This document shows, piece after piece, positions 1-64,000 of a stretch of DNA of 64,000 nt. Source of the stretch: Microbacterium radiodurans. Its GTDB lineage: Bacteria; Actinomycetota; Actinomycetes; Actinomycetales; Microbacteriaceae. The stretch is from positions 1 through 64,000 of the forward strand of contig NZ_VYRZ01000005.1 in NCBI RefSeq assembly GCF_008710705.1, in the 5' to 3' direction. The position numbers were made by a program, and so were the translations under genes. The notes under the pieces were generated by a model. The model was not told where the DNA came from, ran no database searches, and saw only the letters and a list, made by a program, of their open reading frames with translations. Positions within the stretch are counted from its first letter, which is position 1, and each line of letters opens with the position of its first letter.

Positions 1-72
1 GTTTACACCCGCGTCACGGGAAGTTGGTATGAAGGGGTGTCGGTCCCGTCGGGTCCGCGGGAAGAGAGCACC

Positions 73-1383
73 ATGCGTTTGTCGGTCATCGGTTGCGGTT
101 ACCTCGGAGCGGTTCACGCCGCGGCGATGGCATCGATCGGTCACGAGGTCGTCGGGATCGACGTCGACGAGAACAAGATCGCCTCGCTCTCCCGCGGGGA
201 GGCGCCGTTCTTCGAGCCCGGCCTGCAGGAGATCCTGAGCGAGGGCCTCGCGTCGGGGAATCTCACGTTCACCACCGACATGTCCGCCGCCCGCGGCGCG
301 AAGGTCCACTTCGTCGGCGTCGGCACCCCGCAGCAGAAAGACGGATACGCCGCGGACCTGACATACGTCAACGCCGCCGTCGACGCCCTCATCCCCCACC
401 TCGCCGAAGGCGACATCGTCGCCGGCAAATCCACCGTCCCCGTCGGCACCGCCCAGACCCTCGCCGCCCGCGTCGACCCGACCGGGGCGACGCTGGTGTG
501 GAACCCCGAGTTCCTCCGCGAGGGCTTCGCCGTCAAAGACACCGTCGACCCCGACCGTCTCGTCGCCGGCGTTCCCACCGGTGAGCCCGGAGAACGCGCC
601 GCCGACATCCTCCGGCAGGTCTACCACCCGTCCGTGACCAAGGGCACCCCCTTCATCGTCACCGACCTCGCCACCGCCGAACTCGTCAAAGTCGCCGCCA
701 ACGCGTTCCTGGCCACCAAGATCAGCTTCATCAACGCGATGGCAGAGATCGCCGAAGTCACCGGCGCCGACGTCACCACCCTCGCCGACGCGATCGGCCA
801 CGACGCCCGCATCGGCCGCCGCTTCCTCGGCGCCGGCATCGGCTTCGGCGGCGGCTGCCTCCCCAAAGACATCCGCGCGTTCTCCGCCCGCGCCGAAGAA
901 CTCGGCCGCGGCGAATCCGTCGCGTTCCTCCGCGAGATCGACGCGATCAACATGCGCCGCCGCGACCGCGCCGTCGACCTCACCGTCGCAGCCCTCGGCG
1001 GCTCCGTCTTCAAGAAGAACATCACCGTCCTCGGCGCCGCCTTCAAACCCCACAGCGACGACACCCGCGACTCCCCCGCCCTCGACGTCGCCGTCCGCCT
1101 CCACGGCCTCGGCGCCTGGGTCACCGTCACCGACCCCGAAGCCATCGACAACGCCCGCCGCATCCACCCCCAACTGAACTACGTCCACGACCGCGACGAA
1201 GCCCTCCGCGCCGCCGACGCCATCATCGTCGTCACCGAATGGGACCAATACCGCCGCGAACTCCACCCCGAACACGCCGCCACCCTCACCACCGGCCGCA
1301 TCGTCATCGACGGCCGCAACTGCCTCGACGCCACCACCTGGCGAAACGCCGGCTGGGACTACCACGGCATGGGACGCCCCTGA
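73..1383 (+). CDS. ugd: UDP-glucose 6-dehydrogenase
   Basis: Oxidises UDP-glucose to UDP-glucuronate with two NAD+, a cytosolic precursor step for capsule or exopolysaccharide. The 436-residue protein has an N-terminal Rossmann motif GCGYLG (residues 7-12), the central UDPGDH region and the catalytic cysteine in GFGGGCLPKD (Cys262); length fits the UDP-glucose/GDP-mannose dehydrogenase family. I start at the ATG at 73 because the Rossmann strand begins there and GGGAAGAGAG lies just upstream; an in-frame GTG at 37 would add 12 uncharacteristic residues. It converges with a flippase gene, so it probably feeds the surface-polysaccharide genes nearby. The last third is almost entirely C-ending codons, unlike the more mixed flippase gene. 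Confidence 0.95.
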   Translation: MRLSVIGCGYLGAVHAAAMASIGHEVVGIDVDENKIASLSRGEAPFFEPGLQEILSEGLASGNLTFTTDMSAARGAKVHFVGVGTPQQKDGYAADLTYVNAAVDALIPHLAEGDIVAGKSTVPVGTAQTLAARVDPTGATLVWNPEFLREGFAVKDTVDPDRLVAGVPTGEPGERAADILRQVYHPSVTKGTPFIVTDLATAELVKVAANAFLATKISFINAMAEIAEVTGADVTTLADAIGHDARIGRRFLGAGIGFGGGCLPKDIRAFSARAEELGRGESVAFLREIDAINMRRRDRAVDLTVAALGGSVFKKNITVLGAAFKPHSDDTRDSPALDVAVRLHGLGAWVTVTDPEAIDNARRIHPQLNYVHDRDEALRAADAIIVVTEWDQYRRELHPEHAATLTTGRIVIDGRNCLDATTWRNAGWDYHGMGRP

Positions 1384-1440
1384 CACAGCAGCGCGCGAAC
1401 GCGGGGACAACTGGCACGCGCCGCCCTGTCGGCATCAGGG

Positions 1441-2925
1441 CTAGCGGCGCTTACGAATACGTCGCGCTGCGTCCCACAGATCCCCCATATCTCGGCGTAC
1501 CGAGCCGAAGAGCAGAAATACACCGGTCAGATAGAGGGCAATAACGAGTACCAGCACCAGCAGCTTTACCCAAGGGTTCCATCCGGGCAGCACCCACCAC
1601 GTCAGGGGAGCGGTCACCGCAAGCAGCCCGGCGTAGACGGCCAGTGGTCGAAGCGAGATCCTCACCAGCGGCCTGACTTCGACGCCGGTCTTGGGTACGG
1701 CGAAGACAGTGTTCAACATCCACATGATCGCTTGGCCGGCGGACGAAGCCACAGCTACCCAGATTGGTCCGAAGAACACTCCCGCGACCATCAGCACGAC
1801 CATGATCGAACGCCCGACGATGCTCCAACGCAATTGCAAACCCGTGTATGCGCGCGAAAGGAAGATCCAGTAATACGAATATCCGATTGCCTGAAAGACA
1901 CCGCCGATGGCGAGAACGGCGAAGATCGGCTTGGCTTCATCCCAGTTCGGTCCGAGCAAGATCTCGATTGCCGGGTCGGCGACCGCCGCGAGCAGGAAGA
2001 ACACGCCGCCGAACGAGTACGTGAGAATGAGTTGCGCGCGCTGGATGTAAGCCTCGTAGCGCGGATCTGCCTGCAGTCTCGAAAGGATCGGCAGAGCGAC
2101 GCGCGTCATCGGAGCCGCGATCTGTTGCAACGGCAACCGGAATATCTGGTAGGCGCGGGTGTAGATGCCGAGTGCCGAAGCGCCCCAGACGCGGCCGATG
2201 AGTACGTTATCGAGGTTCGACGTCGTGTAAGTGATGAGCTGGACGCCAAGCGTGTTGATGCCGAACGTATAAAGAGACCTCATCTGCTGATGTCGCCGCG
2301 GTAGTCCGGGAACCCAACCGGCGGCAACAACGAGCACAGCAAGCGTCACGAGTGCCACGCCGATCTGCTGCGCGACGAGTGCCCAGTACCCGCCGCCCGA
2401 GAGGGCGATTGCTATAGCGAGTGTCAGTCCGACTGCTTGCGCCGCGACATCTGCTGACGCCAGCCATTTGAACCGCAGACGCCGGGACACCTCGGCGCGG
2501 AACTGCGGAGTGAGTGCGTTGATGAGGAAGGTGACCGCTACAGCCTGCGTGACGATGACGAGCTCGGGATGTCCGTAGAAGGCGGAGATCGGCTGCGCCA
2601 GGAGGAATACGCCCGCAGACGTCACGATGCCGACAGCGACGTTCGTCCAGAACAGATTGCTCCGTTGACCCTGACTCAGCTCTTGCTTCTGTATGGCTGC
2701 CATCGATAGACCGAAATCACCGAGGATGGATGCGACGCCGACGATCGCCATCACCATCGCGAACAGACCATAGTCAGACTGCGTCAGAATCCGCGCAAGG
2801 ATTGAGACCGAGGCAAGCTGGATGGCGAAACGCAGCACTTGCCCGCCAAGCGTAGCGGCGGCACCTCGCGCTGCACTGTCGGCGAGACTCAGGACGACAC
2901 CGCCTTGGCGGAGCCGGTGCGCCAC
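1441..2925 (-). CDS. Polysaccharide flippase (Wzx/MOP superfamily)
   Basis: A 494-residue integral membrane protein with about 12-14 hydrophobic helices. The N-terminus, AATLGGQVLRFAIQLASV then ILARILTQSDYGLFAMV, is typical of lipopolysaccharide/polysaccharide exporters of the MOP (MviN/MATE-like) superfamily, which flip lipid-linked sugar repeat units across the membrane. The start is GTG at 2925; an in-frame TAG lies five codons upstream. Codon use is less GC-biased than in the flanking ugd gene, as is common for polysaccharide islands. The substrate cannot be told from sequence. The family is secure; the exact role (teichuronic acid, capsule or exopolysaccharide) is inference from ugd and the acyltransferase. 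Confidence 0.85.
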   Translation of the reverse strand: MAHRLRQGGVVLSLADSAARGAAATLGGQVLRFAIQLASVSILARILTQSDYGLFAMVMAIVGVASILGDFGLSMAAIQKQELSQGQRSNLFWTNVAVGIVTSAGVFLLAQPISAFYGHPELVIVTQAVAVTFLINALTPQFRAEVSRRLRFKWLASADVAAQAVGLTLAIAIALSGGGYWALVAQQIGVALVTLAVLVVAAGWVPGLPRRHQQMRSLYTFGINTLGVQLITYTTSNLDNVLIGRVWGASALGIYTRAYQIFRLPLQQIAAPMTRVALPILSRLQADPRYEAYIQRAQLILTYSFGGVFFLLAAVADPAIEILLGPNWDEAKPIFAVLAIGGVFQAIGYSYYWIFLSRAYTGLQLRWSIVGRSIMVVLMVAGVFFGPIWVAVASSAGQAIMWMLNTVFAVPKTGVEVRPLVRISLRPLAVYAGLLAVTAPLTWWVLPGWNPWVKLLVLVLVIALYLTGVFLLFGSVRRDMGDLWDAARRIRKRR

Positions 2926-3939
2926 TGCACCGAGGGCCTAGGCATGTTCAAAGGCCACACCAGCCCCCGTACGGCGTTAACCACATTGATCTCCAGCCCG
3001 ACCTCCGCTGGCCCGGCGAGTTCCGCTCGGTTTCGTCTCGTCGCGCAGCGCGTTGATGCCTTCATCTCATGCGGTTGGTCCCCCATAACCAGAATCTTCC
3101 CACGCCCTATCGACGGCGCCACCTCCGAGGTCGTCGCGCGCAAGCTGTGGACGAGCGCGAAGTTGTCGGATCGTCCGTCCGGTGGGCGTCGAGTCGAGTT
3201 CGCCTGAGACCCGCTGTCCGGGGCGTTGCCGCAGTGGCTCACGGTGGGGACGGCGTCGACCAACACAAGCGAGCCGACGATCGGCCGTTCAAGGTCGGAG
3301 GCTCACGCCCAGCCCGCGCCCGCCTATGGCGGGTCCACGAAGCGGGTGGCGCCGGTGTGCTACATCACCCCGGTGGAGATGCCCCGACGGATGGTGCAGG
3401 GGTTCGCCCTCTTTACCAGCACCCTGGTCGGGCACAACGTCGGGGCATGGGACTACGTACCGCCAACTATGCGCCGCGCGAGCACGCGGAGTTTCAAAAG
3501 CCCCGGACGTTGAGCAGTATCTGCTATCCGCAGACGCGGTGGAACTATGCACCGGAAAGCGATTCCGTGCCCGCGGCCTGTCGGCAACAATATCGACCGG
3601 GCGCGTCATCGCGTGTATGCGCTGCATGACAGGCGTTCGAAAGCGAGCAACGAATGCGTTTCCAGCGGGTTCGAACTCGAGGTCTTGTGCCACTGTGCGC
3701 GACCACGCAGGGAGGTGCCCGGCTCCATTCGAAGCTCGGCCGTCGGCTCCCAGTGAGAAGGGGGCTCTGAGGACTAGCATCACCAGTCGCGCCCAGCGCT
3801 TAGTCATCAACCCGAAACCCGTGAACGTTTGCGACCGGCGCCTGTCGAGGCAGTGCTTATGGAGCCTCGCATGACATAAGTTTTTCGGAGAGCTCGAGAT
3901 CCTCATGCTCAGCGTCATGGCACGCGACGTGCCCCCGCA
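2926..3939. other. About 1 kb without a supportable gene
   Basis: Lower in GC than most of the window. Open frames exist on both strands (for example 3226-3513 plus and 3289-3918 minus), but none has consistent high-GC third positions, a ribosome site or a recognisable motif. Lying between a flippase and an acyltransferase, it most likely holds decayed polysaccharide-island sequence, possibly a frameshifted glycosyltransferase-type gene, but no family could be named. Confidence 0.5.
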
Positions 3940-5085
3940 TTATGCACGCCCCTTTTCGCGCATCGCGGGGCGCTCAGTCGAACCTCGCAGTATTCGCTCG
4001 GCCGGCCGTTCGATCGTGTAGTACAAGGCGGCAGCGATAGCTATCGCGACCACGACGAACGCGGCGTCTGCAGCGACGCGCGAGCCGAGCGGAGCTTCTT
4101 TCAGGCCGGGCGCGTAGTGCTCGACGCCCTGTGCGAGGAGCCAGTGCGTGAGGTAGAGCGCGAATGACCATTCGCCCAGGAGTCGCAGCGGGCGGGACCG
4201 CAGGATGCCGGGACGGCTCTGCAGGTCGGCCGCCGCTGCGACCGCGATGAGCCAGAGGATGACGGGCAGCAGCAGAGCGTCTTCGATCCCGTGCCCCCAG
4301 TCCTGGCCGAGTACCCGTTGACCGGCGAAGACGGCAATGTACGCCGCGGTCATGGCGACCACCGGGATCCACATTGAGGTGCGCGGTCGCAGCCCAACGG
4401 TCATCCAGTGCGCGAGCGCGCAGCCTGCGATGAACCCGAGGAACCGGAACGGCGGGAAGACGTAGAGCAGGAATCGAGACGCCTCGCCCGACTCGGTCGC
4501 GATCGTCACGATGATCGCGATGACGAGGTTCAGAACGACGGTGCCGATCGTCAGCTGAGCGACTCGACGGACGCTGAGTCGTCGGATGAGTGGGATCACG
4601 AACGGGAACACCGCGTAGAAGAGCGCCTCGCAGGCGAGGGACCAGCTCGGCGCATTCATACCGAAGTAAATGTCCGAGTCCGGCACCCATGACTGCACGA
4701 GGAGCACGTTCGTGAGCGCCTCCGCGGGGGAAAACGACGACCCTATGACGATGAGAACGAGGATAGAGATGATGAACGTCGCCAGATGCAATGGATAGAT
4801 CCGCGCGAAGCGCTTCCGGTAGAACCTGCCGAGCGTGTCGTCCGGCTTGTGCGACCACGTCAGGATGAATCCGGAGAGCGCGAAAAAGAAGCCCACCCCT
4901 GCGGTGCCCATGAGCGTCAGCTGCGACAACCCCGGTATGGGCGCGACGTCGCGCGTGATGTGATGTAGCACGACCACGAGAGCAGCGAAGAAGCGGAGGG
5001 ACGTCAACCGGTGAAGGTAGATCCGGGGCTCAGGCACCAACGGATTATGGCAGGTTGCCGTTTCACGTATTCGACGAGCTGACAC
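3940..5085 (-). CDS. Acyltransferase family 3 (OafA/YrhL-like)
   Basis: A 381-residue polytopic membrane protein that probably O-acylates a surface sugar. The family start pattern is clear: LTSLRFFAALVVVLHH followed by GTAGVGFFFALSGFILTWSH, then RKRFARIYPLHL, the conserved active-site and loop motifs of acyltransferase family 3. About ten hydrophobic segments follow and the tail is basic. The GTG at 5085 gives the longest form; the GTG at 5037 (immediately before the PEPRIYLHRL segment) is an alternative that keeps the whole domain. Neither has a strong ribosome site; GGGGG precedes the upstream one. No SGNH domain is fused. Context with ugd and a flippase suggests capsule or exopolysaccharide modification. 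Confidence 0.85.
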   Translation of the reverse strand: MSARRIRETATCHNPLVPEPRIYLHRLTSLRFFAALVVVLHHITRDVAPIPGLSQLTLMGTAGVGFFFALSGFILTWSHKPDDTLGRFYRKRFARIYPLHLATFIISILVLIVIGSSFSPAEALTNVLLVQSWVPDSDIYFGMNAPSWSLACEALFYAVFPFVIPLIRRLSVRRVAQLTIGTVVLNLVIAIIVTIATESGEASRFLLYVFPPFRFLGFIAGCALAHWMTVGLRPRTSMWIPVVAMTAAYIAVFAGQRVLGQDWGHGIEDALLLPVILWLIAVAAAADLQSRPGILRSRPLRLLGEWSFALYLTHWLLAQGVEHYAPGLKEAPLGSRVAADAAFVVVAIAIAAALYYTIERPAERILRGSTERPAMREKGRA

Positions 5086-5216
5086 ACGAGAGCCCCCGAA
5101 TCAACGGGGGATCGTGGGTTCAGGGGCCCCAACTCAATGGGCTGCAGTTCTCCTGGATTTGCGACTGTATACCCACCCTCGGACGCGCCACTAGTACGGC
5201 ACTGATCGAGAACTAC

Positions 5217-5260
5217 AACGCCCCGGCGTCCCTCCATGAAGGAACGGGCACCGGGGCGTT
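5217..5260. terminator. Bidirectional terminator-like hairpin
   Basis: AACGCCCCGG (5217-5226) and CCGGGGCGTT (5251-5260) form a perfect 10-bp stem around a 24-nt loop, with a T-containing stretch on the plus side. It lies between the 5' end of the acyltransferase and the 3' end of the gene fragment at 5294, so it best serves the minus-strand fragment. Confidence 0.6.
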
Positions 5261-5293
5261 CTTGTCATTGACGGGAGCGCCCTCCGCCGACGG

Positions 5294-5476
5294 CTACTCC
5301 CGGATGATCCAAATGCGGTCGCTGACGGCGGAGTCATACAGCGGCGGGTCGGAGACATCACCGTCGTAGCGGAACTGCACGGGGTAGTACGTCCCCGCCT
5401 CGGGAAGGTTGTCGACGGTGATCGGCCATAGCCGCTGCGCGTGGTCGCCGGGGTAGACGTGCTCGTTGAGTAGCAT
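5294..5476 (-). pseudogene. 3' fragment of an unknown gene
   Basis: The last 60 codons look genuinely coding (residues such as VYPGDHAQRLWPITVDNLPE and a WIIRE end) and the frame continues credibly upstream to about 5525 through EPDPDRDHPYTRR. Beyond that the sequence belongs to a different gene on the opposite strand. There is no ribosome site before the ATG at 5476, so I read this as the surviving C-terminus of a longer gene that lost its 5' part at a junction near 5515-5530. Family not recognised. It could instead be a very small gene starting at 5476. Confidence 0.45.
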
Positions 5477-5630
5477 GGTGCGACGCGTGTAGGGATGGTC
5501 GCGGTCGGGGTCGGGTTCCCAGCGCGGCTTCGAGAACGCCGATGCCGACCTGCCGCAGACGGGCCTCGCGGCCGCCTTCCTTCCGCTCGCGGCATTCGGC
5601 CTCGCGCTGTCGGCGATCGGCTTCGGTCTG

Positions 5631-6404
5631 GTGCTCTTCGCCGTGCTGTCCCGATCTCGCCTGCCGTTCATCGTCCGGATCATCCTCGGCGCCGTATGCG
5701 GCGGTATCGCGGCGCCGGTTCTGGCAGTGATGACGTTCACGTCGCCGTTCGTGAGCGGCCTCATCGCCCTCGTCGGTCTCGTCATCGCGGCCGTGCTCCG
5801 CAGAGCACCGTCGACGCGAGCGTGGACGAACTCGCGCGTCCCCGCGCGTCAGCCCCATCCGCGGCCCCGCGCCGCCCGGCTTGCGGGCATCGCTGCGCTC
5901 CTCGTGGGATCGCTCGGTGTGGCCTGGGCTTTCACGGGCGAGGCTTGGTCACCCCTCGGCGGCAACTCCACGACCGCCATGCGCCACGGCATCGTCGTCC
6001 TCAGCCTCAGCACCCTCCCCGCCCTCGTCGGTCTGGGGCTGGTCGCAATCGGCCGCTTCTCGGTGAAGCGGCGCGACGTCTGGATCCCGGTCAGCGCCGC
6101 CGGCGTCGGATTCTGCCTGCTGGCACTCGACTACCTCGTCACGACCGGGTCGGGCGATATCGGTCCCCTCTGGGTGGCAGCGGCCGCCTCGATCGGGGTA
6201 GCGCTGGGCTGGGCGGTCGCCGCGTGCACGCCGATCTCGCTCGCACTGCGGATCGCCGTCGGCGCTGCGACGGCGGCCACCTACACGGTGCTCATGGGGA
6301 TCACGCTGACTCCGATGCTCGTCTTCAGCACCCCGATCGTCGGACTCCTGCTCATCATCACCCGACGGCGGCGGGCGGTCTCGGCCGCGCCGGTGGTCGC
6401 GTGA
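5631..6404 (+). CDS. Multi-pass membrane protein, probably 5'-truncated
   Basis: Unrecognised membrane protein with about seven hydrophobic helices and few charged residues outside the loops. From the GTG at 5631 it gives 257 residues, but the coding pattern clearly starts earlier: the frame is open back to 5493 and from about 5526 encodes a full first membrane helix preceded by DADLPQTG, with no ATG, GTG or TTG in that stretch. The GTG at 5631 would begin inside that helix. The native start therefore seems lost at the same point where the minus-strand fragment at 5294-5476 is cut. It may be translated from an unusual start or be dead. Confidence 0.5.
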   Translation: MLFAVLSRSRLPFIVRIILGAVCGGIAAPVLAVMTFTSPFVSGLIALVGLVIAAVLRRAPSTRAWTNSRVPARQPHPRPRAARLAGIAALLVGSLGVAWAFTGEAWSPLGGNSTTAMRHGIVVLSLSTLPALVGLGLVAIGRFSVKRRDVWIPVSAAGVGFCLLALDYLVTTGSGDIGPLWVAAAASIGVALGWAVAACTPISLALRIAVGAATAATYTVLMGITLTPMLVFSTPIVGLLLIITRRRRAVSAAPVVA

Positions 6405-6481
6405 ACGAGACGATGGGCGTTCACCCGACACAGTCATCGTGTCGGCCCTATCCGGGTGGCCGGAAGCAGAAGGGCACGGCG

Positions 6482-6760
6482 GTGATCACGACCAGGGGAG
6501 CAGCCGGCGGCGCGTCAGCAGAACAACAGGCATTGGTCGGCATGGCTCGGACGCGCCTCGCCCAATTCGTCGCGTGCCGAGACCGTCACGTCGACGCGCT
6601 GGCGCTGCTCACCGAAGCCGCTCTGCACGACGCGATCGCTGACGGAGTGAGCATCGACCGGCTCGCCGCCGAGCTGGATCTCAGCCCGCAGACGCTCGCC
6701 TCGATCCTCACCCGTGACACGACGCTCCGCGAGCTCCACCCCGTCAGAGCCGGCGCGTAG
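6482..6760 (+). CDS. Small protein with a helix-turn-helix-like C-terminus
   Basis: A 92-residue protein from GTG at 6482 (AAGG about 12 nt upstream); an ATG at 6542 would give about 72 residues. The C-terminal half, GVSIDRLAAELDLSPQTLAS, has the spacing of a helix-turn-helix recognition unit, and the middle is a predicted helix (LLTEAALHDAIAD). It could be a small DNA-binding protein. It follows the membrane-protein gene by 77 nt. Family not recognised; the coding call rests on GC-rich third positions and the coherent HTH pattern. Confidence 0.55.
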   Translation: MITTRGAAGGASAEQQALVGMARTRLAQFVACRDRHVDALALLTEAALHDAIADGVSIDRLAAELDLSPQTLASILTRDTTLRELHPVRAGA

Positions 6761-6871
6761 TCACCTCATCGACCCACCGGCATCCCGACGACGAAGGATG
6801 TCGAGCTCACGGGGTACCGTGGCAGGCGCACGCCCGCCGACCGACACCTGCGTCACCGCTAGGGGGCCATC

Positions 6872-6961
6872 GTGGACACCAGCATCTTCTTCATCGTCGC
6901 GCTTCTCGCCGTGGCACTTATCGCGACAGCCGCCGCATACGGACGACGCCGCAAGCGCTGA
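6872..6961 (+). CDS. 29-residue single-span membrane peptide
   Basis: GTG start with AGGGGG six nucleotides upstream, then one hydrophobic helix (IFFIVALLAVALIATAAAYG) and a basic tail GRRRKR before TGA. The ribosome site, clean helix and positive-inside tail support a real small membrane protein. Function unknown. Confidence 0.5.
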   Translation: MDTSIFFIVALLAVALIATAAAYGRRRKR

Positions 6962-7851
6962 GGGCAGACCAGCGAATCACGTTGGCGACGACGGCGTCTC
7001 GCTCGTCGGCTATTCGCACGCTCGTCAGCGCACCGGCATCCCGATAACAAACGACACACTCGTCTTGCGTCCCCGGCGGCGGCCGGCTTCGATCACCCCA
7101 GTGGTCGCCTGAGCGACCCGGCGAGCGCGCGGACACTCAGCATGCGGTCGACGCACGAGTACCTCGGCTACCGCTGCCGACCTCCCGAAACTGATGACGG
7201 TTGCTCCGAAAATCGATCCGATACCTGACACGAGCGGAACACGCTCAGCGTGCACGCGGACGACGAGCGCCGACACGATGGCATGCGTCGTTCGGATGGA
7301 AACCGGCCACTGCGACAGGGCGGAAGGGCGAAGACGGCCCGGCGTTTCGGCGCGACCGCGCTGATGTGCGACATCACGGGCTGCCCTCGCCGAGCGCAGC
7401 CCGTTCACCATGCTGCGGCTCACACTTCCCGAAAGCCTTTCTGAAACGGTTTCGGCCGTGATCGTCCGCGCTGAGAATTCCTCTTGCACCGGTACCGAAA
7501 AGCCTTACGATCTCTTCAGGCTGTGACCGCGTTCCCCGCCGCACGGGGGCCGGAGGCGCCGACCGGAGGGCCGCGAAGCGCGAACCTTCCCCACCCGGCC
7601 GACGATGCACCCGCTGTCGGCGGACAGGAAGCAACGATGCTGCAACGCGATGGTCACCGTCGGATGACGGCGATGCGAGCTGTGCTCACGCCCGGTCTCG
7701 TCGGCGCACCGGTGGCGATCTCGACGCTCGACTACCCGACCTTCCGGGCCAGCGGCGCGCGACGCCCGGCAGACAGCCGTCGAGGCGCTCATTGAGCAGA
7801 GCCGACCCCGCACCGACCTCACCACCGACCCTCCTACAGCAAGGAAGCCCT
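6962..7851. other. 890-bp gap with relics and candidate regulatory repeats
   Basis: No confident gene. It holds a histidine-kinase-like relic at 7025-7110 (minus), an 11-nt palindrome GAAACGGTTTC at 7443-7453 inside CCGAAA...TTTCGG, and a related CCGAAAAGCC at 7495. A 52-codon frame at 7637-7795 (plus) has AGGAAG before its ATG but no recognisable product. The last part is the leader of the DUF5695 gene. Confidence 0.4.
7025..7110 (-). pseudogene. Possible relic of a histidine kinase C-terminus
   Basis: Reading minus, the frame ends TSVSFVIGMPVR then TGA, closely matching the last residues of the complete kinase at 11840-13441 (GVAFVIGMPAA). Just upstream, QATTGVIEAG resembles the last glycine-rich loop and strand of a HATPase domain. 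Further upstream the similarity stops or shifts frame. I read it as a decayed remnant; a short chance match is possible. Confidence 0.35.
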
Positions 7852-10800
7852 ATGAGAACCGCTCCATTATCGAGATCCCTCGCCGTTGGCGCAGCGGCCG
7901 CCATCGTGCTCGGGTTGTCCGGGCCGGTCACCGCGTCGACATCCGCCGTCGGAGCCGAGCCCACCGCGTGCGCCCCGGGAACGAACTCCGCCGCGCGGGT
8001 CAACGCCGCGCTGAGTGCCACCGTGTCGGCCTCTCAGACCGCCGCCTGGAACAACATCAACGCGGTCAAGGACGGCGCACAGGTCTTCACCGGTGATCGC
8101 AACGCCGATGTCTGGGCCACGTGGAGCCCCGACCGCCCCGCGCAGCAGTGGCTGCAGTACGAGTGGTCGGAGTCACGCACCCTGCACAAGGCTTCGATCG
8201 CCTTCTGGTCGAACAACGCCTCCGACACCGCCGGCAACGACGTCACCGTCCCCCGCGCGTGGAAGCTGCAGGCCTGGGTCGACGGCGCCTGGACGGACGT
8301 CGTCCTGCAGGGCGACGCCACCTACCCGCGCGAGCGCGAAGCGGCCAACACCGTGACCTTCGCCGCCCCGGTCGAGACGACCAGGCTGCGCGCGCTCTTC
8401 GAGGCGACGACCGATGGACAGACGTTCGCCGCCGTCGGGGTCAGCGAGTTCGAGGTCGAAGGCGACCCGACCCGCACCGACGGCACGGAGTGGCTGAGCT
8501 CCGACTCCTTCACGGTCGGGGTCAGCCGGCTCACCGGCGGCCTGTACAACCTCGTCAACGCGAGCGACACGAAATACTGCACCAATTTCGTCGCGAACCC
8601 GCAGGTGCGTCCGGAGTTCGACGTCGACGACTCCCGGTGGACGGGCGACGTCGTCCTGCGCGCGGATGGTCGCGACCAGGTCACCGGCCTGTCGGACGAC
8701 ACGCGGGAGGTGTCGCGAGACGGCGACGCCATCACGGTGACCTACGACAGCCCGTCGGCGAACCCGAACGGCGTGCGGTCGGTCAGCCTCGAGGAGCGGT
8801 ACGAGCTCACCGGCGCGGACGACGAGATCCTCGACTGGTCCCTCAAGCTCGGCAATCCCTCCGCTGCACCCGTGGAGGTCGAAGACCTCGGCCTGCCGCT
8901 CCTGATGAACGCCTGGTGGGACGGCGGCAACCAGACCGGGATCTACGAGCAGAACGTGTCTCGACACTCGTTCGTCGCAGAGGACGGCTCGTACATGTTC
9001 TGGCAGCGTCCCAACGGAGAGGGGCCGTACCTCGTCATGGTCCCAAAGGACGGGACCACGCTCGAATTCAAGGACAAGGTCCGCAAGGGCGAAGGCGTCT
9101 TCGGGGAACGCACCCCGTCGTTCGAGGGACTCCCGACCTACTTCATCCACTCATCGCACGTCGGACCGACCCGAGTCGCCGCGGAGCGCGCGGCGCAGTA
9201 CCTGCCGGCATCCTCGGTCACCCTCGCCCCCGGCAACGAGCAGTCCTACGGCTTCGAGTTCCGCTGGGCCGACGACTACACCGATCTGCGCGACGTCCTC
9301 TTCGACGCGGGCGTCGTCGACGTCGTCTCGCTGCCCGGAATGACCATCCCCCAGGACACGAAGGCGACCCTCGCGGTCCGGGCTCGCGACGGCATCGAGT
9401 CCGTCACCCCGGGCGGCGGACTCGGCAGCGCCGGTGACGACGCCCGCATCGCCCCGACCGGGGAACGAAACGGCTACGAGCTGTACGAGATCGAGTTCCC
9501 CACACTGGGCGAGAACTTCGTCACGGTCACCTACGCCGGCGGCAAGACCTCGGTCCTGCAGTACTACTCCATCGAGCCGATCGAATCGCTGATCGAGGCC
9601 AACGCGTCGTTCATCACCGAGAACCAGCAGGCGCGCGAGCCGCAGCGAGGATACGACGGCGCCTACCTGCAGTGGGACATGCGTTCCCAGCAGCAGGTGA
9701 CGCGTTACAACCTGAACGAGACCGCGATCGCCGGGATTCCGGAGTTCGAGCTCCGATGGATGACCGGCGGGTCCGACGACATCGGACTCTCGCCCGCAGC
9801 GTTCGTCGCCGAGAAGAACGTCACCGATCCCGACGCCGCCGAAGTGGCATCGCTCGACTACTACATCGACAACTTCCTCCTCGGATACCTTCAGAACCAG
9901 TTCCAGAACGGCGAGCGCACCTGGAACCTCTACCACTGGTACGACGGCGGCGACGGCGACCGACCCGCCACCGGCCGCGACGACGGCACCAGCCCGGATG
10001 TAGGAGACGGACTGGCCACGTGGCGGGTGATGAACTCGCCCCACGTGTGGAACACGTACTGGGGCATGTACCGCATCGCCGAGGCGCACCCCGACCTGGC
10101 CGAGCGTCCCGCCGCCGAGTACCTCGACATGGCGTACCGCACCATGAAGGCGTACTTCGAGCACGACGACGCCCGACTGTACCTGCCCGACGCGTCGCGT
10201 CACCTGGCATCGATGGGCGAACTGACCATGCCGCTCATCGAAGACGCCCTGCGCGCTGCCGGCCGCACGGCTGAAGCCGACACGCTCCGCGGATTCTTCG
10301 CCGAGAAGTACGAGCACTTCGCCTCGCTGAAGTACCCATTCGCCTCGGAGATGAGCATCGACACCACCGCGTTCGAGGCGAACTACACGCTCTCGAACAT
10401 GTTCGGCGATGAGGACCTTGCGCGGAAGGTCACGCTGGCCTCGCTCGCGGCGCGCGGCAACCAGCCTCTCTGGTACTACTACGGAGGCGACAACCGCCAC
10501 ATGGGCGAGTCCTGGTGGAACCTCGGGTACGAGACGCAGCTCGGCGCCTGGCAGCAGCAGGAGTACCTGCTGAACCACGACCTGGGGGCCGCGGGGATCG
10601 ATGCAAGCGAGCTGGCCCGTTCCACATACGGGGCGTACTACGCCGGGTGGGCGAACATCAACAGCGGACAGATCAGCGCCGACCCCGCCAACATCGGCGC
10701 AGCCTCCTGGCAGTTCCAGAGCCAGAAGGGTTCGACCGAGTACGGGTGGATCCCGAACATCGACGGCTGGTGGTCGTGGTCGGGCGAATCCGCCCTCGGG

Positions 10801-11688
10801 TTCTGGGGCGCGCTCAACACCGCGTCGGTGAACGTCGTCGACGACAGCGCCGTCGGGCTCTACGCCTACGGCGGAGACGTCGAGGCTCAGGCCTCCGGAT
10901 GGCGCATCACGCCGAAGGACGGCGTGCGTCAGCGGCTGGTGATCACGCCCGCGGGCAAGCTCGGCGTCTCTCTCGAGAACGCGAAGTACAGCAGCGCGAC
11001 CGTGGCCGCAGACCTGTCGAGCATCGAGCTGGCCCTCGACAAGCCCGAGATCGCCGGCGCGACCCCCGAGGTCATCGTGACCAACCTCCCGGCCGGGCGA
11101 TACGTCGTCCGTGACGGAGACGACGTGGTCTCGACCGTCGACGCCGCTGCCCTCTCGGCCGGTGTGCAGATCGAGCCGCGCGACAGCGGCCGCACCCTGT
11201 CCATCACGCGCGAGCAGGCCGGTGCCGACGTGCAGCCGGGAAAGCCGAGCATCTCGGGCGCCGCAGCGGTGGGCGAGACGCTGACGGCTCGTGCCGGTGA
11301 CTGGCAGCCGAGCGATGCGACATTCTCGTATCAGTGGCTGCGAGACGGTGCGCCGATCGGCGGGGCCGAGTCTGCGACCTACGTCGTCACGTCGGCGGAC
11401 CGCGGGCACAGCCTGAGCGTGCGCGTCGTGGGCCGTTCGGCGACCGGTGCGGAAGCCTCCGCTACGAGCGACTCCGTCGCCGTGCCGTCAGGGGATGCGG
11501 CGGCGCCCTCCGTTCAGCCGCAACCCGCCGGCGGGAGCGGCGATCGTCCTCGCGACGCCTCGAAGCTCGCGAACACAGGTGGCGAGGGTGGATGGATCGC
11601 GGCGATGGCGGTGATCGCCGCGCTGCTGCTCGGTGCGGGCGCCCTCCTCCGGAAGCGGAGGCGGGACAGCGTGATCTCGTCGCGATGA
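7852..11688 (+). CDS. Wall-anchored DUF5695 protein with discoidin-like and Ig-like domains
   Basis: A 1278-residue secreted surface protein, start ATG at 7852 after AAGGA (7841-7845). In order: signal peptide (about 1-35); a discoidin/F5-8-type-C-like carbohydrate-binding region (about 45-200, with WATWSPDRPAQQWLQYEW); a long central region (about 210-1090) rich in aromatic residues resembling the DUF5695 family, probably a glycoside-active fold; an Ig-like domain (about 1130-1220, GAAAVGETLTARAGDWQPSD and FSYQWLRDGAPI); and a wall-sorting tail LANTG, hydrophobic helix, RKRRRD. The LAxTG motif fits the class E sortases of Actinobacteria. It probably binds or degrades an extracellular polysaccharide. 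The catalytic residues are not identifiable by eye and the family call is from memory. Confidence 0.75.
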   Translation: MRTAPLSRSLAVGAAAAIVLGLSGPVTASTSAVGAEPTACAPGTNSAARVNAALSATVSASQTAAWNNINAVKDGAQVFTGDRNADVWATWSPDRPAQQWLQYEWSESRTLHKASIAFWSNNASDTAGNDVTVPRAWKLQAWVDGAWTDVVLQGDATYPREREAANTVTFAAPVETTRLRALFEATTDGQTFAAVGVSEFEVEGDPTRTDGTEWLSSDSFTVGVSRLTGGLYNLVNASDTKYCTNFVANPQVRPEFDVDDSRWTGDVVLRADGRDQVTGLSDDTREVSRDGDAITVTYDSPSANPNGVRSVSLEERYELTGADDEILDWSLKLGNPSAAPVEVEDLGLPLLMNAWWDGGNQTGIYEQNVSRHSFVAEDGSYMFWQRPNGEGPYLVMVPKDGTTLEFKDKVRKGEGVFGERTPSFEGLPTYFIHSSHVGPTRVAAERAAQYLPASSVTLAPGNEQSYGFEFRWADDYTDLRDVLFDAGVVDVVSLPGMTIPQDTKATLAVRARDGIESVTPGGGLGSAGDDARIAPTGERNGYELYEIEFPTLGENFVTVTYAGGKTSVLQYYSIEPIESLIEANASFITENQQAREPQRGYDGAYLQWDMRSQQQVTRYNLNETAIAGIPEFELRWMTGGSDDIGLSPAAFVAEKNVTDPDAAEVASLDYYIDNFLLGYLQNQFQNGERTWNLYHWYDGGDGDRPATGRDDGTSPDVGDGLATWRVMNSPHVWNTYWGMYRIAEAHPDLAERPAAEYLDMAYRTMKAYFEHDDARLYLPDASRHLASMGELTMPLIEDALRAAGRTAEADTLRGFFAEKYEHFASLKYPFASEMSIDTTAFEANYTLSNMFGDEDLARKVTLASLAARGNQPLWYYYGGDNRHMGESWWNLGYETQLGAWQQQEYLLNHDLGAAGIDASELARSTYGAYYAGWANINSGQISADPANIGAASWQFQSQKGSTEYGWIPNIDGWWSWSGESALGFWGALNTASVNVVDDSAVGLYAYGGDVEAQASGWRITPKDGVRQRLVITPAGKLGVSLENAKYSSATVAADLSSIELALDKPEIAGATPEVIVTNLPAGRYVVRDGDDVVSTVDAAALSAGVQIEPRDSGRTLSITREQAGADVQPGKPSISGAAAVGETLTARAGDWQPSDATFSYQWLRDGAPIGGAESATYVVTSADRGHSLSVRVVGRSATGAEASATSDSVAVPSGDAAAPSVQPQPAGGSGDRPRDASKLANTGGEGGWIAAMAVIAALLLGAGALLRKRRRDSVISSR

Positions 11689-11773
11689 GGCTCAGCTGAG
11701 CCCCGGCCGGTCAGCTGAGCTGACCGGCCAGCACGCTCGTCCCCGTCGCCTTCGACACCGAAGGCGGCGGGGA
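11689..11773. terminator. Cluster of three hairpins between convergent genes
   Basis: Directly after the DUF5695 stop: GGCTCAGCTGAGCC (11689-11702, perfect palindrome); a 12-bp inverted repeat at 11705-11729 with arms GGCCGGTCAGCT and AGCTGACCGGCC; and a 15-bp stem with one mismatch at 11740-11754/11759-11773. They separate the convergent DUF5695 and kinase genes and probably end both transcripts. Confidence 0.65.
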
Positions 11774-11839
11774 CGCGTGCGTTGCCGCCTCGTGCTGCGG
11801 AAGGGCGCCGCATCGACGATCTGCGCCATTCGCGCGTCG

Positions 11840-13441
11840 TCAGGCCGCCGGCATCCCGATGACGAACGCCACACCCGACGGCGTGTTCGAGACGGTGATG
11901 GCGCCGCCGCTGGCCTTCATGATGTCTCGGCTGACGGAGAGACCGATGCCGGTGCCCGCTACGGCGTTCCTCGCGTTGGCGCCGCGGTAGAAGCGGTCGA
12001 AGATCCGCGCGAGGTCTTGCGGCGCGATGGGCGTGCCCTCGTTCGCGATCGTGATCTCGACGTACGGGTGCGAGACCGCAGCCGTCACCTCGATCAGCCC
12101 TCCGGGTGGTGAGTACTTCACCGCGTTGCCCAACACGTTCGCGAGCACCTCGAAGACGCCGTCGCGATCCCCCGCGCCCGACAGCTCGGTCGGCAGGTCG
12201 ACGACCCACTCGCGCGCGGCACCGTCGCGCGTCCCCCGCAGCACCTCCACGCTGACCTCCACCATCTCGCGCAGATCCAGCTGCTCGATCTTCACATCGA
12301 GGATGTCGCGCATCCCGTTCAGGAACGACGCCGACAGCGTCACCAGATGCTCGGCGTTCCGGGCGATCACCCGGAGCGAGTCCTCCGCCTCGGGCGGCAC
12401 TCCCTGGGCGTTGATGAGATCGACGTAGCCGATGATCGAGGTCAGCGGCGTGCGCAGCTCGTGCGCGAGGGTCGCCATCGCGTCCTCCCGCTCGCGCCCG
12501 GCGCGCACCACCTCGGTCACCTCCTGCGCGATGAGCGCCGAGCCCAACGGCGATCCGTCTTCACGCATGAGCTGATGCCCGCTGACGAGCAGAGCGGACT
12601 GCGCGCCCGGCTGCCCCGCCCAGACGAGCTCCGCATCGACCGCCTGACCGTTCAAGAAGCGTCGGATCGGCAGATCTTCCTCGGGCACGAGCGTCGCCTG
12701 ATCCGCGCCGAACGTCAGCGACGCCGCGCCGGCGGCCGCGTCGTACCCGCCGATGTCGGCGAAGACGCGGAGTCGCTCGTTCGCGATCAGCGGCTCGCCC
12801 CTCTCGTCGAGGATCAGAACTCCGGCGTCGACGGTCTCGGCGAATGCCTGCACGATTTGCGACAGCCGTTCGACCTCGTCGAGCGCCGCGCTCCGCTTCG
12901 CGATGGCCCCATCCCGTTCCTCGTTCGCGCGCAGATAGCGGCGGGCCAGCACGTACCCGATCACCGCCGCCAGCGGGATGATCACCGCGAAGCTGAGCGC
13001 CGACGCCCACTCGCTCGCACCTCCACCCCGCACCAGGACGGGGGCGAACGCAGCCGCGTACGAACCGATCAACGCGATCACGAGCCCCGGTACTCCCCCG
13101 ACCATCGCCAGCCAGACGGCCGGCACGATGGCCAGCGCGGCGAATGTCTGCAAGGCGGGATAGAGCGCGACCGAAACGAGCGCGATGCCGGCCAGGTCGA
13201 GCACGGCCGGACCCGCCTGCCAGCGCACCTCGAGCCGCTCCCAGGGAAGGGCGAGGCTCGCAACGGTCGCCGCCGCGATCAGGGCGATGCCGGCGATCAG
13301 GGGTGGGGCTTCCGCGGGGAGGCCGAAGCCGGCCGCGACCGCGAGGATGAGGACGGTCGCCACCGTGACCGGCGACTGGGTGCGGATGAAGAGGCGGAGG
13401 CGCCCCGACGGCTCCGTCGCGACAGCGATCGTGTGCGGCAT
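11840..13441 (-). CDS. Membrane sensor histidine kinase (PAS-HisKA-HATPase), orphan
   Basis: A 533-residue kinase. Residues about 20-165 form several membrane helices with no large external loop; a PAS-like segment follows (about 190-290, DAGVLILDERGEPLIANERL). The H-box HELRTPLTSIIGY carries the phospho-acceptor His327; the N-box NVLGNAVKYSPPGG, F-box DRFYRG and G2-box AGTGIGLSVSRD complete the HATPase. ATG at 13441 is chosen because GAGGGGG lies about 7 nt upstream and the first membrane helix follows; the frame stays open upstream through non-coding repeat sequence. No response regulator is adjacent, so its partner lies elsewhere. Its C-terminus resembles a relic at 7025-7110. Confidence 0.9.
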   Translation of the reverse strand: MPHTIAVATEPSGRLRLFIRTQSPVTVATVLILAVAAGFGLPAEAPPLIAGIALIAAATVASLALPWERLEVRWQAGPAVLDLAGIALVSVALYPALQTFAALAIVPAVWLAMVGGVPGLVIALIGSYAAAFAPVLVRGGGASEWASALSFAVIIPLAAVIGYVLARRYLRANEERDGAIAKRSAALDEVERLSQIVQAFAETVDAGVLILDERGEPLIANERLRVFADIGGYDAAAGAASLTFGADQATLVPEEDLPIRRFLNGQAVDAELVWAGQPGAQSALLVSGHQLMREDGSPLGSALIAQEVTEVVRAGREREDAMATLAHELRTPLTSIIGYVDLINAQGVPPEAEDSLRVIARNAEHLVTLSASFLNGMRDILDVKIEQLDLREMVEVSVEVLRGTRDGAAREWVVDLPTELSGAGDRDGVFEVLANVLGNAVKYSPPGGLIEVTAAVSHPYVEITIANEGTPIAPQDLARIFDRFYRGANARNAVAGTGIGLSVSRDIMKASGGAITVSNTPSGVAFVIGMPAA

Positions 13442-13475
13442 CGTTGCACCCCCTCTTGCGAGCGTAGCTTTCGCA

Positions 13476-13541
13476 ATGCGGATGGCCGGTGCGTTTCGGG
13501 AACACGACGGAGCGGGGCGTGAAAGGCCTCTGCTTCTTCGG
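13476..13541 (+). repeat. Dispersed ~66-bp repeat, copy 1
   Basis: About 90% identical by eye to 14952-15017. The core GTTTCGGGAACACGACGGAG is identical in both. It begins 35 nt upstream of the kinase start codon, in its leader or promoter. Confidence 0.7.
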
Positions 13542-13573
13542 CCTGATCGGGCGGCTCGAGACACCGTTCGGCG

Positions 13574-13669
13574 AGGTGTGCGAGGTGCGAGGCGCGAGGT
13601 GCGAGGTGTGAGGTGCGAGGTGCGAGGTGCGAGGTGCGAGGTGCGGGCACGACGTGCGGGCGCGAGGTG
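13574..13669 (+). repeat. GAGGTGC heptamer tandem array
   Basis: About ten or more near-perfect copies of GAGGTGC plus degenerate GCGGGC units, ending three bases before an 84-bp palindromic element. No spacers, so not a CRISPR array. Confidence 0.8.
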
Positions 13670-13672
13670 CGG

Positions 13673-13756
13673 GCCGCGATGCAAGGCATCGGGCACGACG
13701 CGCCGAAGCGGATGCCGCTCAGCCGGCGCGTCTCGGCGGATCCCTTGCATCGCGGC
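13673..13756 (+). repeat. 84-bp palindromic element, copy A
   Basis: Arms GCCGCGATGCAAG and CTTGCATCGCGGC pair perfectly, with an inner stem CGACGCGCCG/CGGCGCGTC around GCGGATGCCG. The flanking bases are GG and CC here, against GT and AC in most other copies, a paired change that preserves the stem. Confidence 0.85.
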
Positions 13757-14002
13757 CCGCGGCGCGGCACGATGCCCGGCGTGGCCGCCGAGCCGGCCGC
13801 ATCCTTCACCCAGGTGCGAATCGGATGACAGTGCCGAGCGACGAACGCGTCGACCTCGTGCGCACTGCCGCGAATGGCGGTCTCGCGGCTTCCGAACGGA
13901 CAGCTTCGGCAGGTCTGGCGTGTCACGGCGAGGAAGCCGCGGCATCCGTCTTCGCCCGTCGCTACGCTCGGCGGGTCCGGAGCCAGAATGAAGGAGACCC
14001 CG

Positions 14003-14515
14003 ATGCCGCGCCACACCGCGCTTCCCCTGATCGCGCTAGCCCTCGCGAGTGTCGCGCTCACCGGCTGCTCGAACTCGACGGCACCCGAATCGGATGCAGC
14101 GACGACGGCCGCCGTCGAACCGTCCGCGTCCGCCGCCACCGAGACGCCCGCAGCCGAGGCGAAGCCGTTCGCATTCAGTTCGAACGTCGACCCGGCCATC
14201 GTCCTCACCGGCCCCGACGCTCCGCAGACCGGCTTCCCCGACGGTGTGGCGGTTTTCGCCGCGGACCAGATCGGGCCTGCCGCCGTGGGCGAAGCCGACA
14301 ACGGACAGAAGACGTACGAGGCCTTCTTCTCCGGCGACGCGGCCGCAGCCGTCGCCAGCCTTCAGGCCGCCTACGCCGAACTCGGTTACACCGCCACGGC
14401 GCCCGCGGCCGAAGGAGCCTCCCCGACGTCGTACTCAGACGAATACATCGTTACCTACTTCACCGACAACCTCCCGAGCGGGGCGGGCTACTCGGTGATG
14501 ATCTGGGCGCGCTGA
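14003..14515 (+). CDS. Small lipoprotein of unknown function
   Basis: A 170-residue lipoprotein: hydrophobic leader ending ALTGC with the lipidated cysteine at residue 22, an Ala/Thr/Glu-rich linker (about 25-55), then a compact C-terminal domain (FSSNVDPAIVLTGPDAPQTG and NLPSGAGYSVMIWAR). The ATG at 14003 is preferred over the ATG at 13988 because AAGGAG lies 7 nt before it, between the two. The kinase gene is divergent and 561 bp away, so any functional link is only suggestive. Family not recognised. Confidence 0.75.
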   Translation: MPRHTALPLIALALASVALTGCSNSTAPESDAATTAAVEPSASAATETPAAEAKPFAFSSNVDPAIVLTGPDAPQTGFPDGVAVFAADQIGPAAVGEADNGQKTYEAFFSGDAAAAVASLQAAYAELGYTATAPAAEGASPTSYSDEYIVTYFTDNLPSGAGYSVMIWAR

Positions 14516-14590
14516 CGTCCACCGAAGAGGGGACAGCGGCCCAGGGCTCCGCGGGCGTACCGTCGGCGTTCTCGACAGTAAGGAGCTCCA

Positions 14591-14887
14591 ATGACGAAGA
14601 CCCTGAAAGCTCGACTCGCTCCGCGGAAGGCTGCGCTCGCCGTTCTGGCGACGCTGATCCTTGCGGGTGGCACCTTCGGCGCGGCGGCACCCGCCCAAGC
14701 GGCCGAATGGAAGGTCGAGAGCACACGTTCCTATTGCTACGGCGGCAGCTGGGGCCAGCAGTGCTACAAGGAGACCACCTGGAAGCGCACCTCCGGGTTC
14801 TGCGCGAAGCCGGCCGGCAGCCTCACGGGCGGCCTCCTGGCCTGGTACTCCTACTGCTACAAGACCACGACGACCCGCACGAAGTAG
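14591..14887 (+). CDS. Small secreted four-cysteine protein
   Basis: A 98-residue precursor with AGGAGCTCC before the ATG. A long, twin-basic leader (KARLAPRK, hydrophobic core, cleavage near AQAA at 37-38) yields a mature ~60-residue, Tyr/Trp/Thr-rich basic peptide with four cysteines: SYC, QQC, GFC, SYC. Two disulphides are plausible. Size, export and cysteine pattern resemble small secreted antimicrobial or surface peptides, but no family is recognised and no immunity or processing gene is adjacent; it could equally be a structural exported protein. Confidence 0.7.
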   Translation: MTKTLKARLAPRKAALAVLATLILAGGTFGAAAPAQAAEWKVESTRSYCYGGSWGQQCYKETTWKRTSGFCAKPAGSLTGGLLAWYSYCYKTTTTRTK

Positions 14888-14898
14888 GCGGCGGATGC

Positions 14899-14934
14899 GA
14901 CGCCCCGACTCTCGACCGAGAGAGCCGGGGCGTC
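14899..14934 (+). terminator. Rho-independent-type terminator
   Basis: GACGCCCCG (14899-14907) pairs with CGGGGCGTC (14926-14934), with an inner CTCTC/GAGAG stem, 12 nt after the stop of the four-cysteine protein gene. Confidence 0.7.
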
Positions 14935-14951
14935 CGTCTGTCCGCTGCCCG

Positions 14952-15017
14952 ATGCGGGTGGCCGGTGCGTTTCGGGAACACGACGGAGCGGCGCGTGACG
15001 GGCCTCTGCTCCTCCGC
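14952..15017 (+). repeat. Dispersed ~66-bp repeat, copy 2
   Basis: Second copy of the repeat at 13476-13541. It lies just after the terminator at 14899-14934 and before the 3' end of the BNR_4 gene, so it is intergenic in both places. Confidence 0.7.
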
Positions 15018-15110
15018 CCGCCGCAAACCATCGCGTGGACGAGGTGCCCAGGCGTGAGAATGGGTGGCCGCACGCAGTCGTGTCGGCCACCCAATCAGGT
15101 GAGGTCCGGG

Positions 15111-17174
15111 TCATCCGAGCGTGATGATCGACAGCGGAGTGCCGTTTTCTTTCGGGTACTCACTGTCGGGACGCGGCTTATCGAGGTTCGACTTCGCGGA
15201 CTCCCACCGCATGACGTAGTTACCGCCGCCACCATCACCGGCAATCTGAGTAATCAGATCCCATGCTGGGTTGGTGTTTCGGACCGTCGTCACCTGGGAG
15301 GGGTGGGATGGCGGAGTCGGCACCTCGGCGTGCGGCGTCAGGTTCGCGTTCAACACGATCGTGCGCTGAGACCCGAGGCAGCCGAAGGGAAGAGCGATCC
15401 GACCGTCCGGCAGCGACGAAGGACGGCCGAGAGTGATGTCGTTCTGCAACGAACCGCCGCCGCCGAAGTCCCACCGCCCCGACCACTGGGTGACCTGCGT
15501 CTTGGTCCAGGTGGAGCCCGCGGCCTTGGCGACGTAGAGCTGACTGTTCCCGGCCGCGTCGTACTTGTGGTACGAGATGATCGGCACGTTGCCGGCGAAT
15601 CCTTGCACCGCGAGTCCGTTGAGCAGGCCCTCGTAGATCGGCACGTCGTCGACGACCACCCCGGGCTGGTTGTACTTCACCGGCAGGGTGATGGGCGTGC
15701 CGGCAAGGGTCTCCCAGTTCACAAGGTCAGGGCTCCGCATGTAGGACAGGCGGCTGTTGGTCGCGGCATCCGGCGTGTCTCGCCACACCCAGGTCACGTG
15801 ATACATCCCATCGGGGCCCAGGCGCGGCTGCCCACCGGTGTAGGCGCTCCGCTGCCCCTCTCCATCGAACAGCGGGCCGTCGATCAGCTCAGACCAGGCG
15901 TTCGTGGCGTGGTTGTACCGGTAGTAGTAGTTGACCCCGTCTCCGCTTCCTCCGCTGCGGAAGGTGAAGATCAGGCCGCCGTTCTTGTCCTTGATGAAGG
16001 TCGGATAGGTGACCTTCTGCTCCTGTGCCGGATCGACGAGCGAGGCGACTCGGGCCAGAGACTGCACGTTCCCGGGCGTACTCGTCTTCCAGTAGTTCAG
16101 CGGCACACCGTGCATGTTGCCCGAGACGTGAAGGTTGCCGTTCGGGTCGAGCTGCATGGTCACGTAATTGTGACTGTCATAGCCGATCTCGGTGTCGAGG
16201 ACCTTTCGCGACCACGTCGTCGAGGGAAGAGTCCGCTTCGCCACGACGAGCTCGTGATGGACGTTGTAGTAGGCGACGTACTGGTCGGAACCGTTGGTGA
16301 GCAGTGCCTGACCGACCGGGTGCGAGGCGAGGGCTCTGTCGACGACGGTCTCGCTCACGAAGACAGGCGTCTGATTGGGGAGCGTGTACGAGCTTCCGGC
16401 TGCTGGAGTGCACTGGAGCGCAGCGGGTGGGGCCGGGGCCACGGCCGCCGCACTGCTGGTCTCGATCGAGAAGTTGTCGTAGACCCCCGTGCCATCCAGG
16501 GAGTAGAGAGCTGCCTTTCCGCCGTACAGCTGGGGCGCAGCAAAGCCCGGGTACGCCGCCTGCTGGAGGAAGACCTGACCGTTGATCGCCAGCGAGGCGC
16601 TCAACCGCCCGGTGGTTCCAGCCGAGGAGAGAGACATCGTTACGGTGTCGCCCTTTTCGAACTTCGCGAGTCCGGATGCGATCTGACGGGCGGTGCTGCC
16701 GTCGGATCCCGTCAGCTGCATGACCTGCCAGCGCCCACCCGTGTCATTCGCACCTCGTCCGATGCGAAAGACGTAGGCGTTCTGGGTGCCGTTGGCCTGC
16801 GTCGACACGTTCGTCGCGATGCCGTTCCACGTCCGGTCTCCCGTGGGCACCGTCACATCAGCGGTGACGATGTACTTGTTTCCCAGCGTCACCCCGTTCT
16901 GGATGGCCATCTGATCGGTGGGACCACCGTTCGCAACGAGAGTCGTCGGTCGCGCCTGACCGGAGTTGATGCGCCAGGTGCCACGCGCCTCGACCCAGTT
17001 CTGGCCCAGGACCCCGTTCGCGCGTGAGAACGAGTCCGACCACGTCGTATCGATCGGGGGACCCGCTACGGCAGGGCTGGCCGGGGCGGTGATCAACCCG
17101 GCGATGACGACGGTCGCCGCAGCGACCAGCTTCCACCGGTGCCCACTGCGTCTCTGCACGTCATGAGTCTTCAT
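15111..17174 (-). CDS. Secreted BNR_4-type beta-propeller protein, probable polysaccharide lyase
   Basis: A 687-residue exported protein. Signal peptide 1-37 (AVA cleavage), an N-terminal beta-sandwich-like module (about 40-225, WSDSFSRANGVLGQNW), then a seven-bladed propeller of BNR_4 type (about 250-680). Typical motifs are HNYVTMQLDPNGNLHVSGN followed by MHGVPLNYWKT, and GQPRLGPDGMYHVTWVW. BNR_4 proteins include polysaccharide lyases such as ulvan lyases and L-rhamnose-alpha-1,4-D-glucuronate lyase. The nearby rhamnose mutarotase makes a rhamnose-uronate lyase the best guess. ATG at 17174 has AAGGGA upstream and begins the signal peptide. A LacI-type operator palindrome lies at 17218-17233. 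Specificity is inference. Confidence 0.8.
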   Translation of the reverse strand: MKTHDVQRRSGHRWKLVAAATVVIAGLITAPASPAVAGPPIDTTWSDSFSRANGVLGQNWVEARGTWRINSGQARPTTLVANGGPTDQMAIQNGVTLGNKYIVTADVTVPTGDRTWNGIATNVSTQANGTQNAYVFRIGRGANDTGGRWQVMQLTGSDGSTARQIASGLAKFEKGDTVTMSLSSAGTTGRLSASLAINGQVFLQQAAYPGFAAPQLYGGKAALYSLDGTGVYDNFSIETSSAAAVAPAPPAALQCTPAAGSSYTLPNQTPVFVSETVVDRALASHPVGQALLTNGSDQYVAYYNVHHELVVAKRTLPSTTWSRKVLDTEIGYDSHNYVTMQLDPNGNLHVSGNMHGVPLNYWKTSTPGNVQSLARVASLVDPAQEQKVTYPTFIKDKNGGLIFTFRSGGSGDGVNYYYRYNHATNAWSELIDGPLFDGEGQRSAYTGGQPRLGPDGMYHVTWVWRDTPDAATNSRLSYMRSPDLVNWETLAGTPITLPVKYNQPGVVVDDVPIYEGLLNGLAVQGFAGNVPIISYHKYDAAGNSQLYVAKAAGSTWTKTQVTQWSGRWDFGGGGSLQNDITLGRPSSLPDGRIALPFGCLGSQRTIVLNANLTPHAEVPTPPSHPSQVTTVRNTNPAWDLITQIAGDGGGGNYVMRWESAKSNLDKPRPDSEYPKENGTPLSIITLG

Positions 17175-17217
17175 ACGCTTGTCCCTTCGTCGCGACAGTG
17201 TGATTGGCAACGGAACA

Positions 17218-17233
17218 GTTGAATGCATTCAAC
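17218..17233. promoter_or_regulatory. LacI-type operator 1
   Basis: Perfect 16-bp palindrome GTTGAATGCATTCAAC, 44 nt upstream of the BNR_4 start codon. The same 14-bp core occurs at 18390-18403 before the divergent transporter operon, flanking a lacI-family gene. Confidence 0.85.
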
Positions 17234-17301
17234 GTCGCCGCGCACAGTGAAGCACACGACGGGCGGTCCAACAAGAGGGGTCAGCGACCCGACGGCTCAC
17301 C

Positions 17302-18300
17302 TCAGGTCGTCTGTCGCACCTGCAGCTGCGGCTTGAAGAGACTGTGTCGATGAGCGTGATGGGGGTGACGAGCGGTCTCCTCGAGAAGGAGGCTCATCGC
17401 CTCCATCCCCATCTCACGGCTGGGCTGACGGACGGAAGTCAGAGCGGGCGAGAGGGCCGCGGCATACGGGATGTCGTCGTACCCGATGACCGCGACGTCG
17501 TCGGGAATCCTCCGCCCCGACTCGACGAGCGCCTGAATCACTCCGAGAGCCATGAGGTCGTTGGCCGCGAACACGGCGGTGATCCCCTCGAGCTTGCCCG
17601 ACGCCGACATCCGCTCGATCGCCTGTCGAGCGTCGGCGGCGGAGAATGCGCGAGTCCGCTCGAGCGTGGCCTCCACGCCGAGTGACCGTGCGGCATCCAT
17701 CGCGCCGTCGATGCGTGCGCGGACCTGCTGAATGCGGGCGGGCCCGCTCATGACCAGGACGCGTCGATGGCCTCTCTCGACCAGGTGTTCCATGGCGGTA
17801 CGCCCGCCCTGCGCATCGTCCACGGCGACAGAGCAGTAGTCATCGGCATCCCGGGCGTCCTCGACGAGCACCACAGGGGTGCCGAGCGCGCGCAGCTGCT
17901 CCAGACGGTCATGGGTGACGGCGGCGGGCGCGAGGATGACTCCACTCACGCGCTGCTCGAGGAACAGCGAGATGTAGGCGGCTTCCTTCTCTGCGCTCTC
18001 CTTCGTGTTGCCGAGAGTGACGGTGAGACCAGCCCCTGTGGCCACGTCTTCGACGCCTTCGATCAGCTCGGTGAAGAAGGGGTTGCCGATGTCGAGGACG
18101 AGCAGCCCGACGGCGCGTGAGCGACCGACGCGGAGATCCCGCGCCGCGGTGTTGCGGACGTAACCGAGCTCGGTGACAGCAAGTCTGACCCGCTCGAGGG
18201 TGCCTGGCGCGAGCACCTCGGGGCGGTTGAAGAAGTTTGAAACAGTGCCCACGGACACGCCGGCGAGCTGCGCCACCTGTCCGATTCCGACGTCTGTCAT
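17302..18300 (-). CDS. LacI-family transcriptional regulator of the rhamnose-linked locus
   Basis: A 332-residue regulator with an N-terminal helix-turn-helix (IGQVAQLAGVSVGTVSNFFN, about 6-25), hinge (AARDLRVGRSRAVGLLVLD) and periplasmic-binding-protein-like effector domain (ending VIGYDDIPYAAALSPALTSV). Members bind short CG- or GC-centred palindromes and release them on binding a sugar. Two identical TTGAATGCATTCAA sites, one in front of the BNR_4 gene and one before the transporter operon, bracket this gene, so it most likely controls both arms and itself. The inducer is unknown; a rhamnose-containing oligosaccharide is suggested by context. Confidence 0.92.
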   Translation of the reverse strand: MTDVGIGQVAQLAGVSVGTVSNFFNRPEVLAPGTLERVRLAVTELGYVRNTAARDLRVGRSRAVGLLVLDIGNPFFTELIEGVEDVATGAGLTVTLGNTKESAEKEAAYISLFLEQRVSGVILAPAAVTHDRLEQLRALGTPVVLVEDARDADDYCSVAVDDAQGGRTAMEHLVERGHRRVLVMSGPARIQQVRARIDGAMDAARSLGVEATLERTRAFSAADARQAIERMSASGKLEGITAVFAANDLMALGVIQALVESGRRIPDDVAVIGYDDIPYAAALSPALTSVRQPSREMGMEAMSLLLEETARHPHHAHRHSLFKPQLQVRQTT

Positions 18301-18389
18301 TGCCGCCTCCGCCTCCGAAGCCCCGCTGCCGCAAGGCGCTGATCCGGATGTGTGACTCGAATTCTATTCCCCGGTGGCGCGTTCTGTGA

Positions 18390-18403
18390 TTGAATGCATT
18401 CAA
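18390..18403. promoter_or_regulatory. LacI-type operator 2
   Basis: Perfect palindrome TTGAATGCATTCAA, 42 nt before the solute-binding-protein start and 90 nt from the lacI start. Identical core to 17218-17233; placed to block the transporter promoter and possibly the regulator's own. Confidence 0.85.
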
Positions 18404-18445
18404 GACGGGTCAGCCGTTTCCCTCTCACAATGAAGTCGAGGAATC

Positions 18446-19732
18446 ATGAAGCGATACTCCTGGGGCGCCACCGTGGCGGCGGGCGTCGTAATCCTGGCAG
18501 GCTGCTCTGCCGGCACCGACTCGCCGGCTGCGGTATCGACGGATGCACCGACGGGCGAACTCCGATACGAGAGCTGGACCCCCACGGAAGTCACGTTCGA
18601 CAGCGTTGTCGCGGCGTTCACCGAAGAGAATCCCGACGTCGACATCGTCGGAACGCTGTCTCCGTTCGAGGACTATCAGACCGCTTTGCAGACACAGCTG
18701 CGCAGCGGACAAGGCCCCGACGTGTTCGTCGTCCAGCCGGGTGCCATGCTCAATCAGTTCGCGCAGTACATCGAGCCGGTCGATTCCTACGCGGAAGCAT
18801 TCGACGGCGCCGATTGGCGAGAGCGGTACAACGCCGAACCGCTCGAGCGGGCGTCGGTGGGCGATCAGACCCTCGGACTACCGGTGGGCTACGGCGTCGC
18901 GGGCTTCCTCTGGGTCAACAACACGATCCTCGAAGAGAACGGCCTCACAGCGCCGACGTCGTACGACGAGCTGAAAGAGGTGTCGGCGAGCCTGCGGGAT
19001 GCCGGGATCCAGCCGATCGCGTTCGGAGCGAAGGACACCTGGCAGGACGTCGACTACTACCTGGCCCTGGCCGCCGCGCTCGATTCCGAGGCCCTCTACG
19101 CCGCGATGGGCGGCGACGGCGCCTGGGATGACCCCGAGCTGATCGAGGCGTTCGCCGCATGGAAGACGATGTTCGACGATGAAGTGGTGCAGCAAGGCGC
19201 CGCGGGCGCGGCAACCTACACCGATACGTACGACCTCTTCACCCGCGGCGAGGCGGCCTTCTTCGCCAACGGCAGCTGGAACCTCGACATGTACCGCAAC
19301 TCGCTCGAACTCGTCGAGGCGTACGACATCGACGTCATGCCGCTGCCGGTTCCGGGAACGACCGACACCGCACCGATCACCGGTGACACCGCCGTGGTCG
19401 TGGTGAACAAAGACAGCAAGAACAAGTCCGCCGCTTTTCAGCTCGCGAGGTACATGAGCAGCGGAGAGGGCGCCCAGATCCTCACCGACGCGGCCCTGGA
19501 CTTCCCCGTCACGGTCGACGGCCCCGCTCCTCAGGGACTGCCCGAACCAGCGCAACAGGCACGTACGACGATCGAGAACCTCATCGCTGAGGATCTCGCC
19601 GGATACCGTCAGGTTCCCTCGCCGTCGGTCAACACCGCTCTCGGCGACGCCCTTGTCGGCCTCATCTCATCCGACCTGACTCCCGAAGAAGCCGCGAGCC
19701 GCGTGCAGGCGGCCGCCGACGAGGCTCAGTAG
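18446..19732 (+). CDS. Sugar ABC transporter solute-binding lipoprotein
   Basis: A 428-residue type I carbohydrate-binding lipoprotein (CUT1 style). Leader ends LAGC with lipidated Cys20; the mature part has the family pattern YESWTPTEVTFDSVVAAFTE, GQGPDVFVVQPG, WVNNTILEENGL and GEAAFFANGSWNLDMY. It captures an oligosaccharide outside the membrane for the two permeases downstream. ATG at 18446 has GAGGAA upstream. First gene of an operon running to 23559 under a LacI operator. No ATPase gene is present; a shared MsmK-type ATPase elsewhere is likely. Confidence 0.93.
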   Translation: MKRYSWGATVAAGVVILAGCSAGTDSPAAVSTDAPTGELRYESWTPTEVTFDSVVAAFTEENPDVDIVGTLSPFEDYQTALQTQLRSGQGPDVFVVQPGAMLNQFAQYIEPVDSYAEAFDGADWRERYNAEPLERASVGDQTLGLPVGYGVAGFLWVNNTILEENGLTAPTSYDELKEVSASLRDAGIQPIAFGAKDTWQDVDYYLALAAALDSEALYAAMGGDGAWDDPELIEAFAAWKTMFDDEVVQQGAAGAATYTDTYDLFTRGEAAFFANGSWNLDMYRNSLELVEAYDIDVMPLPVPGTTDTAPITGDTAVVVVNKDSKNKSAAFQLARYMSSGEGAQILTDAALDFPVTVDGPAPQGLPEPAQQARTTIENLIAEDLAGYRQVPSPSVNTALGDALVGLISSDLTPEEAASRVQAAADEAQ

Positions 19733-19734
19733 CG

Positions 19735-20709
19735 ATGTCGGCGTCGACCGTCACACGCAACGCGACAGCACCGCCCGCTCGCATCGCACCCGCTCCGGCA
19801 CACCGGCGGAGCCGCCGCCCCGCGCACGACCTCGAAGCGCGGTGGCGGCGGGGATGGATCGGCCCGGCGCTCGTCCTGCCCGCGGTCCTCGTCTTCGCGG
19901 TCTACATCGCCTACCCCGTGGTCGCCAACGTCGTGACGAGCTTCCTCGGCAACACCGAGATCGACCCGGCACTGCGATTCGTCGGACTGGACAACTACGA
20001 GTGGGCACTCTCGAATCGGGCATCGCTGCTCGCGTTTCGAAACGTCGCGATCTTCGCCGCGCTGACCATCCCCATCCAGATGGGACTGGGACTCCTCCTC
20101 GCCGTCGGACTGCGAGGGCCGGGCCTTCTGCGGACGGCGATGCGCACGCTGCTCTTCTTGCCCGTGGTGCTGACACCGGTGGTCGTGGGCTACCTCTATG
20201 CCGACCTTCTCGAAGCATCGAACGGTCCCGTCAACGGAGCTCTGCGAGCTATCGGTCTGAACGTCCTGGCGCAGAACTGGCTGGCGGACCCCGCCCTCGC
20301 GCTGCCCGTGGTCGCGCTGGTGAACGTCTGGATGTGGACGGGCTTCAGCATGGCCATCTACCAGGCCGCCCTTACGTCACTCGATGACGAAGTGCTCGAG
20401 GCGGCCGCCCTCGACGGCGCGGGCCGAGCGCAGACGCTCTGGTACGTCATCGCCCCAATGCTCCGACCCGCGCACTTCTCCCTGCTGATCCTCGGGATGA
20501 TCGGCACGCTCAAGACGTTCGACCTCGTCTACGTGCTGACCCGCGGTGGCCCGGACAACGCGAGCCAAGTGCCGACCACACTCCTCTTCCAGACCCTCCT
20601 CGACGGTCGCGACGGCCGCGCGGCAGCCATCGGCACCATCGTGCTCCTCGCGGCGCTCATCGTCACGGTCGTGCAGCTGCGCCAATACCTGAAAGGCGCC
20701 CGCGCATGA
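19735..20709 (+). CDS. Sugar ABC transporter permease (MalF type)
   Basis: A 324-residue permease with a basic N-terminal tail and six membrane helices (FNLALVLPAV-like first helix near residue 40). The cytoplasmic EAA loop is EAAALDGAGRAQTLWYVIAP, which docks the shared ATPase. It starts two nucleotides after the binding-protein stop and overlaps the next permease by 4 nt (ATGA), showing translational coupling. It forms the membrane channel together with the following gene. Confidence 0.92.
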   Translation: MSASTVTRNATAPPARIAPAPAHRRSRRPAHDLEARWRRGWIGPALVLPAVLVFAVYIAYPVVANVVTSFLGNTEIDPALRFVGLDNYEWALSNRASLLAFRNVAIFAALTIPIQMGLGLLLAVGLRGPGLLRTAMRTLLFLPVVLTPVVVGYLYADLLEASNGPVNGALRAIGLNVLAQNWLADPALALPVVALVNVWMWTGFSMAIYQAALTSLDDEVLEAAALDGAGRAQTLWYVIAPMLRPAHFSLLILGMIGTLKTFDLVYVLTRGGPDNASQVPTTLLFQTLLDGRDGRAAAIGTIVLLAALIVTVVQLRQYLKGARA

Positions 20710-21476
20710 CCGGCGGTCGTATCGCTCTGACCGCGATCGCCGCCGTGACGGTGCTCTGGATGCTGCCGCTCATCCGACTCGTGACCCTCTCGCTCGAAGG
20801 CGACGGCATGGGCAATTACGTCGACGTCGTGCAGAGCGAAGGACTCCTGCGGTACCTCGGCAACAGCGCTCTCGTGACCGGCGTGACGGTGGTGCTCGTT
20901 CTGGTGTTCGCCTCCGCCGGAGCGTTCGCGTTCAGCAAGCTGCGTTTCCGGGGCCGCAACGTCATCTACGCGATACTGCTCACCGGCCTCATGATCCCGG
21001 TCGCTGCCATCCTCGTTCCGCTGAGCGAGATCCAGAAGGCCTTCGGGCTCTACAACACCTACCCCGGGCTGATCCTCCCGTACACGGCGCTCGCTCTTCC
21101 GTTCGCGCTGATCCTGCTTCGTGGTGCGTACGACGCACTGCCGGATCAGCTTCTCGAGGCCGCCGTCGTGGACGGGGCCAGCACCTTCCGCGCGTTCGTG
21201 CGCGTACTGCTGCCGCTGACCAGTCCGACGCTGGTGATGGTGGGCATCTGGACGTTCCTCAATTCGTGGAACGAGTTCCTGCTGGCACTGCTGTTCATGT
21301 CGGCGCCCGACATGCGAACCGTCACCGTCGTGCCGGCGAGCTTCCAGCTGGCATTCTTCGTCGACGTCCCCAAGATCTTCGCGGCGCTGGTCCTCATCCA
21401 GCTGCCGGTCGTGCTTCTTTACGCAGCCCTGCAGAAGAAGTTCGAATCCGGGCTCACAGCGGGGGCGGTGAAGTGA
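20706..21476 (+). CDS. Sugar ABC transporter permease (MalG type)
   Basis: A 256-residue, six-helix permease of the CUT1 family, with EAA loop EAAVVDGASTFRAFVRVLLP and the typical NSWNEFLLAL segment. It overlaps the upstream permease by 4 nt and the downstream mutarotase by 4 nt (GTGA). At 256 residues it is slightly short at the N-terminus for the family but retains all helices. Confidence 0.92.
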   Translation: MTGGRIALTAIAAVTVLWMLPLIRLVTLSLEGDGMGNYVDVVQSEGLLRYLGNSALVTGVTVVLVLVFASAGAFAFSKLRFRGRNVIYAILLTGLMIPVAAILVPLSEIQKAFGLYNTYPGLILPYTALALPFALILLRGAYDALPDQLLEAAVVDGASTFRAFVRVLLPLTSPTLVMVGIWTFLNSWNEFLLALLFMSAPDMRTVTVVPASFQLAFFVDVPKIFAALVLIQLPVVLLYAALQKKFESGLTAGAVK

Positions 21477-21823
21477 CCGATAAGGCCTGCTTCCTCCTCC
21501 GCATACGTCCCGAACATCTTCCGGAGTACACGCGCCGCCATGCCGATCTCTGGCCCGAAATGCGTGCCGCGCTCGACACGGCCGGCTATCGCAACTACTC
21601 GATCTTCGCCGACGAGAGCGGCCTCCTCGTGGGCTACTTCGAGGCCGACGACACCGCGCGAAGCGCGCAGCGCATGGCCGCGCACCCCGTGTCGACACGA
21701 TGGAGCGAGGACATCGGGTGGATGTTCGTGTCGATGGACGGCGCCCGCGACACGCGTGACGGCCACCACTGGCTTCAGCGAGTGTTCGACCTCGACGCGA
21801 CACGGTCGGCGGTGCGTTCATGA
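21473..21823 (+). CDS. rhaM: L-rhamnose mutarotase
   Basis: A 116-residue RhaM-like protein that interconverts alpha and beta anomers of L-rhamnose in the cytoplasm. The family pattern is plain: CFLLRIRPEHLPEYTRRHAD, WPEMRAALDTAGYRNYSIF, LLVGYFEADD and a C-terminal region with MFVSMDG. GTG at 21473 overlaps the permease stop, and the stop overlaps the ATG of the next gene, so it is coupled on both sides. Its presence inside the transporter operon is the main evidence that the imported sugar contains rhamnose. Confidence 0.88.
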   Translation: MTDKACFLLRIRPEHLPEYTRRHADLWPEMRAALDTAGYRNYSIFADESGLLVGYFEADDTARSAQRMAAHPVSTRWSEDIGWMFVSMDGARDTRDGHHWLQRVFDLDATRSAVRS

Positions 21824-23559
21824 CCCTCGCGACTCGACGGATCGCCGTGCTCGGCACCCCGTCTCGCCCCGAGGCGGATTGGTCGACCGACGCACTCCGC
21901 CGCCTCCGAGCGGACGGGTTCACCGGCATCCAGCTCAACATCGCCTGGTCGTACCGTCCGCTCGACGAGCCGCTCTCGCTCGAGGACATCATCTCGGTCG
22001 ACGGCGCCCCGGAGTCGAGAGCCGATCCCGATACCCCCCGCTCGCAACGCCGTGATCAGATGGCTCGCCGAGCGGAGGCCGCACATGAGGCGCACCTGCG
22101 GACCTTTCTCCACGTCGGTCTGCCCTATCAGGGGCGCGCAGGCTTCGAGGGGGCCGGGCTTCCGCAATGCATCTCGGACCCGGACGTACTCGACCGGTAT
22201 GTCGACGCTCTCGGAGACCTGACGGATGCCCTGCCGCACCTCGACGACCTCCTCATCTACACCTACGACCAGGACGCCTGGCTCTGCAGCGAGTTCGAGG
22301 GATGCCCGAACTGCGCCGGTGTCGCGCTCCCGGACAGGCTCGTTCCGTTCCTCAACCGGCTCGCGAGCGCCTGGCGCGCCAAGCGGGCAGACGGGCGTCT
22401 GTGGTGGGAGCCGTGGGAGCTCACCGCGGGCCAAGCCCTCGCCACCGTCACCGGGCTCGATGGCGACACGATCGGCCTGATGGTGCACAGCAACATCGGC
22501 GAGGTGATGACCACGGCACCGGCGGACGTGTTCCTCCACAACATCGCAGCCGTGGCCTCAGCTCGCGGCATCCCGGTCGTAGCTGAAGTCTTCCTCTCGT
22601 CGTCGAACGAGGAAGTTGAGCCGTGGCGTCATCTTCCGGTGCCGCTCTGCACGATTGCGCAGCTCCGCGCGATCAACGCTGTGCCAGGAATCACGGGGGT
22701 CAAAGAGTACTTCGGACTATCGTCGAGCGACGACGACGTGAACACCGTCGCTGCCGTCATGCACCTCAACAATCCGGAGTCCTCCGACCCCGAGATCCTC
22801 GCTCGCGTTGCCGACAGGTGGGGGCACGACTGGTTGAGCGGATTCTGGACGAAGACGTCGGCGGCCTATCGCCTCTACCCCTGGGATCTCTCGTGGTTCA
22901 CCCGGCAGCTCGGTCACAGCTCCCCCGCCCACGCGCTGACAGCCGCAACCCTTCGGGGTACGCAGACCGCGGCCGCCGCGTGGGACACTCCCGCGTGGCG
23001 AGCCTCGCGACGTGGCGTCTTCATCCGCGTGACGAACGAGCCCCCGCACCCGTGGCAGCTCGACGATGCGCGGCATCGATTCCGACTTGCCGCTGACGTC
23101 ATGCGTGGAGCCGTGGACCTCGCCACATCGAGACTCGCCCGTTCGGCGCGGGGTGCTGCCGCCGAGCGCATCGAGCACCAGGTCGTCGACGCAACCCGCT
23201 TCGTCATCCGATGCACCGCCTACGAATGCCACATAGAAGAGACGCTTCTCGCAGCCCGCGCCCGCACCGAGGAAGACCCCGCGGTCAGATCGAGGATCCT
23301 CTCGCAACTCGACCTGACTCTCGCCCGCGACATCGAGAATGTGCGGCATGAGATGCGGCTACCCGCGCTGTCGACGGGTCGACCCCCTACTCCCCTGCAG
23401 CTGGCGGAGAAGTGGGTGATCGAGCTACCCGTGACTGCTGAACCCTTGAAGGAGGCTCGCCGAGAACTCCTCCGCGATCCCGACGGCTTTCTGTCTCACT
23501 ACTTCCTCGAGGGGCCGCACAGCGCGCCCGCTGGGCAGTTCAGTCTCACCTCGGCGTGA
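21820..23559 (+). CDS. Uncharacterised TIM-barrel-like protein of the rhamnose locus
   Basis: A 579-residue protein without a signal peptide, so probably cytoplasmic. The first ~350 residues look like an (alpha/beta)8 barrel: LRRLRADGFTGIQLNIAWSY, then YTYDQDAWLCSEFEGCPNC, LWWEPWELTAG, and GIPVVAEVFLSSSNEEVEPW. The acidic residues at strand ends suit a glycoside hydrolase or lyase active site. The C-terminal ~220 residues are mainly helical. CSEFEGCPNC may bind a metal. It overlaps rhaM by 4 nt and is the last gene of the operon. It probably cleaves the imported oligosaccharide; no family is named with confidence. Confidence 0.7.
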   Translation: MTLATRRIAVLGTPSRPEADWSTDALRRLRADGFTGIQLNIAWSYRPLDEPLSLEDIISVDGAPESRADPDTPRSQRRDQMARRAEAAHEAHLRTFLHVGLPYQGRAGFEGAGLPQCISDPDVLDRYVDALGDLTDALPHLDDLLIYTYDQDAWLCSEFEGCPNCAGVALPDRLVPFLNRLASAWRAKRADGRLWWEPWELTAGQALATVTGLDGDTIGLMVHSNIGEVMTTAPADVFLHNIAAVASARGIPVVAEVFLSSSNEEVEPWRHLPVPLCTIAQLRAINAVPGITGVKEYFGLSSSDDDVNTVAAVMHLNNPESSDPEILARVADRWGHDWLSGFWTKTSAAYRLYPWDLSWFTRQLGHSSPAHALTAATLRGTQTAAAAWDTPAWRASRRGVFIRVTNEPPHPWQLDDARHRFRLAADVMRGAVDLATSRLARSARGAAAERIEHQVVDATRFVIRCTAYECHIEETLLAARARTEEDPAVRSRILSQLDLTLARDIENVRHEMRLPALSTGRPPTPLQLAEKWVIELPVTAEPLKEARRELLRDPDGFLSHYFLEGPHSAPAGQFSLTSA

Positions 23560-23586
23560 TGGTCGCAATCACGCCGAGGTGAGACT
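23542..23586. terminator. Strong bidirectional terminator
   Basis: An 18-bp perfect stem (23542-23559 with 23569-23586) around a 9-nt loop, arms containing CTCACCTCGGCGTGA and its complement. It includes the stop codon of the TIM-barrel-like gene and separates it from the convergent MerR gene. Confidence 0.8.
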
Positions 23587-23596
23587 CGACGCGCGC

Positions 23597-24484
23597 TCAT
23601 GCGAGGAGGTCGAAGACGTCCTTCGGCGAGGCGTCCGGCGCGAACATCGAGATCGCCCGCACGCGTCGCCGCGCCGAGTGGGCGACAGCGCCGCTGCCGT
23701 GCTCGGCCAGGCGGTGCGCGAACGCGATCGTTGCGAGATACGACAGAGCGGTGTCGGCGATGCCCTCGTCATCCAGGACCCCGGTGGTCGGCAGCGAGTA
23801 GACGTGCTCCTGGCGCTCGGGGAGGGTACCCGTCGAGACCGTCGCGGCGGCGGCGCTCACGGATGACAGGGCCGTCTCGACGCGCGCCCGCTCCGACTCG
23901 GCGACAGGATGCGAGACCCGGTGCGCGAGCCGCATGCAGGGATCGGCATCCTCTGTCGACGTCGTCCACGATTCCTCGGCGAGCTCGATGTCGTGATCGC
24001 GCAAGACGGCGAGGAAGGTCTGATCGAGAGCGGGCAGATCGGTCGCCATCGCGGTGAACGACGTCTGCGCTCCGTCGGGATCCGACGGCACGGCGAAGAG
24101 GATGTCGACGGCGATCCAGTCCGCCGCGGGAGCTCGCTGGATATCGAGTTCGAGCGCATGCGGGTCGCCGCCGCTCACCCGCTCCGCGAGGTCGATGTAG
24201 AAGTCCTCCATGGCCCGGCGGATCGACAGCCGGGCCCGGTGGTCGTCGAATTGGTCGCGGCGCTCACTCACCAGATCGCCGAGTCCGATGTTCGCTCGGC
24301 GGAGGAGGTCGAGCGTCACGCCTTCGCGAACCTGCTCGAGGCTGTACGACCGGTAACCGCTGTTCGGGTCCACCGCGACCGGCTCGAGAACGCCCCGCTC
24401 GCCGTACAGGCGGAGCGCCTTGGCGGACAGCCCGGTCATCGCCGAGAAGCGTCCGGCGGAGAAGGAGGTGGTGTGATCGGTCAT
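23597..24484 (-). CDS. MerR-family transcriptional regulator with effector domain
   Basis: A 295-residue regulator. Residues 8-75 form a MerR winged helix (FSAGRFSAMTGLSAKALRLY, GERGVLEPVAVDPNSGYRSY), followed by a dimerisation helix and a ~190-residue C-terminal domain that may bind a small molecule (GyrI-like or multidrug-sensing, not certain). MerR proteins activate promoters with a long 19-20-bp spacer, and such a promoter with a palindrome in its spacer lies directly upstream of this gene (24492-24522), so it probably controls itself. A lipoprotein gene is divergent 129 bp away and may be the target. Confidence 0.85.
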   Translation of the reverse strand: MTDHTTSFSAGRFSAMTGLSAKALRLYGERGVLEPVAVDPNSGYRSYSLEQVREGVTLDLLRRANIGLGDLVSERRDQFDDHRARLSIRRAMEDFYIDLAERVSGGDPHALELDIQRAPAADWIAVDILFAVPSDPDGAQTSFTAMATDLPALDQTFLAVLRDHDIELAEESWTTSTEDADPCMRLAHRVSHPVAESERARVETALSSVSAAAATVSTGTLPERQEHVYSLPTTGVLDDEGIADTALSYLATIAFAHRLAEHGSGAVAHSARRRVRAISMFAPDASPKDVFDLLA

Positions 24485-24491
24485 GTCGTCA

Positions 24492-24522
24492 ACTGTGAGC
24501 TACGCCCCAAGGGCGAAGTCAA
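24492..24522 (-). promoter_or_regulatory. MerR-type promoter with palindromic operator in a 19-bp spacer
   Basis: Reading minus: TTGACT (-35, 24522-24517), a 19-bp spacer, then CACAGT (weak -10, 24497-24492). CTACGCCC (24500-24507) and GGGCGAAG (24511-24518) form an inverted repeat with one mismatch across the spacer, the layout MerR proteins use. Confidence 0.55.
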
Positions 24523-24613
24523 ACGCTCGCATCGCCGGGACAGCTGACGAAAGCGAAGGCGAGGCCGAGCTGCGCGTGTCACGGAGCCTCGGCCCGTCTC
24601 ATAGGCTTCGGAG

Positions 24614-25099
24614 ATGCGCCGATACGCCGTGATGAGCTTCGCCGTCACCACTCTTCTTCTTGCTGGCTGCTCAGCCACAGAGCCCGCGGAGCGGACCGGA
24701 GCTCCCACCGTCTCGGCGCCTGTGCCGACGACGCCAGCGACGGAGCCGACGCAGGAACCGCCGGCGGAACCGCTCGACTTGACGGGACCATGGCAGCAGA
24801 CCAACTCGAACTCCCCCGACTCTTACCAGCGGGCCGTCATCACCGAGAACACGATCAGCATCGACTGGGTCAGTGATGCTGAGGCGATGACCGCCGTCTA
24901 CTGGGTCGGCACGTACGTTCCGCCGAGCGAGCCCGGTGATGCGTACACGTGGGACTCGCAGAACGACACGACGCAGACCGAGAACGCGCTGATGGCGTCG
25001 TCGGACGCGACGAAGACCTTCACCTATCAGGACGGCGTGCTCAGCTACGAGCTCACCGCTGTCGGGGTGACCATGACCGTTCAGATGCAGAAGCAGTAG
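24614..25099 (+). CDS. Small lipoprotein of unknown function
   Basis: A 161-residue lipoprotein. Leader ends LLLAGC with Cys19, followed by a Thr/Pro/Glu linker (20-53), then a ~105-residue domain (LDLTGPWQQTNSNSPDSYQR, TISIDWVSDAEAMTAVYWVG and MTVQMQKQ) that looks like a small beta-barrel. Its divergent arrangement with a MerR gene suggests possible common control. The ATG at 24614 has only GGAG 2 nt upstream; an internal ATG at residue 7 would shorten the leader but keep a lipobox. Family not recognised. Confidence 0.75.
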   Translation: MRRYAVMSFAVTTLLLAGCSATEPAERTGAPTVSAPVPTTPATEPTQEPPAEPLDLTGPWQQTNSNSPDSYQRAVITENTISIDWVSDAEAMTAVYWVGTYVPPSEPGDAYTWDSQNDTTQTENALMASSDATKTFTYQDGVLSYELTAVGVTMTVQMQKQ

Positions 25100-25441
25100 C
25101 AGAACACTCTGATCGGGATCGATTACGCGCGCTCTTCGGCCGTCGCCCTGGGCTGGTTGATCTCCCAGGACTCCACGGTCACGCGCGGAAGCCGCTCGAA
25201 CCCGCTCCACATCGATTCGGTGTCCCCGTCGGGACCGTCGGGTGCGCACCCGGCACGCGGGGCTCGACCACCGGCACCTCGCCTCGGCGGGATCTGACGG
25301 TGCGAGCGGAGCCCCTGCGGTTCGGGCGGCGAGACGGCATCCGCCGTTCTCTGTCAACTGGGCTGACGGGCGACGAGGTCAGGAGGAGCGTTGACCCACG
25401 GCCCGATCGGGCCGGCTACCTCGACGGAAGGAACGACCGAC
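25100..25441. other. 342-bp gap holding a possible gene fragment
   Basis: Between a lipoprotein and the PPOX-fold gene. The minus strand carries a short, coherent C-terminal frame (25124-25240); the rest shows nothing beyond the ribosome site and leader of the next gene. Confidence 0.45.
25124..25240 (-). pseudogene. 3' fragment of an unknown minus-strand gene
   Basis: The minus frame ending at TAA (25124-25126) reads MWSGFERLPRVTVESWEINQ then PRATAEERA, with high-GC third positions and natural composition, but loses coherence upstream of about 25240. No start with a ribosome site was found. Probably the surviving end of a lost gene. Confidence 0.3.
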
Positions 25442-25936
25442 ATGGCATCGAACTCGGACGGACGCGAGAAGGTCGCCCAGCTCGTGGAGCGCGCGGAATC
25501 CGCGATGCTGACGACGATGACCCCGGACGGCGACCACGTCAGTCGTCCCATGGCCGTCCAGGAGGTCGAGTTCGACGGCGACCTGTGGTTCTTCACCTAC
25601 GAGGATTCCGACAAGGTCGCGCAGATCCGGTCGGCCCCGAGCGTCAACGTCTCATTCTCGAACGACAAGAAGAGCGAGTGGACCTCGATCTCGGGCACGG
25701 CCGAGGTCGTCCACGACCGCGCGAAGGCCGAAGAGCTGTGGGCGAAGCCCCTCGAGGCCTGGTTCCCCGACGGCCTCGACACCCCCGGGCTCACCCTCCT
25801 CAAGGTGCATGCCCACCGCGCCGAGTACTGGGACGCGGCCACCAGCAAGGTCCGCCAGCTGCTGGGGATGGCGCAGGCGATCACCCGGGACGACCCCGAC
25901 GAGTTCCCGGCCGAGAACAAGACCGTCCCGCTCTGA
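25442..25936 (+). CDS. Pyridoxamine 5'-phosphate oxidase-fold protein (general stress protein 26-like)
   Basis: A 164-residue protein of the split-barrel flavin/F420/haem-binding superfamily. Motifs: AMLTTMTPDGDHVSRPMAVQ, GDLWFFTYEDSDKVAQIRSA, VNVSFSNDKKSEWTSISGTA, a GsiB/GSP26-like arrangement (Pfam pyridox_oxidase family). It probably binds FMN or F420 and acts as a stress-linked reductase; substrate unknown. The ATG at 25442 has GGAAGG upstream; an in-frame GTG at 25391 would add 17 unsupported residues. An 84-bp palindromic element begins 26 nt after the stop and may act as its 3' hairpin. Confidence 0.88.
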   Translation: MASNSDGREKVAQLVERAESAMLTTMTPDGDHVSRPMAVQEVEFDGDLWFFTYEDSDKVAQIRSAPSVNVSFSNDKKSEWTSISGTAEVVHDRAKAEELWAKPLEAWFPDGLDTPGLTLLKVHAHRAEYWDAATSKVRQLLGMAQAITRDDPDEFPAENKTVPL

Positions 25937-25961
25937 GGCTGCCGGCTGGGTGCGACGACGT

Positions 25962-26045
25962 ACCGCGATGCAAGGCATCAGGGTCGACACGCCGCAGCGG
26001 ATGCCGTTCGGCCGGCGTGTCGCGGGGGATGCCTTGCATCGCGGC
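25962..26045 (+). repeat. 84-bp palindromic element, copy B
   Basis: Arms ACCGCGATGCAAG and CTTGCATCGCGGC; inner stem CGACACGCCG/CGGCGTGTCG is perfect and differs from copy A by paired changes. It lies between the convergent PPOX-fold and LuxR-type genes. Confidence 0.85.
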
Positions 26046-26111
26046 ACAGGCTGCCCGCCGTGAGATCTGCCGATGCCTCGCCGGGCGTGGAGCAAGCCAC
26101 GGGTACGACGC

Positions 26112-26462
26112 TCAGATGAGTCCGAGACGCACAGCTCTCACGACGGCCTCGATGCCGGTCTCGACGCCGAGGGTCTCGCACGCGCGCTTGACCCGACGGC
26201 GGATCGACCGCTCCGAGAGATGCTGGCGGCGAGCGATGACGTCCAACGTGCGCCCGGCGGCGAGGTCCTGAAGCACGAGGAGGTCCTGCGGTGATAGCGC
26301 CACCCGCTCGGCTGTCGCGTCGACGACGCTCTGCATCGACCCACACGGGCACGGCGGACGGGGCTGAGGTTCGGGGGTCGATGTGGGCATCGCGACCTTC
26401 GGGGGGATGGGGTCCTGTTCTATCTGCGAGACGCATGTGGGTGCGGGTTCGCTCACCTTCAC
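26112..26462 (-). CDS. Small LuxR-type helix-turn-helix protein
   Basis: A 116-residue protein whose last ~62 residues are a LuxR/GerE DNA-binding domain: LSPQDLLVLQDLAAGRTLDV, IARRQHLSERSIRRRVKRAC and ETLGVETGIEAVVRAVRLGL. The ~50-residue N-terminus is Pro/Thr-rich with a CPCG motif and looks disordered; there is no receiver or sensor domain. It may be a stand-alone regulator or the end of a lost larger one. GTG at 26462 is the longest start; the GTG two codons later, after GGGTGAAG, is equally possible. Confidence 0.7.
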   Translation of the reverse strand: MKVSEPAPTCVSQIEQDPIPPKVAMPTSTPEPQPRPPCPCGSMQSVVDATAERVALSPQDLLVLQDLAAGRTLDVIARRQHLSERSIRRRVKRACETLGVETGIEAVVRAVRLGLI

Positions 26463-26533
26463 CCGAAGCGATCAGCTGAGCGAGCGATCGACTTGTGCGA
26501 GAAGCCCTCGCGCCGAGCGCGGAGAGGCGCGAC

Positions 26534-27544
26534 TCATGTCGCATCCCGTGGCGCAGCGGTCGAGCTGCGGATGATGAGCGACGTCGGGAGGATGACGGAA
26601 CTGGGCCCGGCACCATCGCTCATAGCGAGAGCCAAGTCCAGGGCGTCCCGCCCCAGGGCGCGCCACTCCTGGCGCACGGTCGTCAGAGGCGGGACGAGCA
26701 TCGCCCCCTCTTCGGTGTCGTCGAATCCGACGACCGACACATCGGTGGGCACCCGCAATCCGGCTTCGTGCAACGCCCGGTAGGCACCCAACGCCATCTG
26801 ATCGTTCGCGACGAACACGGCTGTGGGTGCGGTGTGGGTGAGAAGCCGCTGCGCAGCCGCGTACCCCGAGCGGGCCGTCCAGTCCCCTCGTTCGATGACG
26901 GTGAGTTCCCGACCGGATCCGGTCAGAGTGTCCGCCCAACTCATTCGGCGACGCTCGGCTGGGAAAGACTCGGCAGGCCCCGCGAGATGGTGAACCGTAC
27001 GGTGCCCCAGGCTCAGAAGGTGGGCCACCGCTTGCTCTGCGCCGCCACGCTGGTCGAAGTCTATGGTCGCGGCACCGTGCAGGATCTCAGGCCCGACGAC
27101 GACGGCGGGGATCCCTTCCGGAAGCCGCACGACACCATCAGCTTCGAAACGGTCGGCGATGATCGCGATGACGACGTCCACCGTCATCTCGTTGAGTCGG
27201 CTGAACGCGCCCGAAGCGTCGCTGGTGGTGGACGCGGTCATCGGCATGAGGGTGGTCGCGTAGCCGCGCGTCGCGGCGCGCTCCGAGATCTCACCGAGAG
27301 TCCGATGGATGCCCACCGATCCAAGCGTGTTGTAGACGATTCCCACGCTGCGAAATGCGCCCCGCCGGATCGCGCGTGCGGCCGCGTTGGGCCGGTAATC
27401 GAGCTCGCGCATCGCATCGAGCACGCGGTCCCGAAGTGCCGCGGTGACGTTCGCGCCCCCGTTGGCGACGCGTGAAACCGTCTGCGGCGAGGCGCCTGCG
27501 CGTTCGGCCACATCGCGCAGCGAGGCCGCGCGTCGAGCCATCAT
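26534..27544 (-). CDS. LacI-family regulator of the galactan locus
   Basis: A 336-residue LacI-type repressor with an N-terminal helix-turn-helix (SLRDVAERAGASPQTVSRVA), hinge and effector domain (VFVANDQMALGAYRALHEAG and VVGFDDTEEGAMLVPPLTTV). Its ATG at 27544 overlaps the stop of the permease upstream (ATGA), so it is the last gene of the binding-protein/permease operon rather than separately transcribed. It probably represses that operon and the divergent GH53 galactanase. A candidate site is the AACACTGG/CCAGTGTT repeat in the 30.7-31.05 kb control region. Inducer likely a galacto-oligosaccharide, by context. Confidence 0.9.
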   Translation of the reverse strand: MMARRAASLRDVAERAGASPQTVSRVANGGANVTAALRDRVLDAMRELDYRPNAAARAIRRGAFRSVGIVYNTLGSVGIHRTLGEISERAATRGYATTLMPMTASTTSDASGAFSRLNEMTVDVVIAIIADRFEADGVVRLPEGIPAVVVGPEILHGAATIDFDQRGGAEQAVAHLLSLGHRTVHHLAGPAESFPAERRRMSWADTLTGSGRELTVIERGDWTARSGYAAAQRLLTHTAPTAVFVANDQMALGAYRALHEAGLRVPTDVSVVGFDDTEEGAMLVPPLTTVRQEWRALGRDALDLALAMSDGAGPSSVILPTSLIIRSSTAAPRDAT

Positions 27545-28350
27545 TTGATCGCTCCCGTGATCCCCTCGGCGAACGAGCGTTGCAGGGCGAAGAACACCAG
27601 CATCGTCGGCACCGACGCGAGCAGCACCGCCAGCATCAGCACGCCGTAGTCGGTCACGTAGCCGGCGCTGAGATTCGCGATGAGCATCGGCATCGTGAAC
27701 ACGTCGCTGTCGATGAGGATGACCTTCGGCCAGAGGAAGTTGTTCCACGCGAGCATGAAGGTGATGACGGCGGCAGCGGCGAAGGTGGATCGCATCGTCG
27801 GCACGTAGATGCGGGCGAAGATGGCGATCTCGCTGAGCCCGTCGATTCGGGCCGCCTCGATGAGCTCGTGCGGGAACGACCGAGAAGCCTGTCGGAACAG
27901 CAGGATCAGGAACGGAGTCGATATCGCCGGGATGATGACGGCCCAGAGGGAGTTGACCATCCCTGCGCCCGCGAACAGTTGGAAGAGCGGGATCATGATC
28001 GCCGCGAACGGGATCATCATGGCGAGGAGCAGCACCGCCATCAACACGTCCTTGCCGCGTGAATGGAACACCTCGAAGCCGTACCCCGCGATCGAACAGA
28101 CCGAAAGGGCGAGCACCGTCGTCCCCACCGCGATGAAGGCCGAACTGCCCATTGCCGCGAGCACGTTCTGAGTTTGGAACAGGGTGGTCAGGTTCTCCCA
28201 CAGATGCGTGCCCGGAAGCAGCCGGGATGAGAGCACGTCGGCGCTCGTGTTCGTCGCGGAGACGACCATGAAGTAGAGCGGAAACAGCGAGAAGATCGCG
28301 AAGACGGTGAGGAACGCGTACCCCGGCACGCGACGCAGTCGGTTAATCAC
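27541..28350 (-). CDS. Galacto-oligosaccharide ABC permease (MalG/GanQ type)
   Basis: A 269-residue, six-helix CUT1 permease: FAIFSLFPLYFMVVSATNTS at the first helix, EAA loop EAARIDGLSEIAIFARIYVP, MLAWNNFLWPKVIL and a C-terminal end FALQRSFAEGITGAIK. It overlaps the upstream permease by 8 nt and the downstream lacI by 4 nt. Together with the MalF-type partner it forms the importer channel; the ATPase must come from elsewhere. Confidence 0.92.
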   Translation of the reverse strand: MINRLRRVPGYAFLTVFAIFSLFPLYFMVVSATNTSADVLSSRLLPGTHLWENLTTLFQTQNVLAAMGSSAFIAVGTTVLALSVCSIAGYGFEVFHSRGKDVLMAVLLLAMMIPFAAIMIPLFQLFAGAGMVNSLWAVIIPAISTPFLILLFRQASRSFPHELIEAARIDGLSEIAIFARIYVPTMRSTFAAAAVITFMLAWNNFLWPKVILIDSDVFTMPMLIANLSAGYVTDYGVLMLAVLLASVPTMLVFFALQRSFAEGITGAIK

Positions 28351-29311
28351 GCCGGTCTCCGATCCGCAGCTGAATCAACGCCAGCACCGCCACCAAGATG
28401 AGGATGACGTAGGAGATCGCCGCCGCATAGCCGAAGTTCGGGTTCTTCAAGAACGACACCTCGTACAGGTAGTGCGACATCGACATCGTCATGTAAGCCG
28501 GCCCGCCGCGTGTGAGCGCCCACGATTCGTCGAAGAGCTGGAGTGTGCCGTTCGTGGAGAGAATGGCCGTCAGCACGATCATCGGCTTGAGCTGCGGCAC
28601 GGTGACGTGCCAGAACACCTGGAACGCGTTCGCTCCGTCCATTCGTGCCGCCTCGATGCTGGAGTGATCGACGTTCTGCAGCGCCGCGAGGTAGAAGACC
28701 ATGTTGTACCCGGTCCAGCGCCAGATGAGGCCGAGGATGATGACGAAGCGGGCGGTGTCGGCGTTGCCGAGCCAGTTGACGGGTCCGTCGAGCAGCCCCA
28801 CTCCCATCAGCATGTCGTTGATGAACCCGTCGTTGGAGAACATCGTGCGGAACACCAGCGAGTAGGACACCAGCGACACCGCGCACGGCAGGAAAATCGC
28901 CGTACGCCACAGCGCCTTGAACTTCAGTCGGCGGTCGTTGAGCAGGTTGGCCAGGATCAGCGCCAGGATCAGCATCACCGGCACTTGGATGATGAGGTAG
29001 ACGAAGGTGTTCTGCAGCGTGAGCTTGAAGATCTCGTCCTGGAGCAGGCGCTCGTAGTTGGACCAGAACGGGTCCGCCCAGGTGAGCCGGCTGCCACGGC
29101 CCGTCTGCAGCGAGAGCAGCAGCGCCTGCAACATGGGGAGGAAGTTGACCCCGACGATCAGAAGCGACGCGGGGATGAGGAAGCCCCATCCGGTCAAGCT
29201 CCGTCTGCGTGTCGGATTCAGCCACGGCTTCTGCCGTCCGACGTAGTTGCGCAACGGCGGTGCGTTGCGCTGCTCCGGCTCCTTCGCCGGTGCTTTCAGC
29301 TGGAAGGCCAC
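28343..29311 (-). CDS. Galacto-oligosaccharide ABC permease (MalF/GanP type)
   Basis: A 322-residue permease with a ~45-residue cytoplasmic N-terminus and six membrane helices; EAA loop EAARMDGANAFQVFWHVTVP, and a typical DPFWSNYERLL segment after the first helix. I start at GTG 29311, which has GGAGAGGAA about 4 nt upstream; the further-upstream GTG (29335) includes that ribosome site. It is separated from the binding-protein gene by a 14-bp intergenic hairpin. Confidence 0.9.
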   Translation of the reverse strand: MAFQLKAPAKEPEQRNAPPLRNYVGRQKPWLNPTRRRSLTGWGFLIPASLLIVGVNFLPMLQALLLSLQTGRGSRLTWADPFWSNYERLLQDEIFKLTLQNTFVYLIIQVPVMLILALILANLLNDRRLKFKALWRTAIFLPCAVSLVSYSLVFRTMFSNDGFINDMLMGVGLLDGPVNWLGNADTARFVIILGLIWRWTGYNMVFYLAALQNVDHSSIEAARMDGANAFQVFWHVTVPQLKPMIVLTAILSTNGTLQLFDESWALTRGGPAYMTMSMSHYLYEVSFLKNPNFGYAAAISYVILILVAVLALIQLRIGDRRD

Positions 29312-29342
29312 GTGTTCCTCTCCGTCCGGTGGCACTCGATGG

Positions 29343-29375
29343 GCATCGGCCCGGGGCGGTACCCCGGGCCGATGC
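29343..29375. terminator. Intra-operon hairpin between binding protein and permeases
   Basis: GCATCGGCCCGGGG (29343-29356) and CCCCGGGCCGATGC (29362-29375) form a perfect 14-bp stem with a 5-nt loop, 9 nt after the binding-protein stop. In ABC operons such hairpins often stabilise or partly end the transcript so that binding protein exceeds permease. Confidence 0.65.
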
Positions 29376-29383
29376 GAGGGGTC

Positions 29384-30685
29384 CTACTGCATCGCGAATT
29401 CGACGTTCGCCTGCGCCTCGGCCAGGGCGGTGTCGCGATCGGCGCCGTTCATGATCTGGGTGATCGCGGCGCTCACTGCGTCGCGCCCCTCGTAGTAGTA
29501 CGCACCGGTGTTGTTGGAGGGGACCTCCGAGCCGTACTCCACCACCTCGGAGAAGATCGGCTCACCGCCGAAGAACTCGCTCGGCTCGGCGTAGACGTCG
29601 CTGTCGCCGGCGGGGATCCAGTTGGCGACCGCGCCCGCGCCGGGCAGGATCGTGTCGTACAGCTCGGTGGAACCGGCGAACGTCGCCGCGAGGAAGTCGG
29701 CGGCCAGCTCGGTATTCGCGTTCGAGGAGATCGCCCAGGAGGAGCCGCCGTTGGCGGTGTAGTTCGTCGCCCCCGTCACGCCGTCGAGCGAGGGAACGTT
29801 GGTGATGCCCCACAACCCCGCCTGATCCTCAGCGCTCTGGATGGAACCGACGATCCATACGCCCTGCTGCGTGCCGGCCACGTTGCCGTTGACGAAGCTG
29901 CCGACGTACTCATCCCAGGAGTTCACCTCGAGGTAGACGCCTGCGTCGACCATCTCGGCGTACACGTCGATCGCTGCGTTGAGGGAATCGTTGTCGACGA
30001 TGGTCGGCATACCGTCGTCGTCGAACAGGCTGGCACCCGAAGACTGCAGCATCATGACGATCAGGTCGGACTGACCCGCGATGCCGGACAGCAGCGGCAT
30101 GCCGGTCTGGGCGAGGACATCCTTGCCCTGCTCGATGAACGTGTCCCACGTGATGTCCGTGAAGTCGTCCATCGAATAGCCGGCCTGCTCGAGGACATCG
30201 GTGCGCAGCGCCGTCACCGCGGTGCCCGAGTCGAAGGGCACGCCGTAATTCATCCCGTCGAGGGTCGAGTAGGCGACCACCGAATCGGGGAACTCGCTGA
30301 AGTCGATGCCGGCGTCGCCGAGGTCGCTGAACAGGTCGGGGTAGTTGATGCCGTTCTTCTGGAACGCGTTGTTCTGCATCAAGAAGATGTCGGGCAGCTC
30401 TCCCCATGCCTGTGACTGCGCGATGGTGGTGAGGCGAGTCTGCAGGTCTTCCCAGGGCACCTCGACGATCTCGAGCTCGAACTCGGGGTTGTCCTGCTGG
30501 TAGATCTTCTCCGCCTCCTCCATCGCGTAGATGTTGAAGGCGGGATCCCAAGTCCACACGGTCAGCGTGTTGTCGTCGCCCGCGGCCTGGTCGCCTCCTC
30601 CCCCTCCGGAGCACGCGGCGAGGACGAGAGATGCGGGAAGTGCGAGTGCCAGCGCGGCAGTTGCGGCGCGTGTCGAACGCTTCAT
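29384..30685 (-). CDS. Galacto-oligosaccharide solute-binding lipoprotein
   Basis: A 433-residue CUT1 binding lipoprotein. Leader ends VLAAC (Cys25) followed by GGGGGD; mature part has LTVWTWDPAFNIYAMEEAEK, AWGELPDIFLMQNNAF, GVPFDSGTAVTALRTDVLEQ and a Gly/Asp-rich middle. It delivers an oligosaccharide to the two permeases. ATG at 30685 with GGAAGG about 9 nt upstream; the frame runs on upstream but into the control region. The divergent GH53 galactanase 371 bp away implies beta-1,4-galacto-oligosaccharides as ligand. Confidence 0.92.
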   Translation of the reverse strand: MKRSTRAATAALALALPASLVLAACSGGGGGDQAAGDDNTLTVWTWDPAFNIYAMEEAEKIYQQDNPEFELEIVEVPWEDLQTRLTTIAQSQAWGELPDIFLMQNNAFQKNGINYPDLFSDLGDAGIDFSEFPDSVVAYSTLDGMNYGVPFDSGTAVTALRTDVLEQAGYSMDDFTDITWDTFIEQGKDVLAQTGMPLLSGIAGQSDLIVMMLQSSGASLFDDDGMPTIVDNDSLNAAIDVYAEMVDAGVYLEVNSWDEYVGSFVNGNVAGTQQGVWIVGSIQSAEDQAGLWGITNVPSLDGVTGATNYTANGGSSWAISSNANTELAADFLAATFAGSTELYDTILPGAGAVANWIPAGDSDVYAEPSEFFGGEPIFSEVVEYGSEVPSNNTGAYYYEGRDAVSAAITQIMNGADRDTALAEAQANVEFAMQ

Positions 30686-31056
30686 GTTCGGTACCTTCCA
30701 GTGTTCATGCGGCGGTTCATGCGGTGCCGTCGATCGGTGCGATGAGACGGGGCAGGGTGACCTTGGGCGCGCCGGATGAACGGGAGCGGATGCGTCGCTG
30801 CATCGAACTGTTCGTCCTCGAACCGGGGGGCTCATCCCGCGGCGAACGTAACACTGGCAACGTCACCAGACCAGTGTTCCCAGTGGTATCGGCTCAGAGG
30901 TTGGCCGGATCCGGACGCTCTGGATCGTAATCATTTACACGTTTCATCGGATGGTGAAACCTGTCCCCGAGACGCCGACCCCACTCCCCCCTGGCGTCCG
31001 CAGACGGCGACCACGGCCGCGAGTCACATCGACAATCCGAGCGAAGGAGCACGGAC
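30686..31056. promoter_or_regulatory. Divergent control region of the galactan locus
   Basis: Contains both leaders. Two inverted repeats stand out: AACACTGG (30850-30857) with CCAGTGTT (30871-30878), arm centres 21 bp apart, and GTTTCA (30941-30946) with TGAAAC (30955-30960). Either may bind the LacI protein at 26534-27544. GAAGGAG lies before the GH53 ATG. Confidence 0.5.
30850..30878. promoter_or_regulatory. Candidate galactan operator
   Basis: Perfect 8-bp inverted repeat AACACTGG/CCAGTGTT spaced two helical turns apart in the divergent control region between binding protein and galactanase. A partial third copy, CCAGTG, follows at 30880. Confidence 0.45.
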
Positions 31057-33252
31057 ATGAAGAAATCGATACGTTGCGGGGCGGTTCTCGGAACCGCTTT
31101 CGCCTTGGCGATAACCGGCGTCGGTCTGGCGCCATCGGCGGTCGGGCTGTTCGGCGAAGCCCAGATCGACGCCATCGAGAGCAACCTCGCCGAAAAGTAC
31201 TGGGTGTCGGTCACCGCGACCGGCGGGCAGGGCACCGCGGCGCTGGCGATCGACCAGGATCCGGACACCGCATGGATCGCCGAGTCGGCGGGCGACGCCC
31301 TCACACTCGACCTCGGCGGCGCATACGCCAACACACGGAAGGTGTCGCTGGAGTTCCCCGACGTCGGCGCCGTGTACCAATACACCGTAGAAGGCTCCGC
31401 AGACGGTGAGGCGTGGTCAGTGCTCGCGGACGAGAGTGCCGCGACCGAAGCAGCAGCCGGCGGCGTCCACCTTTTCACCGCACCGGGCATCCGCCACATC
31501 CGCGTGACGATCCACGGCGCCAGCGACGGCGCACAGCTCGGACTCCGCGAGCTGGCGGTCTACAACTACCTGCGCGAGAACATGGTGCTCGGCGCCGACA
31601 TGTCATGGGTCGACGGTGACACTCGCGAATACTGGGTGTCTCCCCTGGAGGCCGACCGCGGCGCCGGCCCCCACCTGTTCGACGTGGCGAAGGACCGTGG
31701 CATGGACTTCGTCCGCCTGCGCATCTTCAACGAGCCTCGAAGCGAAGGCAGCGGCGCTGTGCTCGCTGTCCCCTCGCAGGGTCCGGAGCGCTCGCTCGCG
31801 GTCGCGCAGGATGTCGTCGAACGCGACATGCAGCTGGGCGTGGACTTCCACTACGCCGACTCGTGGGCCGACCCGGGCAAGCAGCCGAAGCCGCGCGCCT
31901 GGGCGGAGCTGCCGTTCGAAGACCTCACGACCGCCGTCTACGACTACACCCGTGACTACGTCGAGCAGCTGATCGCGCAGGGGACGACGCCCGACAAGGT
32001 CGCCGTCGGCAACGAGATCCTGCACGGTTTCATGTGGGGAAGCGAGGCGTTGCTGTCGGTGGACGACAGCGCGCCGGTGTGGACGGGTGCGAACCCCGCC
32101 TACTTCCGCGACCAGGCCGACATCTACCAGTCGCAGCCCGGCGGCGGCATCCTCTGGCAGTACTGGGACAGCGAGGATGCGGAAGAGCAGGTCCTGTACA
32201 CGGAATCCTTCGACCGTTTCGCGACACTGCTGTCGGCCGGCATCACCGCGGTCAACGACGCGTCGCCGGAGACGAGTGTGGAGCTCCACTCCATCGTCCG
32301 GGGTGAAGGGTACGACGGGATGTCGGGCTTGGAGATGGCCACCGAGTTCTGGGACCAGGTGCTCAGCCGCCTCGAGGCGGACGAAGCGGCGCCGGACTAC
32401 CTGGCCCACTCGTACTACCCCGAGTGGCACGGTGCCCCCGAGCAGCTCGAGCGCAACCTGCAGACCATCAGCGCCGACCACCCGCAGTACAAGATGACGG
32501 TCGCGGAGACGTCATATCCGGCGTCCGGTGCCGGCGGCGCCCCCATGCCGAACTCGACCTACCCGCGCACGGTCCAGGGGCAGGCCGACGCGATCCAGCG
32601 CGTGTTCCAGATCGTCAACGACATCCCCAACAACGCCGGCGCCGGTGTCCTCACCTGGGAGCCGCAGCGTTGGCAGTCGATGTTCCGTGCGGTGCCGGAG
32701 CTGCAGAACGTCTCCGAGCCCAACGCCTCGATCGACATCTACAACAAGAGCGCCGCGACTCACGTGGTCGAAGACCGCGTCTACATCGCGGCCGCTGCAG
32801 GGGATGCGCCTGCACTCCCGACCACGGTGGATGTTCTCTCGACCGCCGACGGCACCGTGTCACCTGCCGCCGTCTCGTGGTCGCTGACAGGCGACGAGAC
32901 CGAATCCGGTGGCCGCGTGGAGGTTGAAGGAACCACCGAGTTCGGCGTCGTGACCGCCGTCATCGATGTCGTCGGCGCCGTCGGCATCGATATCACGCCC
33001 CGGACACTCGGGGGGCGCGTGTATCTGTCGGTCGCGGTGACGAACACGTTCGACGTGCCGGTGCGCGTCGTCGTCACCACTCCCTACGGCTCCAAGACCT
33101 ACGCCGAGGTCGCCCCCGGTGCGACGGTCAGCGCATCCGCGAACTCGCGCTCCGCCTCGATTCCCGCCGGGGAGGTGACGGTCGAGGTGACCGGCGACGG
33201 CGTCGCACAGACCGGCACGGCAGCGTTCGACGCCTATCAGGCGGAGAGCTGA
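31057..33252 (+). CDS. Secreted endo-beta-1,4-galactanase (GH53) with discoidin-like domain
   Basis: A 731-residue exported arabinogalactan endo-beta-1,4-galactanase. Signal peptide (about 1-27), discoidin/F5-8C-like module (about 40-170), GH53 barrel (about 175-550) and a C-terminal Ig-like region (about 565-731). Barrel motifs: GADMSWV, FVRLRIFNEP, GVDFHYADSWADPGKQ. Acid/base Glu320 lies in VGNEI before GFMWG, and nucleophile Glu484 in VAETSYP. It cuts pectic galactan side chains outside the cell; products are imported by the divergent ABC system. There is no LPxTG tail, so it is secreted or held by its accessory domains. ATG at 31057 follows GAAGGAG. Confidence 0.93.
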   Translation: MKKSIRCGAVLGTAFALAITGVGLAPSAVGLFGEAQIDAIESNLAEKYWVSVTATGGQGTAALAIDQDPDTAWIAESAGDALTLDLGGAYANTRKVSLEFPDVGAVYQYTVEGSADGEAWSVLADESAATEAAAGGVHLFTAPGIRHIRVTIHGASDGAQLGLRELAVYNYLRENMVLGADMSWVDGDTREYWVSPLEADRGAGPHLFDVAKDRGMDFVRLRIFNEPRSEGSGAVLAVPSQGPERSLAVAQDVVERDMQLGVDFHYADSWADPGKQPKPRAWAELPFEDLTTAVYDYTRDYVEQLIAQGTTPDKVAVGNEILHGFMWGSEALLSVDDSAPVWTGANPAYFRDQADIYQSQPGGGILWQYWDSEDAEEQVLYTESFDRFATLLSAGITAVNDASPETSVELHSIVRGEGYDGMSGLEMATEFWDQVLSRLEADEAAPDYLAHSYYPEWHGAPEQLERNLQTISADHPQYKMTVAETSYPASGAGGAPMPNSTYPRTVQGQADAIQRVFQIVNDIPNNAGAGVLTWEPQRWQSMFRAVPELQNVSEPNASIDIYNKSAATHVVEDRVYIAAAAGDAPALPTTVDVLSTADGTVSPAAVSWSLTGDETESGGRVEVEGTTEFGVVTAVIDVVGAVGIDITPRTLGGRVYLSVAVTNTFDVPVRVVVTTPYGSKTYAEVAPGATVSASANSRSASIPAGEVTVEVTGDGVAQTGTAAFDAYQAES

Positions 33253-33256
33253 CCCT

Positions 33257-33286
33257 TCCTGGGGCGGGCACGCGCCCGCCCCAGGA
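33257..33286 (+). terminator. Terminator after the galactanase gene
   Basis: A perfect 13-bp stem: TCCTGGGGCGGGC (33257-33269), loop ACGC, GCCCGCCCCAGGA (33274-33286), 4 nt after the stop. It separates the galactanase from the WxL-like gene, so read-through may be partial. Confidence 0.75.
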
Positions 33287-33326
33287 GCCCATCGACGATT
33301 CCCAAACCAATGAAGGAGAAGTGAAA

Positions 33327-33941
33327 ATGAGAAAACTTGGCGCAGTCCGCTGCGGGGCCATCATGCTCGGCACCGCTCTGCTGGCATCCGCCGGCACCGC
33401 GATCGCCCACGCTGACGAGGTCGTGGATGAAGGCGACGTCGAGATCAACGTGGAGGTCACCGACCGGTACCCCTCGGGCGTTCTCGCCTTGAGTGTGGCA
33501 GCCGACTCCACGGTCCTGACGGAGATCGACAGCGGCGACCCGCTCGTTCGCGAGTTCACCGGCGCGCTGCCCGCCGTGACTGTGACCGACACCCGCAGCG
33601 TCGCACCCGACGTGCCCTGGTACGTGCTCGGCACCGCCGGTGATTTCATCGGCGCCGACAGCACGATCACGGCCGAGCACCTCGGATGGGCCCCGTACCT
33701 CGCAGACGACTACGGACCGTCGCTCGAGGCGGGGTTCGACGTCGCCACCGTCATCGACGATCCCGACAGCGAGGGCCTCGGCTATGCCGACGGCGAGTTG
33801 CTCTATGTCAACACCGATCAGCTCGACACGTACGACCAGGGCTCGTGGACGGCATCCGCAGACCTGCAGCTGAAGGTCGACGCCACCTCGGTCGCACCGG
33901 GTGCGTACACCTCGGTGCTCACCCTGTCGCTCTTCGAGTGA
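33327..33941 (+). CDS. WxL-like surface protein
   Basis: A 204-residue exported protein: signal peptide 1-27 (ending AHADE), then an all-beta domain rich in Asp/Thr/Val with the layout of WxL-type wall-binding domains (EINVEVTDRYPSGVLALSVA, VTVTDTRSVAPDVPWYVLGT, ending GAYTSVLTLSLFE). The canonical Trp-x-Leu is replaced by WYVL, so the call is by pattern and by its neighbour, a DUF916 protein; WxL and DUF916 genes usually occur together. ATG at 33327 is preferred over GTG at 33321 because AGGAG is 8 nt before it. Followed by its own terminator. Confidence 0.65.
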   Translation: MRKLGAVRCGAIMLGTALLASAGTAIAHADEVVDEGDVEINVEVTDRYPSGVLALSVAADSTVLTEIDSGDPLVREFTGALPAVTVTDTRSVAPDVPWYVLGTAGDFIGADSTITAEHLGWAPYLADDYGPSLEAGFDVATVIDDPDSEGLGYADGELLYVNTDQLDTYDQGSWTASADLQLKVDATSVAPGAYTSVLTLSLFE

Positions 33942-33948
33942 CCCCCCG

Positions 33949-33980
33949 GGGGTCGGCGACCAAGCCGGATCGCCGACCCC
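33949..33980 (+). terminator. Terminator-like hairpin after the WxL-like gene
   Basis: GGGGTCGGCGA (33949-33959) pairs perfectly with TCGCCGACCCC (33970-33980), between the WxL-like and DUF916 genes. Confidence 0.65.
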
Positions 33981-34030
33981 TCACCCGTACCCCGCCGGCC
34001 GTCCGCCCCCGCCTTCGTCGGAAGAATCGC

Positions 34031-35389
34031 ATGCCCCGTCTCCGAACCCTCCTGAGCGCAGCTGTCACGGCCGCCCTCGCCGGCGCCGTCCTACTCGGAC
34101 CCGCTGCGCACGCGGCGAGTGGCAGCGCGACCGCTTCCCCCCCGGCGGAGGACGCAGCCGGCACCATCACATGGATGGTGCGACCCAGCGACGGCGCCGG
34201 AGAAGACGGCCGGTCGTGGATGGAGCTCAACCTCGCCCCTGGTCAGAGCGCGCTCGAGCACTTGTTGGTGCGGAACCTCAGCGCCGAGACGGTGACCTTC
34301 CGGCTGAGCGCGGCCGACGGCTACTTCACCGATACAGGCCGGTTCAACATGCTGACCGCGGGCGAGGATTCGACAGGCGCCGGGACCTGGATCGATCTGC
34401 AAGACGATGTCGAGGTCCCCTCGGGCGCCGATGTCATCGTGCCCTTCACGATCAGCGTGCCCGACAACGCCGAACCCGGTGATCATCCCGCCGGCGTCGC
34501 GGCGAGCATCCGATCCGGAGAGGACGCGGAGGTCGGAATCGAGTCACGGGTCGGGTTCCGCGTGATGACCCGCGTGACGGGTGAGCTGACGCCGCTGCTC
34601 GCCACGAGCGTCAGCGCGCACTACACCGGCTCGCTCAATCCTTTCGAGCCCGGCACCACCCACCTGGTCTACGAGGTCCGCAACACCGGGAACACGAGAC
34701 TCGCGGTCACCCCGACCGCGAGTCTCGCCGGGCCATTCGGGCTTTTCGCAAAGGAGATCGCACTCGACCCGATCGCCGAGATCGCACCCGGAGAAACGCG
34801 AGTTCTCCGACACGACGCAGCCGGAGTCTGGCCGACGGGAGTCCTCACCGTCGGCACCCACGCTGACGCGACCGCGGTGATCGATGCCACCGCCGCTCCT
34901 GCCGCGACGGCGACGACCTCCGTCGCGGCGGTGCCCTGGCCCCAGGCCGGGGTCGTCGCCGCGATGCTGCTGCTCATCGTGGCGGCAGGCTCCGCGCGCA
35001 GACGCCGATCTCGGCGGGTCGCCGACATGATCGATCGCGCCCGATCCGAAGGCAGGGCGGAAGCTATCGCGACACGCGCGGCGCTCGCGCTCGCCCCGGT
35101 TCTGCTCGCGTCATCCATCATCTTCGCGCCGGTGGCCGCGCCCCTCGCTGCCGCCGCTGCGTCGGGCGAGCCGGACGACCGCAACATCGTCGTGACGGTG
35201 GACGTCACCCCCGTCCCCTCGCCGGCCACGTCGGCGCCGCCGCATCCCGATCAGGAGCAGCTCGCCGCAACCGGCCGCGCCGTTCCGGTCACCCTCGTCA
35301 CCGCCTCGGTCGCGTTGCTCGGGCTCGGGTTGTGGCAAGTGTCTCAGGCTCGACGTGGGCGCCGTGCGCACAGCCGGGTCGAACGGTGA
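34031..35389 (+). CDS. DUF916-like membrane/wall protein with a LAATG sorting tail
   Basis: A 452-residue protein. Signal peptide (about 1-28), DUF916-like beta domains (about 35-290: ITWMVRPSDGAGEDGRSWME, LAPGQSALEHLLVRNLSAET, VPFTISVPDNAEPGDHPAGV), membrane helix (about 300-318) with the basic stop RRRRSRR, a short charged segment, a second hydrophobic stretch (about 350-378) that reads like a signal peptide, a Pro-rich linker, and a wall-sorting tail LAATG, helix, RRGRR. The second half looks like a separate small sorted protein fused in frame. It probably partners the preceding WxL-like protein at the cell surface. GGAAG precedes the ATG at 34031. Confidence 0.7.
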   Translation: MPRLRTLLSAAVTAALAGAVLLGPAAHAASGSATASPPAEDAAGTITWMVRPSDGAGEDGRSWMELNLAPGQSALEHLLVRNLSAETVTFRLSAADGYFTDTGRFNMLTAGEDSTGAGTWIDLQDDVEVPSGADVIVPFTISVPDNAEPGDHPAGVAASIRSGEDAEVGIESRVGFRVMTRVTGELTPLLATSVSAHYTGSLNPFEPGTTHLVYEVRNTGNTRLAVTPTASLAGPFGLFAKEIALDPIAEIAPGETRVLRHDAAGVWPTGVLTVGTHADATAVIDATAAPAATATTSVAAVPWPQAGVVAAMLLLIVAAGSARRRRSRRVADMIDRARSEGRAEAIATRAALALAPVLLASSIIFAPVAAPLAAAAASGEPDDRNIVVTVDVTPVPSPATSAPPHPDQEQLAATGRAVPVTLVTASVALLGLGLWQVSQARRGRRAHSRVER

Positions 35390-35509
35390 ACCCGCCCATC
35401 TCGCGAGGACGAAACGCCGTTTCGGGGGCGAGCCCCGCTCGAGTGCTCTGACGAGTCGTCGTCGCTGATGCCCGACCCGGCGGGCTTCGACCTTCGCGCG
35501 GGCGGCGGG

Positions 35510-35631
35510 CAGGCGACGATGGAATTGTCACCCCCGCCTCGCCGCCCGAGGTGCTCGAGCGTTTCGGCGTCGGCACCACGCTCGAGTTCCTGTACCGCGA
35601 CCGCCGGGTCGAGGTGGGGGCCTACAGCTGA
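35510..35631 (+). pseudogene. 3' fragment of an unknown gene
   Basis: The frame ending at TGA 35629-35631 reads DDGIVTPASPPEVLERFGVG then TTLEFLYRDRRVEVGAYS, with clear coding composition, but becomes featureless upstream of about 35510 and has no start. Probably the surviving end of a deleted gene. Family not identified. Confidence 0.35.
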
Positions 35632-35640
35632 CCCGGTCCC

Positions 35641-35713
35641 GGCGTGCCGGTCGGGGCGGCGTGCCGCGGGGCGCGGCGTGCCGGTATGCCCGGCGTGCCG
35701 GTATGCCCGGCGT
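35641..35713 (+). repeat. GTGCC-rich tandem array
   Basis: Repeats of about 17 nt of the form GGCGTGCCGGTATGCCC, partly degenerate, running directly into an 84-bp palindromic element whose own outer bases are GTGCC. Confidence 0.7.
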
Positions 35714-35797
35714 GCCGCGATGCAAGACATCAGGCACGACACGCCGCAGCGGATGCCGTTCGACCGGGGTGTCGGGGCGGATCCCTTGCATCGCGGC
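35714..35797 (+). repeat. 84-bp palindromic element, copy C
   Basis: Arms GCCGCGATGCAAG/CTTGCATCGCGGC are perfect and extend outward by GT/AC; central GCGGATGCCG conserved. It lies 25 nt beyond the stop of the minus-strand gene at 35823. Confidence 0.85.
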
Positions 35798-35822
35798 ACA
35801 GGGCCGAGGATGCCCTGGAGGA

Positions 35823-36665
35823 TCAGCGGCCGAGGAAGTCGCCGAGTCCGGGGATGCCGAGATTCGACAGCCCCTCGCCGAATCCGCTGATCTGCTCGCC
35901 CGCTCCCGTCACGGCATCCTGAGCGCCTCCGGCCCACTCGCTGATCCCGGACCCGTCCGCGAGCGAGGCGAGATCGACTCCGGATGCCATCGCCTCCAGG
36001 TCTACGCCGTCCGCGAGCCCCGCGAAGTCCACGCCCATCTGCCCGGCCTGCGCGAGCAGGGGGCCGGCGACGGCGCTGAGGACCGCGCCACCGGCCACGG
36101 CGGCGAGCAGTCCCCCCGCACCGACGACGCCGGCGCCGATCAGTCCGCCTCGGCCGGCCTTGGCCAGCAGCCCCGACATGCGCCCGGGCTGGGCGGCCTC
36201 GGCGCGGGCGGCCGTGCGCGCGAGGTCGTCCGTGGTGTCGGTGCGCGGGCGCTCGTGCGGGGGCAGGTCGGCATCCATCCGCTCCTTCACGTGCGCGCGC
36301 TGCGCAGGAGTGAGCCGGGCGAAGGCTTCGCGGTGCATCTGCTCGACCCGGTCGGGATCGGCCGTGCGCAGCAGATAGTCGTAGCGCGCGATCGCGGCTC
36401 GATCATCGGCCGACAGCGACGACGAAGCACGGGATGCCGCCGGAGGCGCGTACCGAGCGGTCGGTGCGGGCGGTGCGTACCGCCCCGTCGACGCAGCCGG
36501 CGGCGTGGTGTCGGCGCGCCGGTCGCCCGTGACGGCATCGGCTGCCGAGCGGACCATGTCGCGCCAGTCCTTACCGCCGGCACCACCGGCGGGCCGCTGC
36601 GCTGAGGACGACGCCTTTCCGGCGGCTTTCGAGGCGAGATCGAACAGGCGGGAGAACGAGACCAT
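35823..36665 (-). CDS. Conserved hypothetical protein with hydrophobic and Gly/Asp-repeat regions
   Basis: A 280-residue protein. The N-terminal ~95 residues are Ala/Pro/Arg-rich and likely disordered; residues about 95-170 are helical and charged (DDRAAIARYDYLLRTADPDR, ARLTPAQRAHVKERMDADLP); about 180-215 is a Gly/Ala-rich hydrophobic segment that may span a membrane; the tail has short repeats (GVDFAGLADGVDLEAMASG, GVDLASLADG). Similar actinobacterial proteins are sometimes labelled cation-transporting ATPase, but no ATPase motif is present and I do not support that name. ATG at 36665 has GAGAGG upstream. Confidence 0.7.
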   Translation of the reverse strand: MVSFSRLFDLASKAAGKASSSAQRPAGGAGGKDWRDMVRSAADAVTGDRRADTTPPAASTGRYAPPAPTARYAPPAASRASSSLSADDRAAIARYDYLLRTADPDRVEQMHREAFARLTPAQRAHVKERMDADLPPHERPRTDTTDDLARTAARAEAAQPGRMSGLLAKAGRGGLIGAGVVGAGGLLAAVAGGAVLSAVAGPLLAQAGQMGVDFAGLADGVDLEAMASGVDLASLADGSGISEWAGGAQDAVTGAGEQISGFGEGLSNLGIPGLGDFLGR

Positions 36666-36946
36666 GGCGGAACCTCTCGACGGGCGGCGCGCAGCCGCGA
36701 CGTCAAGGTCTCCTCCGCCCTCACGGACCGACGTACCCGGAATCCAACCGTGGACTCGTGATGACGGATACGACGCGACGGGAGTACTCCCCTTGCTGAT
36801 CCTCAGCGTATGGACGGCACCTATGCGCTTGCTGGACCTGCGGGAGAACGGGCACCACGTTGCGCGCGGGGACGCAATCCGGACGCTCGTAGCGGCTCGC
36901 GGATAGCGACCCGATGCACGTTCGCCGGTGCGCCTAAGGTGTGCGC

Positions 36947-37243
36947 GTGGGCAGGCTCTACTACTCCGAGGACCCGGCACCGGTCGAGATCGAGGACCGC
37001 ACGCTGGCGCACATCCGTCTGGTCGTGATGAACAAGCTCCGCCGCGGCGAGGGGTTCATGTTCGAGACCGACGCGACGCCCGTGATGACTCGACGCGATC
37101 TGTGGATGGAACCGTCCATCTCACTGCAGTTCCACTTCTCGGGGAGCAAGCGCCCGCAGATCAACCCGCGCTGGGTGGACGCGCTGATGGAGGCCGCGAA
37201 CAGTCCCGCCGGCCTGCGGATCGTTCCCGAACCGTCGTCGTAA
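36947..37243 (+). CDS. DUF7882-family small protein
   Basis: A 98-residue protein typical of Microbacteriaceae: MGRLYYSEDPAPVEIEDRTL, AHIRLVVMNKLRRGEGFMF, PSISLQFHFSGSKRPQINPR, WVDALMEAANSPAGLRIVPE. Homologues are often mislabelled ATP-dependent DNA ligase; nothing here supports ligase activity. GTG at 36947 starts at the conserved GRLYY; a GTG two codons upstream is equally open. Function unknown. A frameshifted relative lies at 49932-50158. Confidence 0.75.
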   Translation: MGRLYYSEDPAPVEIEDRTLAHIRLVVMNKLRRGEGFMFETDATPVMTRRDLWMEPSISLQFHFSGSKRPQINPRWVDALMEAANSPAGLRIVPEPSS

Positions 37244-37428
37244 CCGGCAGCGAAGCGTTCCGACGCGATGGCCATCTGACCCGGGTGGCCGTTCGGCCCT
37301 CATCGTCATCTCGGGCCAGGCTCAGAGATTCCTGAAACCCGCCCGGCGCTGTACTGTCGCGGAAGCTGGTCCAGCACGGGCGGCGGCCTGCCTCGAGCGC
37401 TCCCCATCGCTCGGCACGGCTGCCGCCC

Positions 37429-37520
37429 ACTCCCTCTCGCCGCGCCGGTGCCGGTGCCCGTCACTCCCTCTCGCCGCGCCGTGCCGGTGCCGCGAACTCC
37501 CTCTCGCCGCGCCGGTGCCG
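37429..37520 (+). repeat. 33-34-bp tandem repeat, three units
   Basis: Units begin at 37429, 37463 and 37496, each starting ACTCCCTCTCGCCGCGCCG and continuing GTGCCGGTGCC. The third unit runs into the palindromic element at 37517. Confidence 0.8.
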
Positions 37521-37600
37521 CAATGCAAGGGATTCTCGCCGACGCGCCGGCTGCACGGCATCCGCTCCGGGGTGTCGCCACAGATCCCTTGCATCGCGGC
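37517..37600 (-). repeat. 84-bp palindromic element, copy D (inverted)
   Basis: Same length and near-identical arms, but the central part reads CGGCATCCGC on the plus strand and the left arm carries AAGGGAT, so this copy is in the opposite orientation to the other six. Confidence 0.85.
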
Positions 37601-37648
37601 ACGGTGATGCAGCACGGTGACCGCCACCACGCGCGGCAGGTTGACCGG

Positions 37649-37765
37649 CACGGGCGCCGGGCGCCGGGCGCCGGGCGCCGGTCGCGGGTCGCGGGTCGCC
37701 GGTCGCGGGTCACGGGTCGCGGGTCGCCGGTCGCCGGTCGCGGCGTCGCGGCGTCGCGGCGTCCC
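37649..37765 (+). repeat. GGGCGCC / GGTCGCG heptamer array
   Basis: About 16 heptamer units, starting as GGGCGCC, then GGTCGCG with variants, then GGCGTCGC. It is typical of replication-slippage repeats and lies 49 nt after element D. Confidence 0.8.
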
Positions 37766-37839
37766 GGCGAAGGCTTGCCTAACTCCGCCGCGAGCGCAAG
37801 AGAGGTTGCTGCAGGCTCGGCGGGGCACACAATGAACCA

Positions 37840-38220
37840 ATGCGTCGAGTCGTCTACGGAATGGAAGCGGTGATCACCACCGATGACGTCGCGGATGCCG
37901 TGATGGAACTCGCGGCCGCCCTCGCCAACCTCAAGACGACCGTGCGGCTGAGTATGCCCATCGCCGCGGATCGGGACCCCGGTCACGACGTCGTCGACAT
38001 CCTCGTCGGTCCCGGCATCCCCGTTCTGACGGAACCCGCGGCCTGGCACGGCGCCGAACCCGACTTTTCCACGAGCGCGACGATGCTGCGGATGCACCCC
38101 GCGTATCCGTACCGTCAGCCTTCTGCCGGGGAGGGGCTCTCGGTCCGGGCTGAGACATCGGCGCGCCCGCTGCCCCCTGTGTACGGCGAGGACTGGGATC
38201 CGGACCTCCACGGATACTGA
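37840..38220 (+). CDS. Hypothetical protein
   Basis: A 126-residue soluble protein of unknown function. The first ~70 residues look like a folded alpha/beta unit (AVITTDDVADAVMELAAALA, TTVRLSMPIAADRDPGHDVV, DILVGPGIPVLTEPAAW), the rest is Pro-rich and probably extended. ATG at 37840 is the longest start; the ATG at 37861 also keeps the folded part. It precedes a convergent XRE gene by 26 nt. Codon use is normal for the genome. No family recognised. Confidence 0.6.
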   Translation: MRRVVYGMEAVITTDDVADAVMELAAALANLKTTVRLSMPIAADRDPGHDVVDILVGPGIPVLTEPAAWHGAEPDFSTSATMLRMHPAYPYRQPSAGEGLSVRAETSARPLPPVYGEDWDPDLHGY

Positions 38221-38246
38221 CTTTCGCAGCACCGCGGGTCGCGGTC

Positions 38247-38516
38247 TCAGGCGGAGAGCGCCGTGTCCCCGTCTCCCTGAGCCTGCGCGGCGATCTCGTC
38301 GAGCGACAGCCCGAGCACGGCGGCGACCGAGGCGACCGTGGTGAACGACGGGGTCGCGAGACGGCCGGTCTCGATCTTGCGCAGCGTCTCGGCCGAGATC
38401 TGCGCGCGCGCGGCGATCTCGACGATCGATCGGTCGCCGCGAGCCTGACGCAGGAACGCACCCAGCCGCCGCCCGCGGGCGACGGTCTCGGGCGTGCGCG
38501 GCATCCGGACCATCAT
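38247..38516 (-). CDS. XRE-family helix-turn-helix regulator
   Basis: An 89-residue, single-domain Cro/CI-type repressor: RRLGAFLRQARGDRSIVEIA, ARAQISAETLRKIETGRLAT, PSFTTVASVAAVLGLSLDEI. It is divergent from a methionine aminopeptidase gene 62 bp away, and a pair of direct repeats CCGGTATT covers both promoters, so it probably represses itself and map. The start may be any of three clustered ATGs; no ribosome site is seen, so a near-leaderless transcript from the GATAAT box at 38535-38540 is possible. Confidence 0.85.
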   Translation of the reverse strand: MMVRMPRTPETVARGRRLGAFLRQARGDRSIVEIAARAQISAETLRKIETGRLATPSFTTVASVAAVLGLSLDEIAAQAQGDGDTALSA

Positions 38517-38529
38517 GCCGACGATCGTA

Positions 38530-38559
38530 CCGGTATTATCGGGCCGGTATTCTTATAAC
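38530..38559. promoter_or_regulatory. Shared xre/map promoter with two CCGGTATT repeats
   Basis: CCGGTATT at 38530-38537 and again at 38544-38551 (14-bp period). They overlap GATAAT (minus -10 for xre, 38540-38535) and sit just before TATAAC (plus -10 for map, 38554-38559). Likely binding site of the XRE protein. Confidence 0.55.
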
Positions 38560-38578
38560 GCATGAGAAGAGTCGCACC

Positions 38579-39349
38579 GTGATCGAGATCCTGAACCAGA
38601 CCCAGCTCGAGCACGCTCGCAGCGCCGGCGCCATCGTCGGAAACACCCTGCACGAGCTGCGCGAGCGCGCCGTCGCCGGCGTCAACCTGCTGCAGATCGA
38701 CGAGTGGGCGCGCGAGCTCATCCTGGGCGCCGGAGCCGTGTCGTGCTACGTCGACTACGCGCCCTCGTTCGGCAACGGGCCGTTCGGCCACTACATCTGC
38801 ACGGCCGTGAACGACGCCGTGCTGCACGGACTCCCCCACGACTACACGCTCCAGACGGGCGACCTGCTGACCCTCGACCTCGCGGTGCTGAAGAACGGGA
38901 TCGCGGCCGACGCGGCGATCAGCTTCATCATCGGGGAGGAGCAGCCCGCGGCATCCGTCGCGCTCATTCGCGCGACCGAAGAGGCACTCGCGGCGGCGAT
39001 CGACGCGGCGCGGCCGGGCAACCGCATCGGCGACATCTCGCGCGCGATCGGCACGGTGCTGAAGGGTGCCGGGTACAGCGTCAACACCGAGTACGGCGGC
39101 CACGGCATCGGCACGGTCATGCACGGCGACCCGCACGTCCCCAACACCGGCCGCCCCGGCCGCGGCTACCAGCTGCGCCCCGGACTGCTGCTCGCCCTCG
39201 AGCCGTGGGTGATGGAGGACACCGCCACCCTCGTCACCGACCCCGACGGCTGGACGCTCCGCAGCGCCACCGGATGCCGCACCGCCCACACCGAGCACAC
39301 GGTCGCCATCACCGACGGAGCCGCCGAGATCCTCACCCTCCCGCGCTGA
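38579..39349 (+). CDS. map: Type I methionine aminopeptidase
   Basis: A 256-residue metallopeptidase removing N-terminal Met from new proteins. The pita-bread fold motifs are present: AVNDAVLHGLP (His), LTLDLAVLKNGIAADAAISF (Asp, Asp), YGGHGIGTVMHGDPHVPN (His), LLALEPWVME (Glu) and TEHTVAIT (Glu). There is no N-terminal SH3-binding zinc extension. GTG at 38579 starts at the conserved IEILN. Its pairing with an XRE repressor suggests an accessory, conditionally expressed copy rather than the housekeeping one next to secY/adk. Confidence 0.93.
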   Translation: MIEILNQTQLEHARSAGAIVGNTLHELRERAVAGVNLLQIDEWARELILGAGAVSCYVDYAPSFGNGPFGHYICTAVNDAVLHGLPHDYTLQTGDLLTLDLAVLKNGIAADAAISFIIGEEQPAASVALIRATEEALAAAIDAARPGNRIGDISRAIGTVLKGAGYSVNTEYGGHGIGTVMHGDPHVPNTGRPGRGYQLRPGLLLALEPWVMEDTATLVTDPDGWTLRSATGCRTAHTEHTVAITDGAAEILTLPR

Positions 39350-39424
39350 CGCCCGCCCGGGCGCGGTGGAGCCGCGGGCTGTGCCGGGCCGGTCCGGTCC
39401 GGGCCGTGCCGGGCCGCCCGCCGT

Positions 39425-39508
39425 GCCGGAATGCAAGACATTTCGAGCGACACCCCGCAGCGGATGCCGCTCCGCCGGCGCGCCGCGGCAGATCCCTTGC
39501 ATCGCGGC
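39425..39508 (+). repeat. 84-bp palindromic element, copy E
   Basis: Left arm GCCGGAATGCAAG (two mismatches to its partner CTTGCATCGCGGC); central GCGGATGCCG conserved. Copy F follows with a 121-bp period, so E and F form a tandem duplication. Confidence 0.85.
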
Positions 39509-39545
39509 ACGGGCCCCACCGGCCACCCGCCCTGCCGCCCGCCGT

Positions 39546-39629
39546 GCCGGGATGCAAGACATCCCGAGCGACACCCCGCAGCGGATGCCGCTCCGCCGGC
39601 GCGCCGCGGCAGATCCCTTGCATCGCGGC
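39546..39629 (+). repeat. 84-bp palindromic element, copy F
   Basis: Nearly identical to copy E (few differences, in the left arm and next to it). Flanked by CGTGCC and GGCACG as in E. Confidence 0.85.
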
Positions 39630-39731
39630 ACGGGCACCACCGGCCATCCGAGGGTCGGCCGACGAAGCAACCCTGTACGTTGAGTGGGGATGGCGCGCGC
39701 GCGTCATGCTCGACGCGAGAGGGGACCGGGT

Positions 39732-40241
39732 ATGCGCTCCGGCACGCTCAGAGGAATGCCTGTCGTCGCCCTCCTTGCGGCGAGCGTCGCTCTGGCCGGC
39801 TGCGCCACGTCGCCCGGCGCCGGCGCCCCGACGACCGCCACACCCACAGCCAGCGCGTCACCGCAGACCGCCACACCCTCGGATGCCTCGGCGACACCGA
39901 CCCCGTCGGCGCCGCCGGCATCCCCGGATGCTGCGACCGCACCGTCCGCACCGCCCGCACCGTCCGCCGCCGACGTCTGCATCGAGCGGCACGAGGAGTC
40001 CCTGAATCCCGGCGACGGCGAGCGGTTCACCGGCGAGCCCGTCGTCTACGAGCGGTCTCTCGATCCGCGCTGGCTCGTCGTGATCCCCGCCGAGAACATC
40101 TACGGAGCCCTCTACGTCGAGTGCATCGTGAGCGACACCGACAGCGGGCCCCAGGTGGAATCGAACCTGTCGATGGTCGCCGACCTGTTCGACGACGAGC
40201 ACCTGCAGTACCGCCTGAACAACAACGAGGGCGGCGCGTGA
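39732..40241 (+). CDS. Small lipoprotein of unknown function
   Basis: A 169-residue lipoprotein: leader ending ALAGC (Cys24), a long Ala/Thr/Pro/Ser linker (25-78) and a ~90-residue C-terminal domain (CIERHEESLNPGDGERFTGE, VVIPAENIYGALYVECIVSD, DLFDDEHLQYRLNNNEGGA) with two cysteines that could pair. ATG at 39732 follows GAGAGGGGA. Its stop lies one base before the AT-rich inverted repeat that drives the ATPase gene. No family recognised. Confidence 0.75.
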   Translation: MRSGTLRGMPVVALLAASVALAGCATSPGAGAPTTATPTASASPQTATPSDASATPTPSAPPASPDAATAPSAPPAPSAADVCIERHEESLNPGDGERFTGEPVVYERSLDPRWLVVIPAENIYGALYVECIVSDTDSGPQVESNLSMVADLFDDEHLQYRLNNNEGGA

Positions 40242-40242
40242 G

Positions 40243-40284
40243 CGATAACTTTATCGCCGCCCATCTCGGCTGATAAAGTTATCG
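40243..40284. promoter_or_regulatory. AT-rich inverted-repeat promoter/operator of the ATPase gene
   Basis: CGATAACTTTATC (40243-40255) and GATAAAGTTATCG (40272-40284) are a perfect 13-bp inverted repeat with a 16-bp gap, in otherwise GC-rich DNA. Read plus, the arms fall at -35 (CTTTAT) and -10 (GATAAA) positions 17 bp apart, with the GTG start 2 nt beyond; the mRNA may be leaderless. Confidence 0.65.
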
Positions 40285-40286
40285 TC

Positions 40287-41525
40287 GTGCGCGACGCGGC
40301 CGACAATCCCTTCAGCCCAGGCTCGGACATCATCCCGGCGGTGTGGGCGGGACGTGTCGAGCAGCTGAGCGACTGGCGAGACATCCTCCGCCCGCGGCTG
40401 CTCAGCGGCAAGGCCGAACGCGGACGCACGATCCTCGGCGACCCGGGGCTGGGCAAGAGCTCCCTCGTGCGCCGCATCGCCGCGGGCGCCAAGCGGGCCG
40501 GCGATTGGGTGACGCCGCAGCTGCGCATCCCGTCGGGAACCGATCCGCTCAAGCGCGTCGCCGCGGCGATCCTCGACCTGGCCGAGCAGGCCGGTTTGCC
40601 CGCCAGCCGCGAGGCCCGCATCGCGACCGCCCTCGACCGCGTGCAGGCCGTGTCGGTCTCGGGGATCGGCCTCACCCTCCGAAACCACGACGGGCCCGAA
40701 CCCTACAGCGCACTCACCGACCTCCTAGTCGAGATCGGGCAGGCGGCGATCGCTCGCAGCCAGGTCGCGGTCATCCACATCGACGAGGTGCAGAACATCG
40801 GCGACGACACGGTGCTGTCGCAGCTGCTCATCGCTCTCGGAGACACCATCACGTTCGAGACCGACGTGACGCTGCCGGGAGGGGTCATCGCGTCCCGCGC
40901 CCTGCCGATCGCTGTCTACCTCACCGGCCTCCCCGATTTCGCCGAGATGGCCGGAGCCCGCCGGGGAGCCACGTTCGCACGACGCTTCAAGACGACCACC
41001 CTGAGCCCGCTCGGCGACGACGACCTCGCGGCGGCGCTGCAGCCCTTCGTCCTCGACGGATGGGAGGTTCCCGACGGCGAGGGCGGCCTCGCCCGCATCC
41101 GCATGACCCCCGAAGCCGTCGACGCGATCCTCCACCTCTGCCAGGGAGAACCCTTCCTGTTCCAGCTCGCCGGCGAACGCGCCTGGTACGCCGGCACCGC
41201 CCGCACCATCACCCGCGACGACGTCCTGCGCGGCTGGCTCGGCGCCGTCCCGGAAGCCGCCGACCACGTCGACCGCATCCTCAGCCGACTCCCCGGGCGG
41301 GAGCGCGAGTTCCTCGAGGCGATGGCGCGGCTCGAACCCGCCGAGCGCCTGCACAGCCGCATCGCCGAAGAAGCCGGGTTCGCGAAGGCGACGGATGCCG
41401 GTCCGACGGCGCGCCGCCTCGACGAGAAGCGCGGCATCATCTCCCGCGGCAAGCCCATCACCTTCCGCCACCGAGCGATCGGCGCCTACCTCACGAGCGA
41501 CTGGCCCCGTCCCGAGGGTGTGTGA
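40287..41525 (+). CDS. AAA/STAND-type ATPase with winged-helix-like C-terminus
   Basis: A 412-residue cytosolic ATPase. Walker A GDPGLGKSSLVRR (about 50-62), Walker B VIHIDEVQNIGD (about 160-171), sensor-like VYLTGLPDFAEMAG (about 209-222) with ARRGATFARRF following (arginine finger candidates), then a C-terminal region (about 320-412) with an HTH-like EEAGFAKATDAGPTARRLDE and wing (KRGIISRGKPITFRHRAI). This combines a nucleotide switch with possible DNA binding. Relatives are widespread as orphan genes in Actinobacteria but I know no established function. The GTG at 40287 directly follows an AT-rich inverted repeat, suggesting autoregulation; an 84-bp element lies beyond its stop. Confidence 0.75.
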   Translation: MRDAADNPFSPGSDIIPAVWAGRVEQLSDWRDILRPRLLSGKAERGRTILGDPGLGKSSLVRRIAAGAKRAGDWVTPQLRIPSGTDPLKRVAAAILDLAEQAGLPASREARIATALDRVQAVSVSGIGLTLRNHDGPEPYSALTDLLVEIGQAAIARSQVAVIHIDEVQNIGDDTVLSQLLIALGDTITFETDVTLPGGVIASRALPIAVYLTGLPDFAEMAGARRGATFARRFKTTTLSPLGDDDLAAALQPFVLDGWEVPDGEGGLARIRMTPEAVDAILHLCQGEPFLFQLAGERAWYAGTARTITRDDVLRGWLGAVPEAADHVDRILSRLPGREREFLEAMARLEPAERLHSRIAEEAGFAKATDAGPTARRLDEKRGIISRGKPITFRHRAIGAYLTSDWPRPEGV

Positions 41526-41553
41526 GCCCGCTCGTCGAGACCGCGTCGCCGGT

Positions 41554-41637
41554 GCCGCGATGCAAGACATCACGCGCGACACCCCGGAGCGGATGCCGTT
41601 CGGCCGGCGTGTCCGGTCGGATCCCTTGCATCGCGGC
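41554..41637 (+). repeat. 84-bp palindromic element, copy G
   Basis: Perfect outer arms GCCGCGATGCAAG/CTTGCATCGCGGC extended by GT/AC; central GCGGATGCCG. It lies 28 nt after the ATPase stop, in the convergent gap with csbD. Confidence 0.85.
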
Positions 41638-41672
41638 ACGGGGCGCACGGGGACGCGGGAACCAGGACGCGA

Positions 41673-41705
41673 AGAAGGGGATGCCGATGAGCGGCATCCC
41701 CTTCT
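41673..41705. terminator. Terminator for csbD
   Basis: AGAAGGGGATGCCG (41673-41686) pairs perfectly with CGGCATCCCCTTCT (41692-41705), 5-nt loop, 14 nt beyond the csbD stop; it can serve both strands. Confidence 0.75.
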
Positions 41706-41718
41706 GGTCCATCGCGAC

Positions 41719-41889
41719 TTACTTGAAGGTGTCCTTCACGTCTTCGCCCGTCTTCTTGGCCTCGGCCTTGACCTGGTCGGCCTTGCCCTCCGCCTCGAGC
41801 TTGTCGTTGTCGGTCGCCTTGCCGATCGCTTCCTTCGCCTTGCCGGCGATGTCCTGAGCGGCGTTCTTGATCTTGTCGTCGAGTCCCAT
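41719..41889 (-). CDS. csbD: CsbD-family stress protein
   Basis: A 56-residue, highly charged helical protein of the CsbD family: MGLDDKIKNAAQDIAGKAKE then AIGKATDNDKLEAEGKADQV. CsbD proteins are induced by general stress; molecular role unknown. ATG at 41889 has GAGGAG 6 nt upstream. It follows the Asp23/AmaP-like operon on the same strand by 52 nt and may be part of the same stress response. Confidence 0.92.
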   Translation of the reverse strand: MGLDDKIKNAAQDIAGKAKEAIGKATDNDKLEAEGKADQVKAEAKKTGEDVKDTFK

Positions 41890-41941
41890 GTCGGGCTCCT
41901 CTCGGTGATGGGTGCCCCGGGTGGGGCGGATGGAATGGGTA

Positions 41942-42556
41942 CTACGAGATACGGCGCTGATCACCGGCGAGCTTCGCGCGAAGCCCGGCGTGGATCGAGA
42001 CGTACGCGGTCAACTGCTGCCCCGTCAACGTGCCGAGGTTGGCCACGAGACGCGACACGGTGTCGGCGACCTGCGCCGGCGACGTGTTCTGCCGAGGGGT
42101 CACGCTGACGTGCAGCACCGGCTGGTGCTTGATGTCGCTCGCCGTGATCCTCGTGCTGAGGATCTCGTCGCGGCCGTCCAGCGCGTTCTTCAACGCGTCC
42201 GAGGCGAATCCCTCGGTCACCGTCACGCGTCCCAGCTCGCTCTCCGAACCGGTCGCGCGAAGCGACGTGCGCCGGCGCCCGTGGATGCTGCGCACGATCA
42301 GCACGATCAGCACGATCACGAGCACGAGAAGCGCGGCCAGCACGCCGAGCGCGACCCAGGTCAAGCTCGTCCCGGCGATCGTCGTCGCATCCCACGCCTG
42401 CTTCAGCCAGCCTTCCGCGCCGCCTCCGACGCTGGTCCACGTGTCGGCCGCCGCCGGCCAGACCGCACTCGTCACGATGCCGCCGCCGATGACGAGCAGC
42501 ACCACCCCGAGGATCAGCAGAACCGTGCGGTTCACGGCTCGATTGGTGTTGTTCAC
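41942..42556 (-). CDS. Membrane anchor protein of the Asp23 operon (AmaP-like)
   Basis: A 204-residue protein with two N-terminal membrane helices (about 10-32 and 65-88, VALGVLAALLVLVIVLIVLI) and a soluble C-terminal domain (GRVTVTEGFASDALKNALDG, STRITASDIKHQPVLHVSVT) resembling AmaP-type anchors that hold Asp23/Gls24 proteins at the membrane. It overlaps the upstream gene by 4 nt and is the last of five coupled genes. The role in envelope stress is inferred from context. Confidence 0.8.
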   Translation of the reverse strand: MNNTNRAVNRTVLLILGVVLLVIGGGIVTSAVWPAAADTWTSVGGGAEGWLKQAWDATTIAGTSLTWVALGVLAALLVLVIVLIVLIVRSIHGRRRTSLRATGSESELGRVTVTEGFASDALKNALDGRDEILSTRITASDIKHQPVLHVSVTPRQNTSPAQVADTVSRLVANLGTLTGQQLTAYVSIHAGLRAKLAGDQRRIS

Positions 42557-43137
42557 GAGTCCACCTCCGGGGTGCGAGGACGCTGCACACGCAGCGACGT
42601 GCGCAGCGTCTTGGCGAGCCGGTACGACTCGAGCTCGTCACGGACGACACCGCGCACGCGCTGCTCGTCGACGGGCACACCGACCGCCGGGGTGAGGGTG
42701 ACGTCGACCGAACGGTGACCGACGCCCACACGCACCTGGTCACGCGGCAGACCGGTGTCGTCGCTCACGCGCTGGGCGAGAGCCGACGCGATCACGCCGT
42801 TGTCGGCGACGACCGCGTTCTCACCCACCCGGAGCTCGTGCTTCGACAGACGACCGGGAGCGATCGCCAGCACGATCAGGACGAACCCCGCGAACGCGAC
42901 GACGGCGCCGATCGCGATACTCACACCCGCCGGAACGCCGGTGGGAAGACCGACCACCCACGCGAGCGACGCGGCCGGGCCGAGCAGCAGCGCGGGCTGA
43001 CCGGCGAGGTTCAGCACGATCTCCGTGCCCACGAACAGGAGCGCCAGGATGACGAGCACGACCGCGACGATCATCGCGACCGTGCGGGGCGAATGCGTCT
43101 CGCGACGCACGACCCGGCGCAGGACGGGACTGCTCAT
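42553..43137 (-). CDS. DUF6286-like membrane protein of the Asp23 operon
   Basis: A 194-residue protein with two membrane helices (about 20-42 and 65-88) and a ~95-residue cytoplasmic domain (LRVGENAVVADNGVIASALA, GHRSVDVTLTPAVGVPVDEQ) of the kind seen beside actinobacterial Asp23 genes. It overlaps both neighbours by 4 nt. It has the same topology as the next gene and may be an ancient duplicate, both acting as anchors. Family number is from memory. Confidence 0.75.
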   Translation of the reverse strand: MSSPVLRRVVRRETHSPRTVAMIVAVVLVILALLFVGTEIVLNLAGQPALLLGPAASLAWVVGLPTGVPAGVSIAIGAVVAFAGFVLIVLAIAPGRLSKHELRVGENAVVADNGVIASALAQRVSDDTGLPRDQVRVGVGHRSVDVTLTPAVGVPVDEQRVRGVVRDELESYRLAKTLRTSLRVQRPRTPEVDS

Positions 43138-43469
43138 CGGACTCTCCTTCTCGTGGGGGTGACGGCACCGTTGATGGTGATGTCGACACGGGTGACGGGG
43201 CGGCCCAGCACACGGCTGAGCTCGTCCTTCACCCGGGTCTGCATGCGGCCGGCGGCCTCGACCACGGCACCGGTCGCGGCCACGGCGTCGCTGTCGTCGA
43301 GCGACGGGACGGGCATCGGCGTATCGATGCGGACGGCCACGCCGTCGCGGTAATCGGATGCCGCGACCGACACGCGGCCGACCTCGACGCCGATCACCTC
43401 GGACGCGACCTTCTCCGACACCTTCCGGATGACCCGTTCGCGTACGTCGACCCGTCCTGCGACGCTCAT
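43134..43469 (-). CDS. Short Asp23/Gls24-like protein
   Basis: A 111-residue soluble protein: RERVIRKVSEKVASEVIGVE, VAVRIDTPMPVPSLDDSD and MQTRVKDELSRVLGRPVTRV then DITINGAV match the Asp23 alpha/beta fold, slightly shortened. It overlaps its neighbours by 4 nt on each side. Probably a partner of the longer Asp23 protein encoded first in the operon. Confidence 0.75.
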   Translation of the reverse strand: MSVAGRVDVRERVIRKVSEKVASEVIGVEVGRVSVAASDYRDGVAVRIDTPMPVPSLDDSDAVAATGAVVEAAGRMQTRVKDELSRVLGRPVTRVDITINGAVTPTRRRVR

Positions 43470-43657
43470 GACGACGTGCGCCGACCGGTCAGGACGTCAG
43501 CGAGTCCGCGGACGTCGAGCTTGCCCGACGCGATACGGCCCACCGCGGCGCCGATCGCCATGAACAGGGCGACGAGGAGGAATCCCCAGAAGCCGAACAG
43601 CAGGGCGGCTGCGGCGAGGATCGCTCCGATCAGCGCGCCCGAGACGGTGGCGTTCAT
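43466..43657 (-). CDS. Small DUF2273-like membrane protein
   Basis: A 63-residue protein with one long or two short hydrophobic helices (ALIGAILAAAALLFGFWGFL, LVALFMAIGAAVGRIAS) and a basic tail KLDVRGLADVLTGRRTSS. Small membrane proteins of this type sit in Asp23 operons. It overlaps the first gene and the next one by 4 nt. Confidence 0.8.
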   Translation of the reverse strand: MNATVSGALIGAILAAAALLFGFWGFLLVALFMAIGAAVGRIASGKLDVRGLADVLTGRRTSS

Positions 43658-44181
43658 GCGACGCGCGAGTCGGACTCGTCATCATCGTCGTCAGCGCCGG
43701 CGATGTGGACGTCGTTGACCTCGATGTTGACCTCGACGACCTCGAGACCGACGAGGCTGCTGATCGCACCGGCGACGGCCGCGCGAACCTGCGATGCGAC
43801 GTCCTGGATGCGGGCCGGGTACTCGACGACGATCGTCAGGTCGGCAGCCGCCTGGGTCTCGCCGACCTCGACCTTGACGCCCTGCGTCAGGTCGGTGGCG
43901 TTGACGGCATCGCGGATCGCGCCGAAGGCGCGGGCACCGCCACCACCGAGCGCGTACACGCCGGCGACCTCGCGTGCCGCGATACCGGCGACCTTGGCGA
44001 CGACGCTGTCGGCGATCGTCGTGGTGCCCGATGCATCGGTGTCGGTGGGAACGCGCGAGGATGCGAACGAGCGGTCGACGCGGGGAGCCTGAGCGGCGGG
44101 CGACGGGGCGGCCTGCGACTTGGCGGCGTCCGCGGCGGTGGCCGGGGTCGCGGGAGCGGTGTTCTTCTGGTCGTCAGCCAT
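43654..44181 (-). CDS. Asp23/Gls24-family envelope stress response protein
   Basis: A 175-residue protein. The N-terminal ~50 residues are Ala/Pro-rich and probably disordered; the rest is a clear Asp23 domain: TTIADSVVAKVAGIAAREVA, GVYALGGGGARAFGAIRDAV, GVKVEVGETQAAADLTIVVE and VVEVNIEVNDVHIAG. It is first of five overlapping genes and carries the operon's main leader. In Firmicutes, Asp23 is a membrane-associated alkaline/cell-wall stress protein; here the same role is inferred. Confidence 0.92.
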   Translation of the reverse strand: MADDQKNTAPATPATAADAAKSQAAPSPAAQAPRVDRSFASSRVPTDTDASGTTTIADSVVAKVAGIAAREVAGVYALGGGGARAFGAIRDAVNATDLTQGVKVEVGETQAAADLTIVVEYPARIQDVASQVRAAVAGAISSLVGLEVVEVNIEVNDVHIAGADDDDDESDSRVA

Positions 44182-44335
44182 GATGTTTCCTCATCTGTCG
44201 AAGTTTCGGTCGCCGCGTGATGACCACGCTGCGATGAGCATTCGTCGTGCTCTACAGATGAGATGGGCTGAACGCGGAAAACGTCACAAAATTCTCTGAC
44301 GAGTTTTCGGACGGCCCCGATTGCGCCTCGGGACC

Positions 44336-44372
44336 TGTTCGGCAGACAGAGCGGGTGTCTGTCTGCCGAACA
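44336..44372. other. 14-bp perfect inverted repeat
   Basis: TGTTCGGCAGACAG (44336-44349) and CTGTCTGCCGAACA (44359-44372), 9-nt loop, with no gene end nearby. It lies 155 nt upstream of the Asp23 operon start: either a regulator operator or the terminator hairpin of a small RNA. Confidence 0.6.
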
Positions 44373-44794
44373 GTGCTGCGGCGATGCAGCGCGCGCGTCC
44401 TCCGCCGGGGAGTCCCCACTCCTGACCCGACGCCTCGGGTGTGATCCCGGGCCCAAGCCGAACGCATCGCCCAGATGAACGTAGGCCCGGATGACGACCT
44501 CCACGGGCCAATATGAGGAGGCTCTCACGGGACACGCCGCAGGATTCTCGAAATGCATCCGACCTGCCCGTCGGCTCCGAACAACCCCCGTTTCGGCTGA
44601 TCGCGGCTCCTCCGGCCCGCGGCATCCCGCCTCGGCTCGGCTCTCGATCAGAACGCCGTACCGGTCGCGCACCTCAGGAGACAACCCCCTTCCTCTGGTC
44701 CGCACCGGCGCCCTTGAGTGACCGGGTGATCGGATTCGTCCGTCTTGGGGCGGGCGGTCTGCACTCCTCGCAGCACCACGCGCGGACGCGGGGA

Positions 44795-44836
44795 GGCCCT
44801 GTCCGACAGGCTGTGGGATGCCGGTTGGACAGGGCC
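44795..44836 (-). terminator. Terminator for the DUF3500 lipoprotein gene
   Basis: GGCCCTGTCC (44795-44804) and GGACAGGGCC (44827-44836), perfect 10-bp stem, 20 nt past the stop. Confidence 0.65.
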
Positions 44837-44855
44837 GTGTCCGTTTTCTCGTGCC

Positions 44856-46076
44856 TCAGCTGCCCGGCGTGCCGCCGGGGCCGCCGCTCATCCCGGTAGA
44901 CGCCTGCTGCGTGACGCTCCCGGCGTAGTCGTTGCTCGGGTCGCGGTAGATGGTGTGGACGTGGCCCCATCCCGAGGTCGTCACGCCGTCGACGTCGGCG
45001 CCCGCAGAGCCCTGCTGTGCCTGGAACGCGATGTAGACGTCGGGGCCCGAGATGGAGAAGTCGATGCCGTTGCCCGTGGTCATGTCGTAGGTGGTCTCGC
45101 CCGACCAAGCGATGACGGTCTCGTCGAGGGTCGCCTCGATCTCGGTGAGCGCGGCGGCCGTCGTCTCTTCGTCGGCCATACCGACCCAGTTGGCCATCAG
45201 CGCGAGGAGAAGGTCCTTCTGCTCGTCGGTGAGGTCGGCTCCGGTGAGGCCCGACCCGCTCTCGAAGTCGCACGTGTCTCCCGGTGCGCACATGGTGACG
45301 TCGCCCGAGGTGAGCGTCGCCTGCTGCTCGGCGGACAGGCTGTCGAAGAAGGCGAAGGCGTCGGTGCAGATCGCGTCGAAGGGCTGCACCTCGGTGCCGC
45401 TGGCGTCGGTGTAGACCGCGGGCTGCACGCCGAGATGGGTGGGGGCGAAGGTCACCGTCCCGGCGGCTTCGTCGAGGTCGGCGTTGATGCCGAGGTGGTG
45501 CCCGCCGAACTGCAGCGACCACGCGTCGGTGTCGGAGGGGTCGCCGAAGAATGCGATGTAGTACTGACCGAGCACGTCGGCGTCGCCGGAGCTGGAGTAG
45601 TCCGAGAGGTACTGGTCGCCGCCCATGATGCCCGTGACGGTCGCGTAGGCCTCGTCGCTCAGGAGCGCTTCCAGCACGGCCAACGCGGCCGTCCGCTGCT
45701 CGTCGGTCAGATCGGCGAGGTTCAGACCCGCGCGGTCGACGAACGTGACCGGGAAGTTCGACCAGGACGTCGTCTTCGTCTCGTCGTCGTAGGCGGAGAG
45801 CACGGCTTCCCGCTGCTCCTCCGTGAGGGTCGCGAGGAAGGCCTCGGCGGCTGCGGCGGTGCTGGTGATCGTCTCCGACGTCGTCGCGGCCGAGGTCGAT
45901 GTCGACACCGTCGCGGTGGTGCTGGTGGTCGCCTCCTGCGAGACGGCGACCGACGTCGTGGGCGAGGCGGTCGATGTCGCGGTGCCGACCGCGCACCCGG
46001 TCAGGGCGACGGAGAGCAGGGCGGCGGTGGCGGCGAGGGAGACGAAGGGACGGATGCGGCGGGGATTCGAAGTCAT
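44856..46076 (-). CDS. DUF3500 lipoprotein
   Basis: A 406-residue lipoprotein. Leader ends VALTGC; a Thr/Ser-rich linker of about 45 residues follows; then a DUF3500 domain: TLTEEQREAVLSAYDDETKT, FPVTFVDRAGLNLADLTDEQ, YYIAFFGDPS, LQFGGHHLGINADLDEA and VIAWSGETTYD. The conserved GGHH suggests metal or ligand binding; enzymatic role unknown. ATG at 46076 gives a normal lipoprotein leader, although no good ribosome site precedes it; upstream in-frame GTG 46082 and ATG 46103 are alternatives. The C-terminus ends in a Gly/Ser-rich stretch. Confidence 0.82.
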   Translation of the reverse strand: MTSNPRRIRPFVSLAATAALLSVALTGCAVGTATSTASPTTSVAVSQEATTSTTATVSTSTSAATTSETITSTAAAAEAFLATLTEEQREAVLSAYDDETKTTSWSNFPVTFVDRAGLNLADLTDEQRTAALAVLEALLSDEAYATVTGIMGGDQYLSDYSSSGDADVLGQYYIAFFGDPSDTDAWSLQFGGHHLGINADLDEAAGTVTFAPTHLGVQPAVYTDASGTEVQPFDAICTDAFAFFDSLSAEQQATLTSGDVTMCAPGDTCDFESGSGLTGADLTDEQKDLLLALMANWVGMADEETTAAALTEIEATLDETVIAWSGETTYDMTTGNGIDFSISGPDVYIAFQAQQGSAGADVDGVTTSGWGHVHTIYRDPSNDYAGSVTQQASTGMSGGPGGTPGS

Positions 46077-46141
46077 GACCACGATGGTCGCGATGCTCCC
46101 CAAACCGCGGGTTCACCGTTCCTAGGTGTCGGCTATGCGTA

Positions 46142-46585
46142 CTACGGGGTCAAGGGGTCCGCTTCCTTCGCCGGGGTCCGCGCGTAGTAGGTGCCGTCCT
46201 GCTCGGCGACGGCCCAGTCGCCGCAGAGCGCGACCGTGTCGATCGCGTAGATGTCGGGAGCGTCGTCGACCTCCATCGTGGGCGCGGAGAGGCGGTCGGT
46301 CTCGCGGCAGCCGTCGAGGCCCTCCGCGCTGACGAAGAGGAGCGACTCGGTGCCGTCGGCGCGAGTGGAGGCGACGCGTTCGATCTCGCGCGCGTCCGCG
46401 GGCAGCCAGTCCAGCGCTCCACCGCGGGCCTGCGCGAGCTCCTGCGGGTTGGCGTACGCGGCCTCGGCGCGTCCGTAGGCGAGGTCGTCGACGGCCGAGC
46501 ATCCGGCGAGCGTGAGCATGATGGCGACCATTCCGACCAGGGCGGTGCCGGCGGGAACCTCGCGCGAGAGGCTGAATCTTGTCAT
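46142..46585 (-). CDS. Small lipoprotein of unknown function
   Basis: A 147-residue lipoprotein with leader ending TLAGC and a ~115-residue domain (YANPQELAQARGGALDWLPA, ESLLFVSAEGLDGCRETDRL, IYAIDTVALCGDWAVAEQDG) containing two cysteines. ATG at 46585 begins the leader; the long open frame upstream is the shadow of the acyl-CoA dehydrogenase-like gene. Followed by the DUF3500 gene 66 nt downstream. Family not recognised. Confidence 0.7.
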   Translation of the reverse strand: MTRFSLSREVPAGTALVGMVAIMLTLAGCSAVDDLAYGRAEAAYANPQELAQARGGALDWLPADAREIERVASTRADGTESLLFVSAEGLDGCRETDRLSAPTMEVDDAPDIYAIDTVALCGDWAVAEQDGTYYARTPAKEADPLTP

Positions 46586-46732
46586 GCCACCGACGCTACG
46601 GACCGCATGCGCTCGCGCCATCGCCCGCCCGGATGACGCCCGTACCTCGCGAGGATGAACTCGGCACCATGGGGATGCGGCGCCGCTAATCAAGACCCGT
46701 GAGTCATCCGCCGTTCGCGCGATGATGAGTCG

Positions 46733-47830
46733 ATGCCCGATCCGATACCCGACCCGTTGCCGGCCCCGTCGCTCGATCCGCTGCTCGATCACCCTGTCGC
46801 GCTCGCGGCCGCCGACGAGGTCGCCGGTTTCGGCACCGACGTCGCCGCGACACTCGCCTGGGCGGTGTCCGCCGGCGGCGGGCGAGACGTCGAGCGCGAC
46901 CTCATCGACGACTGGTCGCTTCTCGCGTCGGTCGCCGCCCGCGACGTCGGCGCCGCCCGCATCCTCGAACCGCACCTCGATGCGCTCGACATCCTCGACC
47001 AGGCTCGACGCGATGGGCTCGACGTCGATCTCGCTCGCCTCGGCGCCGGCCCCGAGTCGTCGTGGGGCGTCTTCGCCGCCGAGGGCTCCGGAATGCGCCT
47101 CGATGCTCACGAAGGCCCGGACGGATGGCTCCTGTCGGGCACGAAGCCGTGGTGTTCGCTCGCGCAGCACCTCACCCACGCCCTGATCACCGCCTGGGTG
47201 GGCGACGAGCGCAGACTCTTCGCCGTGGCGTTGAGCGGTGCCGAGGTCGTTCCGCGGAGCGGCCCGTGGCACGCCCGCGGCCTCAGCCAGGTCGTCAGCG
47301 CCCCGGTCGACTTCGCCTCGGCGGGCGCGGTTCCGGTCGGCGCGCCCGGGTGGTACCTCCACCGTCCCGGCTTCGCGCGCGGCGGTGTCGGCGTGGCCGC
47401 CTGCTGGTGGGGCGGCGCCGTTCCGCTTCGCGCGGCACTGCTCGACGCCGCGAGCCGGCCGAACGCCGACCAGCTCTCCCGGGTCCACCTCGGCCGCGTC
47501 GACACCGCGCTGTGGACCGCGCACCTCGCCCTGCGATCCGCGGCAGAGGCAATGGATACCGTGGCGAGGGCCACGGTTGCCGGGGATGGGGCATCCGGTC
47601 GTCACGCCGATCCGGCGACGCTCGCCGGACGCGTCCGCTCGGTCGTGGCGGATGCCGTCGAGACGACGCTCGCCGAGACCGCCCGAGCGCTCGGGCCGCT
47701 CCCGCTCGTCGCCGACGAGTCGCACGCCCGGCGGGTCGCCGACCTGCAGATCTACGTGCGCCAGCACCACGGTGAGCGGGATCTCGCGCGCATCGGGGCA
47801 GCCGTGCGCGAGGGCCGCGGCGCATGGTGA
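46733..47830 (+). CDS. Acyl-CoA dehydrogenase-like protein, first of a coupled trio
   Basis: A 365-residue flavoprotein-like enzyme. The middle has the acyl-CoA dehydrogenase beta domain (WGVFAAEGSGMRLDAHEGPD, GWLLSGTKPWCSLAQHLTHA) and the C-terminal half is the helical domain (HLALRSAAEAMDTVARATVA, ALGPLPLVADESHARRVADL, YVRQHHGERDLA). It is shorter than typical family members (about 380-400) and the usual catalytic Glu is not obvious, so its substrate may not be a fatty acyl-CoA. It overlaps the PIG-L/methyltransferase gene by 7 nt, so the two are translated together. Confidence 0.8.
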   Translation: MPDPIPDPLPAPSLDPLLDHPVALAAADEVAGFGTDVAATLAWAVSAGGGRDVERDLIDDWSLLASVAARDVGAARILEPHLDALDILDQARRDGLDVDLARLGAGPESSWGVFAAEGSGMRLDAHEGPDGWLLSGTKPWCSLAQHLTHALITAWVGDERRLFAVALSGAEVVPRSGPWHARGLSQVVSAPVDFASAGAVPVGAPGWYLHRPGFARGGVGVAACWWGGAVPLRAALLDAASRPNADQLSRVHLGRVDTALWTAHLALRSAAEAMDTVARATVAGDGASGRHADPATLAGRVRSVVADAVETTLAETARALGPLPLVADESHARRVADLQIYVRQHHGERDLARIGAAVREGRGAW

Positions 47831-49200
47831 GCTTCAGCCACCGCGACCCCGGCACCGCGGAGGAGATCTGGACCGCGGCGTTCCCGGAGCGCGAGCTGCC
47901 GAGGCTGCCCGAGAACTTCGACCATCTCGTCGTCGTCGCCGCGCATCCCGACGACGAGACGCTCGGCGCCGCCGGCCTGATGTCGCGCACCGCCGGTCGC
48001 GGCGCCGCCGTGACGGTGATCATCGCGACCGACGGCGAGGGGTCGCATCCCGAGTCGCCGACGCATACGCCCGCCGATCTCGCCGCGATCCGCCGCGACG
48101 AGGCCACGCGGGCTGTGCGCAGCCTCAGCCCCACGATCGGATGCCGCTTCCTCGGCATCCCCGACGGCGGCACCGACGACCACCGCGACGAGATCGCGAC
48201 CGCCATCCGCGGGGCACTGAGGGGGGCGCTGAGCGACGCGCTCGAGAGCACCGATCGCGTCCTCGTCGTCTCGCCCTGGATCGGCGACGGGCACCGCGAC
48301 CACCGCGTCGTCGGCGAGGTCGTCATCGAGGTGTGCGCCGAGCTCGACGTCCCGTCGCGCGGGTATCCGATCTGGCTGTGGCACTGGGGCTCGCCGGGCG
48401 ACGTGCCGTGGGATCGGGTCGAGCTCGTCGACGTCGACGACGAGACCGCGGCCGCCAAGCGGAACGCGATGCGACTGCACCGCAGTCAGGCCGAAGCGCT
48501 GTCTTCGGCGCCGGGCGACGAGGTGATGCTGCACGACGGGATGCAGCGGCACTTCGACCGGCCCGTCGAGGTCTTCGTGCGTCCCGCCGCCGCCAGCTTG
48601 ACCCGCGACTTCTTCGACGCGTTCTATCGGCGGAACGCCGACGACCCCTGGGGGTTCGACTCGCGCTGGTACGAGCAGCGCAAGCGAGCCCTCACGATCG
48701 CGAGCCTCCCGCGCCCGCGATATCGTGCCGCGCTCGAGCTGGGCTGCGCGACCGGGGCGCTGACCGCCCTCCTCGCCGATCGATGCGACGACGTGCTCGC
48801 ACTCGACATCGCCGACGCGCCTCTCGCCGCCGCGCGGCGCCGCCTCGGCGAGCGCGCGAACGTCCGTCTCGCCCGAGCGGCCCTCCCCCGGGAGTGGCCC
48901 GACGGCGTCTTCGATCTCATCGTGCTGTCGGAGGTCGGCTACTACTGGGGAGCGGGCGACCTCGCTGAGGCGGTGCAGCGCATGGCCTCCTCGCTGACAT
49001 CCGACGGGAACCTCGTCGCCTGCCACTGGCGTCACCCGGTCGCGGAGTACCCCCTGTCGGGCGACGAGGTGCACGCCGCACTTCGGGCGGAGCCCACTCT
49101 GGCCCGCCTCGTCGTGCACGAGGAGGAGGACGTCGTGATCGAGGTCTTCGGACGTCCGGGGTCGCGGTCCGTCGCCGCGGAGACGGGGCTCATCCCGTGA
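47824..49200 (+). CDS. PIG-L (LmbE) deacetylase fused to SAM methyltransferase
   Basis: A 458-residue two-domain enzyme. Residues about 30-255 form a PIG-L/LmbE deacetylase with zinc motif AHPDDETLGAAG (His, Asp, Asp) and the second His in GDGHRDHRVVGE. Residues about 260-440 are a NodS-like methyltransferase (ALELGCATGALTALLADRCD, VLALDIADAPLAAARRRLGE, FDLIVLSEVGYYW). It would N-deacetylate an amide, often on an amino sugar, and methylate the product. It overlaps both neighbours (7 and 4 nt). The fused form next to an acyl-CoA dehydrogenase and a GT2 suggests a dedicated pathway of unknown product. Confidence 0.88.
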   Translation: MVSFSHRDPGTAEEIWTAAFPERELPRLPENFDHLVVVAAHPDDETLGAAGLMSRTAGRGAAVTVIIATDGEGSHPESPTHTPADLAAIRRDEATRAVRSLSPTIGCRFLGIPDGGTDDHRDEIATAIRGALRGALSDALESTDRVLVVSPWIGDGHRDHRVVGEVVIEVCAELDVPSRGYPIWLWHWGSPGDVPWDRVELVDVDDETAAAKRNAMRLHRSQAEALSSAPGDEVMLHDGMQRHFDRPVEVFVRPAAASLTRDFFDAFYRRNADDPWGFDSRWYEQRKRALTIASLPRPRYRAALELGCATGALTALLADRCDDVLALDIADAPLAAARRRLGERANVRLARAALPREWPDGVFDLIVLSEVGYYWGAGDLAEAVQRMASSLTSDGNLVACHWRHPVAEYPLSGDEVHAALRAEPTLARLVVHEEEDVVIEVFGRPGSRSVAAETGLIP

Positions 49201-49913
49201 ACGCGACCTCGGTGGCCGTCGTCGTCCCGGTGCACGACGAAGCCGCCCTTCTCGGCGAGTGCCTCACCGCGATCGCTCGCGCGGTCGAGGAGGCCCGGCG
49301 AACGCGCCCCGGCATCCGTGTCGTCACGGTCGTGGTCCTCGATGCCTGCACGGACGCCTCGGAGGAGATCGCGCTGTCCTCGCCCGTGGAGATCGTGCGG
49401 ATCGCCGCGCGGAACGTCGGCACCGCCCGGCGCGTCGGTGTGAGCGCGGCGCTCGAGGCGCTCGGCGACCCCGCGCCGGGCGAGACCTGGGTCAGCACGA
49501 CCGACGGCGACTCCGCGGTCCCGTCGTCCTGGCTCAGCCATCAGCTCGAGCTCGCCGCGGACGGCGCCGACGTCGTGCTCGGAACCGTCCGACCCGATTT
49601 CGCCGATCTGACGCCGGAGCATGCCGCGCACTGGACCGCGACCCACCCGCGGGGTCTTCCGGCGGGGAACGTCCACGGCGCGAATCTCGGCCTGCGGGCC
49701 GACGTCTATCTCGCCGCCGGGCAGTTCGCCGACCTCGACGAGCACGAGGATGTCGCGCTCGTGCGTGCCGCCCGCGCGGCGGGCGCTCGCGTCGAGGTCA
49801 CCGACGAGAACGAAGTGGTGACCTCCGGCCGGTTCATCGGGAAGACACCCGGCGGATATGCGGCCTTCGTCCGCCGGACGCACGAGCGCATCGCGCGGCG
49901 CTGCAGCGTCTGA
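49197..49913 (+). CDS. Glycosyltransferase family 2
   Basis: A 238-residue soluble GT-A-fold enzyme: SVAVVVPVHDEAALLGECLT, VVVLDACTDASEEIA, ISTTDGDSAVPSSW-type DxD region (actual TTDGDSAVPSSWLSHQ), and a C-terminal VHGANLGLRADVYLAAGQFA with DEHEDVALVRAA. No membrane helices. It overlaps the upstream gene by 4 nt (ATGA) and is the last of the trio. It probably transfers a sugar to the product of the deacetylase/methyltransferase; donor and acceptor unknown. Confidence 0.88.
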   Translation: MNATSVAVVVPVHDEAALLGECLTAIARAVEEARRTRPGIRVVTVVVLDACTDASEEIALSSPVEIVRIAARNVGTARRVGVSAALEALGDPAPGETWVSTTDGDSAVPSSWLSHQLELAADGADVVLGTVRPDFADLTPEHAAHWTATHPRGLPAGNVHGANLGLRADVYLAAGQFADLDEHEDVALVRAARAAGARVEVTDENEVVTSGRFIGKTPGGYAAFVRRTHERIARRCSV

Positions 49914-49931
49914 TGCACACCGTCCGCCCGT

Positions 49932-50158
49932 ATGGCGCACGGCGACGGCCGGGCCCGGATCGAGATCCAGGATCGCGCGCTCGCGCACCATCGGAGCAAA
50001 GCCCTCGCCGCGGCGAGGGCTTCTTCTTCGCCTGGCGTGAGGACGTCTCGGTCGGCGGCGGACGTCGGTCGATCTGGGTCCATCGCGACAGCGACCTCGA
50101 GTTCCGCTATCAGGACGCCCGGGCGCTAGCCAGAAGTTCTCCTCCGCACCGAGAATGA
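49932..50158 (+). pseudogene. Frameshifted DUF7882-family pseudogene
   Basis: From the ATG at 49932 the frame reads GRARIEIQDRALAHH, matching the family start seen at 36947 (APVEIEDRTLAHI). Around 49985-50010 the match moves to another frame: RRGEGFFFAWREDVSVGGGR, SIWVHRDSDLEFRYQDARAL, ending at TGA 50156-50158. At least one frameshift and a lost conserved end show that it is inactive. It sits between the GT2 gene and the CoA ligase. Confidence 0.6.
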
Positions 50159-50205
50159 GGGAGCGTGCCGCATCCGCCGCGGCGTCCGTTTCGAAGGAGA
50201 AACAC

Positions 50206-51798
50206 GTGTTCCTCAGCCCGTACCCCGACGTCGACATCCCCGACCAGAGCATCTACGACTACCTGTTCGGCTCACTGGAGGATGCGGACCTCGATCGCGT
50301 CGCGCTCATCGATCCCGACACCACCGCCGAAACGACCTACCGCACGCTGCGCGCGCAGGTCGACGCGTTCGCGGGAGCGCTGGCGGCGCGCGGCGTCGAA
50401 GCGGGCACCGTCGTGGCGATGCTGTGCCCGAACGTCCCGGCGTTCGCCACGGTGTTCCACGGCATCCTGCGTCTCGGGGCCACCGTGACGACGATCAACT
50501 CGCTGTACACGGCGCACGAGATCGAGGCGCAGCTGCGCGACGCGGGCGCGACGTGGCTCGTGACGGTGTCGCCGCTGCTCGCGCCCGCGTCCGAGGCCGC
50601 GCGCGCGGCCGGCATCGACGACGACCACCTCGTCGTGCTCGACGGAGCCGGGCACCACCCCGACCTCGCGACGCTCCTCGGCGAGGGTCGCACGCCGCCG
50701 AGCGTGTCGTTCGATCCGGCGACGCACGTCGCGGTCCTGCCGTACTCGTCGGGGACGACGGGCAATCCGAAGGGCGTGATGCTCTCGCACCGCAATCTCG
50801 TCGCGAACGTGCAGCAGTGCCGGGTCAGCATCCGGCTCGACCGGGACGACCGCGTCCTCGCGGTGCTGCCGTTCTTCCACATCTACGGGATGACGGTGCT
50901 GCTGAACCTCGCGCTCCGCCAGCGCGCGAGCCTCGTGACGATGCCCCGATTCGACCTCGTCGCCTTCCTCCGGAACATTCAGACGCACCAGTGCACGTTC
51001 CTCTTCATCGCTCCCCCGATCGCGGTCGCGCTCGCGAAGCACCCCGTCGTCGACGACTTCGACATCTCGAGCGTTCACAGCGTGTTCTCCGGGGCGGCGC
51101 CGCTGGACGGCGAGACCGCCGAGGCGGCGGGGCGCCGCATCCACGCCCAGATCTTCCAGGGGTACGGCATGAGCGAGCTCAGCCCCGTGTCGCACGCCAT
51201 CCCGCCGGAGCGCGGCGATACGCCGGTCAGCTCGGTCGGGATGCTGCTGCCCAACGTCGAGGCCAAGCTGGTCGACCCCGAGACCGGCGACGAGCTCGAG
51301 GCGCACGACGACGACGGTCTCACCGAGCCGGGCGAGATCTGGGTGCGCGGGCCGAACGTCATGCTCGGCTACCTGGGGCGACCGGAGGCGACCGCCGAGA
51401 CCATCGATGAGGACGGCTTCCTCCACACCGGCGACATCGCGGTTCACCACGTCGACGGCTACTTCACGATCGTCGACCGCCTCAAGGAGCTCATCAAGTA
51501 CAAGGGCTACCAGATCGCTCCGGCCGAGCTCGAGGCGCTGCTGCTGTCGCATCCGAAGATCGCGGATGCCGCGGTGATCGGCGTCCTCGACGACGATCAC
51601 CAGGAGATCCCGAAGGCGTTCGTCGTGACACAGCCCGACTCGGGCCTGACGGAGGACGACGTGATGGCGTTCGTGGCCGGCGAGGTCGCCCCGCACAAGA
51701 AGGTGCGGCGGGTGGAGTTCATCGACGCGGTCCCGAAGTCGACGTCGGGCAAGATTCTGCGGAAGGATCTGCGCGCCCGCGAACAGCAGCGGAAGTGA
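50206..51798 (+). CDS. 4-coumarate-CoA ligase-like AMP-binding enzyme
   Basis: A 530-residue acyl/aryl-CoA synthetase of the ANL superfamily. Phosphate loop YSSGTTGNPKGVMLSH, A5-like QGYGMSELSP, A7 LHTGDIAVHH, A8 YFTIVDRLKELIKYKGYQIA, and the C-terminal catalytic lysine in PKSTSGKILRKDLR. It activates a carboxylic acid to acyl-AMP then acyl-CoA; 4CL-like enzymes of this type use aromatic or fatty acids. GTG at 50206 is chosen because AAGGAG lies about 8 nt upstream; the frame is open to 50155, but that stretch overlaps a pseudogene. Monocistronic by spacing. Confidence 0.92.
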   Translation: MFLSPYPDVDIPDQSIYDYLFGSLEDADLDRVALIDPDTTAETTYRTLRAQVDAFAGALAARGVEAGTVVAMLCPNVPAFATVFHGILRLGATVTTINSLYTAHEIEAQLRDAGATWLVTVSPLLAPASEAARAAGIDDDHLVVLDGAGHHPDLATLLGEGRTPPSVSFDPATHVAVLPYSSGTTGNPKGVMLSHRNLVANVQQCRVSIRLDRDDRVLAVLPFFHIYGMTVLLNLALRQRASLVTMPRFDLVAFLRNIQTHQCTFLFIAPPIAVALAKHPVVDDFDISSVHSVFSGAAPLDGETAEAAGRRIHAQIFQGYGMSELSPVSHAIPPERGDTPVSSVGMLLPNVEAKLVDPETGDELEAHDDDGLTEPGEIWVRGPNVMLGYLGRPEATAETIDEDGFLHTGDIAVHHVDGYFTIVDRLKELIKYKGYQIAPAELEALLLSHPKIADAAVIGVLDDDHQEIPKAFVVTQPDSGLTEDDVMAFVAGEVAPHKKVRRVEFIDAVPKSTSGKILRKDLRAREQQRK

Positions 51799-51852
51799 CG
51801 GGCGCGTAGGCTGGCCGTTCCGCGACGGACGGACAGGCGGAAGGAACCGACG

Positions 51853-52059
51853 ATGTCGACGAAGCGCGCTCGCCCGATCCTCTTCTGGGTCAGCTACGCG
51901 GTGATGCTCGGCATGGCGCTGATCGTCGGATTCGGTGTGGGCCCCCACCTGGCGCATCCGAGCTTCGCGTTCATCGCGCAGCTCCTGCTCGCCGGAGCAT
52001 GGGTGACGTGCTTCTACCGCTACCGTCCGTGGGGTCGCCGGCAGACCGACCACGCGTAG
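51853..52059 (+). CDS. Small two-span membrane protein
   Basis: A 68-residue protein with two hydrophobic helices (ILFWVSYAVMLGMALIVGFG and FAFIAQLLLAGAWVTCFYRY) and a basic tail RPWGRRQTDHA. GGAAGG precedes the ATG. Function unknown; 54 nt after the CoA ligase, so possibly co-transcribed. Confidence 0.7.
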   Translation: MSTKRARPILFWVSYAVMLGMALIVGFGVGPHLAHPSFAFIAQLLLAGAWVTCFYRYRPWGRRQTDHA

Positions 52060-52162
52060 CGCGCACGGCGTTCGCTCCTCCCCCGGGGCTCCTCCGAACG
52101 GGTGATCCCCCTTCGTGCAGATGTTCGAATGTCGTGTCGGTCGGTCGTGGTTGAATTGCTGC

Positions 52163-52486
52163 ATGACATCGAACGGGCGGGATGCGGGCGGGGCCAGCGG
52201 TGACCTCGCCTCGCCGCACGCGTCTCACGTGCTGCAACTCGCCGGCGTGCGCGAGCGCAAGCACGCCGTCGACGTTGAAGAGACCCGGGCCCTCGCCGCG
52301 GTGGGGGGCCAGCGGGCGAGCTTCCTCATCGAGCCCGACGGCTCTCAGCTCACCCTGATCGGCGAGCAGGCACTGGGTGACCCCCCGCTCCCACCGGTCG
52401 CGACTCAAGCGGCTGATGCCGGCGTCGCCTTCCGCAACCGCGTGATGGCGTCGCGCATGCGCGACTTGATCGTCCCGAGCGGCTGA
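52163..52486 (+). CDS. Hypothetical protein, 3' end antisense to a sigma factor gene
   Basis: A 107-residue frame with strongly GC-biased third positions over its first 80 codons (LASPHASHVLQLAGVRERKH, VGGQRASFLIEPDGSQLTLI, GEQALGDPPLPP). The last 27 codons overlap the 3' end of the convergent ECF sigma gene. No clear ribosome site precedes the ATG, and the end may be a deletion product. Coding status is likely but unproven; no family recognised. Confidence 0.4.
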   Translation: MTSNGRDAGGASGDLASPHASHVLQLAGVRERKHAVDVEETRALAAVGGQRASFLIEPDGSQLTLIGEQALGDPPLPPVATQAADAGVAFRNRVMASRMRDLIVPSG

Positions 52487-52983
52487 CCCATCATCGCGGC
52501 GATCTCCGCCTGCGTGTGGCCCGAGAAGTACGCGAGCGCCAGCACCTGCTGCTGCGCCTCCGACAACGTCGACATGTGCAGCCGCAGCTCGTCCACCTGC
52601 CGACGCAGGTGCAGCTCGTCGATGATGTCCGCGCCCGGGGTGGCCGCGACGCGTGCCCCGTCGGCGAGATCGCGATCCGTCGCGGCGCGCACGGCGCGCA
52701 CGCAATCCACCGCGCGGCGATGCGTCAACATGAGGATCCACGACTTGGGGCGCCCCTTTGCGAGGTCGAAGGATGCCGCATCCTTCCACACCTGCAGGAA
52801 CACCTCCTGCACGACTTCCTCAGCGAGGTGGTGACTGTTCGTCACGCGCAGCGCCAGCCCGAACGCCGCGCGGGAGGTCGCGTCGTAGAGCTGCGCGAAG
52901 GCAGCGCAATCACCCTCGGCGACGCGCGCCATCAGCGCACCGAGATCGACCCCTTCGGGGGCCGCTGCGATCACTTCAGACAT
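52405..52983 (-). CDS. ECF RNA polymerase sigma factor
   Basis: A 192-residue sigma-70 family factor of ECF type (SigK/SigL-like by appearance). Region 2: FAQLYDATSRAAFGLALRVT, LAEEVVQEVFLQVWKDAASF, KGRPKSWILMLTHRRAVDCV. Region 4: LSEAQQQVLALAYFSGHTQA, EIAAMMGQPLGTIKSRMRDA. Unlike most such genes it has no anti-sigma gene immediately downstream; the following 340 bp on the same strand shows no RskA-like frame. It may be controlled otherwise or its partner may lie elsewhere. ATG at 52983 gives a full-length protein. Confidence 0.92.
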   Translation of the reverse strand: MSEVIAAAPEGVDLGALMARVAEGDCAAFAQLYDATSRAAFGLALRVTNSHHLAEEVVQEVFLQVWKDAASFDLAKGRPKSWILMLTHRRAVDCVRAVRAATDRDLADGARVAATPGADIIDELHLRRQVDELRLHMSTLSEAQQQVLALAYFSGHTQAEIAAMMGQPLGTIKSRMRDAITRLRKATPASAA

Positions 52984-53106
52984 GAGTGAATAGTGCGCCG
53001 TTCACAGCCGGACTTTTAGCGCTTGAGATTCCTACTCAGACCGTGTAGGAAAATCCAGTCACGTGAATACATCGGCGCGGCAGCGTCGCCGCCTTCACTG
53101 GCGAGA

Positions 53107-53445
53107 TCAGTCCTCATCCTCGTCGTGACCGACGGACTTGGCCTCGAGGAAGGCGCACAGTTCGGCCGCCACAGTGAACTCGGCGGCCAAGGCATGCATC
53201 TGGAAGCTGCTGAGGATCGTGAAATCCGGCTGCGGCTCGATCGTGATACGCCACTGCGCATCACCGATCTCGATCGGCTCCATGAACACCGACACCGACG
53301 AGTTCGCGAGCGGCACGACGACCAGACCGGTGTCGGAACCCTCCGATCCGTCCTGGACGAGCACGCGGATGAGATCTCCGGCACCGCGCTGCTCGTGGAA
53401 CTCCGCCAGCCAGCGCTCCAGGGTGTTCTTACTGCGGAAAGGCAT
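53107..53445 (-). CDS. Hypothetical protein
   Basis: A 112-residue acidic soluble protein: SKNTLERWLAEFHEQRGAGD, LIRVLVQDGSEGSDTGLVVV, MEPIEIGDAQWRITIEPQPD, FTILSSFQMHALAAEFTVAA. The pattern alternates strands and a long C-terminal helix, ending EAKSVGHDEDED. No motif identifies a function. It precedes the sigma factor gene on the same strand by 123 nt. GC-rich third positions support coding. Confidence 0.6.
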   Translation of the reverse strand: MPFRSKNTLERWLAEFHEQRGAGDLIRVLVQDGSEGSDTGLVVVPLANSSVSVFMEPIEIGDAQWRITIEPQPDFTILSSFQMHALAAEFTVAAELCAFLEAKSVGHDEDED

Positions 53446-53621
53446 GGATTCCTCGACGATCAGGCGCGTGAGCGCAGGGGGGACGTCGGAATCCTAACCC
53501 GACGGCTGCCGGTGCGGGACGCGGAATTCGGGGCGTCACATGCGGGCGTGATCCGCAAGGACATCGGCCGCACGCGGCACGACGCGTAGCGTCGCCGACT
53601 CATACGAACGAAGGAGCGACC

Positions 53622-54836
53622 ATGAAGGCTGTCGTGTGGCACGGCATCGGCGATATCCGACTCGACGAGGTCGACGATCCGGCGATCCAGGACGGTCACG
53701 ACGCGATCGTCCGCATCACCCGCAGCGCCATCTGCGGGACCGATCTCCACTTCGTGCGCGGCACGATGGCCGGCATGAAGGAGGGAACGATCCTCGGCCA
53801 CGAAGCCGTCGGAGTCGTCACCGAGGTCGGCGATCACGTCCGCGGATTCCAGCCCGGCGACCGCGTCGTGATCAACTCCACGATGTCGTGCGGCGCGTGC
53901 TCGTACTGCCGCGACGGACACACCGCGCAGTGCGACGTCGCGAACCCGAACGGCCCGCAGGCCGGCACCTGCTTCTTCGGCGGACCCGAGACCACCGGCC
54001 CCGTCGATGGGCTGCAGGCCGAGTACGCCCGTATCCCCTGGGCGCAGAACACGATGTCGAAGCTGCCCGCCGGCGTCAGCGACGAGCAGGCGATCCTGCT
54101 CTCCGACATCTTCCCCACGGCGTGGTTCGGCGCCCAGCTCGCCGGTGTGAGTCGCGGCGACATCGTCGTCGTGCTCGGCGCCGGCATCGTCGGACAATTC
54201 GCGGTCGCCTCGGCCTTCCTACAGGGCGCGGGCCGCGTGATCGTCGTCGACGGCCTCGCCGACCGCCTCGCCGCAGCGCGCACCCTGGGCGCCGAGATCG
54301 TGAACTTCACCGAGGAGGACCCGGTTCAGACGGTGCTCGCGCTCACGAACGAGATCGGTGCCGACTGCGTCATCGATGCCGTCGGAGTGGATGCCGAGCG
54401 GCCGAAGTCCGGGCCCGCCGCCGTCTCGAGCGACGAGGCCGCGGCCTTCGACGCCGAGGTCGCCGAGATCGCTCCCGACGCCGACCCGCAGGGAGACCTC
54501 TGGCAACCCGGAGACGGCCCCTCGCAGGCGTCGCGCTGGTCGGTCGAGATGGTCAGGAAGTACGGCCGCATCGGCATCATCGGCGTCTACTCACCGGCCG
54601 CCGAGACGTATCCCATCGGCCAGGCCATGAACAAGAACCTCACGGTCCGCATGGGCAACTGCGATCACCACAGCGTCACGCCGCCGCTCATCGAGCTCGT
54701 CGCCTCAGGCGCCTTCGACCCGACCGCGCTCATCACCGAGCACGAGCCGCTCGTCGACGCGATCGACGCCTACGAGGCGTTCGACCGACGCGAGCCCGGC
54801 TGGATCAAAGTCGCGCTCACGACCGACGCGACCTGA
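53622..54836 (+). CDS. Zinc-dependent alcohol dehydrogenase (formaldehyde dehydrogenase-like)
   Basis: A 404-residue medium-chain dehydrogenase. Catalytic zinc ligands: Cys38 in AICGTDLH and GHEAVG (His-Glu); structural zinc cysteines in CGACSYCRDGHTAQC; NAD(P)-binding VVVLGAGIVGQFAVASAFLQ. An insert of about 50 residues (PAAVSSDEAAAFDAEVAEIA, DPQGDLWQPGDGPSQASRWS) between the cofactor and C-terminal parts matches formaldehyde-dehydrogenase-type members. It oxidises or reduces an alcohol/aldehyde; substrate unknown. GAAGGAG precedes the ATG. Single-gene unit. Confidence 0.92.
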   Translation: MKAVVWHGIGDIRLDEVDDPAIQDGHDAIVRITRSAICGTDLHFVRGTMAGMKEGTILGHEAVGVVTEVGDHVRGFQPGDRVVINSTMSCGACSYCRDGHTAQCDVANPNGPQAGTCFFGGPETTGPVDGLQAEYARIPWAQNTMSKLPAGVSDEQAILLSDIFPTAWFGAQLAGVSRGDIVVVLGAGIVGQFAVASAFLQGAGRVIVVDGLADRLAAARTLGAEIVNFTEEDPVQTVLALTNEIGADCVIDAVGVDAERPKSGPAAVSSDEAAAFDAEVAEIAPDADPQGDLWQPGDGPSQASRWSVEMVRKYGRIGIIGVYSPAAETYPIGQAMNKNLTVRMGNCDHHSVTPPLIELVASGAFDPTALITEHEPLVDAIDAYEAFDRREPGWIKVALTTDAT

Positions 54837-54857
54837 CCGCCGGCGCGGCGGCACCGG

Positions 54858-55445
54858 TCACTCGCAGCCGATGCCGTCGCCGTCGCGGTCGAGGTGCCGC
54901 CCGTAGCCGGGCTCTCCGGAGCGGATCGGCGCCGCCCCCGCGTTCCGCACCGCGGTGCAGTTCTCGTACGAGACGACGATCGTCGCGGGCGCGGCGGGTG
55001 CGGCGGGCGCCGGGGCCTGCACGGCCGGCGCCGTCCGCACCGAGAGCTGGCCCTCGAGGTCCGCGATGCGCGCGGCCCGCGCGTCGAGTTCCGTCTGCGT
55101 CCCGGTCGCGGCGGTCTGCATCTCCGTGACCTGCGCCGTGGCCGCGGCGAGCTCGCGCTTCGCGGTCGCGAGATCGGCGCGCGCATCGGCGAGCTCGGAA
55201 CTCGCGTCGGACAGCGCGGCATCCGACTCCAGGGCCACGGTCTCGGCATCGTCGACGTCGACCTCGAGCGTCGAGACCTGTCGCTTCAGCTCGGTGATCT
55301 CCGAGCCGGCACCGGAGCCTCCCGCGCCGGCGCCGACGATCAGGCCGGCCACCAGAGTCGATGCCGAGACGATCAGGGCCGCTTTGCGCGACATCGGTCG
55401 ACGCAGGAACGGCGTCCTGCCTTCGGGCTCGCTCGCATCCGTCAT
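54858..55445 (-). CDS. Membrane-anchored coiled-coil protein with excalibur domain
   Basis: A 195-residue protein: short cytoplasmic N-terminus, one membrane helix (about 23-42, AALIVSASTLVAGLIVGAGA), a coiled coil (about 50-130, ITELKRQVSTLEVDVDDAET and following heptads), an Ala/Pro linker and a C-terminal excalibur calcium-binding domain: SYENCTAVRNAGAAPIRSGE then DRDGDGIGCE (Dx-D-x-D-G loop). Excalibur domains bind calcium outside the cell. ATG at 55445 has GGGGGAACAG upstream. Converges with the alcohol dehydrogenase. Confidence 0.85.
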   Translation of the reverse strand: MTDASEPEGRTPFLRRPMSRKAALIVSASTLVAGLIVGAGAGGSGAGSEITELKRQVSTLEVDVDDAETVALESDAALSDASSELADARADLATAKRELAAATAQVTEMQTAATGTQTELDARAARIADLEGQLSVRTAPAVQAPAPAAPAAPATIVVSYENCTAVRNAGAAPIRSGEPGYGRHLDRDGDGIGCE

Positions 55446-55539
55446 GATCTGTTCCCCCATCCGGCCGACGCTCCCCAGCGACGACCCGGCGTCATCCTCG
55501 CCGATCGGGGGACCTCGACGCGGCCTCGCGAGCCGGATC

Positions 55540-56277
55540 CCCGGAACCCAGCCCGTGACCGTGCTCGGCGGCGCATGGCTGACCGTCGCGACCTTCGCCG
55601 ACGACGCCGACGTCATCCAGTTCGTCACCGTCCGCCAGACCGACGAGGATGCCACCGCCGAAGATCTGGTCGTCACCGTCGAGCTCCCGTCTGTGCCGCC
55701 GCTGGCCGCTCCCGTCATTACGAGCCCCGCCGCCGGCGAGGTCGTGACGGGCGACCGCGTCACCTTCCGCGGCACCGGACAGCCCGGAGCGTTCATCGGA
55801 CTGCTCGTGGTCCCCACGTCTCTCGCGCAGGACCTCCTCGACGAGCTCGCCGCATCCGCAGACGATTCCCCGGTCGGCGAGGCCGAGGTCATGGCCCTCG
55901 CCGCGGCCCCCGCGGCAGCGCCGGAGCCGGCGAACCCCGCCGACCCGATCCCGGTCGCGGCCGACGGCACCTGGTCGGTGACGCTCGCGCTCCCCGCCGA
56001 GAACTACACCGCGATCGCGATCCAGGCGCTGAACGCCGAAGGCACGGTGGGCCTCTCGGCACCGTCCGCTCCCGTGGCGTTCAGCCTCCAGCCGGCACCC
56101 GTCGCGGTTCCGGCGGGCACCGGCACCACCGGCACCCCGGCCGCGTCGGGCCCGTCGCGCACTCTCGCCGCCACCGGCGGGGAGGACATCTCCGGGCTCG
56201 CGGGCATCGGCATCCTGGCGCTCATCGCCGGCGCCGCAGCGATCGTCGTCGGAAACCGCCGACGCGTCACCACCTGA
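55540..56277 (+). pseudogene. 5'-truncated LAATG wall-sorted Ig-like protein
   Basis: Coding from about 55540 to 56277: an Ig-like beta domain (VTVLGGAWLTVATFADDADV, PVITSPAAGEVVTGDRVTFR, DGTWSVTLALPAENYTAIAI), a Pro/Gly linker and a wall-sorting tail LAATGGED, helix, GNRRRVTT. The sorting tail requires a signal peptide, but upstream of about 55540 the sequence turns into the leader of the divergent excalibur gene, with no signal peptide or ribosome site. I read it as the surviving C-terminal ~240 residues. GTG at 55557 could still start a cytoplasmic fragment. Confidence 0.6.
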
Positions 56278-56376
56278 CCGGAGGTTCTAGTCCATCCGCG
56301 GCCGCGGGGCAACAGCACAGCTGTCCCCGCGGCCGCGGCCAACAATGGGCGCACACCATCAGCGGAGGAGATCGTC

Positions 56377-57387
56377 ATGGCTCGAACGGATGCGCGCGGA
56401 GTCGCCGTCGTCACCGGAGGCAGCGCAGGATTGGGACGCGCGATCGTCCGCGAGCTGGCGGACCGCGGCTGGGACGTCGCCGTGCTGGCCCGCGGCGCCG
56501 ACGGTCTCGACGGCGCCGTCTCGGATGTCCGCGCTCGGGGCCGCCGGGGCCTCGCGGTCTCGGTCGACGTCTCCGACGGCGCCGACGTCGAACGAGCCGC
56601 CGACTCGGTCGAGCAGGAGCTCGGCGAGATCGACCTGTGGGTCAACAACGTCATGTCGGGCTCGATCGCCACGTTCCTCGACACGACACCCGAGGACTTC
56701 GAGCGCGCCACGGCGGTCACCTATTTCGGCGCCGTCAACGGCACCCGCGCCGCGCTCACCCGCATGCGGCCCCGCGACCGCGGGCACATCATCCAGATCG
56801 GCTCGGCGCTCGCGCACCGCGGCATCCCGCTGCAGTCCGCCTACTGCGGCGCGAAGCACGCCGTCCACGGCTTCACCGACTCCGTCGTCTCCGAGCTCAC
56901 GCACGAGGGCAGCGCGGTCGCGGTCTCGATCGTCGACATGCCCGCGCTGAACACGACCCAGTTCGGCTGGGTGAAGTCGAACTTCCCGCACCACCCGCAG
57001 CCCGTGCCGCCGATCTACCAGCCCGAGGTCGGAGCCCGCGCGGTCGCCGATGTCGCCGACAAGCCCCGACGGCGCACGTGGGTCGGCAACTCGACCGTCG
57101 CGCTCATCCTCGGCACCCGCGTGGCCGGTCGGTTCCTCGACTGGTACCTCGCGAAGAACGCGTGGGAGGGCCAGTTCGCCCCGGACGCGCAGGCGTCGAC
57201 CTCATCGCCCAACCTCTACGAGCCGGTGCCCGGCGACCACGGCGCCCACGGCGCGTTCGACGACAAGGCCCGCGGCGAGAGCCTGCAGACGTGGGCGATC
57301 CGACACCGCACGCCGCTCTACACGGCGGCAGGTGCCGCCGCAGCGGCCGTGCTCGCCGTCGGCGGATCGCTTCTGCGGCGGCGCTGA
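56377..57387 (+). CDS. Short-chain dehydrogenase/reductase with C-terminal membrane helix
   Basis: A 336-residue SDR. Cofactor motif GVAVVTGGSAGLGRAIVREL, NNVMSGSIATFL (NNAG equivalent with Val), catalytic Ser in IGSALAHRGIP and YCGAKHA (Tyr-x-x-x-Lys). After the ~250-residue SDR core a C-terminal extension ends in a hydrophobic segment (AAGAAAAAVLAVGGSLLRRR), so the enzyme is probably tail-anchored in the membrane. Substrate unknown; classical SDR of the DHRS7-like kind. GGAGGAGATC precedes the ATG. Confidence 0.9.
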   Translation: MARTDARGVAVVTGGSAGLGRAIVRELADRGWDVAVLARGADGLDGAVSDVRARGRRGLAVSVDVSDGADVERAADSVEQELGEIDLWVNNVMSGSIATFLDTTPEDFERATAVTYFGAVNGTRAALTRMRPRDRGHIIQIGSALAHRGIPLQSAYCGAKHAVHGFTDSVVSELTHEGSAVAVSIVDMPALNTTQFGWVKSNFPHHPQPVPPIYQPEVGARAVADVADKPRRRTWVGNSTVALILGTRVAGRFLDWYLAKNAWEGQFAPDAQASTSSPNLYEPVPGDHGAHGAFDDKARGESLQTWAIRHRTPLYTAAGAAAAAVLAVGGSLLRRR

Positions 57388-57388
57388 A

Positions 57389-57407
57389 CCGGCTCCGCGA
57401 GAGCCGG
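57389..57407. terminator. Short terminator between convergent genes
   Basis: CCGGCTC (57389-57395), loop CGCGA, GAGCCGG (57401-57407), directly after the SDR stop and before the PAP2 stop. Confidence 0.55.
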
Positions 57408-57416
57408 GGCCGCCGC

Positions 57417-58244
57417 TCAGACCCGGAAGACCCGGCCGTCCGAGCTGATCGCGGCCGCCGCGAGGCTCGTCAGCACGACGGTGACAGCCATGAGCGCCAC
57501 GCTCGACACCGTGCTCCACGTGCTCGCCGCATAGCCGAGGGCGAGGGCCACCGCCGAGACGGCGCTGCCGACCAGGAGGAGCGCGGCCGTCGCCGGCGCC
57601 GCGATCGTCGTCCCCGGGGCGACGATCGCGCGGCGATTCGGGTTGAGCTGACTCGCGAGGCCCACCACCCCCGCCGAGATCGCGCACCAGCATCCGACGA
57701 GCAGGGTCGCCGCGATCACGTCGCTCGGCCGGTGCCAGCCCGCGGCGATGATGCCGACGCCCGCCAGCAGCGCACCCGCGGCCACCACGGGAGCCGCGAC
57801 GAGCTTGGGCCCGCGGGGCAGCACGAACACGACCGCGCACGCGGCGGCGACGGCGAGCGACACGTGCCCCGAGGGCAGCGAGTTGCCGTACCAGCCGGCA
57901 TCCGACAGCAGCGCGGGGCGTGCGAGCACCTCGTTCTTCAGCAGCTGCGAGGTGACGGCCGACCCCGCGAACAGCAGCGCCGCGGCGGCCGCCTGCCCGA
58001 TGCGGCGGCGAACGAGCGCGAAGAGCACGCTCGCAGCGACCACGAGGACGGATGCCGCGGGCACGAACGTCGTGCCGAGATAGCTGCCGAGCCCCACGAC
58101 CCGGTTCGAGGACTGCCCCATCGCGACCATTGCGGCCTGATCGGCCTCCTGGCCGCGGACGGTGAACAGGCAGAGCGCGACCGTGATCGCGACCGCACCG
58201 AGCGGCACGAGGGACTGCAGCAGGTAGGCCGACGCACGCTTCAC
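57417..58244 (-). CDS. PAP2-family membrane phosphatase
   Basis: A 275-residue membrane protein with about eight helices. The phosphatidic-acid-phosphatase type 2 signature is present: motif 2 NSLPSGHVSLAVAAA and motif 3 GIIAAGWHRPSDVIAATLLV; motif 1 is represented by LKNEVLARP (KxxxxRP spacing). It dephosphorylates a lipid phosphate such as undecaprenyl pyrophosphate or phosphatidate at the outer membrane face. The start is GTG at 58244 without a strong ribosome site. Confidence 0.85.
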   Translation of the reverse strand: MKRASAYLLQSLVPLGAVAITVALCLFTVRGQEADQAAMVAMGQSSNRVVGLGSYLGTTFVPAASVLVVAASVLFALVRRRIGQAAAAALLFAGSAVTSQLLKNEVLARPALLSDAGWYGNSLPSGHVSLAVAAACAVVFVLPRGPKLVAAPVVAAGALLAGVGIIAAGWHRPSDVIAATLLVGCWCAISAGVVGLASQLNPNRRAIVAPGTTIAAPATAALLLVGSAVSAVALALGYAASTWSTVSSVALMAVTVVLTSLAAAAISSDGRVFRV

Positions 58245-58306
58245 ATCACGGGACGGTAACAGCCGCGTCGATGGCCTTCCTGAGCGCCGTTTGACAGAGT
58301 GGAACG

Positions 58307-59068
58307 ATGGCGATCGAAACGACCGACCACTCCGCCCCGATCGATCACGTGTTCCGCACGGTGGCCGAAGACCGCCGCCGCCTCGCCCGGCGCTTCCGCG
58401 CGGCCTCCCCCGTCGCGTCGCTCGCGCAATCCGCCTGCTTCGCGCTGCTGATCGCCGTGCCCGCCCTCGGCGTCGGCATTCCGACGATCGTCGCCTTCGT
58501 CGCGGTCGTCGGCGCCCTCGTCGGAATCGAGATGCTCTTCCGCCGCCGCCTCGGGATGGCGATCGACCTGCCGGCCGGATGGCGCAGCTGGGTCGCGGGC
58601 TTCGCTCTCGCGGTCGTCGTCCTCGGGCTCGCCGTCACGTCGATGATCCTCGCGGTCATCGGCCAGGGCGGCTGGATCGCTCTGACGGCCGGCGCCGGTC
58701 TCGTCGTCTCGTTCCTGGGCGTGACCGGCTACGACCGCGCCTACGCCGCCGACGTGATCCGTCCATTCTCGGACGCCCCGCGCGGCGGGCTGCCGCTCGC
58801 CGATGCCCAGCGCTTCCGGGTGAGCGCCGCCCTCCGGCCGCTCACGTCGGCGCGCGTCGACGTCCTGGCCGAGACCCTCGGGCACCGGGAGGACGATGCG
58901 CAGCCGAGCGTGGTGCACGAGCACCTGACAGCGCTGGAGCGCCGCGGTCTCGTCAGCATCACGCGAGCGGATGCCGCACCCGCCGCCTCACTGACGAAGG
59001 CCGGACGTCGCGAGTTCGACGGCCGGCTCGCCGCCGCGGTCGCGTCGGCCGGCGCCGCCACGGCCTGA
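58307..59068 (+). CDS. Membrane protein with C-terminal winged-helix domain
   Basis: A 253-residue protein: four hydrophobic helices (about 38-75 and 95-150), then a soluble ~100-residue winged-helix region (FRVSAALRPLTSARVDVLAE, DDAQPSVVHEHLTALERRGL, VSITRADAAPAASLTKAGRR) like PadR/ArsR-type DNA-binding domains. A membrane-tethered regulator is plausible. It is divergent from the PAP2 gene (62 bp) and followed by another membrane-associated gene 12 nt downstream. Confidence 0.78.
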   Translation: MAIETTDHSAPIDHVFRTVAEDRRRLARRFRAASPVASLAQSACFALLIAVPALGVGIPTIVAFVAVVGALVGIEMLFRRRLGMAIDLPAGWRSWVAGFALAVVVLGLAVTSMILAVIGQGGWIALTAGAGLVVSFLGVTGYDRAYAADVIRPFSDAPRGGLPLADAQRFRVSAALRPLTSARVDVLAETLGHREDDAQPSVVHEHLTALERRGLVSITRADAAPAASLTKAGRREFDGRLAAAVASAGAATA

Positions 59069-59080
59069 TTGACTGGAGGC

Positions 59081-60004
59081 ATGGCCTTCACCTCGACCAG
59101 CTTCCGCCGCGCCTGCCGACGCATCGCCGACCCCGCGCGGGTCGAGCACGTCGTGGTGACGAGCCTCGCGTCGGGCGCGCTCGCGCTCGTCGACCCGAAC
59201 CGCCGCAGCGCGCGCGGCCGCGTCGCCCTCCGCGCCGCATCGGCGGTGCTGTCGGGGTTCGTCGTCTGGGCCGACATGCGTCGTACCCGCCCGGCATCCG
59301 AGACGCTCGGCATCGCCGCGGCCTCGGTCGGCGCGACGCTCGCGTTTGCCGACCTCGGTGACGTGATCGACGGACGCATGCAGCGAGCGCTCGTGCGCGG
59401 CGGTGTGCCGCATCCGCGCCTTGCCCTCGCCCTCGGGACGACCGCACTCACCGCCGTCACTCAGACAGCCGCCGAGCGTCTGGCGCCGTCGGATCCGAGC
59501 GACGACGGAGTCGATGTCGATGCACCGGACGACGAAACGCTCGTCGATGTGCCCGAGGCCGTGCGCGAGATCGTCGCGGCGCTCCTCGCGCGCGCCGACG
59601 GCTGGGGCGCGAGCGAGCTGCGGGCGCAGCTCGACGCCGCCCGCGCGGTCGAATACGCCCACGAGGACGACCCGGCCTTCGTGCCGGCGCTCGGCTTCGC
59701 CGTTCCGAGCGACCTGCCGCTCGCGGTGCCGGGCGACGCGCGCTTTCCGGTGATCGGCCGCTTCACGACCCCGGCCGGGCTCGACGTCGACGCGTACCTG
59801 ATGGTCCAGGAAGGCCATCTCGGCGTCCTCGCCCTCGCTCCCGCCGAGCACGAGGACGGTTTCGCCGGACTCGACGAGCTCGAGCACTGGCCCGCGTCCG
59901 ACGAACTGACCTTCCTCGTCGAGACCCCCTCGGGCGTCCGTCCGCTCGAGATCGACGTCGAGACCGGCCCCGAGGCCGCGCCCCCGTCCGCCGACGCGCG
60001 CTAA
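59081..60004 (+). CDS. Hypothetical protein with N-terminal membrane segments
   Basis: A 307-residue protein. The first ~130 residues contain two or three hydrophobic stretches (VVVTSLASGALALVD, ASAVLSGFVVWADM, LGIAAASVGATLAFADLGDV); the rest is acidic and soluble (VDVDAPDDETLVDVPEAVRE, VIGRFTTPAGLDVDAYLMVQ, FLVETPSGVRPLEIDVETGP). No motif was recognised. ATG at 59081 follows TGGAGGC. It follows the winged-helix gene by 12 nt, so they are co-transcribed, and its stop overlaps the convergent glycosylase stop by 3-4 nt. Confidence 0.7.
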   Translation: MAFTSTSFRRACRRIADPARVEHVVVTSLASGALALVDPNRRSARGRVALRAASAVLSGFVVWADMRRTRPASETLGIAAASVGATLAFADLGDVIDGRMQRALVRGGVPHPRLALALGTTALTAVTQTAAERLAPSDPSDDGVDVDAPDDETLVDVPEAVREIVAALLARADGWGASELRAQLDAARAVEYAHEDDPAFVPALGFAVPSDLPLAVPGDARFPVIGRFTTPAGLDVDAYLMVQEGHLGVLALAPAEHEDGFAGLDELEHWPASDELTFLVETPSGVRPLEIDVETGPEAAPPSADAR

Positions 60005-60801
60005 TCGGGCTCGGGCTGGCAGCGCGGACACCACCACGTGCGGCGACGCTCGGCGTCGTCCGGAACCTCGGCCCGCACCCTCACGGTCGTGCCGCACCGG
60101 AGGCACGGGCGGCCCGCGCGCCCGGCGACCCAGTGCGATCGACCGCGCGCGGCATCCCCCGTCGTCACCTGATACATCCCGGGTACCGTCGCCGAGAGGC
60201 GCAGGCACCGCGCGGCGAGCTCGACGAGGCGGCCGACATCCGCGCCGCCGATGGGCGCGAACGGGAAGGTCCCCGTCAGGAACGCGAGCTCGTTGACCCA
60301 GAGGTTGCCGAGTCCCGCGAGGTTCCGCTGATCGAGCAGCGCGGCGACGAACGGCCGGTCAGGGCGAGCACGGAGGCGCTGTTCCGCCTCGCCAGGGTCC
60401 CAGTCCGGGCGCAGTGGATCCGGGCCCAGGTAGCCGAGCAGAGCGGGCTCGTCTGCGGTGGCCACCAGCTCGACGAGCGGGATGTCGATCCCCCACACCG
60501 TCGCGCCGTCATCAAGCTGCATCCGCACGCGCACGCGGTGCTGCTCACGGCGCGGCAGCATCCTGCCCGGCCGGGTCACCGTCCACCCGCCCCGCATCCG
60601 CAGGTGCGTGTGCAGGCTCTGCCCGCTGTCGAACCGGGTCAGCAGGTGCTTGCCGTGCGTGTCGAAGCCAATGATCCGGACGCCCGCCAGCGACACCCCC
60701 GAGGCCGGTCCCGACCTCAGCTCGCCCGTGACGACGACACGGCCGAGGGATGCCGCTTCCAACCGTCCGCGCAGACGGAAGACGCTGTCGCCCTCAGGCA
60801 A
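60001..60801 (-). CDS. Fpg/Nei-family DNA glycosylase
   Basis: A 266-residue bifunctional base-excision-repair enzyme. The protein begins MPEGDSV, with the catalytic Pro2 and Glu3 and the Nei-like spacing; the H2TH helix region reads ALLDQRNLAGLGNLWVNELA; the C-terminal zinc finger is PCLRCGTTVRV followed by WWCPRCQ (C-x2-C and C-x2-C). It excises oxidised bases and cleaves the abasic site. The MPEGDS start suggests the mycobacterial Nei2/EndoVIII subgroup rather than Fpg proper. It overlaps the upstream gene by 8 nt. Confidence 0.92.
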   Translation of the reverse strand: MPEGDSVFRLRGRLEAASLGRVVVTGELRSGPASGVSLAGVRIIGFDTHGKHLLTRFDSGQSLHTHLRMRGGWTVTRPGRMLPRREQHRVRVRMQLDDGATVWGIDIPLVELVATADEPALLGYLGPDPLRPDWDPGEAEQRLRARPDRPFVAALLDQRNLAGLGNLWVNELAFLTGTFPFAPIGGADVGRLVELAARCLRLSATVPGMYQVTTGDAARGRSHWVAGRAGRPCLRCGTTVRVRAEVPDDAERRRTWWCPRCQPEPD

Positions 60802-61180
60802 CGGGGTCGATGCCGGAGCGGCGGCGCCGCACCTCGGCCTCGAGCTCCGCGATGCGCATCTCGGCCTCGAGATCGGCGAGCTGCTGCTCGGTCGTGCGCG
60901 TCTCGCGCGGCGGCCGGGCGGTCGCGAGCGGCGCCGGGGCGGCCGCGCTCTTCGACCAGCGCCGCGGGTCTCCGAAGCTGATCGCTTCGCTCTGCGGGCC
61001 CCACTCGCGACCGATCGCGAACCACAGCACCGAGCCGATGAACGGCATGATCACGATGAGAAGGATCCACACGAGCTTCGGCAGGTGCTTGATCTGGTCG
61101 CTCCGCCGCGTGATCGCGTCGACCAGGGCGGCCACCATGACGACGAAGACGATCAGAGCGAGGAACGGCATACCGATCAC
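60794..61180 (-). CDS. PLDc_N-domain small membrane protein
   Basis: A 128-residue protein with two helices (PFLALIVFVVMVAALVDAIT, LPKLVWILLIVIMPFIGSVL) and the PLD nuclease N-terminal domain hallmark WFAIGR, followed by a charged tail with a short coiled coil (QQLADLEAEMRIAELEAEVR). Usually an independent small membrane protein of unknown role. Start GTG at 61180, or ATG at 61171 with GGGAG 10 nt upstream. Same strand as, and overlapping, the glycosylase. Confidence 0.85.
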   Translation of the reverse strand: MIGMPFLALIVFVVMVAALVDAITRRSDQIKHLPKLVWILLIVIMPFIGSVLWFAIGREWGPQSEAISFGDPRRWSKSAAAPAPLATARPPRETRTTEQQLADLEAEMRIAELEAEVRRRRSGIDPVA

Positions 61181-61220
61181 ACTCCCGCATTCCGCGGGCG
61201 GAGGGCAAGACCCCGGATGC

Positions 61221-62687
61221 TCAGGTGCCGCAGAACGTCCGGTAGGCGCCGAAGTCCGCCGGGGCCGGCGACGCGTATCGTTCGGCGCCCGAGCGTTCGG
61301 CGAAGGGCGTCGACAGCACCGCGGTCAGCCAGCCGAGCGGCTCGAGGTCCCCGGCGGCCGCGGCGGCGAGCGCCTCTTCGACGAGGTGGTTCCGCGGGAT
61401 GTAGACCGGGTTCGCGGCATCCATCGTTTCGGCGTCGGGATGCTGCGCGCGCCACCGTTCGAGCCAGGGACCGGGGTCCGCGCCCGCGAGCGCTGCGCGC
61501 AGCGGCGCATCGCCGCCGCGGGCCGCCGCCGAGAGCGAGCGGAACGCCGTGGTGTAGTCCGCCCGGGTGACGGCGAGCAGGTCGTGGAATCCGCCCGCGA
61601 GCTCCTCGACGGCGTCGTCGGTCACGTCCTCGGGCAGGCCGAGCTTGCGGCGCATGCCGGCGCGGCGCGCCTCGGCGAAGCGCGGACGGAACTCGGCGAG
61701 CACCTCCTGCGCGCGGGCGAGGGCATCGTCCGGCTCGTCGGCGAAGAGGGGAAGCAGCGCTTCGGCCAGGCGCGCGAGGTTCCACTCGGCCATGAAGGGC
61801 TGATTGCCGTAGGCGTACCGCCCGCCCTGGTCGATCGAGCTGTAGACCGAGGCGGGATCGTACGCATCGATGAAGGCGCACGGCCCGTAGTCGATCGTCT
61901 CGCCCGAGAGGGTCATGTTGTCGGTGTTCATGACGCCGTGGACGAAGCCGACCAGCATCCATCGGGCGACGAGCTCGGCTTGGGCCGCGACGACCGACCG
62001 GTAGAGCTCGAGCGGCGGGTTCGCCGCGTCCGCCGCCGCGGGGTGATGGCGCGCGATCGCGTAGTCGACGAGCCTCCGGAGGACGCCGAGATCGCCCGTT
62101 CCCCGTGCGAACTCCGCGGTGCCGACGCGGAGGTGGCTGGCGGCGGTGCGCGCCAGCACGGCGCCCGGCAGAGCGGACTCCCGCAGCACCTCGGCCCCGG
62201 TCGCGACGACCGCGAGCGAGCGCGTCGTCGGGATGCCGAGCGCGTGCATCGCCTCGCTGACGATGTACTCGCGGAGCATCGGACCGACGGCCGCGAGCCC
62301 GTCGCCCGCTCGGGCGAACGGCGTCGGGCCCGAGCCCTTCAGGTGCAGGTCGCGGAGCGACCCGTCGGGCGTCAGCAACTCGCCGAGGAGCAGCGCCCGG
62401 CCGTCGCCGAGGCGCGGCGAGTAGCCGCCGAACTGGTGCCCGGCGTACGCCTGCGCGACCGGTACCGCATCGGCGGGCGGCGCGGTGCCCACGAGCAGCG
62501 CGAGCCCGTCCGGGCTGCGGAGGAAGGCAGCGTCCAGTCCCAGCTCGGCTGCGAGGGCGTCGTTGATCACGAGGGCGCGGGGCGCGGGAGCGGAGGCGGC
62601 GCGCCACGGCACGGCGAGTTCGGGCAGCGCGTCGGCGTACTCGTGCGAGAGCCGGACGGTTCGCCCGGCGACATCGGTCGCGGTCAT
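61221..62687 (-). CDS. selO: SelO-type protein AMPylase (YdiU/SelO)
   Basis: A 488-residue pseudokinase-fold enzyme that transfers AMP to protein side chains. Motifs: [20 protein letters not shown] (nucleotide loop), [60 protein letters not shown] (catalytic loop with Asn-Thr-Asp-Asn) and [12 protein letters not shown] (metal-binding DYGP). The conserved C-terminus [15 protein letters not shown] and the end FCGT with Cys in place of selenocysteine are typical. Linked to redox stress in other bacteria. ATG at 62687 after GGAGT. Confidence 0.95.
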
Positions 62688-62871
62688 ACTCCGAGGCTAG
62701 GCGTGCGCGCCACCGCGGGGGCCGATGCGCTGCAAACGGACAGCATGAAAGCGTCGCGCTGTCGGGTCCCGTCGAGGTCGCTTCCTCCACGAGTGTCACC
62801 GTAGAGGATCTTTGCACCAATCGATGTTTTGTTCTAGACTCACGTCGGTGCTCGATGGCATCATATAGTCC

Positions 62872-64000
62872 ATGGGGACGAACCGATCAGCGAGCGACGA
62901 GGAGTCGTGGGCGCGCATCCGCGCGGAGCTCGACGGTGCTGTGGACGTGTTGCGGGCTCGGGATGCCGCGGAGATCGCGCATCTGCGCAAGCTCGCCGTG
63001 CTCGGCCGTGAGGCGCTGTCGATGTCGCGCCGGAACGGCCTGCTGGGTCGTGAGACGGATATGCAGCTGCGGGCTGTTGCGGCTGAGTTCGCCGCGATCG
63101 CGCGGTGCGGTGATCGGCGGGTGCAGAACGAGATCGGGCGTGCGCTGGAGGTCGTCGACGGGAATCCGCTTGTGCTCGCCGCGTGGGAGGCCGGCCGGCT
63201 CACGGCCAAACACGTCGACGATGTCGTGAAGCTCGGCCGGAACATCCCGGAGGAGAACCACGACGAGTGGCAGGAAGCCGCGATCGCTGTCGCCGAACGG
63301 GACGTGCCCGCGCGGGTTCACGGCGCGTTGGAGTCGTTGGCGCAGCACTTCACCGCTCGGACCTTCGCAGAACGCCACACAGCGGCTGTTGCCGACCGGG
63401 GTGTGTACCTGCGGGATCTCGGTGACGGGATGTCGGAGCTCACCCTGCGGGGTGCGACGACGCTGCTGGTCGCGATCGATGACCGGCTCAACCAGATGGC
63501 CGTGTCGACGATTGACGCCGCCAAGGACGTCGCGGCGGAAGCCCGTGCGGCTGGTGAGGAGCACGAGGCCGACACGCGCACTCGCCAGCAGGTTCGAGCG
63601 GACGTGCTCTGCGACCTCGGCCTCACCGGCGGACCCGCCGTCGACCCCGCCCACGGAGTGGACGGGAAGACCTCGCTCGGCGCGATCCGCGCCCGCGTGC
63701 AGCTCGTCGTCACCGCCGACACCCTCTCCGGGAAGGACGACCGTGCGGCCGAGCTGGTCGGCGCCGGCCTGATCGACGCCGACACCGCCCGGACCCTGGC
63801 AGGAGACGCCACCCTCTGGGACCGGGTATACCTCGACGCCACGACCAAAACGGTGACGCGCGTGGACCAGTACCGGCCACCCGCGGCGTTGCGGAGGATG
63901 CTGCAGGCGCGGGATCGGCATTGCCGGTGGCCGGGATGCCACCTGCCCGCGATCCGGTGCGAACTGGATCACTCGATCGACCACGCCCTGGGTGGGCCGA
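62872..64000 (+). CDS. DUF222/13E12-type HNH endonuclease, cut by window end
   Basis: The first ~376 residues of a DUF222-HNH protein. The helical DUF222 part (RAELDGAVDVLRARDAAEIA, GREALSMSRRNGLLGRETDM, VVDGNPLVLAAWEAGRLTAK) leads to the start of the HNH domain: RDRHCRWPGCHLPAIRCELD then HSIDHALGGP. The gene continues past 64000. These genes (13E12 repeat family in mycobacteria) occur in many copies in Microbacteriaceae and may be mobile. ATG at 62872 is preceded by an AT-richer leader (TGTTTTGTTCTAGACT), unusual for this GC-rich region. Confidence 0.9.
   Translation, partial: MGTNRSASDEESWARIRAELDGAVDVLRARDAAEIAHLRKLAVLGREALSMSRRNGLLGRETDMQLRAVAAEFAAIARCGDRRVQNEIGRALEVVDGNPLVLAAWEAGRLTAKHVDDVVKLGRNIPEENHDEWQEAAIAVAERDVPARVHGALESLAQHFTARTFAERHTAAVADRGVYLRDLGDGMSELTLRGATTLLVAIDDRLNQMAVSTIDAAKDVAAEARAAGEEHEADTRTRQQVRADVLCDLGLTGGPAVDPAHGVDGKTSLGAIRARVQLVVTADTLSGKDDRAAELVGAGLIDADTARTLAGDATLWDRVYLDATTKTVTRVDQYRPPAALRRMLQARDRHCRWPGCHLPAIRCELDHSIDHALGGP

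Follow-up and report, generated by a model that had tools for sequence, protein, structure and literature searches.

A conserved set of four enzyme activities in Microbacterium radiodurans and its possible role in amino-sugar tailoring

Layout of the locus

Three overlapping genes lie on the plus strand of the window, by which we mean the whole stretch of 64,000 nucleotides of Microbacterium radiodurans DNA analysed here. The first gene (positions 46733-47830) encodes a flavoprotein-like protein of 365 aa with the fold of acyl-CoA dehydrogenases (ACADs), which lacks the catalytic Glu and carries a C-terminal RQHH motif. The second (47824-49200) encodes a fusion protein of 458 aa, in which a PIG-L deacetylase domain with AHPDDE and HRDH motifs (47824-48588, right border approximate) is followed by a class I, NodS-like SAM methyltransferase domain (PF05401; 48586-49200, left border approximate). 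The third (49197-49913) has a GTG start and encodes a GT2 glycosyltransferase of 238 aa with a TDGD metal motif and an HGANLG motif. According to the ORF coordinates, genes 1 and 2 overlap by 7 nt (47824-47830) and genes 2 and 3 by 4 nt (49197-49200). The initial annotation of this DNA had described such a trio and named the same three families, and the ORFs, Pfam (for proteins 2 and 3) and the ACAD-fold model of protein 1 bear it out. Overlaps as short as these suggest coupling but do not set a ratio of products; the fixed ratio put forward in that annotation was inferred.

Upstream of gene 1, on the same strand, the sequence TCAAGAC (46690-46696) is a possible promoter element, a function suggested by the recurrence of TCAAG in the genus. 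In 8 of 21 members of the genus, including the window, TCAAG lies no more than 110 nt ahead of the first gene, while 300 first-order shuffles gave a mean of 0.9 and a maximum of 4. A wider form of the element was absent 20-150 nt before the crudely called starts of CsbD or Asp23 in the window, and a self-made SigF/SigB-like promoter pattern matched once in 21 upstream regions and not in the window. A scan for sigma-70 promoters and terminators gave no match, nor did a search of phage records. In the crude gene calling, some gene clusters turned out to be wrong-frame artefacts (e.g. 46142-47770 on the minus strand, over gene 1) and were excluded.

Conservation and genomic neighbourhood

The neighbourhood search that the initial annotation had called for revealed a unit that is conserved well beyond the window. 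Within the genus, the three genes sit next to each other in 30 of 30 loci (window included), and in the 20 genus loci examined for their junctions, with script-picked start codons, the first junction is always -7, -4 or -1 nt and the last is -4 nt in 18. Of 120 loci examined in Actinobacteria, Pseudomonas and Burkholderiales, 91 have the four activities together within 4.5 kb. Eighty of the 120 are named loci that matched best to an alignment headed by a Pandoraea sequence, so that Pseudomonas and Burkholderiales dominate these 80 and the loci are not independent. One or more activities are missing within this distance in 26 of the 80 named loci and in 3 of 20 loci of the class. From 30 positive genomes of the genus and 37 of the class, 20 stretches each were chosen. 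Of 28 loci from a Burkholderiales family, 26 likewise have all four activities in their stretches; at least two of these 28 apparently duplicate contigs of the named set, and they omit two of 30 positive genomes (the centre, already represented, and one truncated by contig ends) as well as, from one genome, a second match that contains a stop codon. Among 98 genomes of the class, 14 encode both the flavoprotein and the methyltransferase, 80 encode neither, and each is found alone in two, with thresholds that differ between the two proteins (1e-5 and 1e-25, respectively). The three genes are thus one conserved unit of four activities and more than chance neighbours. As had been expected, similar sets exist in other Actinobacteria; they are also found in Pseudomonas, Burkholderiales, Acinetobacter and others, and in many lineages the PIG-L protein and the methyltransferase are separate genes. 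A single scan of species genomes revealed flavoprotein relatives encoded in at least 517 stretches.

In part of the loci outside the genus, genes for trehalose metabolism or catalase lie next to the set. In Comamonas antarctica the four genes are enclosed in one run by otsA and otsB, in Legionella lytica they follow otsB and a GH65 gene, and on two Acinetobacter plasmids otsAB and catalase are located nearby. Queries for such neighbours (threshold E 1e-12 for the named, genus and class loci, E 1e-8 for the Burkholderiales loci and their controls, and both for the class controls) found treY in 20 and LigD in 16 of the 80 named best-match loci. Control stretches were drawn for the class and Burkholderiales loci only: catalase is present in 6 of 20 class loci and in none of 20 class controls, which indeed contain none of the neighbours queried, while otsA/otsB or treY accompany 6 and catalase 5 of the 28 Burkholderiales loci, compared with otsAB in one and catalase in none of 20 control stretches. 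In the stretches of the 20 genus loci and in the 64-kb window, the queries for trehalose, glucan, catalase, LigD and Ku genes, all of them proteobacterial, had no match. Trehalose genes beside the set may share no more than its regulation. Neither these neighbours, nor the spread beyond Actinobacteria, nor the separate PIG-L and methyltransferase genes had been noticed in the initial annotation.

In agreement with that annotation, a literature search covering few subscription papers returned no function for the four-gene set and no described pathway that contains it. The only paper found in this search to name the four genes together marks Acinetobacter baumannii ACICU_02432-02435 as one operon, with all four names and their order matching (PMC5660220, Table 2). 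There they are four separate genes, listed without an assigned function, and in two colistin-dependent mutants their expression falls 31- to 62-fold, along with that of genes for trehalose synthesis and catalase (PMC5660220). Their names, and sequence matches from A. baumannii, suggest that they are homologous to the set in the window.

The four activities

A Pfam search of protein 1 yielded no match at E 0.01; the ACAD middle domain scored 15.7 bits (E 0.017) and missed its cut-off of 33.3, although the same domain is matched at E 0.1 or better by all 28 members of the family alignment, protein 1 included. The predicted model displays the whole three-domain ACAD fold (pLDDT 84.6). In the fold comparison, Z reaches 30.5 over 330 residues, with isobutyryl-CoA dehydrogenase in the top row, followed by TdsC (29.4), KijD3 (28.8) and DnmZ (28.6) among other ACADs; Foldseek likewise returned ACADs and ACAD-fold monooxygenases intermixed, and comparison of folds leaves the two unseparated for this protein.

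The initial annotation had called the protein short and without an obvious catalytic Glu, and this holds throughout the family: all 28 aligned members have Q at the first ACAD base position and a gap at the second, while two of three family members aligned from the same genome keep Glu at the first. An RQxH motif is present in 112 of 120 flavoprotein relatives and lies, as judged by eye, near a His of TdsC. When the profile of the flavoprotein was compared with the PDB, the best matches were TdsC (8e-11), DszC (4.8e-10) and MsuC (4.7e-9). ColB1, a dehydrogenase acting on a tethered cysteine (9.1e-9), and two unassigned chains that bear the name 'acyl-CoA dehydrogenase type 2 domain protein' (2.6e-9) likewise rank above the ACAD-fold proteins DnmZ (4.2e-6) and KijD3 (4.3e-6), with which the next ACAD-named chain (4.8e-6) is level. 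The window protein shares its fold and the lack of the ACAD catalytic Glu with the ACAD-fold flavin monooxygenases (DszC/TdsC, MsuC, DnmZ, KijD3), but its similarity to them in sequence is weak and it is shorter (365 aa, with a profile of 310 positions, against 395-454 aa). With acyl-CoA dehydrogenases it has in common the fold and the family-wide middle-domain match, whereas the catalytic Glu is absent from the family and the window protein itself stays under the Pfam cut-off.

In protein 2, residues 36-170 match the PIG-L family (PF02585) with 91.8 bits (cut-off 28.2), and an HPDDE motif, as well as an HxxH within a stretch of 90 residues, occurs in all 106 PIG-L relatives. The nearest PDB entries are PH0499 (1.7e-6) and then chains named diacetylchitobiose deacetylase (3.8e-6). 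The domain belongs to the same family as the mycothiol and bacillithiol deacetylases MshB, Mca and BshB, and it resembles BshB2 (4.4e-13), with Mca and MshB below cut-off; all the same, it is rejected as a thiol-pathway deacetylase by the equivalog cut-offs (BshB2 49.4 vs 195, Mca 30.3 vs 277 and MshB 27.6 vs 224 bits). The second domain of the fusion matches Pfam NodS (PF05401) with 56.7 bits (cut-off 24), as do all 23 methyltransferase members at E 1e-5 or better. The best match of its profile is 4isc_A (3.9e-72), and the nearest characterised proteins are NodS (3ofj_A, 4.1e-28) and then phosphomethylethanolamine N-methyltransferase (6.7e-16). The NCBIfam NodS equivalog (70.7 vs 300 bits) rules out NodS itself; judged by its sequence, the domain is a relative of NodS, an enzyme that N-methylates deacetylated chitooligosaccharides.

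Protein 3 matches the GT2 family in Pfam (46.1 bits, cut-off 23.3), and a DXD-type motif is found in 99 of 99 glycosyltransferases among the relatives. Its predicted model has a GT-A fold (pLDDT 90.8, Z up to 22.4) and lies near glycosyltransferases of surface polymers, e.g. WrtF, TarS and TarP; many glycosyltransferases fall within a few Z units, and the fold comparison indicates no donor. By inspection, neither sequence nor model of this protein contains a membrane segment. The mycofactocin glycosyltransferase MftF was discarded as an identity (26.6 vs 280 bits for the equivalog).

A putative pathway and its alternatives

In Nod-factor synthesis, NodC, NodB and NodS, i.e. a GT2, an N-deacetylase and an N-methyltransferase, act in turn on N-acetyl-hexosamine. 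The window set resembles this series in combining a GT2, an N-deacetylase and a NodS-type methyltransferase, and differs from it in its small GT2, in the added flavoprotein and in a methyltransferase that falls far short of the NodS equivalog; moreover, its deacetylase is a PIG-L protein and not of the NodB type. We tentatively favour a four-activity pathway of amino-sugar tailoring with an N-oxygenase-like flavoprotein, probably serving survival under stress; a modified amino sugar that is built up step by step, as first proposed, is also our best reading. In the presumed order of steps, the GT2 would move an N-acetyl-hexosamine from a sugar nucleotide, the putative donor, onto a small acceptor, for which trehalose is the first candidate. 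The PIG-L domain would then take off the acetyl group, and the NodS-like domain would methylate the freed amine, which in the window may pass straight on because both domains are fused. Finally, the ACAD-fold flavoprotein would oxidise at or next to the nitrogen of the amino sugar, in the manner of the N-oxygenases DnmZ and KijD3 and not as an acyl-CoA dehydrogenase; nitrogen would be the likely site of both methylation and oxidation.

Alternatively, the pathway could be the same but with a flavoprotein that, instead of acting as an N-oxygenase, dehydrogenates or oxidises the sugar or an acyl group (e.g. at carbon). An acyl-CoA dehydrogenase does top the fold comparison, and the profile also matches ColB1 and several ACADs; given that none of the 28 aligned members has Glu at either base position and that sulfur monooxygenases lead the sequence matches in the PDB, we consider this version less likely. 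It is unlikely that, by sugar transfer, deacetylation and capping of the amine, the set completes either a modified form of trehalose or a small protectant resembling a thiol, in the style of mycothiol or bacillithiol. The flanking or adjoining otsA/otsB genes in several lineages and the resemblance of the PIG-L domain to BshB2, Mca and MshB fit such a product, but the thiol-pathway cut-offs are missed by far, a cysteine ligase is not among the four activities, and the proteobacterial trehalose queries found nothing in the window or the 20 genus loci.

The initial annotation had offered a glycolipid besides an amino sugar as the product; the amino sugar is our best reading, and the weaker glycolipid option draws on the fold of ACADs and a gene for an acyl-CoA-ligase-like protein (50155-51798, plus strand) that follows the trio after 241 nt. 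Modification of a glycolipid or cell-surface sugar would also agree with the similarity of the GT2 model to WrtF, TarS and TarP and with an acyl-CoA synthetase annotated near the set of Comamonas antarctica. Against it, the GT2 appears devoid of a membrane segment, just one of the other loci among 40 from Actinobacteria has a gene that clusters with the ligase-like gene, and the ten annotated proteobacterial neighbour families, most other neighbour clusters being unannotated, include no acyltransferase, flippase or polymerase; we therefore regard this reading as rather improbable. That housekeeping enzymes from large and common families merely happen to be neighbours, with no product in common, is strongly disfavoured by their co-occurrence, which is kept together with order and overlap across two phyla, and is very improbable indeed.

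Returning to the favoured amino-sugar pathway, in several lineages the set has trehalose or catalase genes as neighbours, which suggests that it is part of the tolerance to dryness and oxidation, a role for which our literature search, with its few subscription papers, found no study. In its most specific form, which we consider a long shot, the product would be an N-methylated and N-oxygenated amino sugar (a hydroxylamine or nitrone) carried on trehalose or a similar acceptor, which cells would produce along with trehalose and catalase to survive drying or oxidation. If the stress-metabolite reading is true, it would amount to a widespread and so far undescribed class of bacterial stress metabolite. 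With at least 517 stretches encoding a relative of the flavoprotein, the metabolite may be common in bacteria of soil and other places. The carriers of the set include Acinetobacter from patients.

Conservation of the gene set

The trio lies on the forward strand and comprises the genes for a flavoprotein (46733-47830; no Pfam match at E 0.01), for a fusion of a PIG-L deacetylase with a class I methyltransferase (47824-49200) and for a GT2 glycosyltransferase (49197-49913), the last two assigned by Pfam. These coordinates bear out the overlaps described in the initial annotation, 7 nt between genes 1 and 2 and 4 nt between genes 2 and 3. In Pfam, the PIG-L part scored 91.8 bits (cut-off 28.2), the methyltransferase part matched NodS as its top family (56.7 bits, cut-off 24) and the GT2 reached 46.1 bits (cut-off 23.3), while none of the three proteins attained the cut-off of any NCBIfam family.

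The trio, and the four-activity set that it represents, is one unit. The fusion protein is present in 30 of 99 genomes of the genus (own genome counted), and the conservation of the neighbourhood is upheld in all 30 of these loci, where the three genes are adjacent. In 20 genus loci, genes 1 and 2 share 7, 4 or 1 nt in every case, and genes 2 and 3 share 4 nt in 18. At class level, the flavoprotein was found in 37 of 197 genomes; among the 98 searched for both proteins, 14 possess flavoprotein and methyltransferase, 80 neither, and two each the flavoprotein or the methyltransferase alone. A scan of named genomes revealed flavoprotein relatives in at least 517 stretches, the best 80 of which (the named loci, mostly from Pseudomonas and Burkholderiales) were analysed together with the class and genus loci. 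All four activities occur within 4.5 kb in 91 of these 120 loci, i.e. in 54 of the best 80 of at least 517 named stretches, 17/20 class and 20/20 genus loci. Similarly, a Burkholderiales family carries the flavoprotein in 30 of 299 genomes and all four activities in 26 of 28 stretches. PIG-L and methyltransferase are fused in 20/20 genus and 9/17 class loci, and are separate genes in all 69 loci with a well-covered PIG-L among the best 80 of at least 517. Beyond the phylum, the set is plasmid-borne in Pandoraea, Cupriavidus, Comamonas, Acinetobacter and Legionella lytica; in the Cupriavidus record a PIG-L gene is located apart from the rest.

Bradyrhizobium, Deinococcus and Roseomonas harbour a second kind of set, with more distant flavoprotein, PIG-L and methyltransferase, in which the flavoprotein shows RQP instead of RQxH. 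A set with similar annotation, with a catalase alongside, was also observed in Sulfitobacter.

The flavoprotein and its partners

The flavoprotein model, predicted from 28 sequences (mean pLDDT 84.6, pTM 0.84), displays a complete acyl-CoA dehydrogenase (ACAD) fold. The column of the catalytic Glu holds Gln in 28/28 family members (Glu in 2/3 ACAD-family members of the own genome), within a stretch R-Q-x-H conserved in 112 of 120 flavoproteins, and 28/28 have a gap at the second known base position, where an ACAD of the own genome reads REAFG. The initial annotation was thus right that the protein lacks an obvious catalytic Glu, which sets this family apart from standard ACADs.

The model's top fold match is isobutyryl-CoA dehydrogenase (Z 30.5), followed by ColB1 (29.8), TdsC (29.4), KijD3 (28.8) and DnmZ (28.6), mixed with further ACADs. 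Since an ACAD ranks first and monooxygenases are interspersed with ACADs, the fold gives no support for a monooxygenase. Searched against PDB sequences, the family profile has TdsC (8e-11), DszC (4.8e-10), MsuC (4.7e-9) and ColB1 (9.1e-9) among its high rows, amid which stand two unassigned 'acyl-CoA dehydrogenase type 2 domain protein' chains (2.6e-9, 2.7e-9); DnmZ (4.2e-6) and KijD3 (4.3e-6) score much like the following ACAD-named chain (4.8e-6). Both DnmZ and KijD3 oxygenate the nitrogen of amino sugars, and a comparable N-oxygenation would fit partners that are predicted to free and methylate an amine.

Among these partners, HPDDE is intact in 106/106 PIG-L parts; the closest solved relatives of the window's are PH0499 (1.7e-6) and then chains named diacetylchitobiose deacetylase (3.8e-6). 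The methyltransferase profile matches PDB 4isc (3.9e-72), a structure with the bare label 'Methyltransferase' and by sequence an apparent orthologue, and then NodS (4.1e-28), both far above the remaining matches; identity with NodS itself was rejected. A DXD-type motif occurs in 99/99 glycosyltransferases, and the predicted GT2 model (mean pLDDT 90.8) resembles WrtF most in its fold, with chondroitin/heparosan polymerases, TarS and TarP little behind.

The set may be read, by analogy, as a putative module that would glycosylate, deacetylate and N-methylate, as in Nod-factor synthesis, but with an added flavin step, most likely an oxidation at or near the newly formed amine. A thiol pathway was set aside on curated family cut-offs.

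Neighbours and expression in other lineages

In Comamonas antarctica the four genes form a single run with otsA on one side and otsB on the other, while otsB-otsA lie immediately upstream of the set in another Comamonas and in Delftia. The order in Legionella lytica is otsB-GH65-PIG-L-MT-GT-flavoprotein, and otsAB and catalase lie near the set on two Acinetobacter plasmids. Within about 10 kb of the best 80 of at least 517 named loci, raw counts are 20 for treY, 19 for malQ, 16 for LigD, 14 for Ku and two each for otsA/otsB and catalase. The family identity of the neighbour queries was checked, and control stretches were drawn from the class (20) and the Burkholderiales family (20). Catalase occurs in 6/20 class loci versus 0/20 controls (one of the six also has malQ, and one is typed catalase-HPII-like, under that family's cut-off); in the Burkholderiales family, otsA/otsB or treY occur in 6/28 versus 1/20 and catalase in 5/28 versus 0/20. 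The trehalose, glucan, catalase, LigD and Ku queries, all proteobacterial, had no match in the 20 genus loci or the window.

In A. baumannii, ACICU_02432-02435 are reported as a single operon, named glycosyltransferase, SAM-dependent methyltransferase, LmbE protein and acyl-CoA dehydrogenase-related protein; their expression drops 31- to 62-fold in two colistin-dependent mutants, as does that of the genes for trehalose-6-phosphate synthase, its phosphatase partner, catalase and many hypothetical proteins, although not necessarily by the same factor (PMC5660220, Table 2). The section of that paper with Table 2 gives these genes no function. From names, order and A. baumannii sequence matches we infer that they are orthologous to the set. 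Stress use is supported by neighbour genes and this one expression table, all from other lineages, and is a candidate role in the genus.

Surroundings in the window

On the reverse strand, 2.5-5 kb upstream of the trio, an envelope/stress-type cluster (41719-44181) runs from CsbD (41719-41964) through a DUF6286-like protein (just under cut-off) and two proteins without Pfam match to Asp23 (43654-44181); CsbD and Asp23 are stress-type families. The link between CsbD and the trio is weak, as just one of the 40 other actinobacterial loci has a gene that clusters with CsbD. The same count holds for the cluster of the acyl-CoA-ligase-like gene (50155-51798, forward) 241 nt downstream. Also nearby are a DUF3500 protein (44856-46082, reverse; 248.6 bits), a sigma-70/ECF-type sigma factor (52405-52983, reverse) and a zinc alcohol dehydrogenase (53622-54836, forward), the last a type that recurs close to the set in 9 of 41 actinobacterial loci when the window is counted. 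Finally, a TCAAG-bearing element (46690-46696) upstream of the flavoprotein gene is possibly a promoter element: in 8 of 21 genus members TCAAG falls in the 110 nt that precede the flavoprotein start, compared with a mean of 0.9 and a maximum of 4 in shuffles.
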